Assembly (NCBI GenBank): GCA_902524945.1
Contig: CABZFF010000001.1
Span: 1 to 64,000, forward strand
Source: an uncultured Pelagibacteraceae bacterium
GTDB lineage: Bacteria > Pseudomonadota > Alphaproteobacteria > Pelagibacterales > Pelagibacteraceae
Direction of reading: 5' to 3'
Length of the DNA stretch: 64,000 nt
Shown: piece by piece, positions 1 through 64,000 of the stretch
Layout of the letters: every line of letters begins with the position of its first letter
Numbering within the stretch: position 1 is the stretch's first letter
The notes under the pieces: generated by a model
Databases searched by the model: none
What the model saw: only the letters and a program-made list of their open reading frames with translations
Told to the model about the DNA's origin: nothing
Made by a program: the position numbers and the translations under genes

Positions 1-1902
1 GTGCTTAATAAAAAAGATTTTGAGAGAGCAAAAGAAACAATTGATTTTATTAAACAAAAAAAATGGAATAGTGCTTTAAAAAGTGCCCAAAAGGTTAAAG
101 ATATTGAGTTCAGAAAATTAATTACTTGGATGCATCTTAAAACTACTAGAAATGGAGCATCATTTAGTGAATATAAAAAATTTATAGAACAAAATGACTA
201 TTATCCAAGAATCAACAGAATAAGATATTTAGCAGAAGAAAAAATATATTTAAGAAATAATTCACCTACATCAATAATTAATTGGTTTGAAAAATATCCT
301 CCCTTAGGTGGATTAGGTAAAATTAAATTAGCTGAGGCCTATCTAGAACAAGGCAAACTAGAAGAAGTCAAAGAATTAGTCAAAGAAGGATGGATCACTG
401 CTGAGATAAGAAAAAATGATTTGGGTTATTACAGAGCTAAATTTAAAAGATTTATCTCTTCAGATGATCATGTAAAAAGAGCTGATTATTTAGCATGGGA
501 AAGGAAATATTGGGATCTAAAAAGAATGCTTAAGTACTTGCCTACAGATCAAAGAGCTCTTTATAATGCAAGACAAATTTTAATGAGTAACTCTTACGGT
601 GTAGACAATGCGATAGCAAAGGTGCCTCAATATTTAAAAAAAGATCCTGGTTTAGAATTTGATAGATTGAGATGGAGAAACCGCAGAGGACGATTAGACG
701 GATCTTTAGAAATTTTATATCAAAACGCGAATAAAACTGAGACACAAATGGTTAGACCGGATAAATGGTGGGAACAGAGAGAGAGTGTTACAAGAAGTTT
801 AATTTACAAAAAAAGATATAAGACAGCATACAAAGTAGCTAGTGAACACTCCCTATCATCTGGTCCGTCCTTTGCAGAGGCTGAATGGCTATCTGGTTGG
901 ATAGCTTTAACTTTTTTAAAATCTCCTGAATATGCAATTAATCATTTTCAAAATTTTTACAATAATGTCGGCTATCCGATAAGCTTAGCTAGAGGAGCAT
1001 ATTGGTTAGGAGAGTCATATGAAAAATTAAATGAAAAGGAAACTGCTAATAAATTTTTTTCAGAGGCAGCAAAATTTCCAATGACTTATTATGGACAACT
1101 TGCTTTCAACAAGGTTAATCCTGGTGGGAATTTTGAATTAAGAGACGAAAGTAATTTTGATAAGGATTACGAAAAAGAGTTTAAAAAAAATAAACTTATT
1201 AAACATATTATTCTATTACATGAACTTGATGCAAGCCAATATGCTAAAGATATTCTTAAACATTTGGCTGAACTTAATATTGAGAAAGGTAGTGAAGTTT
1301 TAGCAGCAGAGTTATCTACATCTGTTGAAAGATACGATTTTGCAATTCAAATATCAAAAAAAGCATCCTATGAAAAAAGATTTTTTAATAAATATAATTA
1401 TCCAATTATTGCTACTCCTAAAGTTGTAAATAATAAACAGATGCCTAAACAAGAAATTGTTCTTGCAATAATCAGACAAGAAAGTGAATTTGACAGAAAA
1501 GCAAATAGTTGGGCTGGAGCTAGAGGTATGATGCAGTTAATGAAGTACACTGCTAAGATCGTGGCTAAACAAGCAAAACTACCTTATAGTATTAGTCGAC
1601 TAACAACAGATCCAGAATACAACATTAAACTTGGTTCATATTATTTTAATGGACTGCTTAATGATTATAATGGTGTTTTCCCGTTTGCTATTGCCGCGTA
1701 CAATGCAGGTCCAAATAGAGTAAAAACTTGGAGGAGAGTAAATGGAGACCCTTCTAGAGGTCAAATTTCTTATATAAATTGGATTGAACAAATTAGATTT
1801 GAAGAAACTAGAAATTACGTTCAACGAGTTCTAGAAAATATTAATGTTTACAAATATATTCTAAGAAAAGAACCAGTACAAATAGATAGTTATTTTAACT
1901 AA
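1..1902 (+). CDS. slt: Soluble lytic murein transglycosylase (SLT domain), probably truncated at N-terminus by window edge
   Basis: C-terminal SLT signature IRQESEFDRKANSWAGARGMMQLM...AAYNAGPNRV; ORF open at base 1, no signal peptide. Confidence 0.9.
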   Translation: MLNKKDFERAKETIDFIKQKKWNSALKSAQKVKDIEFRKLITWMHLKTTRNGASFSEYKKFIEQNDYYPRINRIRYLAEEKIYLRNNSPTSIINWFEKYPPLGGLGKIKLAEAYLEQGKLEEVKELVKEGWITAEIRKNDLGYYRAKFKRFISSDDHVKRADYLAWERKYWDLKRMLKYLPTDQRALYNARQILMSNSYGVDNAIAKVPQYLKKDPGLEFDRLRWRNRRGRLDGSLEILYQNANKTETQMVRPDKWWEQRESVTRSLIYKKRYKTAYKVASEHSLSSGPSFAEAEWLSGWIALTFLKSPEYAINHFQNFYNNVGYPISLARGAYWLGESYEKLNEKETANKFFSEAAKFPMTYYGQLAFNKVNPGGNFELRDESNFDKDYEKEFKKNKLIKHIILLHELDASQYAKDILKHLAELNIEKGSEVLAAELSTSVERYDFAIQISKKASYEKRFFNKYNYPIIATPKVVNNKQMPKQEIVLAIIRQESEFDRKANSWAGARGMMQLMKYTAKIVAKQAKLPYSISRLTTDPEYNIKLGSYYFNGLLNDYNGVFPFAIAAYNAGPNRVKTWRRVNGDPSRGQISYINWIEQIRFEETRNYVQRVLENINVYKYILRKEPVQIDSYFN

Positions 1903-1903
1903 T

Positions 1904-1998
1904 TGGCGGTGAGAGAGGGATTCGAACCCTCGGTAGCATAGTTAAATACTACGGAAGTTTAGCAAACTCCTGGTTTAAACCAACTCACCCATCTCACC
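1904..1998 (-). tRNA. tRNA-Ser(GCT), CCA encoded
   Basis: Reverse complement GGTGAGATGGGTGAGTTGG...GTTTGCTAAAC...GGGTTCGAATCCCTCTCTCACCGCCA; long variable arm, GCT anticodon. Confidence 0.93.
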
Positions 1999-2053
1999 AC
2001 AAGCTTTACGTATCTTTATAAAGAAATTTAACTTATATTGCACCAACTTTGTA

Positions 2054-2926
2054 ATGCAACAAAAACAGTTATCAGGAATTTTTTATGCTGCTTTTGCATC
2101 TCTTTGGTGGGGTGTTGTGGGAACGATTTTTTTCAAATTTGTATCTTTTGCATCATTTATTGAATTAACTGTTCACAGAACTATTTGGACTGCAGTTCTT
2201 TTAATCCTTACAACAAGTGTTTATAAAAAATGGCCTGAATTTATTAAAATTTTCAAAAAGAAAAAAAATCAATTATTACTTTTTGTATCAGGTTTATTGG
2301 TAAGTATAAATTGGGGAACCTGGCTTTATGCCGTCAGTGTAAATAGATTATTAGATTCAAGTTTAGGCTATTATATTTACCCAATAATAAGTGTCTTTTT
2401 AGGAAGAGTATTTTTGAAAGAAAAACTTAATAGAAATCAATTTATAGCTGTTGTACTAGTTGTAATTTCCTTATTTTACTTTTTACTAAAGTTAGGTGAA
2501 TTACCGTGGATTGGTTTAACTGTTGCAATAACCTTTAGTATTTACGGATTAATAAGAAAAAAAATTAAAGTCTCATCAGATATAGGTCTACTAATTGAGA
2601 CATTATTAATTTCTCCTATAGCAATTGTATTGTTTATTTATCTAATAAATCTAAACCTAAATGTTTTTTCATATGAAGAACCTCTTTTATCTTTTTATTT
2701 ATTTTGGTCTGGATTCATGACTTTGGTGCCTCTCTTTTTATATACTTTAGGTTTTAAAATAATTGGAATCGGTCCAGCAAGTATGATTTTATTTTTAACT
2801 CCAACATCTCAATTTCTTTTGGGAATAACATATTTTGATGAGATTCTAACCTTGGAAAAGTTTTTTGGTTTCGTAATAATTTGGATAGCCGTATCTATTT
2901 ATCTTAATGAATTACGTAAAGAGTAA
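2054..2926 (+). CDS. rarD: RarD-like EamA/DMT family transporter
   Basis: 10-TM hydrophobic protein, G..YAAFASLWWGVVGTIFFKFV...NWGTWLYAV, RarD-like. Confidence 0.85.
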   Translation: MQQKQLSGIFYAAFASLWWGVVGTIFFKFVSFASFIELTVHRTIWTAVLLILTTSVYKKWPEFIKIFKKKKNQLLLFVSGLLVSINWGTWLYAVSVNRLLDSSLGYYIYPIISVFLGRVFLKEKLNRNQFIAVVLVVISLFYFLLKLGELPWIGLTVAITFSIYGLIRKKIKVSSDIGLLIETLLISPIAIVLFIYLINLNLNVFSYEEPLLSFYLFWSGFMTLVPLFLYTLGFKIIGIGPASMILFLTPTSQFLLGITYFDEILTLEKFFGFVIIWIAVSIYLNELRKE

Positions 2927-4350
2927 ATCGTAATTATAACAAGTGGCACAATTATTGATACAATAAATGAAATGAATAGTAAATTTGATAAGATTATCGG
3001 ACTAAAATTTTCTACAGACATAATATTACCTACTAATAAACTTGATTGGAAATTTTGACTTGGAAAAAATAATAACCCTGAGCTTAAACCTAAAATTATT
3101 GAGAATAATGATAATCTAGTATTAATTTTTTTCTTAAAAAAACCGTAGAATATCGTTACAACTGCTGCACAACATAGAAGATCTGCAAATAAGAATAAAT
3201 ATAAAATGCTGTAGCCTTTAGAAGCAAAAACAAAAACAATCACGCATAATAATAAAATTAATTTATTGCTTTTATCTTTTATTTCTCTACCACTTAAAAA
3301 TTTATTAATTTCTTTTCCATCAATAATTATAAGACTTGAAATAGCGTTAATTAATGTATCAATAGTACTTAATGTTAAAGCTAGGGCTAAAACTAAAATA
3401 GAAACAATTATTAAAACATTATCATTTAATAATATTAATTTAAAAAAAGCTAAATCAGGTTTTATTTTAGGGTCAAGTGAAAAGGATATAAGACCTGTAT
3501 AGCCCATCCAAAAAACAATCAAAAAAGATATAATTGATGAGTAAATTAAACTTTTTTTTAAAACAAAGTTATTTTTTGCAGCAAAGACACGTTGCCAATT
3601 ACCCTGGTGAAATAAGTTTGTTGCTGCTACAGCAATAAAAAATGTTAATCCGGCAGTGTAATTTGGAATATAATTTTTACTTATAAGTTTTGCAGAATTT
3701 TTTTTAATTAGTTCATAACTATTTATTTCTAAATTTCCTAAAATTAAAAATATAGAAAATAATATTATGCTTAAAACTATTATAAATTGATATTTATCTG
3801 TAATAATCGAGAGTTTAAATCCGCCTCTTAATACATATAAAAGACATATGATTAAAGTTAGTCCAGATGTTATCCATAAAGGTGTTTTTGAGATTAAATT
3901 TAATAAAAAAGCTATTGCTGTGACTTCTGCTATCAAAAAAATTGTTAAATAAAATAGAATTAAAATTAACATTATCTTTAAAATTCCAGTCCCAAATCTT
4001 CTTTTTATAAACTCAGTTAAAGACATCCCGTTAGGAAACTCTCTCCTTATTTTTGGTCCAAAATTTAATAAAAATAACATAGGTGCAGCGGTGCCTAACG
4101 CATATCCAATTACTGCGCCTATTCCTCCCCAGGTAGCTGCTGAAGCTGGTCCAAATAATATCCAAGCTCCTAAAGCAGATGCTGATAAACTCGTTGTTAA
4201 AGAAAAAATACTTTCATTTCTATCACCAATTATATGGTTTTTACTGTCTGAAGTTTTTTTTAAATTTATATAACCTAAAGCGATAAAAAAAATTCCTACC
4301 ACTAGTGTAATAATTAGCGTTGTTTGTGTTGATAGGTATATATCTTTCAT
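2899..4350 (-). CDS. thiV: Sodium:solute symporter (SSS family), TPP-riboswitch controlled, ThiV-like putative thiamin-precursor transporter
   Basis: SSS-family multi-TM protein; preceded directly by a TPP riboswitch motif. Confidence 0.8.
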   Translation of the reverse strand: MKDIYLSTQTTLIITLVVGIFFIALGYINLKKTSDSKNHIIGDRNESIFSLTTSLSASALGAWILFGPASAATWGGIGAVIGYALGTAAPMLFLLNFGPKIRREFPNGMSLTEFIKRRFGTGILKIMLILILFYLTIFLIAEVTAIAFLLNLISKTPLWITSGLTLIICLLYVLRGGFKLSIITDKYQFIIVLSIILFSIFLILGNLEINSYELIKKNSAKLISKNYIPNYTAGLTFFIAVAATNLFHQGNWQRVFAAKNNFVLKKSLIYSSIISFLIVFWMGYTGLISFSLDPKIKPDLAFFKLILLNDNVLIIVSILVLALALTLSTIDTLINAISSLIIIDGKEINKFLSGREIKDKSNKLILLLCVIVFVFASKGYSILYLFLFADLLCCAAVVTIFYGFFKKKINTRLSLFSIILGLSSGLLFFPSQNFQSSLLVGNIMSVENFSPIILSNLLFISFIVSIIVPLVIITIYSLRNSLR

Positions 4351-4422
4351 TTATCCCTCACTGAATTACCGGTCAGGTTCTTTGGGTATGATCTCAGTCT
4401 TTATGACACCCCTTATACAAAT
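4351..4422 (-). promoter_or_regulatory. TPP (THI-element) riboswitch
   Basis: Reverse strand: AAGGGGTGTCATAAAGACTGAGATCATACCCAAAGAACCTGACCGGTAATTCAGTGAGGGATAAATG, containing the conserved GGGGTG, CTGAGA, ATACCC, GAACCTGA and GAGGGA elements. Confidence 0.92.
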
Positions 4423-5699
4423 TATATATTTATTTTAGGCAAGAAGTCAAATGAAGCAGTATCTATTCTAGATGAGTGTTCTCTTCTCATTTTCCAATCA
4501 TTACTTATACCAGCTTGAGCTATACTGATTGCATTTCGTCCATATTTTGCATTGGTAAAATCGATTGCTCTCATTAATGGCTGAGATTTATTCTCTAAAA
4601 TTGGTGCTAATAAATTTAGCTCTTTTTCAGAAGTGTCTCTAAGCTTCGATAAAATAACTCCAGCTTTTTGATAGAAATAACCATATTTATAAATCCTTCC
4701 CAATCCGCTAATTGCAGTTTTTACAAGTTCAATACTGTTATTAGTTGCTACCGGCAATTCAATAGTAATAGAATTTGAATAGTATTTTCTATTTTTATCA
4801 AATGGACTTGTTCTTATAAATATAGTGACAGCTCTCGTAGTTTGTTTATCTGTTCTTATTTTTTCTGCTGCATTTAAACAATGAGTAGTTATAGACTCTT
4901 TTAATTTATCTAAACTCTCAACTTTTTTTCCGAACGATCTTGATACACAACAGCTTTTCCTTTTTGTTTCCTCAGTTTCTAAATCTATACAAGGAATTCC
5001 TCTTAACTCCATTACTGTTTTAGCACCTAAAACATTAGTACTTTTCTTAACCCATGTGTTTGAAATATTTTTTAGTTTATAAGCATTGTCTATTCCGTTT
5101 TTAATGTATAGTTTTGATAACTGTCTTCCAACTCCCCATACATCTGCAATATCAAAATTTTTTAGTATGTTATCAATATTTTCTTTTAGAAATATCACTC
5201 CTGCTTTATTTTTTTTAGCTATATGATTGGCAACTTTACTTAAAGTTTTTGTACTTGAAATTCCTACACTTGTTGGTATTCCCGTCCATTTCAAAACTCT
5301 TTCTCTTATTTGTTTTCCATATTCTTCAACTTGTTCATCTTTGATATGCGATAAATCTAAAAATGCTTCATCTATAGAATAGATTTCAATTTTATCAGTA
5401 AAACCTTTTAAAACTTTCATCACTCGTCTAGAAAGATCTCCATATAATGCATAGTTTGAAGAGAATATCTGAACGTTATTCTTTTTAACTAAATCTTTAA
5501 CTTTAAAATATGGTTCTCCCATTCTTATTCCAAGTTTTTTTGCTTCAGTAGATCTTGATATTACACATCCATCATTATTAGATAGCACTACGACTGGTAT
5601 ATTTTGTATTTTAGGATTAAATAATCTTTCGCAAGAAACATAAAATGAATTACAGTCAATTAATGCAATTTTTTTTCTACTGCTGTTTGTGTATGACAT
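4422..5699 (-). CDS. umuC: Y-family DNA polymerase V subunit UmuC
   Basis: [39 protein letters not shown] motifs. Confidence 0.95.
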
Positions 5700-6072
5700 A
5701 TGTTACTACTCCCCAAATTATTATTTCTGGATTATCTGTTAAATTAATTCGATCTGATGTGTTTTTTGAACCTGATGTTAAGTAGTTGTTGCCCTTACTT
5801 TTAACCAGAGTTTTGACTACAAGTTCTTCGTTGATATTTGCTATTACAGTGGAGAAATTTTTTGGATTTAAACTTTTATCCACTATTAATAGATCGCCGT
5901 CATATATGCCCACATTAGTCATAGATTTACCTTGTACTCTAATGATGAAAGTAGCTGGTGCATTTGTTATGAGATGAGAGTTTAGATCTATATCGTCCTC
6001 AATATAATCTGTTGCCGGAGAAGGAAAACCAGCTCCTACTTTGTGCAAATAATAAGGTATTGTTAACTTCAT
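5677..6072 (-). CDS. umuD: UmuD, LexA/S24-type autoprotease
   Basis: [18 protein letters not shown] cleavage region, [19 protein letters not shown] catalytic Ser region; overlaps umuC. Confidence 0.94.
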
Positions 6073-6076
6073 AAAT

Positions 6077-6091
6077 GTTCTTATTTTGTTC
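6077..6091 (-). promoter_or_regulatory. SOS (LexA) box, alphaproteobacterial type GTTC-N7-GTTC
   Basis: GTTC TTATTTT GTTC on + (GAAC-N7-GAAC on -), 4 bp upstream of the umuD ATG. Confidence 0.8.
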
Positions 6092-6196
6092 TTTATAGCT
6101 GATAAACTGCCTTTCAGTCAACCCCTTTTCAAAAGATTATTAAAGTGGGTCAAATTGCAAATCGAAAAAAAGAGAGAGATTGGCTAATAACAAGAA

Positions 6197-6967
6197 GTGA
6201 TTAAAAAAATATTCTCAATATTATTAGTATTACTTATAACAACAAGTGCTCAAGCAGCGTCTAAGCTAGACTCAATCAAAAAAAGTGGTGAGCTAAGAGT
6301 TGGTACGACGGGAGACTGGGATCCAATGTCAATGAAAGATCCAAAAACAAACAAGTACAAAGGATTTGATATTGATGTGATGAATGAGCTAGCCAAAGAT
6401 TTGGGCGTAAAAGTGAAATTTGTGCCCGCGGAATGGAAAACTATTGTTGCGGGAATAACAGCTGATAGATACGATATATCGACAAGTGTAACCAAAACAC
6501 CAAAAAGAGCAGAAGTAGCTGGGTTCACAGCTACATATTACAAGTATGCAACAGTACCACTAGTTTTAAAAAAGAATTTAAAAAAGTTTTCAACTTGGAA
6601 GTCTTTGAACAGTAGTAATGTAACAATAGCTACAACACTAGGTACATCTCAGGAAGAAAAAGCAAAAGAATTTTTTCCAAAATCAAAACTTCAATCAGTT
6701 GAAGCCCCTGCAAGAGATTTCCAAGAAGTTTTAGCAGGAAGAGCTGACGGAAATATTACAAGTTCAACAGAAGCAAATAAACTAGTTATTAAATATCCTC
6801 AATTAGCTATAGTTCCTGATGGAGGAAAAAATCCAGCATTTTTAGCTATGATGGTTCCAAAAGGAGACAATGTTTGGAATGATTATGTAAGTAATTGGAT
6901 TAAAGAGAAACAGGCATCTGGATTTTTTAAATCTTTACTAGCAAAGTACGATCTAAAAAGCTTATAA
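6197..6967 (+). CDS. ABC transporter periplasmic amino-acid-type substrate-binding protein (SBP_bac_3)
   Basis: Signal peptide, ...[43 protein letters not shown] start. Confidence 0.9.
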
Positions 6968-7008
6968 TTTAAGTTTCAATACCTTCCATTTACAAATATA
7001 GTCCATTC

Positions 7009-7743
7009 GTGAAATTTTTAAAAATAATTTCTATTCTATTTTTACTTCAAGGATGTAGTTCAAACTATGAATGGGGTTGGTATATATTAAGCCCAGATAA
7101 TATAGATGGTTTAACTAATCTAAAATTTTTAATTAGCGGAATTACAACTACTATTTATATTTCAGTAGTTTCAATAATTTTAGCAATGATTATTGGTTTG
7201 ATAGTTGCTCTACCTTCATTATCAAATAATAAATTCTTAACATATTTTAACATAACATATGTAGAAATTGTTAGAGCCATCCCTTTATTAGTTTTAATTC
7301 TTTGGATTTATTATGGCCTTCCAATCATGATTGGATTAAGTTTCTCGCCATTTGTTTCTGGAATAATAGCGTTGACCATTAGTGAGAGTGCGTTTCAAGC
7401 AGAAATTTTTAGAGCTGGAATTAATTCAATTTCAAAAGGTCAACATGAAGTATCTGAGTCATTAGGAATGGATTTCTGGAGAAAGATGAGATTAGTAATT
7501 CTTCCTCAAGCGATTAAAGTTGTGCTACCAGCCATGGGAAACCAATTTGTTTATGTTTTAAAAATGTCCTCTCTAGTATCAATTATAGGGATAGGAGATT
7601 TAACAAGAAAAGCAAATGAGCTGGTCACCACAACTTATAGGCCCTTAGAAATTTATACTTTTTTAATTCTAGAATACCTAGTGCTAATCCTGGTAGTATC
7701 ATATTTTGTAAGAAAATTAGAGAATAAGCTAGAATACAAATAA
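7009..7743 (+). CDS. ABC transporter permease, polar amino acid (HisM/GlnP-like)
   Basis: EFRAGINSISKGQHEVSESLGMDFWRKMRLVILPQAIKVVLPAMGNQFV; GTG start. Confidence 0.9.
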   Translation: MKFLKIISILFLLQGCSSNYEWGWYILSPDNIDGLTNLKFLISGITTTIYISVVSIILAMIIGLIVALPSLSNNKFLTYFNITYVEIVRAIPLLVLILWIYYGLPIMIGLSFSPFVSGIIALTISESAFQAEIFRAGINSISKGQHEVSESLGMDFWRKMRLVILPQAIKVVLPAMGNQFVYVLKMSSLVSIIGIGDLTRKANELVTTTYRPLEIYTFLILEYLVLILVVSYFVRKLENKLEYK

Positions 7744-9090
7744 TTTTCTCAAAGAAATTCTAAATACTCTTTTTAAAAAAAATGGTACGAAAGTTAATAC
7801 AACTAATCCCATCATCCAATTTGTTACTAAAATTGTATAGAAAATATCTTGATATTCACCATTTCTAATATTTATTACATACCATAACGACATAAATGGT
7901 ATTAATGTTAGTCTTAGAATTGTCATGTACAAACTAAAAATTGGTCTTTTGAGTGCCTGGAATAAAGCAGAGGTAATAAAGAAAACTGGATATACGGGCC
8001 CAATTAAAGCTGCTACCTGCAAGTAAAGTGCTCCTCTTCGGATTACTTCTAAATCATTAGTAAAAAAAGAGATTATAATTTCTGAAGTTAGATAAACAAA
8101 TATACCTGCTAATACCATAAATCCTGAACCAAACATCAGAGCTTTTCCATATACTTCTTTTACTCTAAAGTACATTTTTGCCCCAAAATTTTGTCCTGCA
8201 ATTGATAAAACAGCAGTATTTAACCCAATGACTGGTAACAATAAAACTTGTTCTATTCTTACAGCAGTACCATAACCCGCTGTAGCTAATTCTCCAAACT
8301 GACCAACAAAATAGAAAATATTGAATACTCCAAACATTATCATCAACATAGTAAACATTATTGGCACTGATTGTTTGAAGAGCGAGCTTAAGTACTCAAT
8401 TTTTGGTTTGAAACATTCTAGATAAAGGAATTTTTTTAATTTACAGCAATAAACTTTGTTAGCTAAATATATTAAGCCAATACACTGAGAAACTAGCGTA
8501 GCGATAGCTAAACCAGCAATTCCAAATGCTGGTATAAATCCATAACCAAAAATAAATAATGGATTTAAAAAAATATTTAAGAAAAAGGTAAAAATTAAAA
8601 CATTTCTATAACTTTTTGTATCACCTTGGGCATTTAAAGTTCCGTTCAAAGATAATTGAACTAATACAATGATAGCTCCAAAAAAAATAATATCTAAATA
8701 TTCGCGTGTTAAGATTATACTTTCTTCAGTAGAGCCCATAATTCTTAAGAGTTCATCAGAAAAATTTAAGCCAAATAAAGTTACAAAAATTGAAATTACG
8801 ATTGCTAATACTATTGACTGAGCAACGTACATTGAAGCTTTTCTATCTTCTTTGGCTCCAATTGAATTACTGATTAGAGCTGTAGTTCCGGCTCCAATAC
8901 CGACTGCAACAGCGATTGCTATGAAGTATATTGGCCATGATTTTGCAATCGCTGCTAACGCCTCTGGTGAAATTCTGCCTGCAAAATAAGTATCGACTAG
9001 ATTATAAAAAGTTTGAAATAGTGATCCTGTGCTTGCAGGTATGGTCACTTTTCTTAAGAGTTGCCAAATTGAACCTTTAGTCAAATCCAT
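7729..9090 (-). CDS. MATE family efflux transporter
   Basis: 12-TM MatE protein: P...LFQTFYNLVDTYFAGRISPEALAAI. Confidence 0.9.
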   Translation of the reverse strand: MDLTKGSIWQLLRKVTIPASTGSLFQTFYNLVDTYFAGRISPEALAAIAKSWPIYFIAIAVAVGIGAGTTALISNSIGAKEDRKASMYVAQSIVLAIVISIFVTLFGLNFSDELLRIMGSTEESIILTREYLDIIFFGAIIVLVQLSLNGTLNAQGDTKSYRNVLIFTFFLNIFLNPLFIFGYGFIPAFGIAGLAIATLVSQCIGLIYLANKVYCCKLKKFLYLECFKPKIEYLSSLFKQSVPIMFTMLMIMFGVFNIFYFVGQFGELATAGYGTAVRIEQVLLLPVIGLNTAVLSIAGQNFGAKMYFRVKEVYGKALMFGSGFMVLAGIFVYLTSEIIISFFTNDLEVIRRGALYLQVAALIGPVYPVFFITSALFQALKRPIFSLYMTILRLTLIPFMSLWYVINIRNGEYQDIFYTILVTNWMMGLVVLTFVPFFLKRVFRISLRKLFVF

Positions 9091-9092
9091 AA

Positions 9093-9998
9093 TTAAAATT
9101 CTCTTTGAAATTTATGCTTTCTTCCAGCTTTTTTAGCAAGATTAATTTGATTTTGCCTCATACGAAATCTTGTTTTTTGTGAATTTGAGCGTGTGTCATA
9201 ACACCTTGGGCACGAAACACCCTCTTCATATTTGTAAGATTTTTTATCTTTTATTGAAAAAGTCATCCGACATCCACCACATACAGAGTAGGTTCCCTGT
9301 TTTAATTTGTGTTTAAGAGATACTCTATTATCGAAAACAAAGCATTCTCCTTTCCATAGACTGTCTTTCCTCTCAGTTTTTTTCAAATAGTTAAGTATTC
9401 CACCTTTTAATTGAAAAACATTTTTAAAACCTTTTCTTTTTAAAAATATGGAGGCCTTTTCGCATCTAATTCCCCCAGTACAAAACATTGCTACAGGTTT
9501 GGCTTTATCAACTTTTTTTAGATATTTTGGAAAATCTCTAAAGTTTTGAATATTTGGATTTATAGAATTTTTAAAGGTGCCCACATCATATTCAAATGGT
9601 TTTCTAGCATCTATAACTAAAGTTTCTTTATTTGAAATAAGTTTATTCCATGACTTTCCTGAAACATATCTATTAAGTTTTTTATTCTTTGGGTTTATTT
9701 TTAAACCCAATGGAACAACTTCATTTTTGATTTTTATTTTACCTTTGTGAAATGGTTGAAAAAGACTCTTAGAAATATTCTTACTATCAAAATCCTTCAA
9801 CCGAAATTCTCTTTTTATAATCTTTATTATTTTACTTATATCATCTTTTTTGCCTGCAATTGTTCCATTTATACCCTCTGCTGATAAAATTATTGTGCCC
9901 CTTACATTGTTTTTAAAAATTTCTTTTTGAAATAAAGATTTATATTTTTTCAAAAATTTAATCTTTTTAAACTTATAAAAACCAAAAATTGAATACAT
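9093..9998 (-). CDS. trhO: tRNA uridine(34) hydroxylase / rhodanese-related TrhO (YceA family)
   Basis: Rhodanese domain MFCTGGIRCEKAS plus C-terminal Cys motifs (CGGCR...CPRC). Confidence 0.9.
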   Translation of the reverse strand: MYSIFGFYKFKKIKFLKKYKSLFQKEIFKNNVRGTIILSAEGINGTIAGKKDDISKIIKIIKREFRLKDFDSKNISKSLFQPFHKGKIKIKNEVVPLGLKINPKNKKLNRYVSGKSWNKLISNKETLVIDARKPFEYDVGTFKNSINPNIQNFRDFPKYLKKVDKAKPVAMFCTGGIRCEKASIFLKRKGFKNVFQLKGGILNYLKKTERKDSLWKGECFVFDNRVSLKHKLKQGTYSVCGGCRMTFSIKDKKSYKYEEGVSCPRCYDTRSNSQKTRFRMRQNQINLAKKAGRKHKFQREF

Positions 9999-10651
9999 TA
10001 TTTTTTAATACAAATTGTAAGTCCGTCACCTATTGGAATAATATTCTTTACAACTCTACTATCTTTCTTAATGAGTGTATTGAATTCTCTTATAATATTT
10101 GTAAATTTATCATTTTTCGTGTCGTCTATAACTTCTCCGTGCCATAATACATTATCTATAACTATTAGGCCTTTTTTATTAATAAGTTCTAAACATGTTT
10201 TATAATAATTAAAGTAATTTTCTTTATCAGCGTCTATAAAAATTAAATCAAATCTTTGACTTGAGTCTCTCAATTCATCCAAACTTTCAATAGCAGGTTT
10301 TATAATTTGCTTTATTTTTTTTTCATTTGCTTTTTTATAAAATGACTGTGCTTTCATACTGAATTCAGAACTTTTATCTAAGCTGATTAGAAGACCATCA
10401 GATGGAAGGGCTAAGGCCATAGATAAAGCACTAAAACCTGTAAAACTACCTATTTCTAAAATCTTTTTAATATTAGAGATTTTAATTAGTGTTTGTAGAA
10501 ATTGTGCTTGAGAAACTGAAATCTGCAATCTTTGTTGATCACCAAGACTTGTATTGTATTGAATTATTTCTTTCTGAACATCAGTCAAAGGCTCTGAATG
10601 ATCAATAATGTATTTTTCAAGATTTTCAGTTAAATCTAATTTTTTAGGCAT
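9998..10651 (-). CDS. O-methyltransferase (class I SAM-dependent, caffeoyl-CoA OMT-like)
   Basis: ILEIGSFTGFSALSMALALP, FDLIFIDADKENYFNYY. Confidence 0.88.
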   Translation of the reverse strand: MPKKLDLTENLEKYIIDHSEPLTDVQKEIIQYNTSLGDQQRLQISVSQAQFLQTLIKISNIKKILEIGSFTGFSALSMALALPSDGLLISLDKSSEFSMKAQSFYKKANEKKIKQIIKPAIESLDELRDSSQRFDLIFIDADKENYFNYYKTCLELINKKGLIVIDNVLWHGEVIDDTKNDKFTNIIREFNTLIKKDSRVVKNIIPIGDGLTICIKK

Positions 10652-10653
10652 AA

Positions 10654-12119
10654 TTAGCCTTTTAAAAGCTTTTTTAGAATTTCATTTGTCAATTGAGGGT
10701 TTGCTTTCCCGCCAGATAATTTCATAACCTGTCCAACAAAAAAACCAAATAATTTCTCTTTTCCAGCTTTATATTGATCAACTTTATCTTTATTTTTTAA
10801 TAGTATTTCATTTATTATTTTTTCTAATTCTTTAGGATCGCTTTGTTGTTTCATCCCTTTTGACTCTATAATTTTTTTTGGATTATCACCGCTTTCAACC
10901 ATAATTTCGAAAACTTCTTTTGCTATTCTTCCTGAAATCTCTCCAGATTTAATTGATTGTACTAGCTCAGCAAAATTTTTTGCAGAAATTGGTGAGTTTG
11001 AAATATTAAGTCCTTTATTGTTTAGCATTGCAAATAACTCACCCATCATCCATGTAGCTGCAAGTTTTTTGTCAGATAATTTTGCAACTTCCTCATAATA
11101 GTCAGAGATTTCTTTTTCAGAAACTAATACGTTTGCTTCATATGAGTTAAGACCGTATTCTTGAATAAATCTCTCCTTCTTATTATCTGGCAACTCAGGC
11201 AAAGATTTTTTTAAATCTTCAATTAACTTTTGTTCAAGTTTTAATGGTAAAAGATCAGGATCAGGAAAGTATCTATAGTCGTGAGCATCTTCTTTTGATC
11301 TCATTGATCTTGTTTCATTTTTTTTTGTATCAAACAATCTTGTTTCTTGATCTATTTGTTTTCCTTCCTCTAGCAACTCAACCTGTCTATTAGCCTCATA
11401 TTCAATCGCCATTTGCATAAATTTAATTGAATTTACATTTTTGATTTCACATCTTGTACCAAATTTTTTATCACCCGCCCTTCTTACTGATACGTTTACA
11501 TCTGCTCTTAATGACCCTTCTTGCATATTGCCATCACATGTACCCAAATATCTCATAATGCTTCTTAATTTTTTTATGTAAGCATTTACTTCATCGGGCG
11601 AACGAAGGTCGGGTTTACTAACGATTTCCATTAAAGCAATTCCAGAACGATTTAAATCAACGTAAGTACTTGAGGGATCCATATCATGGATACTTTTTCC
11701 TGCGTCTTGTTCCAAATGAAGTCTTTCAATACCTATTTCTTTTGAACCATAAGGCATATCTAATAAAACCTTTCCTTCACCAACAATAGGATTTTTATAT
11801 TGGGAGATCTGGTACCCCTGCGGAAGATCTGCATAAAAATAATTTTTTCTATCAAAAACCGAATAATTATTTATTTTTGCATTTAAACCTAAGCCTGTTC
11901 TTACAGCTTGTTTCACACACTCCTCATTGATAACTGGTAGCATTCCAGGAAAAGCAGAGTCAATTAAACTTACTTGTTTATTAGGATCAGCTCCAAATTT
12001 AGTTGAGGAGCCTGAAAAAAGTTTTGAATTAGAAAGTACTTGAGCATGAACTTCTAAACCTATAACTACTTCGTACTTACCTTTTTCACCATTAATAAAA
12101 TAATCAAATTTTTCTTTGC

Positions 12120-12132
<13 letters not shown>
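10654..12132 (-). CDS. gatB: Asp-tRNA(Asn)/Glu-tRNA(Gln) amidotransferase subunit B
   Basis: [10 protein letters not shown]...[20 protein letters not shown]. Confidence 0.97.
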
Positions 12133-13576
<1,444 letters not shown>

Positions 13577-13577
<1 letters not shown>

Positions 13578-13864
13578 TACTCAACCACCTTTGGAACTAC
13601 AAAAAACTCCTCATTTTTTTTTGGAGAATTTTTAAGAATTTTTTCTCTTATCTTGCCATCACTAATTTCGTCTTTCCTTGATCTCAATGACTGGTTTAAA
13701 ATCGATGTTAATGGTTTAACTTTATCAGTATTCAGTTCATTTAATTGTTCAATAAACTTGAAAATTGAGTTTAAATCTTTGGTTAAGCTGTCTACTTTAG
13801 CTTCATCAACTGAAATTCGAGCTAATTTAGCTACATGTTTAATTTTCTCTTTATCTAAGGACAT
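13577..13864 (-). CDS. gatC: Asp-tRNA(Asn)/Glu-tRNA(Gln) amidotransferase subunit C
   Basis: [10 protein letters not shown]-like N-terminus, gatCAB context. Confidence 0.93.
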
Positions 13865-13915
13865 TTGTGCAATAAGTTAATTTAAATGTGTTTTATCACA
13901 AATTAGGTAAATTTC

Positions 13916-14380
13916 ATGCTCGATATTGATGTATTTATTAAAAAAACCAAGAAAAAATCAAGATTAATAGGTATTGATCCTGGCGGCAAAAGAATAGGAA
14001 TAGCTCTGTCAGATGAAAATAAAATTGTAGCTACGCCATACACCACGATTATTAAAGAAAATTATAGAGGCCTAGTTGATCAAATTAAGAAAATTGTCAA
14101 AGAATATGACATAGACGGGATAGTCATAGGTAATCCAATTAATATGGATGGAACGGAAGGGCCTTCTTCACAATCAGCTAAAGATCTTGCTAAAAATCTT
14201 TCAAAAGATATTACAGAAAATATCACTTTATGGGATGAGAGACTATCTAGCCAGGGAGCCTTTAATCTATCTAATGATTTAGCAATTAATTCATCAAAAA
14301 AAGTGAAGAAATTAGACGAGAATTCTGCTCAATTTATACTTCAAGGGATTCTAGATTATTATCATAAAAAAAATACTTGA
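13916..14380 (+). CDS. ruvX: Holliday junction resolvase-like pre-16S rRNA nuclease YqgF/RuvX
   Basis: LIGIDPGGKRIGIALSD, GNPINMDG, WDERLSS. Confidence 0.94.
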   Translation: MLDIDVFIKKTKKKSRLIGIDPGGKRIGIALSDENKIVATPYTTIIKENYRGLVDQIKKIVKEYDIDGIVIGNPINMDGTEGPSSQSAKDLAKNLSKDITENITLWDERLSSQGAFNLSNDLAINSSKKVKKLDENSAQFILQGILDYYHKKNT

Positions 14381-14406
14381 TATAATATAGTAAAAGGCCT
14401 ATAGAG

Positions 14407-15360
14407 TTGATTTTAATGGCAACTGAAAAAAAAGTTACAGCTATTAAAAACACTCCCAAACATCTATTAGGTATTCAAAATTTATCAGTTCTTGAGGCAA
14501 AAGAGATTTTAACCGAAGCAAAATCCTTCATAAAATTAAACAGAGGAAGTTCTAAAAAACTAGATGTCCTAAGGGGAAAAACTCAAATAAACTTATTTTT
14601 TGAGCCTTCTACAAGGACACAGAGTTCATTTGATTTAGCTGGAAAAAGACTAGGAGCGGACGTAATGACGATGAATATGGGTAACTCTGCGTTAAAAAAA
14701 GGTGAAACATTAATTGACACTGCCATGACGTTAAATGCCATGCATCCTGACATAATTGTTATAAGACATCAAGACTCGGGTGCACCGAATCTTCTTTCAC
14801 AGAAAGTAAATTGTACAGTCATCAACGCAGGTGATGGAAGGAGAGAGCATCCTACGCAAGCCTTACTTGATGCTTTAACAATTATTAATAGAAAAGGTAA
14901 CATCGAGGGATTAAAAATTGCAATATGTGGAGACATACTTCATTCAAGAGTTGCTAGGTCTAATATTTATTTAATGAATATGTTGGGTGCAGAAGTAAAT
15001 GTCATTGCACCAAAAACATTAATGCCTAAAGGAATAGATAACTTAGGTGTAAAATCATTTACCGATATGAAAAAAGGATTAGATGGTTGTGATATTGTTA
15101 TGATGTTAAGATTACAAAATGAAAGAATGCAGGGATCTTTTCTTCCATCAAAGAGAGAATATTACGAATTTTTTGGACTAACGCCAGAAAAACTAAAGTT
15201 TGCAAAAAAAGATGCTTTACTAATGCACCCCGGTCCAATGAACAGAGGTGTTGAGATTGATACTAAATTAGCAGATGACATAAATGTTAGTCTGGTGAAA
15301 GAGCAAGTTGAATTAGGCGTAGCTGTCAGGATGGCATGTTTAAAATTGTACTGTAAATAA
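14407..15360 (+). CDS. pyrB: Aspartate carbamoyltransferase catalytic subunit
   Basis: [33 protein letters not shown]. Confidence 0.97.
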
Positions 15361-16641
15361 ATGAAAGAAAAAATTTTGACAAATGTAAGAATTATCGACC
15401 CATCTCAAAAGATGGATGAAATAGGAAATATAGTTATCGATGAAAAAGGAAAAATAAATACCATTGGAAAAAAATCAGGTACATCTAAATCAGCAGAAAA
15501 AATCGATTTGAAAGGCCTAGTAGCTATTCCTGGATTAGTTGATATGAAAGCTTTTGTTGGAGAGCCTGGCTTTGAATACAAAGAAAATTTTAGAACACTA
15601 AGCCAGGCAGCTTTAGCAGGTGGAGTGACTTCAATTGTAACAATGCCAAATACAAAGCCAATTATAGATAATGTATCTATGGTTGACTTTATAATTAGAA
15701 GAGGCAGGGATAAAGCTAAGGTAAATCTTTTTCCATGTGCTTCGATTACTAGGCAGAAGGAAGGTAATCAAATGACTGAATTTGGCTTGTTAAAAGAAAG
15801 GGGAATTATTGGATTTAGTGATGTTAATAAAACTATTCAAAATACTGAATTGATGTCTAGAATAATGAATTATGCCTCAGACATTGATGTTCTGATAATG
15901 CAGCATGCCGAGGATTATGAATTAGCTAAAAATTCTTGTATTAATCAAAGTGAAGTAGCAACAAGATTAGGTTTGCAAGGTGTTTCTGATATTGCCGAAA
16001 AGATTATTATTGAAAGGGACTTATCTTTATTAAGTGAGTTTCCTTGCAGATATCATATTAATCAAATTTCCTCGAAAAATTCTCTAAATGTAATCAAAAA
16101 AAATAAATCTAACGGAATAAAATTTAGTACAGGGGTTTCTATAAATAATTTATCATTAAATCAAAATGACATCGGAGAATTTAGAACCTTTTTAAAACTA
16201 TCTCCTCCTCTTAGAAGTGAAGAAGATAGGCTTTCATTAATAGAAGGTGTCAAAAATGATCTCATAGATGTAATTGTATCAGATCACATACCTGAAGATG
16301 AGGAGAGTAAAAGGCTTCCGTTTGCACAAGCAGCCACTGGTTCGATTGGTATAGAGACATTGCTATCTCTATCTTTAGAGCTTTACCATAATAAGTCATT
16401 ACCTTTAGAGAAAATAATTAAATGTTTAACAATTAATCCTGCTAAGATACTAAAAATAAAAAAAGGTACCCTTCAAAAAGGATCGGACGCAGATATTTGT
16501 ATATTTGATCTAGAAAAACCATGGGTAGTGAAAGCCGAAGAACTTAAATCAAAATCAAAAAATACTGCGATTGAAAATAGAAAATTACAAGGTAAAGTGA
16601 GAATGACTTTGCTTCAAGGTGAAGTAGCATATTCAAACTAA
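15361..16641 (+). CDS. pyrC: Dihydroorotase (PyrC class I / PyrX-like)
   Basis: Amidohydrolase fold; DHIPEDEESKRLPFAQAATGSIGIETLL; pyrB adjacency. The usual DxHxH motif reads LVDMKAF, suggesting a PyrX-like protein. Confidence 0.85.
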   Translation: MKEKILTNVRIIDPSQKMDEIGNIVIDEKGKINTIGKKSGTSKSAEKIDLKGLVAIPGLVDMKAFVGEPGFEYKENFRTLSQAALAGGVTSIVTMPNTKPIIDNVSMVDFIIRRGRDKAKVNLFPCASITRQKEGNQMTEFGLLKERGIIGFSDVNKTIQNTELMSRIMNYASDIDVLIMQHAEDYELAKNSCINQSEVATRLGLQGVSDIAEKIIIERDLSLLSEFPCRYHINQISSKNSLNVIKKNKSNGIKFSTGVSINNLSLNQNDIGEFRTFLKLSPPLRSEEDRLSLIEGVKNDLIDVIVSDHIPEDEESKRLPFAQAATGSIGIETLLSLSLELYHNKSLPLEKIIKCLTINPAKILKIKKGTLQKGSDADICIFDLEKPWVVKAEELKSKSKNTAIENRKLQGKVRMTLLQGEVAYSN

Positions 16642-17222
16642 TGGATATAAATTTAATTATTGTAGCAATTTACTCGTACCTTTTGGGATCAATACCATTT
16701 GGATTACTTTTGACTAGAATATTTCTAAAAAAAGATATTAGAAATGTTGGCTCTGGCAATATCGGAACTACAAATGTGCTTAGAACCGGAAATAAATTTC
16801 TTGCAATAACTACGTTAGCTCTTGATTTATTTAAAGGATACATTTCAGTTTATATAACAATATTTTATTTTGAAGACTTATCCTCTCTATCTGCATTAAT
16901 TTGTTTCATCGGACATATTTTTCCTGTTTGGTTAAAATTTAAAGGAGGAAAAGGTGTAGCAACTTACCTTGGAGTAATTTTAGCTTTATCTTACAAGTTT
17001 TTTTTTATTTTCGTCATAGCATGGATTTCTTTGTCATTATTATTTAGATTTGCGTCATTATCTTCAATGTTTTCTACGTTAATAGTTTTTCTCTATGCAT
17101 ATTTTTACGAAATAAATAACAGCGTCCTAATTCTTTTTATTTTTTTCGTGATGATTCTTTTTACACATAAAGAAAATATTTTAAGACTTAAAAGTTCTAC
17201 AGAAAATAAAATTAAGTTATAA
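16641..17222 (+). CDS. plsY: Glycerol-3-phosphate acyltransferase PlsY
   Basis: YLLGSIPFGLLLTR, VGSGNIGTTNVLRTGNK, KGGKGVATYLG. Confidence 0.96.
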   Translation: MDINLIIVAIYSYLLGSIPFGLLLTRIFLKKDIRNVGSGNIGTTNVLRTGNKFLAITTLALDLFKGYISVYITIFYFEDLSSLSALICFIGHIFPVWLKFKGGKGVATYLGVILALSYKFFFIFVIAWISLSLLFRFASLSSMFSTLIVFLYAYFYEINNSVLILFIFFVMILFTHKENILRLKSSTENKIKL

Positions 17223-17290
17223 GTGCTGTCTTTTCTAGTTTTTCAATAATAAATTTGACAAACTCGCTTAATTTTGAAAATAAACAATTA

Positions 17291-19858
17291 ATGAACTTAG
17301 TAATTGTTGAAAGTCCCGCTAAAGCAAAAACAATAAATAAATATTTAGGAAAAGATTATTTAGTTTTAGCAAGTTATGGCCATATAAGAGATTTGCCTTC
17401 AAAAAATGGATCGGTTGATCCTGAGAATAAATTTCAAATGGAATGGGAAATTGACTCTTTTTCGAAAAAATATTTAAAAGAAATTACAAATGCTGCTGAA
17501 GACTCGGATAAGATTATTCTAGCAACGGACCCAGATCGAGAAGGTGAAGCTATCGCTTGGCATGTAAAAGAGGTTCTAGAGAAAAAGAAATTACTCAAAG
17601 ACAAAAATTTGGAAAGAGTTGTCTTTAATGAAATAACAAAAAAAGCAATACTTGATGCTATAAAAAATCCAAGACAAATTCATCTTCCTTTAGTTGAAGC
17701 TTATTTAGCTAGACGGGCATTAGATTATCTTGTTGGATTTAATATCTCTCCAATTCTTTGGACTAAACTTCCTGGATCAAAATCAGCAGGAAGAGTTCAA
17801 TCTGTAGCCTTAAAGCTTATAACTGAAAAAGAAAAGGCAATAGAGTTATTTAAGCCAGAAGAATATTGGACTCTTACTTCAGATTTTACGAATAAAGATG
17901 ATAAAAATATTTTTTCAAAATTAAGTTTATTTAATGGAGAGAAAATTGAAAAATTTTCTTTTAAAAATAAAGATGAAACACAAAAAGCAGTTGATGTTAT
18001 CAATAAAACAAAATTTAAAATTACAGATGTGAACACAAAAATATTTAGGCGTAACCCCCTAGCCCCTTTTACAACTTCAACTTTGCAACAAACTGCTTCA
18101 GGGCGATTTGGGTTTGGAGCTTCTAGAACAATGCAAATTGCACAACGGCTGTATCAAGGAATAGATATTGAGGGTGAAACTACTGGATTAATTACTTATA
18201 TGAGAACTGATGGAACTAATATTTCAAAAGAAGCAATTGATGATTTTAGAAAATTTATTACTGATGATTATGGTGATAAATATTTACCTGACGTTGCTAA
18301 TAGTTATACAGGAAAGAAAGCAAAGAACGCTCAAGAAGCTCATGAAGCCATTAGACCAACTAACATAAGTAGAAAACCTTCTGATATCAAAAAATATGTG
18401 AATGCAGATCAATTCAAACTCTATGAATTAATTTGGAGTAGAGCCTTATCGTCTCAAATGACACCAGCAGAATTTGACAGAAATACGATAATTATTTCCT
18501 CAAATGATAATAAAATTAACTTTAGAGCTAGCGGCTCAGTAGTAAAATTTGAAGGTTTTCTCAAAGTGTATCAAGTTCAGGAAACTGAAGAAGATGCAAA
18601 GAATATTTTGCCTGAGGTCAAAGTTGGAGAAGAAATTAGTATTCTAAAGCTAAATGATGAGCAGCACTTTACAGATCCACCTCCACGATATTCTGAAGCC
18701 AGCTTAGTGAAAAAGATGGAGGAGTTAGGCATAGGGAGACCCTCTACTTATGCTAGCATTATTTCAGTATTATCAACCAGAAATTATGTCGAATTAATTA
18801 ATAAAAGGTTTAATCCAACTGACAGGGGTAAGCTAATTTCAGCCTTTTTAGAGAAATTGTTTTCTAAATACGTGGATTATAACTTTACTGCAGACTTAGA
18901 AAATCAGCTAGATGAAATCACTAGTGGTAAAATTGAGTGGGTTCAGGTTTTAGATAATTTTTGGAAAGATTTTTATGAAAATGTTGGAAAAGTTAAAGAA
19001 AAGAGAACAAGAGAAGTTTTAGATTTATTAAATGAAAGTTTAGGAGCTTTAATTTTTGAGAGAGATGATAAAGACGCTATAGATCGAAAGTGCAAGTTAT
19101 GTTCCAATGGAGAACTAAGTCTAAAGAATAGTTTTATAGGTGGTGCTTTTATAGGATGTTCAAATTATCCAGAATGTAAATTTACTAGACCTTTATCTAA
19201 AGCTAAAGCTGCAGCTCAATATAATTTAGCAGAGCCTAAATTACTGGGCCAAAATGAAAAAGGTAAAGATATATATTTAAAGAATGGGAGATTTGGCCCC
19301 TACTTACAATATGAAAAAGAAAAAGACGAACTAGAAACGAAAAAGAAAAAAGGTAGAAAGAAAAAAAATGAAAATGAGCACCTTAAAAATGTTTCAATTC
19401 CAAAAGGTATTGATGTTGATAGTGTTGATTTAGATAAAGCAAAATATTTATGCTCTCTACCTAGAGTATTAGGACAGCACCCTGAAAATGGACAAGATAT
19501 AACTTTAAATTCCGGAAGATTTGGTCCATATCTAAAATGTGAAAATAAATCTGCTAGACTTGAAAATGTTGAAGATCTATTTTCTATTGGAATTAATCGA
19601 GCCATAACATTAATTGCTGAAGCTAAGCCTGGAAGAATTTCATCATCATTAATTAAAGATCTTGGAGAGCATCCTGAAGATAAAAAACCTGTTAGAATTA
19701 TGAAGGGACAATATGGTCCTTATATTAAATATAAGTCTTTAAATGCAACTATCCCAGAAGAAAAAGATCCAAATGAACTGAATATGGAAGAGGCACTTAT
19801 ATTAATTGAAAAAAGAAAAGAATACGATAAAGCTAAAAAAAAAGGCAAAAGAAAATGA
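17291..19858 (+). CDS. topA: DNA topoisomerase I (start revised from the 17255 TTG of the ORF track)
   Basis: MNLVIVESPAKAKTINKYLG; ATDPDREGEAIAWH; Zn-finger and C-terminal repeats. Confidence 0.97.
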   Translation: MNLVIVESPAKAKTINKYLGKDYLVLASYGHIRDLPSKNGSVDPENKFQMEWEIDSFSKKYLKEITNAAEDSDKIILATDPDREGEAIAWHVKEVLEKKKLLKDKNLERVVFNEITKKAILDAIKNPRQIHLPLVEAYLARRALDYLVGFNISPILWTKLPGSKSAGRVQSVALKLITEKEKAIELFKPEEYWTLTSDFTNKDDKNIFSKLSLFNGEKIEKFSFKNKDETQKAVDVINKTKFKITDVNTKIFRRNPLAPFTTSTLQQTASGRFGFGASRTMQIAQRLYQGIDIEGETTGLITYMRTDGTNISKEAIDDFRKFITDDYGDKYLPDVANSYTGKKAKNAQEAHEAIRPTNISRKPSDIKKYVNADQFKLYELIWSRALSSQMTPAEFDRNTIIISSNDNKINFRASGSVVKFEGFLKVYQVQETEEDAKNILPEVKVGEEISILKLNDEQHFTDPPPRYSEASLVKKMEELGIGRPSTYASIISVLSTRNYVELINKRFNPTDRGKLISAFLEKLFSKYVDYNFTADLENQLDEITSGKIEWVQVLDNFWKDFYENVGKVKEKRTREVLDLLNESLGALIFERDDKDAIDRKCKLCSNGELSLKNSFIGGAFIGCSNYPECKFTRPLSKAKAAAQYNLAEPKLLGQNEKGKDIYLKNGRFGPYLQYEKEKDELETKKKKGRKKKNENEHLKNVSIPKGIDVDSVDLDKAKYLCSLPRVLGQHPENGQDITLNSGRFGPYLKCENKSARLENVEDLFSIGINRAITLIAEAKPGRISSSLIKDLGEHPEDKKPVRIMKGQYGPYIKYKSLNATIPEEKDPNELNMEEALILIEKRKEYDKAKKKGKRK

Positions 19859-20319
19859 GCCAAATAGAAAATAAAATAAAAAATTTAAATATAAAATTAC
19901 CTGAGCCAAAAGCACCAGTTGGAGCTTATGTTGCTACTAAGATTGTCGGAGAACTATTATATATCTCTGGTCAAGTATCTATTGATGAAAATGCAAAACT
20001 TATAACAGGTAAGATTGGAAAAGATTTAGATTTAGAGAAAGGCTATAAAGCTGCCGAAAGATGTGGTTTAAGTATTGTCGCACATGTTAAAAATGCTTGT
20101 GGAGGAGATTTAGATAAAGTTAAATCTTGTGTAAAACTAACAGGTTATATCAATTCAACAGATGATTTCAAAGATCAACCAAAAATTTTAAACGGCGCTT
20201 CAGATATTATAGCTAAAATTTTTGATAAAAAAGGTGAGCACACACGCGCTGCAGTGAGTGTGAATAGTTTACCTTTAGGAGTTGCTGTAGAAGTTGATGC
20301 AATCTTCGAACTTAATTAG
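19855..20319 (+). CDS. RidA family (YjgF/YER057c) protein
   Basis: YISGQVSIDENAKLITGKIGKDLDLEKGYKAAERC...; overlaps topA stop by 4 nt. Confidence 0.87.
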   Translation: MSQIENKIKNLNIKLPEPKAPVGAYVATKIVGELLYISGQVSIDENAKLITGKIGKDLDLEKGYKAAERCGLSIVAHVKNACGGDLDKVKSCVKLTGYINSTDDFKDQPKILNGASDIIAKIFDKKGEHTRAAVSVNSLPLGVAVEVDAIFELN

Positions 20320-21616
20320 TGTTAGGTCTGCCAACTGAATAGTATTTAATCTTATTTTTTTTCATTTCTTCAGCAGAATAAAGGTTTCTTAAATCATAAA
20401 CTTTAAATTTATTATTTTTTACAATATTTTTGAAATCTATTGATTTAAATTCATCCCACTCAGTGAGTAGAACTACTAAATCTGTATCACTACAATTAGA
20501 TTTTATATTATTTCTGTAATTACAGTTTTTGATTTTTTTGAACTCATTTTTTTCTCCAGATGGGTCATAATATCTAACTTTAGCGCCTTTTTTACATAGA
20601 TAAGGTATCATTTTAAGGCTAGAGGAGTCCCTCATATCGTCAGTGTTTGGTTTAAATGTAACACCTAAAAAAGAAATCTTTTTATTTTTTAAATTTGATC
20701 CTAAAATTTTATGAACTCTTTTTGTGAGTAAATTTACTCTCTCTTGATTAGATTTAATAACTGATTTTACAACTGATAAATTTATTTTGTATTTCTCTGC
20801 TGCTGATACAAGACCTTTGGTATCTTTTGGAAAACATGATCCGCCATAAGCTGGGCCAGCACGTAGAAACCTTCCGCCTATCCTGCTGTCAGAACCCATT
20901 CCTAATGAAATATCCTCAATATATACGCCAGACTTTTCACACAAATTAGCAAGCTCATTAATAAAAGTAATTTTAGTTGCAAGAAAAGCATTTGATGCAT
21001 ACTTTATTAATTCAGCTCCTCTTCTTGAAGTAGTAAAAAATTTTGAGCCCTTGTTAGTTAATGGTGCATAAAGTTTTTTCATGATATTAAAAGGTTTTTT
21101 TTCGTTAGATCCAATTACAATTCTATCTGGATATCTGAAATCTCGTATTGCTTCACCTTCTCGTAAAAATTCAGGATTAGATATTACTGTAAAAAGTTTT
21201 TTTTTTCTTTTTACAATTTTTTCAATCTCATCGCCTGTTCCTACTGGTACAGTAGATTTTGTTACAATAATTTTTTTTCTTTTTGAATATTTGTATATTT
21301 CTTTTGTACATTTATAAACAAAAGATAAATCAACTTTAATTGACCCTTTTCTTGAAGGGGTTCCCACACATATAAAAATTATATCTGAGGAACTTATGGC
21401 TCTATTAATATTTGTAGTAAATGAAAGACGCTTAGCTGTAAAATTTTTTTTAATTAATTCATCTAATCCTGGTTCGTAGATTGGAGAAATTCCAGAGTTA
21501 AGTTTATCTATTTTATTTTTATCTTTATCAACACAAACAACCTGATTTCCTATGTCAGCAAAGCAAACTCCACTTACTAAACCAACATAACCAGTTCCTA
21601 TCATACATAATTTCAT
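20312..21616 (-). CDS. ugd: UDP-glucose 6-dehydrogenase
   Basis: MIGTGYVGLVSGVCFADIGN, GPAYGGSCFPKDTKGL. Confidence 0.96.
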   Translation of the reverse strand: MKLCMIGTGYVGLVSGVCFADIGNQVVCVDKDKNKIDKLNSGISPIYEPGLDELIKKNFTAKRLSFTTNINRAISSSDIIFICVGTPSRKGSIKVDLSFVYKCTKEIYKYSKRKKIIVTKSTVPVGTGDEIEKIVKRKKKLFTVISNPEFLREGEAIRDFRYPDRIVIGSNEKKPFNIMKKLYAPLTNKGSKFFTTSRRGAELIKYASNAFLATKITFINELANLCEKSGVYIEDISLGMGSDSRIGGRFLRAGPAYGGSCFPKDTKGLVSAAEKYKINLSVVKSVIKSNQERVNLLTKRVHKILGSNLKNKKISFLGVTFKPNTDDMRDSSSLKMIPYLCKKGAKVRYYDPSGEKNEFKKIKNCNYRNNIKSNCSDTDLVVLLTEWDEFKSIDFKNIVKNNKFKVYDLRNLYSAEEMKKNKIKYYSVGRPNTN

Positions 21617-22432
21617 TTATTTCCTCTTAGATATTTGAATCCCTGAATTAATATACCCACTTAAAGTTCCACAATCTAAATATTTACCCGTAAAAATATT
21701 TCCATAAAATTTATTTCCTTTTTTAATTAAGCTTCTAATTGCGTCAGTAATATGTATTTCTCCACCTTGACCAGGTTTTAATTTTTTAATTTCTCCGAAA
21801 ATTTTTGTTGGTAATATATATCTACCGATAATTGCAAAATTTGATGGCGCTTTTTTGATACTAGGTTTCTCTATGACGTCTTTAATTTGAAAATATCTTT
21901 TTTTTTTATTTTTAATTGATAAGATTCCCCATCTTGATACTGTTTTTCTTTCTACTCTTTTAGCGGCAATTATAGATCCATTAGTTTTTTTATGTAATTG
22001 TATCATTTCTTTAGAACAATTATTTCTTATGATTAAGTCATCAGGTAAAAGCATCAAAAAGTATTTGTTTTTTATATATTTCTGACATTTTAAAACTGCA
22101 TCGCCTGTACCTTTTGGTTTATTCTGATAAACAAATTTTATCATTTTTTGATATCTTTTTATTTTTTTGAACTCTTCAGTAAGTCTTTTATCTTTTTTCA
22201 CTTTTATTATCTTTTTATAAAAATTATCATTAAAAAAATATTTTTTTATTGATAGTTTTTTTTTTGAAATTATAAATATGAATTCCTTTACACCTGCATC
22301 AATACATTCTTCTAATATATATTGTAAATTTGGTTTACCATTGATGGGCATTAACTCTTTTGGCACTACACTTGTCAAAGGTAGCATTCTTGTCCCTAAT
22401 CCTGCTAATGGAATAATGGCTTGTTTTATCAT
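21617..22432 (-). CDS. galU: UTP-glucose-1-phosphate uridylyltransferase
   Basis: QAIIPLAGLGTRMLPLTSVVPKELMPI. Confidence 0.95.
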   Translation of the reverse strand: MIKQAIIPLAGLGTRMLPLTSVVPKELMPINGKPNLQYILEECIDAGVKEFIFIISKKKLSIKKYFFNDNFYKKIIKVKKDKRLTEEFKKIKRYQKMIKFVYQNKPKGTGDAVLKCQKYIKNKYFLMLLPDDLIIRNNCSKEMIQLHKKTNGSIIAAKRVERKTVSRWGILSIKNKKKRYFQIKDVIEKPSIKKAPSNFAIIGRYILPTKIFGEIKKLKPGQGGEIHITDAIRSLIKKGNKFYGNIFTGKYLDCGTLSGYINSGIQISKRK

Positions 22433-22470
22433 ATGATTCTTATAATAGTTATTATCATTGCTTTATAGAA

Positions 22471-23286
22471 ATGAAAATATTTAAAGATAAACATATACTT
22501 CAGAAAGAGATTTCAAAAACTAAAGGGATATCATTTGTACCTACCATGGGTGGGTTGCATAAAGGGCATATTTCATTGATCAAACAATCTAAAAAATCTA
22601 AGTTAAAAACTTTAGTCTCTATTTTTGTGAATCCTAAACAATTCAGTAAAAAAAGTGATTATAGGTCTTATCCAAGAAGTACAAAAAAAGATTTAAAAAA
22701 GCTAAAAAATTTGAAAGTTGATTATTTGTATATTCCAACGTTTAAAGACATTTATGGATTTAAACCAAAGGAAAAGATTTTCTTAGATAAAATTTCAAAG
22801 AAATTATGTGGTAGATTCAGAAGAGGTCATTTTGAAGGTGTTTTAAATGTAGTAAATCGATTTTTAGAAATAATAAAACCTAAATATGTCTATTTAGGAA
22901 AAAAGGATTATCAGCAATTGTATCTTATAAAAAAACATATAGAAAAAAGAAAGATTAAATCTAAGATAATTGAGTGTAAAACTATAAGAGAAAATAATGG
23001 TGTAGCTCTCTCAACTAGAAATTCAAACCTTAATGACAATCAAATGAAGATTGCGTCTAAAATTTATTATTATTTATATAACTTAAAAAAAAGAATAAAA
23101 AAAAATTACAATTTATTTAATCCCAATAGAATACAAAAGGATTTAAGAGATTTAGGAGCTCGTAAAATAGATTATTTAGAAAATTATAATATTGAAAATT
23201 TTAAAAAAATTAATATGCAAAATAAAAAATTCAACATATTTATTGCCTATTATATTAAAAACACAAGATTAATTGATAATATCTAA
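22471..23286 (+). CDS. panC: Pantothenate synthetase (pantoate-beta-alanine ligase)
   Basis: FVPTMGGLHKGHISLI...SIFVNPKQF...GRFRRGHFEGVLNVVNRFL...LGKKDYQQL. Confidence 0.94.
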   Translation: MKIFKDKHILQKEISKTKGISFVPTMGGLHKGHISLIKQSKKSKLKTLVSIFVNPKQFSKKSDYRSYPRSTKKDLKKLKNLKVDYLYIPTFKDIYGFKPKEKIFLDKISKKLCGRFRRGHFEGVLNVVNRFLEIIKPKYVYLGKKDYQQLYLIKKHIEKRKIKSKIIECKTIRENNGVALSTRNSNLNDNQMKIASKIYYYLYNLKKRIKKNYNLFNPNRIQKDLRDLGARKIDYLENYNIENFKKINMQNKKFNIFIAYYIKNTRLIDNI

Positions 23287-24662
23287 TTTAAAAAATAAAA
23301 AGATCCTAAACCTAGAAAAGAAAGAAATCCAATAACATCTGTGATTGTTGTTACGAAAACACTTGAAGCTAAAGCAGGATCGATATTTAATTTTTTTAAT
23401 GATACTGGGACTAAAATACCAAACAATCCTGCAACAATCATATTCAAGACCATTGAAATACCAATCAATAATGAAAGGTTAAATTCTTTAAACCATAATT
23501 GAACTATTATTGCTGTTATTATTGCAAAAATAATTCCATTTAAAATACCTATCAGAAATTCTTTTCCAACTACTCTATTGAAGTTGCTTTTTGATAATTC
23601 TTTTGTAGCTATTGCTCGAATAGTAACTGCTAAGGTTTGCATTCCAGCATTACCCCCCATTGAAGCAACTATTGGCATAAGAAAAGCTAGAGCTACCATT
23701 TGTTCAATTGAAGCCCCAAAGAAGCTTATAACCCAAGTGGCAAGCAAAGCTGTAAATAAATTTAATAATAACCAATTAAATCTTCTTTTTGTTTTTAACA
23801 TAACGCTATCGGTGATTTCTTCATCACCAACACCCGCTAAACGTAAGGCATCTTCTTCTGCTTCTTCTTGGACAACGGTTACCACATCGTCAGCTGTAAT
23901 CATGCCAACTAATTTATTTTCTTTATTAACTACTCCTGCAGAGACTAAGTTATAATTTTCAAAAGTAAGACCAACTTCCTCTTTATCCATATTAACTGAA
24001 ATTAAAACTGGCATTTCCCTCATTATAGAGTTCATTTTTAAATCTCTAGATGTTCTTAGTACTCTTGATGAAGGAACAGTTCCAATTGGTTTAAAGTCTT
24101 TATCTACGATAAATATCTCTAAGAATTCCTCCGGTAAATCTTTGTTTTCTCTCAAATAATCTATAGTTTGTCCAACAGTCCAGTTACTTGGTACTGCTGT
24201 AAATTCTCTTTGCATTATTCTTGCTGCAGAATCTTCTGGGTAACTTAATCCTTCTTGTAATAAAAATTTATCTTTTGGTGGAAGTTTTTCTAAAACTTTT
24301 TCTTTTACTTCCTTTGATAAGTTCTCAAGAATTTTGATAGCATTATCAGACTCTAATCGTTTTATTATCTTAATAAGAGACTCTATAGAAAGTAATTGTA
24401 AAACTTCACTTTGGATTGACTCGTTTAATTCAATAAAAATTTCTGGATCAATATTAAACGACTCAATTTCGATTAATTTATTTCTTATATCAGGATTTAA
24501 ATTTTCAATTAAATTAGCAATATCAGCTTCATGTAAATCTTTTAGGGTTTGATTTATAAATTGAACATTTCTACTCTCAATATTTTGAGTGAAAGTACTG
24601 ATAAATTCTTTATTAAAATCCAAATTGACTTTTTTTGTCTCTCCTGATTTTGGTAAATTCAT
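23283..24662 (-). CDS. mgtE: Magnesium transporter MgtE
   Basis: MgtE N domain, CBS pair, P.VASMGGNAGMQTLAVTIRA. Confidence 0.95.
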   Translation of the reverse strand: MNLPKSGETKKVNLDFNKEFISTFTQNIESRNVQFINQTLKDLHEADIANLIENLNPDIRNKLIEIESFNIDPEIFIELNESIQSEVLQLLSIESLIKIIKRLESDNAIKILENLSKEVKEKVLEKLPPKDKFLLQEGLSYPEDSAARIMQREFTAVPSNWTVGQTIDYLRENKDLPEEFLEIFIVDKDFKPIGTVPSSRVLRTSRDLKMNSIMREMPVLISVNMDKEEVGLTFENYNLVSAGVVNKENKLVGMITADDVVTVVQEEAEEDALRLAGVGDEEITDSVMLKTKRRFNWLLLNLFTALLATWVISFFGASIEQMVALAFLMPIVASMGGNAGMQTLAVTIRAIATKELSKSNFNRVVGKEFLIGILNGIIFAIITAIIVQLWFKEFNLSLLIGISMVLNMIVAGLFGILVPVSLKKLNIDPALASSVFVTTITDVIGFLSFLGLGSFYFLN

Positions 24663-24722
24663 AAATGCCTCTTTAAGTTTTTTTGAGACTATTAGTCTAT
24701 AAAATGATAAAATTCAAATTAA

Positions 24723-25334
24723 ATGAGTATAGAAATTAAAATCAGCAAAAAACATATACCCTATAAAATAGCAATGCGTTATCTCAATAAAAGAGTAGAG
24801 GAGGTAAAAAAAGGGACCAATAGAGAATTATTATGGATCCTAGAACACCCCACTACTTATACTGCCGGGGTGAGTTATAACAAAAAAGAGATAATAGATA
24901 AAAAAATTAAAATAATTAAATCAAATAGAGGTGGCAAAATTACATTGCATAACCCTGGGCAAAAAATTATTTATTTTGTCATCAATTTGAATAATAGAAA
25001 AAAGGACATTAGAAAATTAATAAATTCAATAGAAGAAAGTATAATACAATTTTTAAAAAGTTATAAAATTCAATCCAAAAAAGACAAGAAAAATATTGGA
25101 ATATGGGTTAAAGATAAAAAAATTGCAGCAATAGGCATTAGAGTATCTAGATGGGTTGCGTATCATGGTTGTTCAATAAATATTTCAAATAATTTAAATC
25201 AGTATTTAAAAATTATTCCTTGTGGTTTAGATAATAAAAAGGTTACTTCGATATTAAAATTAATTTCAGTTAAACCTAAGAAATTTGAGAATGATTTAGC
25301 AAAAATTTTTATAAAAAATATTAATAATATTTAA
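24723..25334 (+). CDS. lipB: Lipoyl(octanoyl) transferase
   Basis: LEHPTTYTAGVSY, RGGKITLHNPGQ, KIAAIGIRVSRWVAYHG. Confidence 0.94.
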   Translation: MSIEIKISKKHIPYKIAMRYLNKRVEEVKKGTNRELLWILEHPTTYTAGVSYNKKEIIDKKIKIIKSNRGGKITLHNPGQKIIYFVINLNNRKKDIRKLINSIEESIIQFLKSYKIQSKKDKKNIGIWVKDKKIAAIGIRVSRWVAYHGCSINISNNLNQYLKIIPCGLDNKKVTSILKLISVKPKKFENDLAKIFIKNINNI

Positions 25335-26230
25335 ATATTTTTGTTTAGAAAATCCTCAAATAGTTTGGGATATTTTGCTTTAAAATTATATTGAATTTTG
25401 TTAATCATAAATTTTATTTTATATGCATGTAACATAAGGTTTTTTGTTTTTATTCTTTTACTATTATTTAAAAAATATTTGTCGTCTCCAATTATTGGAC
25501 TTCCAATTTTAAGTAATTGTTTTCTTAACTGATGTTTTCTACCAGTAATTGGATTTAATTCCAAATATGAATATCCCTCATTCGACTTAATAATTTTAAT
25601 ATTTGATACAGCCTTTTGGAAAATTTTTTTATTATTTTCGTAATAAATTAAATCATCTTTCATCACTTTTATAAATTTATCAACTTTTCCGTACACTATC
25701 GCTAAATAAGTTTTATGAATTTTTCTTATTCTAAAAAGTGAAGTAAACAATTGAGCATATTTTCTATTTTTTGCAATAATCAGAACTCCAGATGTCTCCT
25801 TATCTAATCTATGTACAATGAAAGGTTTTGAATTTTCAAAGTATTTTGAATTCTTCAATATATCTATAATGTTTTTAAATGATTTTGTACCTGATTGAAC
25901 TGGAATACCAGCTGGTTTATTAATAATTATAAAATTTTCATTATCCTCTATCACGTAATCATCATAGGTACCAACTTCTTTTTTTTTTGGTATGTATTTG
26001 ATCCTTTCTTTTTTGCCTACTGGTTTTAATTTAGAAATATCATAAACCTCAATCAAATCACCTTTCTGAAGTCTATAGGATGATTTTGTTTTTTTTTTAT
26101 TAACTTTAACTTTATTTTGCCTTAGTAATTTTTCTAATAAAGAGTGCGGTAAGTTTATTATTTCATTTTTAAACCATTTATCTAGACGTGAGTAATTATA
26201 ATCATCATCTATAGTATATGATTTAGACAT
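25331..26230 (-). CDS. RluC/RluD-family 23S rRNA pseudouridine synthase
   Basis: S4-like N-terminus; FIVHRLDKETSGVLIIAKN; P.TGRKHQLRKQL. Confidence 0.92.
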   Translation of the reverse strand: MSKSYTIDDDYNYSRLDKWFKNEIINLPHSLLEKLLRQNKVKVNKKKTKSSYRLQKGDLIEVYDISKLKPVGKKERIKYIPKKKEVGTYDDYVIEDNENFIIINKPAGIPVQSGTKSFKNIIDILKNSKYFENSKPFIVHRLDKETSGVLIIAKNRKYAQLFTSLFRIRKIHKTYLAIVYGKVDKFIKVMKDDLIYYENNKKIFQKAVSNIKIIKSNEGYSYLELNPITGRKHQLRKQLLKIGSPIIGDDKYFLNNSKRIKTKNLMLHAYKIKFMINKIQYNFKAKYPKLFEDFLNKNI

Positions 26231-26241
26231 GAAAGCTTAGT

Positions 26242-26691
26242 TTATTTACTTGCTACTTTTGTCTCTAGTTGAGCTTCTTTTTTTTTATCTTTTGTTTCAG
26301 TTTTTTTTGGCTTATCAACTTTTTTAGCCTCAGGATTTCGATCAACTAATTCAATCACAGCCATTGGTGCGTCGTCACCTGTTCTAAAGCCAGCTTTTAA
26401 TACTCTTGAATATCCACCTTTTCTTGAGCTATATCTTTTAGACAGTTCGTTGAACACTTTTGTGACAGATTTTTTATCTTGAAGTTTTGAAAATAGTTTT
26501 TTTTTATTACTTAAATCATTTTTTTTTCCAATCGTAATTACTTTATCAATTTGAGGTTTCAATTCTTTAGCTTTAGGCAAAGTAGTTATAATCTGCTCAT
26601 ACTTTATTAACGAATTAAGCATATTTTTAAATAATGCTTTTCTGTGTTCGCTTGTTTTATTTAACTTTCTGTATCCTAAAGAATGTCTCAT
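26242..26691 (-). CDS. rplQ: 50S ribosomal protein L17
   Basis: [24 protein letters not shown]; Lys-rich C-terminal tail. Confidence 0.97.
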
Positions 26692-27725
26692 TAGAAATTA
26701 TTTTCCTCAAGTTTTTTAGACAACTCAGCAATGTTATCAGGGGGCCAATTTGGAACTTCCATTCCTAAATATAAAGACATTGTATTAAGAACCTCTTTAA
26801 TTTCATTCAGAGATTTACGACCAAAGTTTGGAGTCCTTAGCATTTCTGGTTCTGTTTTTTGAACAAGATCTCCAATATAAATAATATTATCATTTTTTAA
26901 ACAATTCATAGATCTGACTGATAATTCTAATTCCTCTACTCTTTTTAGTAAATTTCTATTAAATTCAGGTTCTGACGATTTTACTTCTTTTACTGCTTCT
27001 TGAGGATCTTCAAAGTTAACAAACATTGAAAGTTGATCTTGAAAAATTCTAGCTGCATAAGCTATAGCATCCTCCGCATCAACTGTACCATTTGTTTCGA
27101 CCGTCATGATTAATTTATCGTAATCTAATGCACTTCCGGCTCTTGTGTTTTCAACTGAAAAAGAAACTTTTTTCACAGGACTAAAAAGAGAGTCAATTGA
27201 AATTAAACCTAAAGGACTATCCTCAGATTTATTCTTAGGTGCTTGAACATATCCTTTTCCTGTACTCACCATAAGCTCCATGTGAAAATTTGTTTTTTCG
27301 TCCAAGTTACATATTGTTTGGTCTGGATTTAAGATTTCAATTTCAGGAACTAAAGTTATATCTTTAGCCTTTACTTCTTTAGGGCCTTTGATGTCTAGAA
27401 TAATTTTTTTTGCGTTTGAGGAAGATGACTTAATAGCTAGATTTTTTACATTTAATACAATATCTGTGACATCTTCACGAACTCCTTTTATCGATGAAAA
27501 TTCGTGTAAAACTCCATCAATTTGTAACGAAGTTACTGCTGCACCTTGAATTGATGATAGTAAAATTCTTCTCAAAGAGTTTCCTATAGTTTGACCAAAA
27601 CCTTTTTCTAAAGGTTCCGCAATTACTTTTGCTATTGTTTTGTCTTCATTACTAGAAATTTCTAGCTTATTTGGTTTTATTAAACCTTTCCAATTTTTAT
27701 CAATTATTGTTGATGTTGATTGCAT
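26691..27725 (-). CDS. rpoA: RNA polymerase alpha subunit
   Basis: [23 protein letters not shown]; alpha-CTD. Confidence 0.98.
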
Positions 27726-28172
27726 TTATACTCTCCTTCTTTTTGGTGGTCTCGCTCCATTATGAGGCATTGGCGTTGTATCTTTTATTGAAATAATCTT
27801 GAAACCTCTAGATTGTAGTGATCTTAACGCTGTTTCGCGTCCAGAGCCTGGGCCTTTTACTTCTACTGTTAGTGTTCTCAAGCCTTGCTCATAAGCTTTT
27901 GCACCAGCGTCATCGGCAGCTACTTGTGCTGCATAAGGGGTAGATTTTCTAGAACCTTTAAAACCTTTTGCTCCTGCAGAGGACCATGAAACTACATTTC
28001 CACTTTCATCTGCAATTGAAATAATTGTATTATTAAATGTAGAATATACGTAAGCTATACCTGCGCTTATATTTTTCAAAACTTTTTTCTTTTTTTTAAA
28101 TGAACTTACTTTTTTTTGATCGGTTTTTTTTTCTACGCCTTTTTTTTCAATTTTTTCTTTTTCTTTATTCAT
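27726..28172 (-). CDS. rpsK: 30S ribosomal protein S11 (Lys-rich N-terminal extension)
   Basis: [16 protein letters not shown]...[11 protein letters not shown]. Confidence 0.97.
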
Positions 28173-28178
28173 ATATAA

Positions 28179-28562
28179 CTATTTTTTAAGTGGTGTTAAT
28201 TTTTTTCCAGCTATTGCAATTGCTTTCCCTTTTCTTGTCCTTGCATTACATTGAGTTCTTTGCCCTCTAACTGGTAATTTCTTTTTATGCCTAGAACCTT
28301 TGTAGCAAGCTAAATCAACTAATCTCTTTATGTTAACTGAAACTTCTCTTCTTAAATCACCTTCTACTTTATGATTGGTATCGATATATTCCCTGATTTT
28401 CAAAACTTGTTCTTCTGATAACTCATTAACTCTTTTTGAGGCTGGAATGTCTAATTTTTCACATATTTTTTTTGAAGAATATAGACCTATTCCGTGGATA
28501 TAGGTTAAAGCAATGCTTACGACTTTGTTCTGTGGAATATTAATTCCTGCTATACGAGCCAT
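28179..28562 (-). CDS. rpsM: 30S ribosomal protein S13
   Basis: [15 protein letters not shown]...[14 protein letters not shown]. Confidence 0.97.
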
Positions 28563-28615
28563 ATATAAATTGAGTTTAAGTTTCCTGGGTATTTATATTG
28601 TGTAATCATTTAAAG

Positions 28616-29188
28616 TCAACCCTTGATACCTTCAATTAAACCGCTAATTTCAGTATTAATTTCAGATATACCTGCTTCACCGTTTATAACTCTCAACAAA
28701 TTTGATTGTCTATAATAATTAATAACTGGTTCAGATGATTTTTCATAAGTTTTATATCTCTTTATTGCTATATCCTCATTATCATCTGCTCTACTTTCTT
28801 TTATTTTTCTCTCTAAAATTCTCTTTTTAACAGTTTCTAAACTTACAGATAATTTTAAAACAATATCAATTTTTTGATTATATTTTTTTAAAATTGAATC
28901 TAAGTTTTCCGCTTGAATTAAAGATCTTGGATAACCATCAAAAATAATATTATGTTTATAATTTTTATTAGAAACAAATTTTTCTATCAAATTACCAACG
29001 ATATTATCTGAAACCAGTTCTCCTGAATTAATTATGTTTGAAATTTCAGAACCTAATTCAGTTTTATCTTTAATTTCTTTCCGTAATAAATCTCCTGTAG
29101 ATAGTTGATAGAGATTATATTTATCTACTATAAATTTTGATTGTGTTCCTTTACCAGCCCCAGGTGGTCCAAAAATGACTATATTCAT
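28616..29188 (-). CDS. adk: Adenylate kinase
   Basis: MNIVIFGPPGAGKGTQ...FDGYPRSLIQAE. Confidence 0.97.
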   Translation of the reverse strand: MNIVIFGPPGAGKGTQSKFIVDKYNLYQLSTGDLLRKEIKDKTELGSEISNIINSGELVSDNIVGNLIEKFVSNKNYKHNIIFDGYPRSLIQAENLDSILKKYNQKIDIVLKLSVSLETVKKRILERKIKESRADDNEDIAIKRYKTYEKSSEPVINYYRQSNLLRVINGEAGISEINTEISGLIEGIKG

Positions 29189-29195
29189 TTAGTAA

Positions 29196-30500
29196 TTATT
29201 TGCCAAATTTTGTTTTTTTAATCAACGACTCATATTGTGAACTCATCAACCTTGTTTGAACTTGTGTTACGGTGTCCATTGCTACCACAACTACAATCAA
29301 GATAGATGTTCCTCCTAAATAAAAAGGAATAGGATATTTTGAAATTAAAAATTCAGGCATTAAACATACAAATGTTAAGTATAGAGAACCCAAAGTTGTT
29401 AATCTAATTAGTATAACATCTATATACTCTGCGGTTCTATCCCCGGGTCTTATACCTGGAATATATCCCCCATACTTTCGTAAATTTTCAGCGGTTTCTT
29501 TTGGATTAAAAACAATAGATGTATAAAAGAAAGAGAAGAAAATTATTCCAGAAGCGTATAGAAGCATGTAAAGAGGTTGCCCTTGAGTGAACATTGAGGA
29601 TATTTTTAAAAAAGTATCCGAGTCAGTAAATCCAAAATTTGAAACTGTTATTGGTAGTAGAAGTAAAGCTGAAGCAAAAATTGCTGGTATTACACCTGCA
29701 GTGTTTATCTTAAGTGGTAAATGAGACGACTCACCTCCATACATTTTATTTCCAACTTGCCTTTTAGGATAATTAATTAGAATTTTTCTCATTGCTCTCT
29801 CAAAGAAAACAATAAATAGAACCGTCAAAATAACTAAAATAAATATTCCAACTATCATGACAGCTGACAAAGCTCCTGTTCGCCCTAATTCAAAAGTTGA
29901 GGCTAAAGCTCTAGGTATTTCTGCTACTATTCCTGAAAAAATTATCAAAGAAATTCCATTACCAACTCCTCTTAAAGTTATTTGTTCACCTAACCACATT
30001 AAAAAAGTAGTACCTGCTACTAAAGAAATTGTTGTAATAATTCTAAATGAAAGACCTGGCTCAGGTACTAAATTTCCTGCATTTTCTAAACCTACTGAAA
30101 CACCATAACCTTGAAGACATGCAATCAAAACTGTTCCGTATCTAGTAATTTGAGTGATTTTTTTTCTTCCAATTTCTCCTTGCTCTTTCAAACTTTTAAA
30201 ATAATCAGAAACTCCCGTTAGTAATTGAACAATAATGGAAGAGGAAATATAAGGCATTATTCCTAATGCAAAAATTGCCATTCTGGTTACTGCTCCGCCG
30301 GAAAACATATTAAACATTCCAAGTAAGCCTTTTTGACTTGAGGCCATAATTTCTTTTAATGCTTGAGGGTCTATCCCTGCTAATGGCACGTATGTGCCCA
30401 ACCTATAAATAATAAGTATTAAAATTGTAAAAAATATCCTATTTTTTAAATCTTTAGCTTGGCTGAATGCGCTTGGATTATTTAAAGCTTCACTAGACAT
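29196..30500 (-). CDS. secY: Protein translocase subunit SecY
   Basis: YRLGTYVPLAGID...MFSGGAVTRMAIFALGIMPYISSSI. Confidence 0.98.
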   Translation of the reverse strand: MSSEALNNPSAFSQAKDLKNRIFFTILILIIYRLGTYVPLAGIDPQALKEIMASSQKGLLGMFNMFSGGAVTRMAIFALGIMPYISSSIIVQLLTGVSDYFKSLKEQGEIGRKKITQITRYGTVLIACLQGYGVSVGLENAGNLVPEPGLSFRIITTISLVAGTTFLMWLGEQITLRGVGNGISLIIFSGIVAEIPRALASTFELGRTGALSAVMIVGIFILVILTVLFIVFFERAMRKILINYPKRQVGNKMYGGESSHLPLKINTAGVIPAIFASALLLLPITVSNFGFTDSDTFLKISSMFTQGQPLYMLLYASGIIFFSFFYTSIVFNPKETAENLRKYGGYIPGIRPGDRTAEYIDVILIRLTTLGSLYLTFVCLMPEFLISKYPIPFYLGGTSILIVVVVAMDTVTQVQTRLMSSQYESLIKKTKFGK

Positions 30501-30506
30501 AAATAT

Positions 30507-30959
30507 TTACTTTTTAAGCAAGTTTAATTTTCCACCAGCTTTTTGAACTTTCTCTAATGCCTGTTTTGATGCAAAGTTTGCTGTAATTTGTATATTTTTT
30601 TTAATTTCTCCTGAACCTAGGATTTTTAATTTTGAGAACTTTTTATTAACAAGTTTTTTTTCTTTTAAAATTTTTAAATCTAAAGTGTCTCTTAAATCAT
30701 TTATTTTTTTATCAATCATGTTCTGTATTTTGTTTAAATTCAAAATAGCCGTAGTGTCGTCATTTGGTCTTTTAAAGCCTCTTTTAGGTAATCTTCTATA
30801 AAGCGGCATTTGACCACCCTCAAAACTTTTTATAGCAACACCCGATCTAGATTTTTGACCTTTATGACCTCTTGCTGAAGTTTTGCCTTTACCGGATCCT
30901 ATTCCTCTTCCAACTCTAATTCTTTTCTTATTTATTTTTATAAGGTTATTTAATTCCAC
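30507..30959 (-). CDS. rplO: 50S ribosomal protein L15
   Basis: RVGRGIGSGKGKTSARGHKGQKSRSG; GTG start overlapping rpsE stop. Confidence 0.97.
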   Translation of the reverse strand: MELNNLIKINKKRIRVGRGIGSGKGKTSARGHKGQKSRSGVAIKSFEGGQMPLYRRLPKRGFKRPNDDTTAILNLNKIQNMIDKKINDLRDTLDLKILKEKKLVNKKFSKLKILGSGEIKKNIQITANFASKQALEKVQKAGGKLNLLKK

Positions 30960-31477
30960 TAATTTGCCTCTCTTTTAGAAATAACATCAGATATTTTTTT
31001 TCCTCTAATTACTGATAATATTTTTGGCGAATTTTGAGATTTCAATCCATTAACACAAGCTTTTAATACATTGTGTGGATTTGCTGATCCGAGTGATTTC
31101 GCAACAACATCTTGAATCCCTAAAACTTCACAAACTGATCTTATAGCGCCACCGGCAATAATTCCAGTACCAGCTGGTGCCGCTCTTAAAAAAACTTTGC
31201 CTGAACCATTTTTTCCTTTTACATCATGATGTAATGTTCTTCCTTCTTTTAATGGAATTTTAATTAAACTTCTTTTAGCTACTTCTGTAGCTTTCTTAAT
31301 CGCGTCAGGAACCTGTTTGGACTTACCTTGACCAATACCAATCGATCCTTTTTGATTTCCTACAACTACTAACGCTGCAAAACCAAATCTTCTTCCGCCT
31401 TTTACAACTTTTGTGATTCGGTTAATAGCTACAAGTTTTTCTTTAATTTCGCTTTCTATTTTTTTTCCTTCAATCAT
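30959..31477 (-). CDS. rpsE: 30S ribosomal protein S5
   Basis: [37 protein letters not shown]. Confidence 0.97.
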
Positions 31478-31479
31478 AT

Positions 31480-31833
31480 TTAAAATTTTAACCCGTTTTT
31501 TCTTAAAGTTTCAGCAAAAACTTTTATTCTGCCATGATATTTGTAATCACCTCTATCAAAATATACTTTATCAATATTTTTTTCTTTGGCTCTTTTTGCT
31601 AATATTTCACCTACTAAACTCGACTTTTCTATTTTTTTAATTTTCTTATTTTTAATTTCTTTTTCTGAAGAGGATACTGAGACTAAGGTTTTATTTTGTT
31701 GATCATCGATAATCTGTGCAGATAAATTATTTAAAGATTTATTTACAGAGATTCTCAATTTATCAAAACTCACACTTTTGAGTTTTTTTCTATTTCTCAG
31801 TCTTCTTTTAATTTTATTACTAATTTTTTTCAT
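31480..31833 (-). CDS. rplR: 50S ribosomal protein L18
   Basis: [10 protein letters not shown]...[27 protein letters not shown]. Confidence 0.95.
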
Positions 31834-32375
31834 TATTTTTTCTTACCTTCTTTCCTTAATACAAATTGACCTCTTTCTTTTATTCCTTTAGCTTTATAAG
31901 GTTCAACTGGTTTTAAATTTTTTATGTCTGCAGCAATTTTTGTGACTAATTCTTTGTCGACACCATTAATTTTAATAATTGTTTGTTTTTCTACAGTAAT
32001 TTTAATCTCCTTTGGAATTTTAAAATTTACATCATGACTAAATCCTATTTGTAAATTTAAAAACTCTCCTTTTAAATTTGCTCTAAAACCAACACCGCTT
32101 AGTTCGAGAATTTTTTCATGACCTTTAGAAACTCCTGTTACAGCATTATCTATTAAACTTCTGTACGTTCCCCACATGATTGATATTTTTTTATCAATTT
32201 CTTTAACTAAAGGAGTTATATTAAATAAATTATCATCGATTTTTGAAGAAAAAATTTTATCATTAATGGTTAATTTCTTTGTCCCTTTTGGCCCTGAAAT
32301 AGTTAAATTTGATCCTTCAATTTTAATTGAGGAATCTTTAGGTATAGTTATATTTTTTTTTCCTATTTTCGACAT
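31833..32375 (-). CDS. rplF: 50S ribosomal protein L6
   Basis: [12 protein letters not shown]...[23 protein letters not shown]. Confidence 0.97.
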
Positions 32376-32773
32376 TAAAATACCCTACAAATTATTTCAC
32401 CGCCTACATTATTTTTTCTTGCGTCAACATCGCTCATCACACCTTTTGGTGTTGAAATTATTGCAAGACCTAAACCGTTCATTACTTTAGGTATGCTTGT
32501 TGCTCTAGAATAAACTCTTCTCCCTGGTTTAGAAATTCTTTTAATTTCTTTAATAACGGGATCTCCCTCATAATATTTTAATGTAATTTTTAGTGTGGTT
32601 TTATTTTTTTCACTTTTCTCAATAAAATAATCTTTTATATATCCTTCTTGTTTTAGAATCTCTAAAATATTTTTTCTAAAATTTGAAGATGGTATTTCAA
32701 CAGAATTAAGCAGCCTCATTTGACCGTTTCTAATTCTTGTAAACATATCTCCTATTGGATCTGTAATTGTCAT
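32375..32773 (-). CDS. rpsH: 30S ribosomal protein S8
   Basis: DPIGDMFTRIRNGQ...STPKGVMSDVDARKNNVGGEIICRVF. Confidence 0.97.
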   Translation of the reverse strand: MTITDPIGDMFTRIRNGQMRLLNSVEIPSSNFRKNILEILKQEGYIKDYFIEKSEKNKTTLKITLKYYEGDPVIKEIKRISKPGRRVYSRATSIPKVMNGLGLAIISTPKGVMSDVDARKNNVGGEIICRVF

Positions 32774-32780
32774 ATCTCTC

Positions 32781-33086
32781 CTACCAACTTGATTTTGTTA
32801 TTCCAGGAATCTTACCTGAAGAAGCCATGTCTCTTAGTGCAATTCTGGATATTTTTAATTTTCTATAAACACCGTGAGGTCTTCCAGAAATCTCACATCT
32901 ATTTCTTATTCTTATTTTTGCTGAATTTTTGGGAAGTTTGTTTAATTTTAATTGTGCTTCGAACCTCTCAGAAAGCTCTAACTTTTTATTATTTATAATT
33001 TTCTTTAATGCATCTCTTTTTTTTGCATATTTTTTTACTAATTTCATCCTTTTCAAATTCTTTTGTATTGCACTTGTTTTTGCCAT
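32781..33086 (-). CDS. rpsN: 30S ribosomal protein S14
   Basis: [41 protein letters not shown]. Confidence 0.97.
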
Positions 33087-33093
33087 TTTTAGC

Positions 33094-33645
33094 TCAATTT
33101 TTTTTAGTTTCTAAAGGAAAATTGAATTCTTTTAGTAATTCAAATGTTCCATTTTTATTTTTACTTGTTGTTACTAACGTAATATCTAGACCACGAATTT
33201 TATCTACTTTATCAAAATTTACTTCGGGGAAGATGATATGTTCTTTGATCCCAAAAGAAAAATTGTTTGAACTATCAATTCCTTTTGAAGACAATCCTCT
33301 AAAATCTTTCACCCTTGGTAAGGCAATATTTACTAACCTGTCTATAAATTCATACATCTTAAATGATCTCAATGTCACTTTTACACCTGCGTTAGATCCT
33401 TTTCTTGTTTTAAAATTTGAAATTGATTTTTTAAATTTTGTTATAACAGGTTTCTGTCCAGCAATTAAAGACATGTCTTCTACACAAGCTTTAAGTTTTT
33501 TCCCATCAGATGCATCTTCTCCTAAACCCATGTTAATTATTATTTTCACTATCTTTGGCACCTCATGTTTATTTTTTAACGATAACTTGTTCATTAAATT
33601 TGAAGTAATTTCTTTTTCATATGCAGTTTTAAGTCTTGGTGTCAT
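33094..33645 (-). CDS. rplE: 50S ribosomal protein L5
   Basis: [17 protein letters not shown]...[16 protein letters not shown]. Confidence 0.97.
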
Positions 33646-33896
33646 TACTTACCTGCAGCTTTCTTTTTTTCCTTTTTTTTCACATCTATATTTTTTACAT
33701 TTGATTGGTGGATAAAATCTTCTTTTGAAATAATTCCCCCTTTATTTTCTTTTGTTGGTTTCAAATGTTTCTTAATCATATTGATAGTTTTTATTTTAAC
33801 TCTAGACAGTTTTCTATCTATCTCAAGTATCTCGCCCACTTTACCTCTATCTTTACCAGTGATTACTTTTACTTGAATTCCTTTTTTTAAGTTCAT
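33645..33896 (-). CDS. rplX: 50S ribosomal protein L24
   Basis: KGIQVKVITGKDRGKVGEIL; position in spc cluster. Confidence 0.96.
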   Translation of the reverse strand: MNLKKGIQVKVITGKDRGKVGEILEIDRKLSRVKIKTINMIKKHLKPTKENKGGIISKEDFIHQSNVKNIDVKKKEKKKAAGK

Positions 33897-34265
33897 TTAT
33901 AGTACCTCCGGAGCTAAAGAAATTATTTTTGTATGACCTTTTGATCTAAGCTCTCTAGTTACTGGACCAAATATTCGAGTGCCTATTGGTTCTCCTTTGT
34001 CATCTGTAAGTACAACAGCATTAGTGTCAAACTGAACTTTTGATCCATCATTTCTGTAAATTTCTTTCCTTGTTCTCACAACAACAGCTTTATGAACAGC
34101 TCCTTTTTTAACTTTACCTTTTGGGATCGCGTCTTTAACGCTGATTACAATTATGTCTCCAACTGAAGCATATCTTCTTTTCGAACCACCTAATACTTTT
34201 ATACACTCAACTCTTTTAGCTCCAGTGTTATCCGCGACTGTTAGTTCTGTTTGAATTTGTATCAT
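33897..34265 (-). CDS. rplN: 50S ribosomal protein L14
   Basis: [27 protein letters not shown]. Confidence 0.98.
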
Positions 34266-34492
34266 TATTCCTCAACCTGCCAAGTTTTCTTTTTAGAGAA
34301 AGGCTTACTTTCAATTATTGAAACTGTTTCTCCTTCTTTAAATTTATTTTTTTCATCATGAGCATGATACTTTTTTGATCTTTTTATTATTTTTTCGTAA
34401 AAAGGATGTTTAAATTTTCTAGTGACTTCCACCACGATAGTCTTGTTATTTTTAGCGCTAGTTACTATTCCTTTTAATATTTTTTTTGTCAT
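34265..34492 (-). CDS. rpsQ: 30S ribosomal protein S17
   Basis: [18 protein letters not shown]...[20 protein letters not shown]. Confidence 0.97.
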
Positions 34493-34677
34493 TTTGTATT
34501 TTTTATTGTTGTATATAATCTTGCAATATTTTTTTTGATCAAATTAAATTGAGCTGGATTATCAATTTGATTGTTGATCTTTTTAAATCTTAAGTTAAAT
34601 AAATCTTTTTTTAAACTTATAATTTTTTTTTCAGCTTGATCCTTTGTTAACTTTTTATCTTCCTTTTTTTTTGCCAT
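34489..34677 (-). CDS. rpmC: 50S ribosomal protein L29
   Basis: [35 protein letters not shown]. Confidence 0.94.
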
Positions 34678-34682
34678 ATTAT

Positions 34683-35087
34683 TTATCTCTTAATAAATTT
34701 TGTTTTGATTGGTAACTTTGCAGACGCTTTGTATAGAGCTTCTCTAGCAATTTCTTCACTTACTCCGTCTATTTCAAAAATAATTCTACCTGGTTTCACC
34801 CTGCAAGCGTAATATTCCGGTGAACCTTTACCTTTACCCATTCTTACTTCTGTAGGTTTTTTAGATACCGGGATATTAGGAAATATTCTTGTCCATACTT
34901 TACCTGTTCTTTTCATATATCTAGTTAAAGCAACTCTGGCAGCTTCAATTTGTTTTCCAATTATTCTCTCCGGTTCAGTAGCTTTTAAACCATACTGTCC
35001 ATAATTTAATTTCACGGCTCTAGTTGCTTTACCATGAATTCTGCCTTTAAAAGCTTTTCTATATTTAGTTCTGACCGGCTGTAGCAT
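34683..35087 (-). CDS. rplP: 50S ribosomal protein L16
   Basis: [16 protein letters not shown]...[22 protein letters not shown]. Confidence 0.98.
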
Positions 35088-35751
35088 TTTTTACTTTCTC
35101 CTTTTTTTCTTTTTCAACATCTTTTGCCATAAGTTCACCTTTATAAATCCAAACTTTAACTCCAATAATTCCATAAGTTGTTAATGCCTCGGCAAAACCA
35201 TAATCAATATCAGCCCTGAGCGTATGTGAAGGAATACTTCCTTCTCTTAACCACTCTGTCCTAGCAATTTCATTACCAGCAAGTCTACCACTTAACATTA
35301 CTTTAATACCTTTAGCATTCAGCCGCATAGCTGATTGCATTGCTCTTTTCATTGCTCTTCTATAGGCTACTCTTTTAACTAATTGTTGAGCTATATTTTC
35401 TGCAACTAGATTAGAATTTAATTCTGGTTTTTTAATCTCTTTAATATTCACATTTACATCACTATCGGTAATTTTCATTAAATTTTTTTTAATTTTTTCA
35501 ATATCGGCACCCTTTTTTCCAATTACAAATCCTGGCCTAGATGTGTGTATTGAAACTGTGCACTTCTTAGATGATCTTTCTATAATTATTTCCGAAACTC
35601 CAGAATTAACAATATTTTTATTTATATATTTTCTAATTCTAAAATCCTCTATCAAATATTTTCCAAAATCTTTCTTTTTAGCGAACCATGTAGAGTCCCA
35701 TCCCCTATTAATTCCGAGTCTTAGACCTATTGGATTTATTTTTTGTCCCAT
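35065..35751 (-). CDS. rpsC: 30S ribosomal protein S3
   Basis: [24 protein letters not shown]. Confidence 0.98.
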
Positions 35752-36125
35752 TATTTAACACCTTTCTTTAAGTCTTTTTTTTCTTCTAAAACAACTGTGA
35801 TCCTACTAAAAGGTTTTTTAATAGGACTAGCTCTTCCTTTGGCTCTTGGTCTATATCTTTTCATTACAAGGGATTTACCAACATAAGCCTCTTTAACAAA
35901 TAAATTATCAATATCATATTGATGATTATTTTCTGCATTTGAAATTGCTGATTTAACAGTTTTACTAACTTCTTTTGCAATTCTTTTTCTTGTAAATTCA
36001 AGATCTCTCAGAGCTACGTCTGCTTTTTTACCTTTAATAAAATTACACACTAAAGCTAATTTTCTGGGACTAGTTCTGACATTTTTATTAATAGCTTTTA
36101 CCAAAAGATTGTTTTTTGATGTCAT
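35751..36125 (-). CDS. rplV: 50S ribosomal protein L22
   Basis: [29 protein letters not shown]. Confidence 0.97.
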
Positions 36126-36433
36126 TTTTTATCACCTGTTGTTGGTTTAGTTTCAGCTGCTGCTGCTTTTTTATCTGCAGGTGTATGACCTTTAAATGTT
36201 CTTGTTGGAGCAAATTCACCTAATTTATGTCCAACCATTTCTTCAGAAATAGTAATGGGTATGAATGATTTTCCGTTGTGAATCATAAAGCTGTGCCCAA
36301 CAAAATCTGGTATTATAGTAGAATTCCTAGACCAAGTTTTAATTGGTTTTTTATCAGGTTTATTTTTAAGTTTATCAATCTTTTTTAATAAACTTGGATG
36401 CACAAATGGTCCTTTCCAAATAGATCTTGTCAT
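36122..36433 (-). CDS. rpsS: 30S ribosomal protein S19
   Basis: [19 protein letters not shown]...[16 protein letters not shown]. Confidence 0.98.
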
Positions 36434-37266
36434 TATTTATTTCTCTTCTTTCTTCTTGAAATTATTAATTTATCACTTCTTTTTGGTTTTCTAGTTTTGA
36501 GACCTTTAGCAGATTGCCCCCAAGGTGAAACAGGGCTTCTTCCCCCAGATGTTTTTCCCTCACCTCCGCCATGGGGATGATCAACGGGATTCATGGCCAC
36601 TCCTCTTGTTTGGGGTCTTTTGCCTCTCCATCTGTTTCTTCCTGCTTTTCCAATTTTAATATTTTTTTGGTCAGGATTTGAAACCACTCCAATTGTAGCA
36701 GAACATGAACTACTAACTTTTCTGCTTTCACCTGATGAAAGTTTTAATATAGCATAATCTCCATCATAACCAGACAAAGTTACTGAAGAGCCGGCTGATC
36801 TAGCTAATTTTGCTCCATTGCCTGGGACTAATTCAACATTATGTAACTGAGTGCCAGGCGGAATATCTCTGAGTTCTAAAGCATTTCCGATTTTAATATC
36901 AATATTTTTTCCTGACTCGACAGTATCTCCCTTTTTCAATCCTTGTGGAGATATAATGTAAGCTTTTTCTTTATCCTTATATGTAATCAATGCAATATAT
37001 CCGGTTCTATTTGGATCATATTCAATTCTTTCAACCACAGCCGGAACATTTTTCTTTTTCCTATAAAAATCAATTACTCTGTATTTATGCTTTGATCCTC
37101 CACCTATATGTCTTGAAGTTATTCTTCCATTGTTATTTCTTCCTCCGGTAAAGTTTTGACCTTTAGTTAACGGTTTGTAAGGGGATCCCTTCCACAATGC
37201 GCTTTTGTTTATAACAACTGTTCCTCTAGTTGATTTTGTATAAGGTTTAAAAGTTTTTAGAGCCAT
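36433..37266 (-). CDS. rplB: 50S ribosomal protein L2
   Basis: [22 protein letters not shown]...[19 protein letters not shown]. Confidence 0.98.
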
Positions 37267-37269
37267 AAA

Positions 37270-37563
37270 TTATATTCCAGTTGTTAAATCAATACTTTGT
37301 CCTTTTTTAAGTGTAATAATTGCTTTTTTATAACCACTTTTAAAAGACTTTTTACCTTGCCTCATTTTTAATTTAGATTTTTGGTTGATAATATTTATTT
37401 TTACTACGTTTACTTTAAATAATTTTTCTATACTTTTTTTTATATTTTTCTTGTCTGCACTTGAATGTACTTTAAAAACTGTTTTATTTTGTTCTGAAAG
37501 TATCGTAGCTTTTTCAGTGATAATTGGACTTCTTATAGAGTCTATAAAGCTAATTTTTTTCAT
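37270..37563 (-). CDS. rplW: 50S ribosomal protein L23
   Basis: DSIRSPIITEKATILSEQNKTVFKVHSSADKKNIKKSIEKLF. Confidence 0.96.
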   Translation of the reverse strand: MKKISFIDSIRSPIITEKATILSEQNKTVFKVHSSADKKNIKKSIEKLFKVNVVKINIINQKSKLKMRQGKKSFKSGYKKAIITLKKGQSIDLTTGI

Positions 37564-38185
37564 TTAAAAGTCTTTGTTGAATTTTTTTTGCTGAGGTAGA
37601 GGTAATAATTATATTTTTATATTTGAATAAGTCATAAATATTTGTTCCTTCATCTTTAATTAATTTTAAATCCTTAATATTTCTTGCTGATTTATTAATA
37701 TTTTTTAATGACTCCTCATCTGAAATTATCAAAGCATTACCTAAATTATTTTTTACTAAAAATTTATTGAATTCTTTAGTCTTATTTATTTTTGTTTTTA
37801 CATCAGCTAAAATAAACAGTCTTTTATCAGAATTTTTTTTAGATAATGATTGAGCTAATGCTAATTTTCTTACTTTTTTATTTATCTTTTTAATCTTATA
37901 CGCCGCTCCTTTAGGACCATGGGCTACTCCACCCCCAACAAATATTGGAGCTTTTTTACTTGCGTGCCTAGCTCCCCCGCTTCCTTTTTGAGCAATTATT
38001 TTTTTTGTAGATCCTTTAATTTGGTTTCTTTGCTTAGTTTTTGCTATTCTTGGTTTAGCATGATTTAATTGCCAATCAATCACGAACTTAATCAGTTTGT
38101 AGTTAATTTTAAGATTAACTAGCTGATCAGAAATTTCTATACTGCTAGATTTAGAGCCATCAATATTTAATAGGGAAAATTTCAT
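37550..38185 (-). CDS. rplD: 50S ribosomal protein L4
   Basis: QRNQIKGSTKKIIAQKGSGGARHASKKAPIFVGGGVAHGP. Confidence 0.97.
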   Translation of the reverse strand: MKFSLLNIDGSKSSSIEISDQLVNLKINYKLIKFVIDWQLNHAKPRIAKTKQRNQIKGSTKKIIAQKGSGGARHASKKAPIFVGGGVAHGPKGAAYKIKKINKKVRKLALAQSLSKKNSDKRLFILADVKTKINKTKEFNKFLVKNNLGNALIISDEESLKNINKSARNIKDLKLIKDEGTNIYDLFKYKNIIITSTSAKKIQQRLLNEKN

Positions 38186-38890
38186 TTATTTTTTACCTTT
38201 CTTAGCCGATGCAGCTTTTACTTTGGCATCATGTTTTTCTTTAATCGTTTTCTTAGTTATTGTTTTAACTGACTCTCTTAACAATACAGTTGAATTTTTA
38301 GACCCGGGTATCGAACCTTTTAAATAAATTAAGTCATTTTCCATATCTGATTTAATTATTTCTAAATTCAACATTGTTCTATTTTTATCTCCCATATGGC
38401 CTGCCATTTTTTTTCCTTTAAATACCTTCCCTGGATCTTGACGCTGTCCTGTTGAGCCATGAGATCTATGTGAAACAGAAACACCATGGGAAGCTCTTAA
38501 GCCTCCGAAATTCCATCTTTTAATTACACCTGCAAAACCTTTTCCTATTGTTTTTGATCTTACATCTAAAAACTTCTTATCTTTAAATATTTCTAAACCT
38601 AATTCGTTACCTTCTTTAAATTGACCAATATTATTTATTCTAAATTCCTTTAATATTTTTTTTGGCTCGGTATTTTTTTTAGCAAAATAACCCTTCATTT
38701 GTTTTGAAAGTTTTGAGTTTTTAAGTTTAAAGAATCCTACTTTAATAGCATTATAACCTCTTTTTTCCTCAGTAATTATGTCTAGGACTCTTCCTTTCTC
38801 GATTTTAATCACAGTGACAGGAACGGATTGTCCAGTTTCCATAAACTCCCTTGTCATACCTATTTTTGTACCTATTAGTGCTACAGTCAT
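38186..38890 (-). CDS. rplC: 50S ribosomal protein L3
   Basis: LIGTKIGMTREFMETGQSVPVTVI...GKGFAGVIKRWNFGGLRASHG. Confidence 0.98.
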   Translation of the reverse strand: MTVALIGTKIGMTREFMETGQSVPVTVIKIEKGRVLDIITEEKRGYNAIKVGFFKLKNSKLSKQMKGYFAKKNTEPKKILKEFRINNIGQFKEGNELGLEIFKDKKFLDVRSKTIGKGFAGVIKRWNFGGLRASHGVSVSHRSHGSTGQRQDPGKVFKGKKMAGHMGDKNRTMLNLEIIKSDMENDLIYLKGSIPGSKNSTVLLRESVKTITKKTIKEKHDAKVKAASAKKGKK

Positions 38891-39199
38891 TTAAATTTTT
38901 ATTTCTATATCAACACCAGAAGCTAAATCCAATTTCATTAATGCTTCAACGGTTTGTGGTGTTGGTTCTATTATATCTATTAGTCTTTTATGAGTTCTTG
39001 ACTCAAATTGTTCTCTACTTTTTTTATCTATATGCGGTGATCTAAGAACTGTATACCTCTCAATTCTTGTAGGAAGTGGTATAGGGCCTTTGACTTGTGC
39101 TCCAGTTCGTTTTGCTGTATTTACAATTTCCTCAGTCGATAAATCTAAAATTTTGTTATCATAAGCTTTTAAGTGAATTCTAATATTTTGGTTTTCCAT
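38891..39199 (-). CDS. rpsJ: 30S ribosomal protein S10
   Basis: [14 protein letters not shown]...[29 protein letters not shown]. Confidence 0.98.
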
Positions 39200-39202
39200 A
39201 AA

Positions 39203-41275
39203 TTAAGCCAGTTTCTTTGTCACTTCATCTTGAACATTTTGAGGAACTTTATCATAATGACTAAACTGCATTGTGTATTGAGCTCTTCCTTGTGTTGAGG
39301 ACCTTAAATTATTAATATATCCAAACATATTTGCTAAAGGGACAACTGCATTTATTGCTGTTGCGTTTCCTCTTGGTTCAGTTGATCCAACTTGACCTCT
39401 TCTGCTGTTCAAGTCTCCTATCACATCTCCCATAAATTCCTCAGGTGTAACCACCTCTACTTTCATCATTGGTTCTAATAATTTTAAAGTAGCTTTTTGA
39501 CAAGCTTCTCTGAAACAAGACCTACTTGCTATTTCAAATGCTAATACACTTGAGTCAACATCATGATGAAGACCGTCTAAAATTTTTACTTTGTAATCAA
39601 TAATTGGAAATCCTGCTAAAATTCCACTATCAGCTACTCCTTCAACTCCTTTTTCTACACCAGGAATAAACTCTTTAGGTATCGCGCCACCTTTAATAAG
39701 ATTTTCGACCTCTCTTCCTTTCCCTGCCTCCAAAGGCTCGATTGAAAGTTTTACTTTAGCAAACTGGCCAGCTCCACCACTTTGTTTCTTGTGAATATAC
39801 TCCATTTCTGCTGACCCAAGTATTGTCTCTCTATAAGCTACTTGAGGAGCACCGATATTTGCTTCAACTTTAAATTCTCTCTTCATTCTGTCGACAATAA
39901 TATCTAAATGTAATTCGCCCATACCTTTAATAATTGTTTGTCCAGACTCTTCATCAGATGAAACTCTAAATGAAGGGTCTTCTTTAGCTAACCTAGCTAA
40001 CGCCTCTCCCATTTTCTCTTGGTCACCTTTAGTTTTGGGCTCAACTGCTATTTCAATAACTGGATCAGGAAATTCCATCGGTTCTAGTAAAATTGGATTA
40101 TTTGCGTCGCATAAAGTATGTCCTGTAATTGTGTGTTTTAATCCAGCTAATGCTACAATATCTCCAGCTGAAGCTATTTTGATATCTTCTCTACTGTTTG
40201 CATGCATCAATAGCATCCGTCCTATTCTTTCATCTTTATCTTTGGAAGAATTTAATATTGAAGTTCCAGCGTTTAAAGTTCCAGAATAAATTCTTATAAA
40301 AGTTAGAGAACCTACAAATGGATCATTTGCAACTTTAAAAGCTAAAGCTGAAAATTTTTCTTTTTCCTCAAATTTCATTGTAACTTTTTCATCTGATCCT
40401 ACTTTCGTCCCCTCTATTGATGTAAGATCGCTTGGGCTAGGGAGGTATTCAATAACTGCATCTAACAAAGGTTGAACTCCTTTGTTTTTAAAAGCAGAAC
40501 CTGTAAGAATTGGTACAAAATTAAAAGATAATGTTCCCTTTCTAATACATTTTATTAAATCTGCCTCTGATGGCTCTTTACCGTCTAAGTAAGACTCCAT
40601 GAGTTTTTCGTCCTCTTCAACCGCTGTCTCAACTAATTCTTTTCTGTATTTTTCTGCTTTTTCTTTAAGTTCTGAAGGAATGTCCACATAATCAAATTTT
40701 GCACCTAGATCTTCATTTTGCCAAACCACACCTTTCATTTTTACTAAATCAACTATTCCTTTTAAGTCTGCCTCAGAACCTATTGGGATTTGCAATGGTA
40801 GAGGTTTGCAACCAAGTCTATCTTTAATCATTTCAACGCAACGATAAAAATCTGCTCCAGTTCTATCTAATTTATTAACAAAACAGATTCTTGGCACTTT
40901 GTATTTATCTGCTTGCCTCCAGACTGTTTCAGATTGAGGTTCAACTCCTGCAACACCATCAAAAACTGCAACTGCACCATCAAGAACTTTCAAAGATCTT
41001 TCAACTTCAATTGTAAAGTCTACATGTCCGGGTGTATCAATAATGTTTATTCTATGGTCACGCCAAAAACATGTTGTTGCAGCAGATGTAATTGTTATAC
41101 CTCTTTCTTGTTCTTGCTCCATCCAATCCATTGTTGCAGCGCCATCATGAACTTCACCAATCTTATGACTTTTTCCAGTGTAATATAATATTCTTTCAGT
41201 GGTGGTTGTTTTGCCCGCATCGATGTGTGCCATGATACCGATGTTTCTATATTTATCTAAAGTGTATTTTGTCAT
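39203..41275 (-). CDS. fusA: Elongation factor G
   Basis: [25 protein letters not shown]; full-length EF-G. Confidence 0.98.
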
Positions 41276-41281
41276 AAAATT

Positions 41282-41752
41282 TTACCATCTAAAATGAGCA
41301 AAAGCTTTATTAGCTTCTGCCATTTTATGAGTGTCATCTCTTTTTTTAATTGCTGATCCTTTATTTTGTGATGCATCTAAAATTTCTGCATAAAGTTTTT
41401 CTGCCATTGTCTTGTTTTTTCTTTTTCTTGTTGCATCCATAATCCACCTTAATGCTAGAGCTTGGGCTCTTTTAGATTTTACTTCAACAGGCACTTGATA
41501 AGTAGCTCCACCTACTCTTCTTGATCGGCATTCTAGATTTGGTTTCACATTACTTATAGCTGTATTAAATATTTTTAAAGGATCCTCATTATTTTTTGAT
41601 TTAATTTTATCCAAAGCATCATATAAAATTTTTTCTGCTGTTGATCTTTTTCCGTCATACATAATTGAATTTATAAATTTTGAAACTACTTCAGAGTGAA
41701 ATTTTGGATCTGGGTAAATTTTTCTAATCGGGGCTTTTCTTTTTCTAGACAT
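41282..41752 (-). CDS. rpsG: 30S ribosomal protein S7
   Basis: [28 protein letters not shown]. Confidence 0.98.
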
Positions 41753-41755
41753 AAT

Positions 41756-42127
41756 TTATTTTGGTTTTTTTGCTCCGTAAAGGGATCTTCTTTGTTTACG
41801 GTTAACAACTCCTTGTGTATCTAAATTTCCTCTTAAAATATGATACCTAACTCCAGGTAAATCTTTTACTCTTCCGCCTCTCAATAAAACTACAGAGTGT
41901 TCTTGCAAGTTGTGTCCTTCTCCTGGAATATATGCGGTTACTTCGAAACCGTTAGACAATCTTACTCTAGCAACCTTTCTCAACGCAGAGTTAGGTTTTT
42001 TTGGAGTTGTTGTATAAACTTTCACACAAACACCTCTTTTAAGAGGCTGTTTTTCTAGTGCAGGCACTTTATTCCTTGCAACAGGTTTAACTCTACTTTT
42101 TTTAATCAATTGATTAATTGTTGGCAT
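41756..42127 (-). CDS. rpsL: 30S ribosomal protein S12 (start revised from the 42208 of the ORF track)
   Basis: [12 protein letters not shown]...[24 protein letters not shown]. Confidence 0.97.
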
Positions 42128-42275
42128 AATAATATTTTGAAGTTTTTGTAAGTTTAACCAATGATATTTGTTAGTGTTTAAGGTTATAATCGACCTTACT
42201 TCTAACATTCAAAATGTGCCGTAAACTAGCACTGAATTCGTAAAAGTCAATATTTAAACCTATGTTAAGTGATGA

Positions 42276-45200
42276 TTAAGCGGTCTGTTCAGGGGCTTCA
42301 GAAGCGGATTCTAGCTCCTGCTTTTTTATTTCTTCAAGTCTTATTTTATCTTGTTCTCTAGCCTGCTTATCCCACTCAATTTTAGTTAATCCAGTACCAG
42401 CAGGTACTAATCTACCAACTATTACATTTTCCTTTAAACCTTCTAATGTATCAGTTTTGCCTTTTATTGAAGCATCAGTCAAAACTCTAGTTGTTTCTTG
42501 GAATGAAGCAGCTGATATAAACGAGTTTGTTTGTAAAGATGCTTTTGTAATTCCTAGTAATACTCGTTCAAATGTTGCAGGTTTTTTCTTTTCATTTCTC
42601 AAATTTTCATTAATTTTGTTAATGTCAAGCAAGTCAATTATTTCACCTGTCAAAAGCTCGCTATCTCCAGGATCTTTCACCTCAACTCTTTTTAACATTT
42701 GACGAACGATTGTTTCAATATGTTTATCATTAATTACAACTCCTTGTAGTCTATAAACTTCTTGAACTTCACTTACAAAATATTCAGTTAACTTTTCAAC
42801 TCCTAATATTCTTAAAATGTCATGAGGTGCTGGACTTCCATCTAAAAGATACTCGCCTTTTTTTATTTTCTCTCCCTGGTTAAAATTTACATGTTTTCCT
42901 TTTGGAATTAAGTAATTTGAACTTTCTCCATTAGAAGAAACGATAGAAATTTTTTGTTTACCCCTAACTTCTTTACCAAATTGGATTACACCATCATTTT
43001 CAGCAATAATTGCGCTGTCTTTAGGTCTTCTTGCCTCAAATAATTCAGCTACTCTAGGTAAGCCACCCGTTATATCTTTTGTTTTTGAAGTTTCTTTTGG
43101 TAATCTAGCTAAAACATCTCCAGCAGATATTTTTTGACCATCTTTAACTGATAAAATTGTATCAGGTACAAGATAATACCTAGCTTCATTTCCATCAGCC
43201 TTTTTGATTATTTCACCTTTTTCATTTCTCAAGGTAATCCTTGGTTTTAATTCCGAATTTTTTGAAGAAGATTTCCAATCTGTAACTGATTTTGATGAAA
43301 GTCCTGTTGCATCATCCAATGTTTCGGTCAAAGAACTTCCTTCCATCAAGTCCATATAATTTACAATTCCGCTTGTCTCTGCTATCACAGGTAAGGTATA
43401 CGGATCCCATTCAGCTACTTTTTTTCCTTTATCGATGGTGTCTCCATCTTTAAAGAATAGTTTAGAACCGTAGTTAACTTTATAAATTGCTAATTGTCTT
43501 CCATTTTCGTCTTCTAAACTTAATTGAGTATTTCTACCCATTACAATAATATTTTTTTTAGAGTCTTCTATTAGATTTTTGTTAATTATAGTTAACTTTC
43601 CTTTTGTTTGACAAATTATTTGGGACTCTTCTTTAATTTGCGCTGTTCCACCTACGTGAAATGTTCTCATTGTCAATTGTGTTCCTGGTTCACCTATCGA
43701 TTGAGCTGCAATCATTCCTACTGCTTCACCAACACTAACTAATTTTCCTCTTGCTAAGTCTCTTCCGTAACTCATAGCGCATACACCTCTTGTTGATCCA
43801 CATGTAATCACTGAGTAAACATTGACAGATTTAACTCCAGCAGCATCTATTTTTTCACAATCATTTTCATCAATTAATTTTTCTTTTTTAATTATTACCT
43901 CACCAGTAACAGGATTTTTAATATTTTCTGCAATCACTCTTCCTAAAACTCTTTCAGATAAACTTACTAAAATATTTCCCCCCTCAATAATTTCAGAAAT
44001 AGTTACAGATGATTTAGTTTTGCAATCACATTCCTTTTTAGTAATTTGCACATCTTGCGCTACATCGCACAATCTTCTTGTTAAATATCCAGAGTTAGCT
44101 GTTTTCAAAGCAGTATCAGCTAGTCCTTTTCTAGCACCATGTGTAGAATTAAAATATTCTAATACTGATAGCCCTTCTTTAAAATTAGATATAATTGGTG
44201 TCTCAATAATTTCACCAGATGGCTTTGCAATAAGGCCTCTCATACCAGCTAACTGCTTCATCTGAGCTTGTGATCCTCTTGCTCCTGAGTCCGCCATCAT
44301 ATATACAGAATTCGTTTCAATTCTATCATCATCATTTACTTTTTCGGCTGATGAAATCTCTTTCATCATTTCGTTTGCTACTGTATCAGTACATTTAGAC
44401 CAAACATCAACAACTTTGTTGTATTTTTCACCTCGAGTAATTAAACCATCAGCATATTGCTTTTCGTAATCTTCTATCTGTTTTTTTGTGCTACTAATTA
44501 AGTTTTCTTTAGTTTTAGGTATTATTAAATCGTCTTTTCCAAATGAAATACCTGCCTTAAAAGCATGTTTGAAACCCAAAGTTTTTATTCTGTCACAAAA
44601 AATTATAGTTTCTTTTTGTCCACAATATCTAAAAATAGTATCTATTACCTCTGATACATTTCTTTTGGTAAGCAATTTGTTTACTAAAGCGAATTTAATG
44701 TTATGATTTTTTGGAAGAACATTAGCTAATAAAAATCTGCCGGCTGTACTTGTGTATTTTTCTCTGACACTTTTGCCATCTTTATTAATTGTTTCAAAAG
44801 TAGAGGTTATTTTTGAATGTAAACTAATAGACTTATTCTCTAATGCTTGCTCTATTTCTTCAATACTTGAAAATATTCCCTTCGGTTTTTTTTCATTTTC
44901 CTCTGCTTGAGAAAGATAATAAATTCCAAGTACTATATCCTGACTTGGTACAATAATAGGTTTACCGTTTGATGGACTTAAAATATTATTGGTAGACATC
45001 ATTAATACTCTCGCTTCAAGTTGAGCTTCTAAACTTAAAGGTATATGAACAGCCATTTGATCGCCATCAAAATCTGCATTAAAAGCCGCGCATACTAAAG
45101 GGTGAAGTTCTATTGCATTTCCTTCAATAAGTTTTGCCTCAAATGCTTGAACCCCAAGTCTATGAAGTGTCGGGGCTCGATTAAGTAATATTGGATGTTC

Positions 45201-46463
45201 TCTAATGATGTGTTCCAAAGAATCCCATACTTCGCTTTTCTCTTTTTCTACAAGTCTTTTTGCCTGCTTGATTGTAGTGGCAAGACCTAGTTTATCTAAT
45301 CTTGCATAAAGAAACGGTTTAAATAATTCTAAAGCCATTTTTTTTGGTAAACCACACTGGTGAAGTTTTAATTCAGGCCCAACAACAATTACAGATCTTC
45401 CTGAATAGTCTACTCTTTTTCCTAATAAATTTTGTCTGAATCTACCTTGTTTACCTTTTAGCATTTCTGCTAGGGACTTAAGCGGTCTTTTCCCTGTGCC
45501 TGTAATAACTCTTCCTCTTCTACCGTTATCAAACAAAGCATCTACAGACTCCTGTAGCATTCTTTTTTCATTTCTTACAATTATATCTGGAGCTTTTAAG
45601 TCCAATAATCTTTTTAATCTATTATTTCTATTAATTACCCTACGATATAAATCGTTCAAATCAGAAGTTGCAAATCTTCCGCCATCTAGTGGAACCAAAG
45701 GTCTCAACTCAGGTGGAATAACTGGTATAGAAGTTAAAATCATCCATTCTGGTTTATTCCCTGAGTTTATAAATGACTCAATTAATTTTAATCTTTTTAT
45801 TGTTCTCTCCTCGGTGACTTTTGATTTAATTTCTGCTAAGGAGTCTCTAAGTTTTTTTTGCTCCTTTTTTAAATCTAAACTAACTAATATATCTCTTACT
45901 GCTTCAGCTCCGATACCTGCTGAAAACGCATCTTCACCGAATTCTTCTTGAGCTTTTAAAAGAGCTTCTTCAGATATTAGTTGACCTTTTTTTAATGTTG
46001 TTAAACCTGGTTCAACAACTATAAAACTTTCAAAATATAAAACTTTTTCAACTTCTTTAAGTTTCATATCTATTGCAAGAGAAATTCTACTCGGTAAAGA
46101 CTTTAAAAACCAAATATGAGCGACCGGACAAGCGAGATCTATATGACCCATTCTCTCTCTTCTTACATTAGATTTTGTTACCTCAACTCCACACTTTTCA
46201 CAGATAATACCTCTAAACTTCATTCTTTTATATTTACCACATAGACATTCGTAATCTTTTACTGGGCCAAATATTCTTGAGCAAAAAAGCCCGTCTTTTT
46301 CTGGTCTAAAAGTCCTATAATTTATAGTTTCTGGTTTCTTTATTTCTCCGTAAGACCAAGATTTAATCTTTTCTGGACTAGCTAGAGTAATTTTAATGCT
46401 GTCGAAATTATTTTCTTGAGCAATATTTTGATTTTCAAAATTTTTAACTATATTTTTTTCCAT
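42276..46463 (-). CDS. rpoC: RNA polymerase beta' subunit
   Basis: [36 protein letters not shown]. Confidence 0.99.
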
Positions 46464-46465
46464 AT

Positions 46466-49400
46466 TTAATTTAATTCGATATTTAAACCCAGCGCCCTAA
46501 TTTCTTTTACTAAAACATTAAAAGACTCAGGAACTCCTGACTCAAAATTATTATTTCCTTTTACTATTGTTTCGTAGACTTTAGTTCTTCCTGCAACATC
46601 GTCTGATTTAACTGTCAAAATTTCTTGCAAAGTGTATGAAGCACCATAAGCCTCTAAAGCCCAAACTTCCATTTCTCCAAATCTTTGACCGCCTAGTTGA
46701 GCTTTTCCACCTAAAGGTTGTTGCGTAACTAAACTGTAAGGTCCAGTGGATCTAGCATGTATTTTATCCTCAACTAGGTGATTGAGTTTCAACATATAGA
46801 TAATTCCGACTGTTACAGGTCTATCAAATCTCTCTCCTGTTTGACCGTTCCATAAATGAGTTTGTCCAGAGTTAGGTAGTTTGGCTAAATCCAACATTTC
46901 TGTAATGTCTTTAGTACTAGCTCCATCGAATACTGGTGTAGCTATTGGAACGCCATTTGATAAATTTTGAACTAATTCTGCAACCTCTTTATTCGTTAAT
47001 TTTGAAATTACTTGTTCATAATAATCTTTACCATAAATATCTTTAAGTTTTTTTCTCAAATTATCAATTTCATTATCAAAATTTTTTAAATATTTTTTTA
47101 TTTGATCTCCAAGTTCTGAACATGACCATCCAAGATGTGTTTCTAAAATTTGGCCAACATTCATCCTGCTTGGTACCCCTAGTGGATTTAAAACAATATC
47201 AACTGGTTTGCCGTTTTCTAAGTATGGCATATCTTCCACTGGCACAATTTTACTTACAACTCCTTTGTTTCCATGTCTTCCAGCCATCTTATCTCCAGGC
47301 ATTAGTCTTCTTTTTACAGCAACAAAAACTTTTACCACTTTCATCACTGTTGGCAGCAAATCATCTCCTTGCTGTATTTTGGTAACTTTATCCTCAAATC
47401 TTATTTTTATATCATTTGATGCGTTATCAAATTGAATTTTTAACTTTTCTAAATCTTCATTTATTTCTTTTTTGTCAAAAGAGATTTTCCATAAATCTTT
47501 CAAAGAAAATTTATCAAAGTCATTTATGTTGAGAGTAGTGCCTGGTTTTAATTCTTTAAATTGTTTGTTTATAGACTTGCCGTTAAGAAGATCTATTGCT
47601 CTTAATTTAATATTTCTATTTAAAATTTCCTCTTCAACTTTTTTATCTTCCTGGACTGCCTCAATTTCTGCTCTTTCAATCGCTACCGATCTTTCATCTT
47701 TTTCAATTCCATGTCTATTGAAAACTCTTACATCAATTACTACACCGGTGCTACCAGATGGTAATTTTAATGATGAGTCTCTAACATCAGTAGCTTTTTC
47801 TCCAAATATTGATCTCAATAATTTTTCTTCAGGACTAGAGGAAGTCTCACTTTTTGGTGTTACTTTGCCAACTAAAATATCTCCAGGTTTTACCTCTGCT
47901 CCTACATAAACGATTCCTGACTCGTCTAAATTTCTTAAACTTTCCTCACTTACGTTTGGTATGTCTCTAGTAATTTCTTCAGCTCCTAGTTTAGTGTCTC
48001 TTGCCATAGACTCATATTCCTCTATATGTACTGATGTAAAAACATCGTCAGAAACACATCTTTCTGAAATAAGTATTGAATCTTCAAAATTATATCCCTG
48101 CCATGGCATGAAGGCGACTGTTACATTTTTCCCTAAAGCTAACTCACCTAATTTAGTGGCTGGTCCATCAGCAATTATGTCACCCTTTTTAATTTTATCT
48201 CCAACTTTCACTAAAGGTTTTTGATTTATGCAAGTATTTTGATTTGATCTTTGAAATTTTGATAAATTGTATATATCTACCGCAGATTGAGATAAATCTG
48301 TTACATCTGAAGCTTTAACAACAATTCTCTTTCCATCAATTTTATCTACAACTCCATTTCTTTTTGCAACAATAGTAACTCCAGAGTCTAATGCAACATC
48401 TGACTCTATGCCTGTTCCAACTAAAGGTGACTCGGGTTTTAATAACGGTACTGCTTGCCGCATCATATTTGAACCCATTAAAGCTCTATTAGCATCATCA
48501 TTTTCTAAAAATGGAATCAATGCTGCAGCTACAGATACTAATTGTTTTGGGGAAACATCGATGAAATCGATATTATCTCTGTTAGATAATTCAAAGTTAA
48601 GATTTTTTCTACATGCAACAAGTTCTTCTGTAAAAGATCCATCTTTATTTAAAGCAGAGTTTGCTTGTGCAATTGAATATTTTTCTTCTTCAATTGCAGA
48701 AAGATATTTTATTTCAGAAGAAACTTTACCATTTACGACTTTTTTATAAGGGCTTTCGATATAACCAAATTTATTTACCCTGCAATAAGTTGCTAAACTA
48801 TTAATTAGACCAATGTTGGGTCCCTCAGGAGTCTCTATCGGACAAATTCTTCCATAATGAGTTGGGTGAACATCTCTGACCTCGAAACCAGCTCTTTCTC
48901 TTGTAAGTCCTCCTGGGCCTAATGCAGAAACTCGTCTTTTATGAGTTATTTCTGATAACGGATTGGTTTGATCCATAAATTGTGATAGCTGAGAAGTTGC
49001 AAAAAAATCTTTTAAAGAAGTGGTGATAGGTTTTGCGTTAATTAGATCTTGTGGCATTGCTGACTCAATTTCTAAAAAAGTTGACATCTTTTCTTTTACA
49101 GTTCTTTCCATTCTTAAAAGACCAACTCTGAATTGATTTTCTACCAATTCTCCAACAGAACGTACCCTTCGATTACCAAGATGATCGATATCATCTACCT
49201 CTCCTTTTCCATCACGTAAATCTAACATAAACTTTATTATTGCTACTACATCAGAGGTTTCTAGCACTGTCTTCTTAGAATTAGAATTTAAATTCAATTT
49301 AGAATTTAATTTTACTCTTCCGACCTCTGAAAGATCATATCTTTCTTTATTAAAATATAAATTTTTAAAAATTTCCTCAGCTATTTCAACCGATGGTGCT

Positions 49401-50560
49401 TCTCCTGGTCTTAAAACTTTATAAATATCACTTAGGGCCTCTAATTTATTAGAATTTTTATCAATTTTTAAAGTTTCTAAAATGTAAGGTCCCTTATTTA
49501 TTGGATCAATGTTCACAATAATCAAAGAGTTTTTCTCTAATTTAATAATTTCATTAAGCTTTTCCTCTGTTATATCGAAACCAGCACTGACCAAAGTAAC
49601 TCCACTTTGATCCTTAATATCTTTACCTAGATACTTCCCTACTATTTCTTCATTTGATACTAAAATGGTTTTAAGACCTTTTTCTTGAAGCCTTTGAGCA
49701 ATTATGTAATTTAATTTTTCTCCCTTTGATAAAACTTTTTTATTATTATCTAAATCAATTAAGTCATAAGATAATTTTATTGGTCTCTTGAAATTTTCCG
49801 GTGAAAATTTTGTTGACCATCCCTTTTTATCCTTTTCATAATTATATTCATTTGTTGAATAAAATGTTTCAATAATTTTTTCTTTTGAAAAACCTAAAGC
49901 GAACAAAATTGTTGAAATAGGAAGTTTTTTCTTCCTGTCTATTCTAAAATATAAAATATCTTTTGGATCAAATTCAAAATCTAACCAAGAACCTCTACCA
50001 GGAATGATTCTGCAATTAAAAAGTAGTTTTCCGCTCGCATGGGTTTTACCTTTATCATGGTCAAAAAATACTCCTGGACTTCTATGCATCTGATTAACTA
50101 CAACCCTTTCAACTCCGTTAGTAATGAAAGTAGCGCTTGGGGTCATAAGTGGAAGATCACCAATAAAAACTTCTTGCTCTTTTGCGGATAAAATTTGTTT
50201 AGTGTTGTTCTCAGTATCAATATCGTAAACAACTAGTCTTAAATTTGCTTTTAAAGATGCTGAGTAAGATAAGCTTCTTTGTTTACATTCTATCACATCA
50301 AATTTTGGTTTTTCTAGTTTATAAGAAATATATTCTAATGTTGATTTATCATTACCATCCTCAATCGGAAAAATACTTTTAAAAACTTTATCAATACCTT
50401 TTGAAAGCTCGCTAATTTGTTCATTTAGTGACTTTGATTTTAAAAATTCATTGTAAGAATTTTTCTGAACTTCAATTAGGTTTGGAATTGACAAACCTTC
50501 AACAAGTTTTCCAAAATTTTTTCTAATATGTTTCTTTTGAGTAAAAGATAATTGCATCAA
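46466..50560 (-). CDS. rpoB: RNA polymerase beta subunit
   Basis: [64 protein letters not shown]. Confidence 0.99.
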
Positions 50561-50598
50561 ATAAAAAATTTATCGCAAGATTTTTAAATTGCGATAAA
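50561..50598 (-). terminator. Hairpin plus U-run (attenuator-like) between rplL and rpoB
   Basis: Perfect 10-bp inverted repeat TTTATCGCAA/TTGCGATAAA (50569-50578, 50589-50598), 10-nt loop, followed on the minus strand by TTTTTT. Confidence 0.75.
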
Positions 50599-50617
50599 AT
50601 TACTTCTTAAATTTTGT

Positions 50618-50989
50618 TTACTTTAATTCTACTTTAGCACCTGCTGCTTCAAGTTTTTTCTTAAATTCTTCAGCATCTTTTTTAGCAACTCCACCCTTAA
50701 TTTCTTTTGGAGCACCTTCCACTAAATCTTTTGCTTCTTTTAAACCTAAACCAGTTATTGCTCTAACTTCTTTAATTACGTTTATTTTTTTATCCCCTGC
50801 TGCAGCTAAGAAAAGAGAAAATTCTGATTTTTCTTCGCCTGCTGGCGCCGCTGCGCCTCCAGTTGGAGCTGCTGCTACTGGAGCAGCTGCTGTAACTCCC
50901 CACTTTTCTTCAAGTTGTTTAGAAAGCTCTGCAGCCTCAACAACTGTTAAAGTAGAAAGTTCGTCTATAATTTTATTTAAATCTGCCAT
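50618..50989 (-). CDS. rplL: 50S ribosomal protein L7/L12
   Basis: [39 protein letters not shown]. Confidence 0.98.
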
Positions 50990-51004
50990 TATGTATCCTA
51001 TGAA

Positions 51005-51517
51005 TTATTTTTTTAAACTCTTTGCGCGCGCTAAATTAGCAATTTTTGAGCCAGGTGCAAGCAAAATACTAACTAATTTTTGAGCTGGGGAAGCTAAAAT
51101 ACCCACTATTTTAGCCCTTGCCTCCTCCAATGACGGAAGTGTGGCTATTATAGACACCTCTTTTTCATCTAGAACTTTACCATCCATGAATCCGGCAATA
51201 ATTTTCAATTTGTTATTAGATTTAGAAAATTTTGTTAAAATTTTTGCTGTTGAAATAGGATCTGATGATATTGCTGCCGCAGTTGGGCCGGTGAAAAATT
51301 TTTCTAATTCTTTTTTTGATGTTTCTTTAATAGCAATTTTTGTAATTCTATTTTTAGTAACTTTGAACAAAATACCTTTTTCTCTCAGTTCTTTTCTTAA
51401 GGTGTCTAGCTCATTAACATTTAAACCTTGAAATTGAGCTATCATGACTGACTCATTTGCAGAGAAATTTTTTTTCATTTCTTCTACATAGTTTTTCTTA
51501 GCTTGCTTACTCATCAT
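51005..51517 (-). CDS. rplJ: 50S ribosomal protein L10
   Basis: FQGLNVNELDTLRKELREKGILFKVTKNRITKIAI. Confidence 0.97.
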   Translation of the reverse strand: MMSKQAKKNYVEEMKKNFSANESVMIAQFQGLNVNELDTLRKELREKGILFKVTKNRITKIAIKETSKKELEKFFTGPTAAAISSDPISTAKILTKFSKSNNKLKIIAGFMDGKVLDEKEVSIIATLPSLEEARAKIVGILASPAQKLVSILLAPGSKIANLARAKSLKK

Positions 51518-51521
51518 AACT

Positions 51522-52208
51522 TTATTTCGCTCCCACTTTGAAAGATATACCCATAGTAGAAGTAATATAAGAACTTTTAATTAGTTCCCCTTTTATAGTA
51601 TCAGGTTTTTCTTTTTTAATGCTATCGATTAAATGCTCGTAATTCTCTAAAAGCTTATCTGATGCCAAGCTTTTTCTTCCTATTGTAGAAGCTAAATTAC
51701 CATCTTTATCATTCCTTATTTCAACTAAACCATTTTTTATATCATTTACTGTTTTTGAAATATCATTAGAAACTGTGCCAAGCTTAGGGTTTGGCATCAA
51801 ACCTTTGGGACCTAATATTTTACCATGTTTACCTACTTTTCCCATCATAGATGGAGTGCAAATTAATTTACTAAAATTTATTTTTCCAGATGATATTTTT
51901 TCAATAAGGTCTTCTGATCCAACAATGTCTGCACCACTTTTTTTTGCTTCCTCAATTTTTTCTGTTTCACATAAAACAGCAATTTTTTCTTTTTTTCCTG
52001 TTGTGTTTGGGAGTTTTACAACTGTTCTTAAACTTAAATCACCGCCTTTAGATTGTTTTAAATTAATTCTTAAAGAAACATCTATTGATTCATCAAATTT
52101 TGAATTACAATTTTTTTTAACCAATTCTAAGATTTCCTTAACTTTAAGTTTTTTTTCCTTAATATCCGAACTAAAAATTTTTTTATATCGCTTCGATCTT
52201 TTTTTCAT
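51522..52208 (-). CDS. rplA: 50S ribosomal protein L1
   Basis: GKVGKHGKILGPKGLMPNPKLGTV. Confidence 0.97.
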   Translation of the reverse strand: MKKRSKRYKKIFSSDIKEKKLKVKEILELVKKNCNSKFDESIDVSLRINLKQSKGGDLSLRTVVKLPNTTGKKEKIAVLCETEKIEEAKKSGADIVGSEDLIEKISSGKINFSKLICTPSMMGKVGKHGKILGPKGLMPNPKLGTVSNDISKTVNDIKNGLVEIRNDKDGNLASTIGRKSLASDKLLENYEHLIDSIKKEKPDTIKGELIKSSYITSTMGISFKVGAK

Positions 52209-52210
52209 AA

Positions 52211-52636
52211 CTACTCTTTAACCTCTATTCCCATTGATCTAGCTGATCCACAAATTATTTTCGTTGCTTCTTTCAAATCAAAAGCATTTAGGTCTTTCAT
52301 TTTTTCTTTTGCAATTGCCTCGGCTTGTTTTATTGTTATAGAACCAGCTACAACTCTACCTGGCTCACTTGATCCACTTTTTAATTTTGCTGCCTCCCTA
52401 ATAAAATGAGAAGCTGGTGGAGATTTTATGATAAAATCAAATTTTTTATCTTTATAAACAGTAATTATTACTGGAACTGGTTTTCCCATAAAGGCTTTTG
52501 TTTTTTCATTAAATGCTTTACAGAATTCCATTATGTTAATACCTCTTTGTCCTAAAGCAGGTCCAACTGGCGGCGCAGGGTTAGCTTGCCCTCCTTTAAT
52601 TTGTAATTTTACGTAACCTGTGATTTCTTTTGCCAT
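52211..52636 (-). CDS. rplK: 50S ribosomal protein L11
   Basis: [35 protein letters not shown]. Confidence 0.98.
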
Positions 52637-53160
52637 TAATTTTTCTCCACTTGATTAAATTCTAAATCTACTGGTGTAGGTCTACCAAATATAGAAACTG
52701 ATACTTTAAGTCTAGATTTTTCTTCATCAATTTCCTCTATTAAACCATTAAAAGATGCAAAAGGGCCATCGCAAACCTTTACTTTTTCGCCTATTTCAAA
52801 AGTTATGCCTGTTTTTTGTGAGACTGCGCTCTCATTAACTTGACCTAAAATCCTTTTTATCTCATTATCAGATATGGGGGTCGGTTTATCAGAAGAGCCC
52901 AAAAAACCACTTACTTTTGGCAAATTTTTAATTAAGTGATAAATTTGTTTTGTAAGTTGAATTTTTATTAATACATAACCTGGAAAAAATTTTTTATCTT
53001 TCTTTGTTCTTTTACCTTTTTTTACCTCGGTTACTTGATGTGTGGGTACTAAAATTTCTTCTAAGTTTTCAGAAAGTTTATGTTTTTTAAGTTCATCTTT
53101 TACTGTTTCAACAACTTTTCTTTCAAAACCAGAGTAAGATTGCACAATGTACCAGTTCAT
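52636..53160 (-). CDS. nusG: Transcription termination/antitermination protein NusG
   Basis: [14 protein letters not shown]...[13 protein letters not shown] domain. Confidence 0.97.
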
Positions 53161-53161
53161 C

Positions 53162-53353
53162 TTAAAAATTGATTGTTAATATTAAATTTAATAAAAATCT
53201 TAATATTTGATCCAAAATTAGAAAAAAAATCGCAGCAATTGATGCTAAAGCAAAAACCATGATCGCACCCATCATAGTTTCTTTTTTTGTAGGCCAAGTA
53301 ATCTTAAAAGTTTCTTGCTTTACTTCTTGAATAAATTTTAACGGATTTCTCAT
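53162..53353 (-). CDS. secE: Protein translocase subunit SecE (start revised; the ORF track start lies inside tRNA-Trp)
   Basis: MRNPLKFIQEVKQETFKITWPTKKETMMGAIMV. Confidence 0.93.
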   Translation of the reverse strand: MRNPLKFIQEVKQETFKITWPTKKETMMGAIMVFALASIAAIFFLILDQILRFLLNLILTINF

Positions 53354-53362
53354 AAATTTATT

Positions 53363-53438
53363 TGGCAGGAGCGGAGGGACTCGAACCCACAACCTCCGGT
53401 TTTGGAGACCGGCGCTCTACCAATTGAACTACGCTCCT
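53363..53438 (-). tRNA. tRNA-Trp(CCA), CCA tail encoded
   Basis: AGGAGCGTAGTTCAATTGGTAGAGCGCCGGTCTCCAAAACCGGAGGTTGTGGGTTCGAGTCCCTCCGCTCCTGCCA. Confidence 0.97.
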
Positions 53439-53444
53439 AAGCGC

Positions 53445-54644
53445 TTATTTAATTATTTTAGTTACTACTCCAGCTCCAACTGTTTTTCCACCCTCTCTAA
53501 TTGCAAAATTTAAGTTTTCATTCATTGCAATTGGTGTGATTAATTTGACAGTAAATTTACCATCATCGCCTGGCATGACCATTTCTGTTCCAGACGGTAA
53601 AGTTACTTCGCCAGTCACATCTGTAGTTCTAAAATAAAATTGTGGTCTATATTTTGTAAAAAATGGAGTGTGCCTTCCACCTTCTTCTTTTTTCAAGATG
53701 TAGGCCTGACATTCGAACTCAGTATGTGGTGTAATAGATCCAGGCTTACATAGAACTTGTCCTCTTTCTACATCATCTCTTTCTACTCCTCTCAAAAGAG
53801 CTCCGATATTATCTCCTGCTTCTCCACTATCTAAAAGTTTTCTAAACATTTCTACTCCTGTACAAACAGATTTTTTCGTATCTCTTATTCCTACAATTTC
53901 GATTTCTTCACCTACTTTGATGATACCTGACTCTACTCTACCAGTAACCACTGTACCTCTTCCAGAAATAGAAAAAACATCTTCAACAGGCATTAAGAAA
54001 GGTTTGTCTTTTGGTCTATCGGGTTGAGGGATAGTCTCATCAACAGCTTTCATCAATTCCATAATGGCATTTTTTCCAGTTGCCTCGTCTTTTCCTTCAA
54101 CTGCATTTAAAGCTGAACCTTTAATTATTGGAATTTTATCACCAGGAAATTTATACGATGTTAATAGCTCTCTAATTTCCTCTTCTACTAAGTCTACAAG
54201 TTCTTTGTCCTTAACTGTATCAATTTTATTTAAAAAAACTACAATCGCAGGAACTCCAACTTGTCTAGCTAAAAGAATGTGCTCTCTCGTCTGAGGCATC
54301 GGTCCGTCTGCTGCATTAACAACTAATATTGCTCCATCCATTTGAGCGGCACCTGTGATCATATTTTTTACATAGTCGGCGTGACCAGGACAGTCTACAT
54401 GAGCATAGTGTCTCTTCTCAGTTTCGTATTCAACGTGAGCTGTTGAGATTGTAATTCCTCGCTCTTTCTCTTCTGGAGCTTTATCAATTTGATCATAAGC
54501 AACAAAATTCGCGCTACTTGATCCACCTGCTTCAGATAAAACTTTTGTAATTGCTGCTGTTAGAGTTGTTTTTCCATGATCTACATGGCCAATTGTACCG
54601 ATGTTACAATGTGGTTTGTTTCGGTTAAACTTTTCTTTAGACAT
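53445..54644 (-). CDS. tuf: Elongation factor Tu
   Basis: [20 protein letters not shown]; full-length EF-Tu. Confidence 0.99.
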
Positions 54645-54675
54645 CTATTTTTTCCTCACTTTATAATTTTAATTT

Positions 54676-54749
54676 TGGAGCGGGTAAAGGGAATCGAACC
54701 CTTACATCCAGCTTGGAAGGCTAGCGTTCTACCATTGAACTACACCCGC
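54676..54749 (-). tRNA. tRNA-Gly(TCC), CCA encoded
   Basis: GCGGGTGTAGTTCAATGGTAGAACGCTAGCCTTCCAAGCTGGATGTAAGGGTTCGATTCCCTTTACCCGCTCCA. Confidence 0.97.
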
Positions 54750-54794
54750 AATATCCAAACTTATCGCGCTCTATTGTTGTAAAAACTTTTAAGT

Positions 54795-54881
54795 TTGGTG
54801 GAGGGGGAAAGATTCGAACTTTCGAAGACCGAAGTCAACGGGTTTACAGCCCGCCCCATTTGACCGCTTTGGTACCCCTCC
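54795..54881 (-). tRNA. tRNA-Tyr(GTA), CCA encoded
   Basis: GGAGGGGTACCAAAGCGGTCAAATGGGGCGGGCTGTAAACCCGTTGAC...GTTCGAATCTTTCCCCCTCCACCA. Confidence 0.96.
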
Positions 54882-55016
54882 TAATCATTATGTTGGGATA
54901 CCCACTAACTTAAAAAGCATTTAACAACAAGCGTTTTATAAGCATTTATAAAATAATTGCAATAAATCATTTTACCTTAAATTATGCTAATAATCTTTAA
55001 AAATTGCTTTAAAATC

Positions 55017-55766
55017 ATGAAAAAAACCACTTTTTTAATAGTTGGAAAACATGCTGTTCTAGAGGCTCTCAAAAATCCATCTAGAAGGATAGAAAGAGTA
55101 CTTCTAACAGAAGATGCTCAAAAAAAACTTAATCGAGAAAACCAGTCATTAAATTTATTCAAATCCATAAATGTTTTTTACAAATCAAGAAAAGAATTAG
55201 ATAATTTGTGTGGAAGGAGCGAAACAGCACATCAAGGTTTAGTTGCCGAAGTTGAACAATTAGATGAACTTACTTTAAAGGAATTTGTTTTGAAAAATAA
55301 AAAAAATAATTTAAATTTGATTGCACTAGAAGGAGTGACAGATCCACGAAATATAGGATCCATTATAAGAAGTGCAGTAGCATTTGGTATTGATGGATTA
55401 ATAGTAAAAGAAAGATCTTTTCCTTATAAAAGTAAATTGTTGTACAAAAGTGCTAGCGGGGGAACCGAGCACATAAAAATCTTTAAAGTTTCAAATTTAA
55501 ATACTTCTCTAAAATACCTAAAAACAAAAAATTTCTGGGTGAGTGCTTTTGATATTTCTGCAAAAAAAGATTTCACTGATAATAATTGGAAAGGTAAAAA
55601 TGTTTTGCTTTTTGGATCCGAAGGTTTTGGAATTAAGGCAAAAACTTTGGAAAATTCAGATTTTAAATTTAAAGTGAAAATGAATGAAAACATAGATAGT
55701 TTGAATATATCAAATACAGTTTCTGTTGTTTGTCATCATATTTTTCAATCAAAAAATAAGAATTAA
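55017..55766 (+). CDS. rlmB: SpoU/TrmH-family RNA 2'-O-ribose methyltransferase (RlmB-like)
   Basis: VGKHAVLEALKNPSR, ALEGVTDPRNIGSIIRSAVAFG, SLNISNTVSV; internal ATG preferred. Confidence 0.9.
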   Translation: MKKTTFLIVGKHAVLEALKNPSRRIERVLLTEDAQKKLNRENQSLNLFKSINVFYKSRKELDNLCGRSETAHQGLVAEVEQLDELTLKEFVLKNKKNNLNLIALEGVTDPRNIGSIIRSAVAFGIDGLIVKERSFPYKSKLLYKSASGGTEHIKIFKVSNLNTSLKYLKTKNFWVSAFDISAKKDFTDNNWKGKNVLLFGSEGFGIKAKTLENSDFKFKVKMNENIDSLNISNTVSVVCHHIFQSKNKN

Positions 55767-55809
55767 TTTTATTGTTTTTTTTACAAATTTATTTTAAAGA
55801 GAACCTCTG

Positions 55810-55885
55810 GCCCTCATAGCTCAATTGGTAGAGCAATTGATTTGTAATCAATAGGTTCGCGGTTCGAGTCCGTGTGAGGGCACCA
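55810..55885 (+). tRNA. tRNA-Thr(TGT), CCA encoded
   Basis: GCCCTCATAGCTCAATTGGTAGAGCAATTGATTTGTAATCAATAGGTTCGCGGTTCGAGTCCGTGTGAGGGCACCA. Confidence 0.97.
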
Positions 55886-55896
55886 AAATTCTTTTT

Positions 55897-56946
55897 TTAA
55901 GTTTTTTTCAAAAACTTTTCTCTTATAACTCTATTCATTTTTTTTTCGAAGCAATTGAAAGAAATAAAGCTTAAAACAAAAGTTAAAATCAAGTAAATTA
56001 AAAAAGCTAGTTTCGAGTAAAGAAAGTCAACATTATTAAATAATTTCAAACCATAAAGTAAAAATAGAAAAGTTAGCGTGTGTAATAAATAAATTGAGTA
56101 TGTTAAATTTCCCAAAAAAATGAAAAGTTTTTTTACTTTTAAATTTAACGCTAATTTGTCAATTAATACAAAAATCAAAACAATACTAAAACAAAAGAGA
56201 TGTAATTTAAATGATCCAATAAAAGAAAATATAAAAAATAATAAGGAGATTAAAAATAATCTTTTAGTACTCCTAAATTTATTTAATAGAAAAAAAATAA
56301 AAACTCCAGAAAAAAACAATTTAGCAAAATCTATAAAATAAGTAAGATTTATTAATTTAATAATGAAACTTATCTCAACAAATTTTGTTTTGTCTATAAT
56401 CAAAAACATGAAATAAATTAAAAATACAATCTTAAAATTGTGTCTATTAATAAATGATATCAATACAAAAAATAAATAATAAATTGCTATTTCTTGACTT
56501 ACAGTCCAAACCGGTTGGTTAAATGATCGGCCTTCCTCAAAACCCCATCCTAATAAAAGAAAAATATTTAAAAAAAAATGCTTTAAATCATTAAATGCAT
56601 ACAGTTCATATTTTCCGAAAAATTTTAAAAATAAATATTGTAATATAAAAATTGATAAAAAAGTTAAAATATGAAGGGGGTATAATCTAGCTATCCTTTT
56701 TATACTAAAATTTCTTAATGACTCTTTTTTTTCTTGAGAAAGGTATACATTTCCAAAAACAAGACCAGATACAACAAAAAAAACAGGAACGGCATAGTCG
56801 CCATAATCATACAAAATTTCTAAATAATTTCTGAATATATCGTTGGTTTTCATTTGCATAATTTCAAAAGATGTTCCCCAATGATATATAGCTACTGCTG
56901 AAGCGCATAAAAATCTTAGTAACTCCACGCAGTAAAATTTTTGCAT
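55897..56946 (-). CDS. Acyltransferase 3 family membrane protein (OafA/YrhL-like)
   Basis: VELLRFLCASAVAIYHWGTSF, FFVVSGLVFGNVYL, RIARLYPLHIL; ~10 TM. Confidence 0.9.
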   Translation of the reverse strand: MQKFYCVELLRFLCASAVAIYHWGTSFEIMQMKTNDIFRNYLEILYDYGDYAVPVFFVVSGLVFGNVYLSQEKKESLRNFSIKRIARLYPLHILTFLSIFILQYLFLKFFGKYELYAFNDLKHFFLNIFLLLGWGFEEGRSFNQPVWTVSQEIAIYYLFFVLISFINRHNFKIVFLIYFMFLIIDKTKFVEISFIIKLINLTYFIDFAKLFFSGVFIFFLLNKFRSTKRLFLISLLFFIFSFIGSFKLHLFCFSIVLIFVLIDKLALNLKVKKLFIFLGNLTYSIYLLHTLTFLFLLYGLKLFNNVDFLYSKLAFLIYLILTFVLSFISFNCFEKKMNRVIREKFLKKT

Positions 56947-56948
56947 AT

Positions 56949-57725
56949 TTATTTTGATTTGAGCAAATTTTTTAATTTTTTTGTATAATCTTGATTGTTT
57001 TTGTAAAATAATTTTATTTCAATTTTTTTATTTAGTTTTACTGAAACTTTTTTTACATTCCTTATTTCATAATTATCCGCAACTAAAGAAATAGGTCTTT
57101 TAATATTTAGATTTTCAAATTTTAAATTGTTGTTGTTAGAAACTATTTCTCCTCTCCAGTTTTTTGGTTTAAATCCACTTATTGGGGTTAGTGCTAGTTT
57201 TTCAGAATTTAGTTTTAATAAAGGTCCTCCAACAGAATAATTGTATGCTGTGCTTCCGATTGGAGTACAAAGCAAAACACCGTCACCAACTAATTTATCA
57301 ATTACTTTTCTTTTGTTTTTAAAAATTCGTATAGAACTAGTTTGTTTTGTTTGTCTTAATAATGAGATTTCATTTATTGCATATAAAGTTGATTTCATTT
57401 TATTTGTTGATAATACCGATGCAACTAATGGGTTTAGTATTATTGACTTAGAATCAGTTATTTGTTTTTCTAAAAAATCATTTTTATAATCGTTCATTAA
57501 AAAACCCACAGTTCCACAATTAATTCCAAAAAAAGGTTTTTTATATTTATAAAGTTTTTGAATAGTTCTAAGCATAAATCCGTCACCCCCGCATACTATA
57601 ATTACATCGCATTTTTTTGGTGAAAAATTATCGAATTTTTTTAAAAATCTTTTTTCAAATCTTAAAGATTTAATATTTCGAGAAAATGTGAAATGAAGTT
57701 TTAAGTGCATCATATTATATCTCAA
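56949..57725 (-). CDS. nadK: NAD kinase
   Basis: VIVCGGDGFMLRTIQ, FFGINCGTVGFLMN, GDGVLLCTPIGSTAYNYSVGGPLL. Confidence 0.95.
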   Translation of the reverse strand: MRYNMMHLKLHFTFSRNIKSLRFEKRFLKKFDNFSPKKCDVIIVCGGDGFMLRTIQKLYKYKKPFFGINCGTVGFLMNDYKNDFLEKQITDSKSIILNPLVASVLSTNKMKSTLYAINEISLLRQTKQTSSIRIFKNKRKVIDKLVGDGVLLCTPIGSTAYNYSVGGPLLKLNSEKLALTPISGFKPKNWRGEIVSNNNNLKFENLNIKRPISLVADNYEIRNVKKVSVKLNKKIEIKLFYKNNQDYTKKLKNLLKSK

Positions 57726-57729
57726 TTAG

Positions 57730-57815
57730 TGGTGCCCTCGGCCAGACTCGAACTGGCACTCCCAAAAGGGCAAGGATTTTAAGTCCTTTGTGTCTACCAA
57801 TTTCACCACGAGGGC
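57730..57815 (-). tRNA. tRNA-Leu(TAA), CCA encoded
   Basis: GCCCTCGTGGTGAAATTGGTAGACACAAAGGACTTAAAATCCTTGCCCTTTTGGGAGTGCCAGTTCGAGTCTGGCCGAGGGCACCA. Confidence 0.96.
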
Positions 57816-57817
57816 AC
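57775..57817. repeat. 43-bp direct repeat copy 1 (5' half of intact tRNA-Leu; candidate att core)
   Basis: gattttaagtcctttgtgtctaccaatttcaccacgagggcac, identical to 60895-60937. Confidence 0.97.
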
Positions 57818-57896
57818 ATCGTTATTTTTATTGTTATTGTTAATATATTAATACACAAGAGTTTCAAATAAGTAAAAATAATTTATTTTCCGCCTC

Positions 57897-57921
57897 TATC
57901 TTCTAGTTGTCTTCTAGTTTG
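57897..57921. repeat. Left-end motif TATCTTCTAGTTGTCTTCTAGTTTG (tandem TCTTCTAGTT), candidate recombinase arm site
   Basis: TCTTCTAGTT repeated at 11-bp spacing; related copy at 60749-60774. Confidence 0.5.
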
Positions 57922-57948
57922 TTATTAAAAATTGCTAAATTGTTGAAT

Positions 57949-58929
57949 TTATAAATTGGGTTTTTTTTCTCTCCAAATAGATCTCTTTTCCTCAAGATGG
58001 ATATTATCATCTCTTTTTTTTGTATGTCTGATATTTGTTTCAAATGATAAAGAAGAAGGAAGAGAGCGATAATTTTTACTAATAAAATCTAATATCGAAG
58101 AGTAAGATGGATAAAAATCTTCTTGTTTTTTGAAACTTATATGTTTTTTATAATTTTTAGAAAATAAACCATTGCCATCATCAAAAAATCTTTCTGTAGT
58201 TAAACCGTATTTTTCGTAAGGATAATAATTAAGATCATCTTTATTAATATGATTTACCCAGCTAGCGTAAGTCCAATATTCACCAAAAGATCCGTAAATA
58301 TTTGCAGCTTTTATTATCAATTTAATCCAATTTTGCTCAGATTTAAAATGATCTTTAAATTTCAATTTGAGACTTTTTAAGTGCTTTTTTTTAAAAATCA
58401 TATGATGTGAAGTAAATGTTCCTCTTTCATCCTCAACAGGATTAATCCCCAAAACATTGATGATTAAATTTTTCCATGAATTTAAAATATCCTGATTTCC
58501 ATAAGATTTGTCTTGTAGTAAGGCAAACTTTTCTTTTTTTTCATCAAGTATTGGCCAAGAATTAACCGGCAATAAATCGGAGTCCCATACCACAAAAACT
58601 TCATCTAATTGATCTATAGCATCATTAGCTCCAAGTTTAATAATCTGTTGGTATAGCCATCCAGGAGTGTAATTTAGTTTATTTTGAGTAATTTGAGATA
58701 CAATATCATTCTTCGTTAAACCATATTTATTTAAAAAAAAATTATCCTCGTCTAATAAAGTTAAATTTTTAATTTTCCAATAATTTAACTTGTCTTTTAA
58801 AATTTTTATCTCATTTTCTGATGTAATAACATAAATATGTTTTGGCTTGTATTTTTCATAAATACCCTCAAGTACTGATCTTGTGCTCCAAGTCACATGA
58901 TGAACAGGGATAACAAATTGATACATCAA
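57949..58929 (-). CDS. DUF6492-like putative glycosyltransferase
   Basis: TPGWLYQQIIKLGANDAIDQLDEVFVVWDSDLLPVNSW; WxSD-type DxD-like motif. Confidence 0.65.
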   Translation of the reverse strand: MMYQFVIPVHHVTWSTRSVLEGIYEKYKPKHIYVITSENEIKILKDKLNYWKIKNLTLLDEDNFFLNKYGLTKNDIVSQITQNKLNYTPGWLYQQIIKLGANDAIDQLDEVFVVWDSDLLPVNSWPILDEKKEKFALLQDKSYGNQDILNSWKNLIINVLGINPVEDERGTFTSHHMIFKKKHLKSLKLKFKDHFKSEQNWIKLIIKAANIYGSFGEYWTYASWVNHINKDDLNYYPYEKYGLTTERFFDDGNGLFSKNYKKHISFKKQEDFYPSYSSILDFISKNYRSLPSSLSFETNIRHTKKRDDNIHLEEKRSIWREKKPNL

Positions 58930-58930
58930 A

Positions 58931-60703
58931 TTAATTTAAACTTGCTTCTTTAGTGATTTTTTCATCTGTTTTAAAAACAGTAACAGGGTCTTCCAGACCC
59001 GCGTCTGAGCAAAGAGGTTCAACACCTACTCCCTTTCTTGGGTATTTTGAAACTATTAACTTATATTCCTGAATGATATTTTTTAATTCAGTTTTTGTTA
59101 GATCATTAATATATTTACACTTTCCAATGCCAGATGGAACTGGAATAGCTAAATTGCCACCTCTTTTTTGCAAAATTTTATCAAATCCTTGATTCATACA
59201 TTTTTCGTCTAATAAAATGTCATGCCACAAACTTAATTCGTATTCACTAAATAACTTAAAAATTCTATGCAAATCTTTTTCACTAATCCATCCTCTTTTA
59301 TAAGACATAAAAGAACTTAAATTCATTTCAACACTTATTGCATGTCCGTGAAGTAATCCTGCTTTAAGTTCAAAGTTTGCACTCAAACCATGACCAAAAG
59401 CATGATCTCTAATACTATGAACTTCATGTAAATTATCATATTCGCTCTCAACATAACTTTTCAAAGACAATCCAATTATTTTTTTTGATTTTGAGACGAT
59501 TTCATCTTGATGATTGCAATTAATTGTACCAAAATGAGTTTTCATTAAATCACGTCCAGTGTCTTCTAGTAAATTAAAAAGTTCTGCGTCTCTAATTACT
59601 GCCATTTTATGTATTTCAGCAATTCCATGTCGGACCCAAGAAGTTTTTAAACTTTTGAAAAATGAACGATCAGATATATTAAGCACTGGAGCATGAAAAG
59701 AACCTAAAAGATTTTTAAATCCACCAGCATCACAACACGACCTTGGACTTGGTCCACTGTCTATTGCGCTTACAACAGATGTTGACAACATTATATATGG
59801 TGTGCTTCTATGATAAATAGATGCAGCAAAAGCTCCTATATCTCCAATAACCCCTCCTCCAATTATCAGTATAGGTTCGTTTCTATTTACGCCTAATCTT
59901 CTAAAATCTTCAACTATTTTTTCAACATTTTTTATATGCTTATCAACTTCCATGGCCCTATAAATCAGTTTTTCTAAAATAATTTCATTATGATAAAAAT
60001 AATTATCAATTTCTTGTCCATAATTTTCCTCAATATTTTGGTCTACCAAACAAATACATCTTCCAAATGATTTGTAATTATCTCTTAAGAGAGGATTTTT
60101 AATATTTAATGTGTTCTCTTCTACCTTAATTGATGTAAAAGTACTTAAGTTCATGGTTGCTTCTATCTGTTGATAATCATTTGAGCTAACAACGTGACCA
60201 CTTGAATTTCTATAACTAGAAGTTGGATATAAAGCTAAAGGATTTTTTTTCTCATAATCTAAAGTAAGTTGCTTGTAAAATAAATGTTTTGAACTGCTTA
60301 ATAAATTTGAAATCAATTTTGCTTTTCCAAATTTTGTATTGCTAATTTTCGAGGATAGAAATTTTAATTCTTTTGATAAATGCTCATTAAAAGGCAAAAC
60401 GAGACAAGAAAGCTCAAGAATAAACCTTTCGGTAGATAAGTTTAAAGAAGTTTTTAGCACTCTCAAATGAGGCAAAGCCGAGATAGCATCTAATTTCAAG
60501 AATTCATTTGATATTTTGGAGTCATACGGATTTATCTCCGTCAAATTTATTAATAAACTTTCAAAATAATTATTATTTGCAAAATCCTCAATTAAATTTT
60601 GACTATTTAAATAATCTTTATTATTCAAAATAAAGTGCTTAGAAAAATTATCAATTTTTTTAAAAATCATAATCCTAAGTAAAATAATTCTGCATTGAGT
60701 CAA
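58931..60703 (-). CDS. Sugar-phosphate cyclase (3-dehydroquinate synthase superfamily, EEVS-like) with ~180-aa N-terminal extension; start may be 60670
   Basis: ILIIGGGVIGDIGAFAASIYHRSTPYIMLSTSVVSAIDSGPSPRSCCDAGGFKNLLGSFHAP, RHGIAEIHKMAVIRDAELF, DHAFGHGLS, LLHGHAISVEM. Confidence 0.85.
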   Translation of the reverse strand: MTQCRIILLRIMIFKKIDNFSKHFILNNKDYLNSQNLIEDFANNNYFESLLINLTEINPYDSKISNEFLKLDAISALPHLRVLKTSLNLSTERFILELSCLVLPFNEHLSKELKFLSSKISNTKFGKAKLISNLLSSSKHLFYKQLTLDYEKKNPLALYPTSSYRNSSGHVVSSNDYQQIEATMNLSTFTSIKVEENTLNIKNPLLRDNYKSFGRCICLVDQNIEENYGQEIDNYFYHNEIILEKLIYRAMEVDKHIKNVEKIVEDFRRLGVNRNEPILIIGGGVIGDIGAFAASIYHRSTPYIMLSTSVVSAIDSGPSPRSCCDAGGFKNLLGSFHAPVLNISDRSFFKSLKTSWVRHGIAEIHKMAVIRDAELFNLLEDTGRDLMKTHFGTINCNHQDEIVSKSKKIIGLSLKSYVESEYDNLHEVHSIRDHAFGHGLSANFELKAGLLHGHAISVEMNLSSFMSYKRGWISEKDLHRIFKLFSEYELSLWHDILLDEKCMNQGFDKILQKRGGNLAIPVPSGIGKCKYINDLTKTELKNIIQEYKLIVSKYPRKGVGVEPLCSDAGLEDPVTVFKTDEKITKEASLN

Positions 60704-60748
60704 ACTGCACTGTGTCTCATGGTGTGTTTTTGGTATTAAATCTTAAGT

Positions 60749-60774
60749 TATCTTCTAGTCTATCCACTAGTTTG
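60749..60774. repeat. Right-end motif TATCTTCTAGTCTATCCACTAGTTTG, related to left-end 57897-57921
   Basis: Shares TATCTTCTAGT and CTAGTTTG with the left-end motif, same orientation. Confidence 0.5.
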
Positions 60775-60847
60775 CGCAAATTAATTTGCCTTGATTTCTA
60801 ATATTAATTGCATGGATAAATAAAAAATTTAGGATTGATAATGTTTT

Positions 60848-60874
60848 GAGACTACCTGAGACTAACAGAGACTA
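60848..60874. repeat. Three GAGACTA direct repeats at exact 10-bp spacing, beside the right att copy
   Basis: gagactacct gagactaaca gagacta. Confidence 0.8.
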
Positions 60875-60894
60875 TTGAATTTATGAGTCCCTAA

Positions 60895-60937
60895 GATTTT
60901 AAGTCCTTTGTGTCTACCAATTTCACCACGAGGGCAC
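60895..60937 (-). pseudogene. Residual 5' half of tRNA-Leu(TAA) (43-bp direct repeat copy 2; candidate att core)
   Basis: Identical to 57775-57817; T arm, variable arm and 3' acceptor absent. Confidence 0.93.
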
Positions 60938-61005
60938 TTTTATTTTTTTCAATATATATATGACATTTATATTATTATTTAAATCTTATAAAGTATATTT
61001 ATCTA

Positions 61006-61959
61006 ATGAAAAAAATCTTATTATACAATTCTGGAGGCGGATTAGGAGATGCAATTCAATTATTTCCATTAATATTAAGTTTGAAGAGTCATTTCAAAAA
61101 AGCAAAATTTTTTTACTTGAGTGCACATGAAAATCACTTCAAGGGTAAATTGAAAGAATATAAAATTGATCTAGAAACTGTTGATCTTGGATTAAAATAT
61201 TTTGGTTTTAGTTGGTGGCATATATTTTTTGTAAGAAAAAGATTCTCTGAAAAAACATTTGGAAAATTTGATTTAATAATTGATTTGCAAACTAAACTAA
61301 GAAATACATTAATATTAAAAAAAATCCCCCATACTTTTTTTTATTCAAAAACATTAAATGGAAGATTTTCAACTAAAAAAATTAAATTATATTCATCTAA
61401 TCATTTGGAAAATTTGAGTTTATTTTTTGAGGAAGATGTAGTTGAATTGAATTTTAAAGTAAACAAGTTATCTAAAGAAATTCTTTCCGAAGCTAAAAGA
61501 TTACTTCCTAATTCCAATTATGTTGGCTTTTCAATAACACAGGGTAATGAATACAGAAAAAAAAGTTGGTCAATTTATAAATTTACTGCTTTGGCTAACA
61601 AAATTCTATCTAAGAAAAAAATTCCAGTTTTTTTCATAGAGAGAAATAGAATCGATTTAATTGAGAAAATTAAAAATCAAGTTCCATCTGCAATATTTCC
61701 GGAATTGAATTCAAAATTAGCAAGTCCTGCTTTGGTTACAGCTTTAGCTTCAAGATTAAATATAGCGGTATCTATTGATAATGGAATTATGCATATGATG
61801 TCTTTAGCAAGTATACCTATGATAGTTTTGTTTGGACCAACTAATTCTGAAAAATTTGCACCAAAAAATAAATTTACAAAAATTTTGGATAGCAAAAAAA
61901 TACATAAAACAAAAAATATAAATTCTATTGAAGTAGACGAGGTTTTAAGTCTTATTTAA
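61006..61959 (+). CDS. Glycosyltransferase family 9 (heptosyltransferase-like)
   Basis: GGGLGDAIQLFPLILSLKSHF; SIDNGIMHMMSLASIPMIVLFGPTNSEKFAP. Confidence 0.87.
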   Translation: MKKILLYNSGGGLGDAIQLFPLILSLKSHFKKAKFFYLSAHENHFKGKLKEYKIDLETVDLGLKYFGFSWWHIFFVRKRFSEKTFGKFDLIIDLQTKLRNTLILKKIPHTFFYSKTLNGRFSTKKIKLYSSNHLENLSLFFEEDVVELNFKVNKLSKEILSEAKRLLPNSNYVGFSITQGNEYRKKSWSIYKFTALANKILSKKKIPVFFIERNRIDLIEKIKNQVPSAIFPELNSKLASPALVTALASRLNIAVSIDNGIMHMMSLASIPMIVLFGPTNSEKFAPKNKFTKILDSKKIHKTKNINSIEVDEVLSLI

Positions 61960-62711
61960 ATATTTAAGATCTTGATTCTTTTAGACCTGATTATTTTCAT
62001 TAAATCTTTATTTACATCGTTTAATTTTTTTTTTGAGGTCGATCTTGAAACGATTGAAACTCCAATCTTTCCTAATCGAAAAAAAGGATAGCTCCCAACA
62101 TCTACAGACTTTATATACTTTTTTTGAATATGTCCTAATTGTTTAGAAATATTACTTTCAACAGTAAAAATATTAATTGTTTTACTGTGAACTTTTAATC
62201 CTTTGACTAAGTATTTTTTACAATTTTCTATCATTGAATTTAAAATTGACGGTACTCCAGGCAAAGATAAAACATTTTTAGTAATAAACCCTGGAGCAGC
62301 GCTAGACGGATTATAAATTAATTTTGCGTTAGCTGGCATTTTTGCCATTTTTTTTCTTCCATCATTAAATTCTCCTTCACCATAATAAGTTTCCAATATT
62401 TTGAAGGCTTCTTTATGATATTTATATTTTAATTTAAAAGCTTTTGAGATGGATGCAGCCGTAATATCATCGTGAGTTGGTCCTATTCCTCCAGTAGTAA
62501 ATACATAATTAAACTTTTTTGAAAGAGATCTTATATTTTCAATTATAATTTTTTCAACGTCAGGTATAATTCTTACCTGCAATACTGCAATTCCACAGCT
62601 TGAGTTTAACCAATTACATAAAAATGATATATTTTTATCTTGTGTTCTACCTGATAAAATTTCATTGCCAATAATTAAAATTGCTGCATTTACTTTTTTT
62701 TTTTTCTTCAT
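61956..62711 (-). CDS. CinA N-terminal / MoaB-like molybdopterin-binding domain protein
   Basis: AAILIIGNEILSGRTQDKN, FTTGGIGPTHDDITAASISKAF, LPGVPSI. Confidence 0.9.
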   Translation of the reverse strand: MKKKKKVNAAILIIGNEILSGRTQDKNISFLCNWLNSSCGIAVLQVRIIPDVEKIIIENIRSLSKKFNYVFTTGGIGPTHDDITAASISKAFKLKYKYHKEAFKILETYYGEGEFNDGRKKMAKMPANAKLIYNPSSAAPGFITKNVLSLPGVPSILNSMIENCKKYLVKGLKVHSKTINIFTVESNISKQLGHIQKKYIKSVDVGSYPFFRLGKIGVSIVSRSTSKKKLNDVNKDLMKIIRSKRIKILNI

Positions 62712-62727
62712 AGATTATTAAATATAT

Positions 62728-63423
62728 ATGAATTTTAATAATATATTAATATCAGGTGAATTAATCAAAAGATACAAACGTTTTTTTGTCGATGTTAGAA
62801 CCAAGAAAGAAATTATCACAGCACATTGTCCCAATACCGGCTCTATGATGGGTTTGCTTAAAAAAGGTAATAAAGTTTGGTTAAGTAAGTCTGATAATCC
62901 AAAGAGGAAACTTCAATATACTTTACAAGTCATTGAAGATGCAAATTCTAAGGTTGGTGTAAATACTCATTTAACAAATAAAATTGTTTTAGAAGCTCTA
63001 AATGAACGTAAAATAGAAAATTTTAAAAATTTTTCTGATATTAAACAAGAGGTGAATTTTGGTGAGGGCACAAGATTTGATTTTTTGATAACTGAAAAAA
63101 CAAAAAAATCATTTATAGAGGTTAAAAATGTAACCCTTTCAAGAAATAAATTTATAGCTGAATTCCCAGATGCAGTTACCTCAAGAGGTCAAAAACATAT
63201 TAAAGAACTGCTAAAAGCAAGCAACAAAGGTTACAATGTTTATCTTCTTTATGTAATTCAAAGGGATGATTGTAAAAATTTCAAATTAGCTGAAGATATA
63301 GATCCAGATTATTGCGATTTATTAAAAAAAGCTGTTAAAAGAAAATTAAATGTTCTCTGCTACGATTGTAAATTTTCATCAAAAGGAATAAAACTTAATC
63401 AAAAGATAATGTTCAAAACTTAA
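62728..63423 (+). CDS. sfsA: Sugar fermentation stimulation protein homolog SfsA
   Basis: VDVRTKKEIITAHCPNTGSMMGLL; FIEVKNVTL; FPDAVTSRGQKHIKEL. Confidence 0.95.
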   Translation: MNFNNILISGELIKRYKRFFVDVRTKKEIITAHCPNTGSMMGLLKKGNKVWLSKSDNPKRKLQYTLQVIEDANSKVGVNTHLTNKIVLEALNERKIENFKNFSDIKQEVNFGEGTRFDFLITEKTKKSFIEVKNVTLSRNKFIAEFPDAVTSRGQKHIKELLKASNKGYNVYLLYVIQRDDCKNFKLAEDIDPDYCDLLKKAVKRKLNVLCYDCKFSSKGIKLNQKIMFKT

Positions 63424-63426
63424 TGA

Positions 63427-64000
63427 ATGAAAATTATAATGAATGAAATTTATAAAGAGGCTTTTGAAAAAACTAGACAGGCTGGAGCAATTGCTGCTGG
63501 AGCTCTTGATGAAGTTAATAAAATTATAAAACCAGGGACACGAACTCAGGACATTGATGAATTATGTTATGAATATCTTAATGATCATGGAGCTTACTCT
63601 GCTCCACTATTTTATAGAGGTTTTCCTAAATCTTGTTGTACATCTACAAATCATGTTGTTTGCCACGGAATACCATCTGATAAAATTTTAAAAGAAGGAG
63701 ATATTATAAATGTTGATGTAACTGCCTTAAAAGATGGGTGGCATGGCGATACAAGTAAAACTTTTGAAATAGGAAAAGTATCAATTAAAGCAAAAAAATT
63801 AGTTAATACTACTCATGAGGCTTTAATGAAAGCAATTAAAATTATTAAGGAAGATACTCATTTAGGTGATATCGGTGCAGTTATACAAGATCACGTTGAA
63901 GCTGAGGGGTTTTCAGTAGTACAAGATTTTTGTGGTCATGGGATCGGAAAAAAATTTCATGAAGAACCAAACGTTTTACATTATGGTAAAAAAGGAACAG
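63427..64000 (+). CDS. map: Type I methionine aminopeptidase, truncated by window end (alternative start 63439)
   Basis: Manual translation: ...CTSTNHVVCHGIPSDKILKEGDIINVDVTALKDGWHGDTSKTF...CGHGIGKKFHEEPNVLHYGKKGT; no stop before 64000. Confidence 0.95.
   Translation, partial: MKIIMNEIYKEAFEKTRQAGAIAAGALDEVNKIIKPGTRTQDIDELCYEYLNDHGAYSAPLFYRGFPKSCCTSTNHVVCHGIPSDKILKEGDIINVDVTALKDGWHGDTSKTFEIGKVSIKAKKLVNTTHEALMKAIKIIKEDTHLGDIGAVIQDHVEAEGFSVVQDFCGHGIGKKFHEEPNVLHYGKKGT

Follow-up and report, generated by a model that had tools for sequence, protein, structure and literature searches.

An integrase-less cargo element at a tRNA-Leu(TAA) gene in SAR11, probably recombined by satellite-type integrases acting in trans

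INTRODUCTION

Why does half of a tRNA gene occur twice within a few kilobases, with only two genes between the copies and no integrase that could have put them there? This question is raised by a locus near the end of the window (by which we mean the whole stretch of 64,000 nucleotides analysed here, from an uncultured Pelagibacteraceae bacterium). SAR11 bacteria are among the most abundant in the ocean, and they combine tiny, streamlined genomes with a large flexible gene pool; to our knowledge, few prophages or integrases are known from them. We consider it probable, from the evidence set out below, that the segment is a non-autonomous, integrase-less cargo element whose recombination takes place in the anticodon loop of tRNA-Leu(TAA) and is carried out in trans by integrases of the satellite type, with the action in trans being inferred.

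RESULTS

The repeat is the 5′ half of a tRNA-Leu gene

The features of the locus are listed by window position, with the strand where one is assigned.

57730–57815, minus strand: intact tRNA-Leu(TAA), the target gene (ARAGORN; precise empty sites in relatives)
57775–57817: core copy within the tRNA, the element-derived 5′ half after recombination (exact match)
57777–57783: 7-bp anticodon loop TTTTAAG, inside the tRNA copy of the core
57818–57898, minus strand: conserved left end of the element, adjoining the tRNA; probable replacement upstream or promoter region of tRNA-Leu (∼65-bp type A block in many relatives)
57899–57918: left arm pair TCTTCTAGT-TG-TCTTCTAGT, 11-bp period, copies at 57899 and 57910 (position about +84 relative to the core, as in nearly all relatives)
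57949–58929, minus strand: cargo gene 1, DUF6492 protein, 326 aa (Pfam PF20102, E 9e-11)
58931–60703, minus strand: cargo gene 2, sugar-phosphate cyclase or 3-dehydroquinate-synthase-like protein, 590 aa (Pfam PF01761 and PF24621)
60751–60771: right arm pair TCTTCTAGT-CTA-TCCACTAGT, 12-bp period, with a degenerate second copy (60763)
60848–60873: inner right-end repeats, GAGACT three times with a period of about 10 bp (copies at 60848, 60858 and 60868)
60895–60937: orphan core, the original 5′ half of tRNA-Leu, displaced (exact match)
60938–61005: native chromosomal sequence, the upstream region of the GT9 gene (matches the empty sites L058, L060, L062, L063 and L070)

An exact search of the window finds exactly two copies of the perfect 43-bp direct repeat, those listed above, on the same strand and with about 3.1 kb between them. 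Dinucleotide-preserving shuffles never yielded this match, and none is expected. Given the placement of the gene by ARAGORN, the first copy is the 5′ half of the tRNA, from the anticodon loop to the 5′ end of the acceptor, plus two upstream bases. The preliminary description had reported this repeat, its identity with the 5′ half and the presence of two accessory genes without an integrase between the copies, and all of these points hold under exact search, ARAGORN and Pfam annotation. The best PDB match of the larger cargo gene is 5tpr (E 8e-69), an entry named 3-dehydroquinate synthase. A third copy of the core is absent from the source assembly, in which the target tRNA-Leu gene is seen once. 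We found no match to Phage_integrase (PF00589) in the island or elsewhere in the source assembly, which is 86.6% complete, so that a resident integrase could sit in the missing part. Most of the same-genus genomes searched carry one Xer-like recombinase of 309–325 aa, with a weak score.

The first two bases of the repeat (GA) vary among homologous orphan copies, and the positions after TTTTAAG hardly vary; the true shared core thus begins at TTTTAAG (57777). This anticodon loop is flanked by the inverted repeat of its stem (AAGGA/TCCTT), an arrangement that would look as expected of the overlap region and core sites of a tyrosine integrase.

Relatives have empty sites, other cargo and tandem arrays at the same tRNA

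If the segment had been inserted at the tRNA, we would expect relatives in which the site is unoccupied. Six loci (L058, L060, L062, L063, L070 and L188) are such precise empty sites, in which the tRNA directly abuts the native sequence upstream of the GT9 gene; in the window, that same empty-site sequence sits right after the orphan core. The core itself is present in 126 of the 169 genomes of the genus, many of which have two to four copies per contig. Other cargo at the same site includes pilin-like genes, a polysaccharide lyase with an Atg22/MFS-type transporter, a giant helicase-like protein and a trypsin-like protease, and the cargo elements of relatives stand at the tRNA-Leu singly or in tandem arrays with internal cores. 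The preliminary description had taken the repeat for the footprint of site-specific integration at a tRNA, and had named uniform, vertically inherited cargo without any empty site as the result that would refute it. The comparison across genomes gave the opposite result on both counts, and supports integration.

Among the matching loci listed for the relatives are at least 101 distinct tRNA junctions: 57 with a left end and arms, 26 with a left end but no arms, 6 native and 12 of other kinds. This set is not a random sample; multi-copy loci were chosen deliberately. The left-end blocks, of types A and B, are retained over their first ∼65 bp in the 26 junctions without arms, and we infer that such retention is what would be expected if the block now serves as the upstream region of the tRNA. 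The tRNA now has its 5′ half and its upstream region from the element. A scan of the left end found no sigma-70 consensus next to tRNA-Leu, and a role of this end as the tRNA promoter therefore remains an inference.

The ends of the elements have a fixed geometry and matched, element-specific arms

We extracted 51 distinct complete elements of 0.7–8.2 kb. In nearly all of them, a pair of direct repeats (units of about 8 bp, 11-bp period) stands inside each end, the left pair at +83/+84 from the core and the right pair at about −145. The repeated unit is TCTTCTAGT in the window and GTGCTGGT, GTCCAAGT, GTACGAG, ATCCGAG or yet another sequence in other elements. The left and right arms match within an element and differ between elements: the summed left–right similarity is 857, compared to a maximum of 689 among permutations, and none of 20,000 permutations reached the observed value. 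The exceptions are L146, L127 and L297, whose ends are mismatched and which may be composites.

The element of the window has the arm type CTTCTAGT, and its end signatures are TCTTCTAGTTGTCTTCTAGT on the left and TCTTCTAGT...GAGACT (three times) on the right; neither the TCTTCTAGT repeats nor the triple GAGACT had been mentioned in the preliminary description. Right ends of this type carry GAGACT repeats in other cargo elements as well, and among 298 genomes of the order such right ends occur in the genus of the window only. A second right copy that resembles the degenerate one of the window is also found in several other elements.

With a profile hidden Markov model (HMM) of the satellite integrases described below, L277 was the only one of the 51 elements to give a match; a second HMM, made from other integrases of SAR11 and phages, gave no match in any of them. 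An integrase is thus recognisable in a single element and in none of the other 50.

Integrase-less elements have moved recently between species

Two 5.0-kb elements, L049 and L050, found in genomes G023 and G006, agree over 4,987 bp with 99.96% identity. Beside them, identity is 76.4% between the GT9 genes and 54% in the other flank. Similarly, L290 and L298 are 99.5% identical over 5,339 bp beside GT9 genes that are 76.5% identical. Units without an integrase have therefore moved between species, and recently. G425 and G378 have the cargo of the window at the same tRNA, and G361 has it further along an array; the identity of the window's cargo genes to those of G425 and G378 at four-fold sites is 0.85–0.91, compared to 0.34–0.55 for host genes, which is the same pattern of recent transfer, more weakly expressed.

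These results bear on the possibility that the segment is a dead remnant, that is, an autonomous satellite from which the genes for integrase and replication were deleted, and which has been immobile since and has passed on its cargo vertically. The degenerate second copy of the right arm would suit such a history, and because of it the copy in the window may be immobile or stalled; moreover, the 26 relatives in which only a left-end scar is left indicate that decay after insertion is common. However, G425 and G378 share both the cargo and the ends, with a silent divergence far below that of neighbouring host genes, other integrase-less elements are nearly the same in species that differ widely in the GT9 gene next to them, and hardly any autonomous copies are seen among the 51 elements. 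We consider a dead remnant unlikely, without dismissing it. That the element of the window is instead a cargo element still able to move is inferred, and we saw none of the cargo-only elements in an excised attP form.

Satellites combine the same core and end geometry with a tyrosine integrase

If cargo elements are recombined in trans, there should be elements that share their ends and encode the enzyme. Two IMG/VR contigs of 15.5–15.8 kb (L042 and L043) have the core with repeat pairs at −148/−137 and +83/+94, the arm geometry of the islands, and carry genes for a primase, an SSB, a RusA-like protein, an endonuclease VII-like protein and a tyrosine integrase. At the same tRNA-Leu in a SAR11 single-cell genome there is a satellite (L277) whose 545-aa integrase matches PF00589 and shares 34% identity with the L042 enzyme, and whose ends have TTTCTAGT pairs and inner GAGACT repeats. 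The 7.7-kb contig L318, which has a 99-bp terminal repeat and is thus circular, has the same core in its attP, a 545-aa integrase, GAGACT repeats and matched ACCCTAGT pairs on both sides of the core. The GAGACT repeats are present in two or three copies in L277 and L318 and also in the satellites L328 and L331. In L042, L043, L277 and L318, the right-hand arm pair lies inside the integrase gene, in the 5′ part of its coding sequence. In G181, a 10.2-kb satellite stands in tandem with two cargo elements. This element and the four above encode a primase/helicase, a RusA-like protein or an SSB, and none of their examined genes was recognised as coding for a capsid protein or a terminase.

The tyrosine integrases of this satellite family have 515–545 aa, and the catalytic residues R378, K405, R490, H513 and Y523 are invariant across the five that we aligned; their identification as integrases rests on these residues and on Pfam and PHROG matches. 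In two relatives, L335 and L339, the core derives from the 5′ half of tRNA-Cys(GCA), and, judged from such sequences, targeting of 5′ halves seems to be general in the family. Satellites with the L277-type integrase are rare in genomes: matches were found in four of 397 genomes of the family, one of which is the L277 element itself and another (G488) fragments only. The L042-type integrase was not found in 121 relatives or in GTDB contigs. We found no satellite with the exact arms of the window (CTTCTAGT), for which a pattern scan of viral contigs was empty; this kind of scan also gave no match to the type A left end, and a direct search of viral contigs gave none to the strict GAGACT right end. 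The window holds no autonomous neighbour of the element.

In the mechanism that we propose, a satellite-borne tyrosine integrase of 515–545 aa would be supplied in trans and would bind the paired repeats near both ends of the element (putative arm sites), and strands would be exchanged inside the anticodon loop (7 bp) of tRNA-Leu(TAA). On integration, the attP of the element would contribute the 5′ half of the tRNA together with an upstream region. Fused to the 3′ half already present, this new 5′ half would complete the tRNA again, and the original one would end up at the other end of the element, where it would remain as the orphan copy. We infer, rather than observe, that the satellite integrases act in trans on cargo elements and that the paired repeats are their arm sites, and how the DNA of an element travels between cells is likewise a matter of inference. 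An alternative to action in trans is that an element could be moved along with an adjacent autonomous element of the same array.

Pelagiphages share the core but not the arms

T7-like pelagiphages are another conceivable source of the enzyme. The window core, identical or nearly so, lies beside an integrase gene in HTVC105P, HTVC109P and S35-C6; the identity extends over 44 bp in HTVC105P, which infects a SAR11 host, and in S35-C6. However, the repeats of the island ends and their spacing are both missing from the sequences that flank the phage core, and the core is the only similarity found. Correspondingly, a comparison of the right end of the window's element, or of an attP-like junction, with annotated phages matched in the core alone. 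It is thus very improbable, in our view, that phages of the HTVC105P type move the element. The preliminary description had suggested looking for the core beside an integrase in phage and satellite genomes, and both kinds exist (HTVC105P and S35-C6; L042, L043, L277 and L318). Its proposal of a satellite- or tycheposon-like cargo mobilised in trans fits the lack of a recognisable integrase in 50 of 51 elements and the recent moves between species.

The same description had offered a degenerate prophage as an alternative, which we reject: there are no phage genes in the island, its arms are unlike those of HTVC105P-type phages, and elements without a recognisable integrase are both the rule and recently mobile. 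For a prophage of the HTVC105P type in particular, phage genes and an integrase are missing between the att sites, and the flanks differ, leaving only the core in common. It had also called the 5′-half target unusual. The 5′ half is correct, but the rarity was overstated, since in T7-like cyanophages every attP motif corresponds to the first half of tRNA-Leu (PMC8776855). These cyanophages and the pelagiphages resemble the element of the window in this use of the first (5′) half, with an identical core in HTVC105P; unlike the element, they are autonomous phages.

Identity breaks at the core

A further possibility is that homologous recombination between flanking core genes has swapped an otherwise immobile island, as in replacement-type flexible islands. 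The gene order on the flanks is conserved, and SAR11 bacteria are known in general for high recombination. However, in both pairs of near-identical elements, identity drops at the core on both sides (for L049 and L050, from 100% inside to 61.5% and 83.8% outside), which indicates site-specific rather than homologous transfer, and a swap would leave the tandem arrays with internal cores and the matched element-specific arms unexplained. We find this explanation hardly credible. Chance or an assembly artefact, a concern with draft genomes from single cells and metagenomes, can be set aside, as no chance match is expected and the same arrangement is met again in viral contigs and in dozens of assemblies that are independent of one another.

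DISCUSSION

Islands at tRNA genes, cis-mobilizable elements (CIMEs) and targeting of a tRNA 5′ half are already known. New here are elements of cargo alone, whose arms match within an element, differ between elements and are arranged like the ends of satellites. The element of the window has the structure of a CIME, in that it has no integration or transfer genes and has att sites at both ends, namely two cores with element-specific arms. CIMEs are also mobilised by accretion with an adjacent autonomous element; the window shows no such neighbour, and in G181 a satellite stands next to cargo elements. Tandem integrase-less islands beside ssrA in Dehalococcoides have been discussed as CIMEs (PMC3146451), and they resemble the arrays seen here in their position beside an RNA gene. 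They differ in that serine integrases and the 3′ end of ssrA are involved (PMC3146451), as opposed to a tyrosine integrase, the 5′ half of tRNA-Leu, sizes of 0.7–8 kb and element-specific matched arm pairs in SAR11.

VEIMEs and tycheposons are listed as phage satellites of marine bacteria (PMC11389934). The SAR11 satellites resemble them in being integrated at a tRNA, in having replication genes and a tyrosine integrase and, for some, in occurring in viral contigs, although no direct sequence comparison underlies this likeness. The element of the window itself does not qualify as a VEIME-like satellite, for which replication or hijacking genes (a primase or an integrase, for example) are required; it has only attachment ends and cargo. 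As to packaging in helper virions, another mark of such satellites, the SAR11 satellites occur in IMG/VR contigs, whereas for cargo-only elements no attP form was seen. Tycheposons, as far as they are summarised in PMC10872708, have a tRNA gene at their border, a tyrosine recombinase and a size of 4–200 kb. By that summary, the element has the tRNA border (tRNA-Leu(TAA), on the left) and lacks the other two features, as no tyrosine recombinase was found in the island or the source assembly and only 3.1 kb separate the cores.

A similar arrangement in other streamlined plankton is that of ‘Ca. Methylopumilus’, in which additive flexible genomic islands at tRNA-Lys are described with repeats of the last 20 nt of the tRNA (PMC10872708). 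There, as in SAR11, repeats of a tRNA fragment bound variable cargo, of 330 bp to 42 kb; paired arms or a helper integrase are not reported in the passages of PMC10872708 considered here, unlike what we find for the SAR11 elements. MITEs and CALINs, reviewed as hitchers without a transposase or integrase in PMC11389934, likewise keep cargo or repeats and rely on the enzyme of a relative, but with a different recombination chemistry and site; the SAR11 element has a single tRNA target and a presumed satellite-type helper.

A wider reading, which we hold only tentatively and would not yet favour over its denial, is that SAR11 populations draw on a large common pool of ‘addressed’ integrase-less cassettes with one tRNA as the point of entry, in which the arms would be addresses for different satellite integrases. 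Phage satellites would then have satellites of their own, and an integron-like exchange would be built on the anticodon loop of a tRNA. If cargo elements are indeed recombined by satellite integrases, they provide a concrete route of gene exchange in SAR11, by which minimal elements could be moved across many species, and the paired arms would allow elements to be listed and their helpers to be predicted from sequence.

The locus also offers a natural case in which a tRNA gene that is single-copy in the assembly has had its 5′ half and upstream region replaced by an element. In G181, the two versions of the half can be told apart: the 5′ half within the tRNA has A10 and U25, whereas the orphan copies have G10 and C25 (in our own numbering), with the D-stem pair preserved in both. 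We read this difference, on sequence grounds, as a direct trace of the replacement.

Integrases and their targets

The integrases of two loci, L335 and L339, belong to the same family as those of the satellites at tRNA-Leu, and the core that both loci have upstream of the integrase corresponds to the 5' half of tRNA-Cys(GCA). This core is flanked on either side by the pair CAAGGCAACAC in L339. One tRNA-Leu satellite, L318 (1-7799), is a circular 7.7-kb contig with a 99-bp terminal repeat, which encodes a 545-aa integrase, a RusA-like protein and a primase, and in which no structural gene is evident. Genes for integrases of 314-326 aa adjoin tRNA-Met(CAT) in two SAR11 genomes (L280 in G486 and L281 in G450), and this tRNA is probably a separate hot spot of integration in SAR11.

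Exchange and rearrangement

In genome G181 (contig C16, loci L313/L316, tRNA core at 32391), tRNA-Leu has A10 and U25 in its 5' half, but G10 and C25 are retained in the orphan copies. This difference is due to an inserted satellite that swapped half a tRNA gene with pairing preserved.

The element at L052 (1-3133) is nearly identical to the integrase-less L049 element except for an inverted internal segment of ∼0.7 kb. The left and right arm pairs are mismatched in three further elements (L146, L127 and L297); it is possible that each represents two elements fused once an internal core was lost.

Cargo genes

Pilin-like genes that encode N-terminal methylation motifs recur, in rows, as cargo near tRNA-Leu in different SAR11 genomes:

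L046, oriented 5492-8578, pilin-like gene row
L274, 6583-9384, pilin-like gene row
L313, 3419-8590, pilin-like gene row

The tRNA-Leu element of genome G438 (L274, 99-5476) carries a serine resolvase and a tyrosine-recombinase-like fragment, and on the other side of the tRNA lies a strong match to PDC-S02, a candidate defence family. The cargo of L048 (3098-7696) is a single gene encoding a helicase-like protein of 1,532 aa, which matches the candidate defence proteins MkoA/MkoC and PDC-S37.

Follow-up and report, generated by a model that had tools for sequence, protein, structure and literature searches.

The window analysed here, a stretch of 64,000 nucleotides from an uncultured Pelagibacteraceae bacterium (SAR11), contains a sugar-phosphate cyclase (SPC) gene on the minus strand at 58931..60670, encoding a protein of 579 aa. 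The ATG at 60670 is the likely start and its position is common to most relatives. A frame opened at the TTG at 60703, the start taken in the initial annotation, would run into a conserved upstream element. This element (ATGAGACACAGTGCAGTTTGA, 60700..60720, minus strand) is found about 50 nt before the cyclase gene in 23/23 aligned loci with the consensus ATGAGACA[CT]AGTGC[AG][GT]TTTGA. It is readable as a six-codon leader, MRHSAV-stop in the window and MRHSA[VF]-stop across the loci, with ATG or GTG as start. A search of 60 Pelagibacteraceae genomes gave a single match to it, the window's own, and in Rfam the tRNA alone scored above the gathering score, with nothing at the element. A gene for a DUF6492 protein, a putative GT-A-like glycosyltransferase, is located 4 nt downstream of the cyclase gene on the same strand (57949..58926); in the ORF list of the window this gap is 1 nt, since the DUF6492 ORF opens there at a TTG one codon before the ATG. 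The two genes are bordered by an intact tRNA-Leu(taa) at 57730..57815 and by a duplicated 5' part of the same tRNA (nt 1-41) at 60895..60935, both on the minus strand.

The cyclase possesses the SPC core motifs GGGVIGDIGAFAAS, RHGIAEIHKMAVI and HGHAISVEM, and the segment DSGPSPRSCCDAGG at residues 304-317 (59720..59761, minus strand); the open reading frame, the motifs and the segment were all present as the initial annotation had described them. Pfam profiles DHQ_synthase and DHQS_C matched with 75 and 54 bits. Among solved structures, the nearest was 5tpr (236 bits), titled '3-dehydroquinate synthase' in the PDB, which we take to be Anabaena DDGS (desmethyl-4-deoxygadusol synthase), followed by 4p53 (161 bits; titled 'Cyclase'), presumably ValA, an EEVS (2-epi-5-epi-valiolone synthase), while AroB structures reached at most 96 bits. 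In the likelihood tree, the SAR11-type cyclases formed a clade of their own (support 100/100), positioned as sister to cyanobacterial DDGS (100/99) and not nested inside it; DDGS was represented by two references, both cyanobacterial. The placement of the enzyme in the C7-cyclitol branch of the superfamily, suggested at the outset, is supported. DDGS, the type of enzyme with which the biosynthesis of natural sunscreens begins (MysA of Anabaena, 5tpr, and of Nostoc HK-01), is 36-39% identical to the cyclase, and the C-terminal [KS]YPR.G tail of DDGS is found in the cyclase too. EboD, whose product is uncharacterised and of cyclitol type (PMC5133447), belongs to the same superfamily but forms its own branch with an ordinary K..N segment, and no ebo-type neighbours were seen beside the cyclase gene. 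Purifying selection on the SAR11 sequences is strong, with an omega of about 0.06-0.12. Phage matches to the cyclase were distant and AroB-like with less than 30% identity, and PADLOC and PHROGs searches gave no result. The DNA pattern of GPSPR was matched on a single viral contig; this was considered as chance, as the ORFs of that contig include no cyclase.

A scan with one genome per species identified 25 relatives of the cyclase with 85-97% identity, all of them in Pelagibacteraceae records. In a sample of 297 genomes of the order, the window's genome included, nine are carriers, and the remaining matches correspond to AroB in length and identity. Outside SAR11, a full-length homolog with 49% identity was found in an alphaproteobacterium (G399), and a second one, split across two contig ends, in a member of the order of G399 (G1058); its two pieces share an overlap that differs at one place and may represent one gene or two copies. 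Both homologs are of the GPSPRT type, with DAGPSPRTCCDGFG as the corresponding segment. In these two genomes, the cyclase gene is followed by genes for an O-methyltransferase, an ATP-grasp ligase, a Ddl-like ligase and a HAD phosphatase (locus L069, 7030-14657; locus L087, 1-5017); upstream of the cyclase gene, G399 has a photolyase-related gene as well. In gene order, the O-methyltransferase and both ligases correspond to the mysA-D type cluster of Nostoc HK-01, to whose proteins they show 47-48%, 42% and 34-40% identity respectively. On the basis of this collinearity and identity, the mysA slot in sunscreen-type clusters is filled by the GPSPR-type cyclase. No paper joining SAR11 with 3-dehydroquinate synthase was found in the one library searched, an absence which is no proof of novelty, and the papers on SAR11 and mycosporines listed there appear, going by their titles and abstracts, not to be concerned with the cyclase.

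The adjacency of the cyclase and DUF6492 genes, with the 4-nt gap, is strict in the window and in 25/25 relatives. The DUF6492 protein matches PF20102, a domain-of-unknown-function family, with 42 bits and its WDxD motif, of the DxD type, is invariant; no related solved structure was found. Among 372 alphaproteobacterial genomes, matches to this protein were limited to the window's own and two others, both weak. The neighbour had been called a putative glycosyltransferase from the beginning, and the DxD motif and the general appearance of the protein suggest that it probably is one. In Nostoc, DDGS-type cyclases are also genetically linked to glycosyltransferases in the clusters of glycosylated MAAs (mysG/mysJ), in which MysG1 has a family 4 annotation and the sugar goes onto finished MAAs (PMC11378024). 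The SAR11 unit differs from them in having DUF6492 and no ligases.

The mobile island proposed in the initial annotation is borne out by the duplication of the tRNA-Leu 5' part and by empty sites within the same genus. In 4/12 same-genus genomes (L098, L099, L104 and L108), a heptosyltransferase gene abuts the intact tRNA-Leu and the pair is missing, and other genomes of the genus possess different cargo behind a tRNA-Leu fragment. Between lineages, the cyclase and the DUF6492 protein are 82-88% identical while the adjacent core TrmH is only 51-53% identical, which points to transfer. In the other loci the pair is likewise situated at the tRNA-Leu site wherever the tRNA-Leu was found, often near glucosylglycerate genes. 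In most carriers (L042-L065), a glucosylglycerate block in divergent orientation is situated near the cyclase gene; it is composed of GpgS-like, MPGP-family phosphatase and sucrose-phosphorylase-like GH13 genes. A link of the pair to these genes was set aside, considering their divergent orientation and their absence beside the window's copy. At positions 60740-60949 and 57880-57960, AGTCTC repeats were found inward of the tRNA-Leu fragment, as they were in L101, L102 and L106 too, and CTAGAAGAYAACT repeats on both sides of the pair; these repeats are possible recombinase sites. The 3.1-kb unit contains no integrase. In its tRNA site, duplicated tRNA piece and variable cargo it resembles the tycheposon-like tRNA-anchored islands of streamlined marine bacteria, but in the SAR11 unit it is the 5' end of tRNA-Leu that is duplicated and the unit is without integrase. 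Next to the island, the NAD kinase (56949-57725) showed only 44-51% identity to the copies of relatives, same genus included, while within the genus its neighbour TrmH is 78-87% identical and EF-Tu 98-99%. Possibly the NAD kinase was replaced, with an extra acyltransferase at 55897-56946.

Alongside the observed family and sister position of the enzyme, the paired genes, the island, the purifying selection and the relatives in mysABCD-like clusters, the explanation that we favour as the probable one is a mobile two-gene unit in which a DDGS-sister cyclase acts on sedoheptulose 7-phosphate and a glycosyltransferase completes a glycosylated C7 cyclitol. The cyclase would be zinc- and NAD-dependent like the known members of the family, and would convert sedoheptulose 7-phosphate to a C7 cyclitol, for example desmethyl-4-deoxygadusol or a close analogue. 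The DUF6492 protein would then put a sugar on this cyclitol. The product could serve as an osmoprotectant, as an antioxidant or UV screen, or as a surface component.

Residue conservation in the active site showed both retained and altered positions. The zinc ligands E352, H427 and H441, which are shared with DDGS, and the catalytic K355 are retained in the alignment. The segment DSGPSPRSCCDAGG replaces D-x5-K-x3-N, so that R310 stands for the lysine and D314 for the asparagine; this K..N pair is kept in every AroB, EEVS, DDGS and EboD compared (16/16 reference SPCs), whereas the cyclase clade has R and D, and GPSPRS is invariant across 26/26 SAR11 sequences. In the columns which we take as the DDGS fingerprint E/A/T (Glu254, Ala268 and Thr347 of Anabaena DDGS, confirmed in the alignment), the cyclase has the DDGS residues at E410 and A424, while the third column has K502 instead of the T of DDGS or the H of EEVS. 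The N-terminal domain (about residues 1-165; 60176..60670, minus strand) belongs to no recognised family. It is common to the G399 and G1058 homologs and absent from canonical DDGS, EEVS and AroB. Malic enzyme was dismissed as a relative of this domain, as its matches were at E about 0.3. An AlphaFold model with 11 close relatives as input had a pLDDT of 35, hence the active site was placed by alignment; a search of viral contigs for sequences with which to deepen the model's input found none.

Given the changed active-site residues and an N-terminal domain of no recognised family, the reaction may be a new one. It is conceivable, though as a tentative proposal only, that the GPSPR-type cyclases constitute a new SPC class with a remodelled pocket and an N-terminal domain of its own, serving a mobile two-gene pathway to a glycosylated C7 cyclitol in SAR11. 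Less probable, and on the whole unlikely, is a new SPC activity in the sense that the enzyme takes another heptulose or hexose phosphate or forms a product unlike those of EEVS and DDGS. The changes of K to R and N to D, the lysine in the third fingerprint column and the additional domain argue for it, and the label 'DDGS?' has already been given to an uncharacterised clade related to DDGS, possibly the present one, for which a different activity was suspected (PMC5133447). Yet G399 and G1058 share GPSPR and have the gene in clusters of mysABCD-like type, for which 4-deoxygadusol chemistry is an expected requirement.

The initial annotation had read the cyclase as EEVS-like, associating the GPSPRT-type segment with these enzymes. 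In favour of this reading, EEVS and DDGS have superfamily, fold and probable substrate in common and ValA is the second among the solved relatives of the cyclase. However, a joint clade with EEVS was rejected (p-AU 1.5e-4), and the residues L/D/H, which we take to be the EEVS fingerprint (ValA Leu267, Asp281 and His360, columns confirmed in the alignment), are absent. The EEVS references carry ordinary K..N segments of DAGIGxKTGVN type; GPSPR is therefore not an EEVS mark. Sites discriminating EEVS from DDGS do exist according to an eLife paper in which the letters are given in a figure only (PMC4426668). Given the rejected clade, the absent fingerprint, the K..N segments of the references and the homologs in mysABCD-like clusters, an EEVS is rather improbable, and DDGS-sister is the better description of the enzyme. 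The phylogeny with references, proposed along with the annotation, upheld its exclusion of AroB while moving the enzyme from EEVS to a place beside DDGS.

The homologs in mysABCD-like clusters also raise the question whether the SAR11 pair contributes a single step to sunscreen (gadusol/mycosporine) biosynthesis, the remainder being supplied in trans by other SAR11 enzymes, for instance by an O-methyltransferase at 10010-10510. A shorter O-methyltransferase, with a domain 36-40% identical, is indeed found elsewhere in the genome of 8/9 carriers. But this protein of about 222 aa covers only part of a MysB-like protein and is unlinked to the island, and no homolog of the ligase MysC was found in the nine carriers. 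Beside the SAR11 cyclase gene, in difference from DDGS clusters, no O-methyltransferase or ATP-grasp ligase gene is present and DUF6492 takes the place of mysB/C as partner. Such an in-trans completion is accordingly very improbable. It is scarcely credible that the cyclase duplicates AroB as a further 3-dehydroquinate synthase, a name which annotation pipelines may give to it as Pfam and NCBIfam profiles of that enzyme match it, for a clade with AroB was rejected (p-AU 5.5e-5), the NCBIfam aroB profile gave 150 bits against a cut-off of 305, and a canonical aroB with the segment DSAIGGKTGVNS, whose best PDB matches are all DHQ synthases, is present separately on contig C7. The cyclase is thus not the sole aroB of the genome, and the earlier view that it is no AroB is confirmed.

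SAR11 are the most abundant bacteria of the surface ocean and their genomes are streamlined. A minority (9/297 genomes in the sample of the order) nevertheless hold on to a two-gene unit that looks dedicated to a glycosylated cyclitol, and exchange it, and some SAR11 cells may produce a sugar-bearing ring compound that the group is not yet known to contain. If the favoured reading of a DDGS-sister cyclase working with a glycosyltransferase is true, the surface ocean's metabolite pool would include a further possible compatible solute or photoprotectant, and the SPC superfamily would gain a clade of enzymes that is related to DDGS but has altered catalytic residues.
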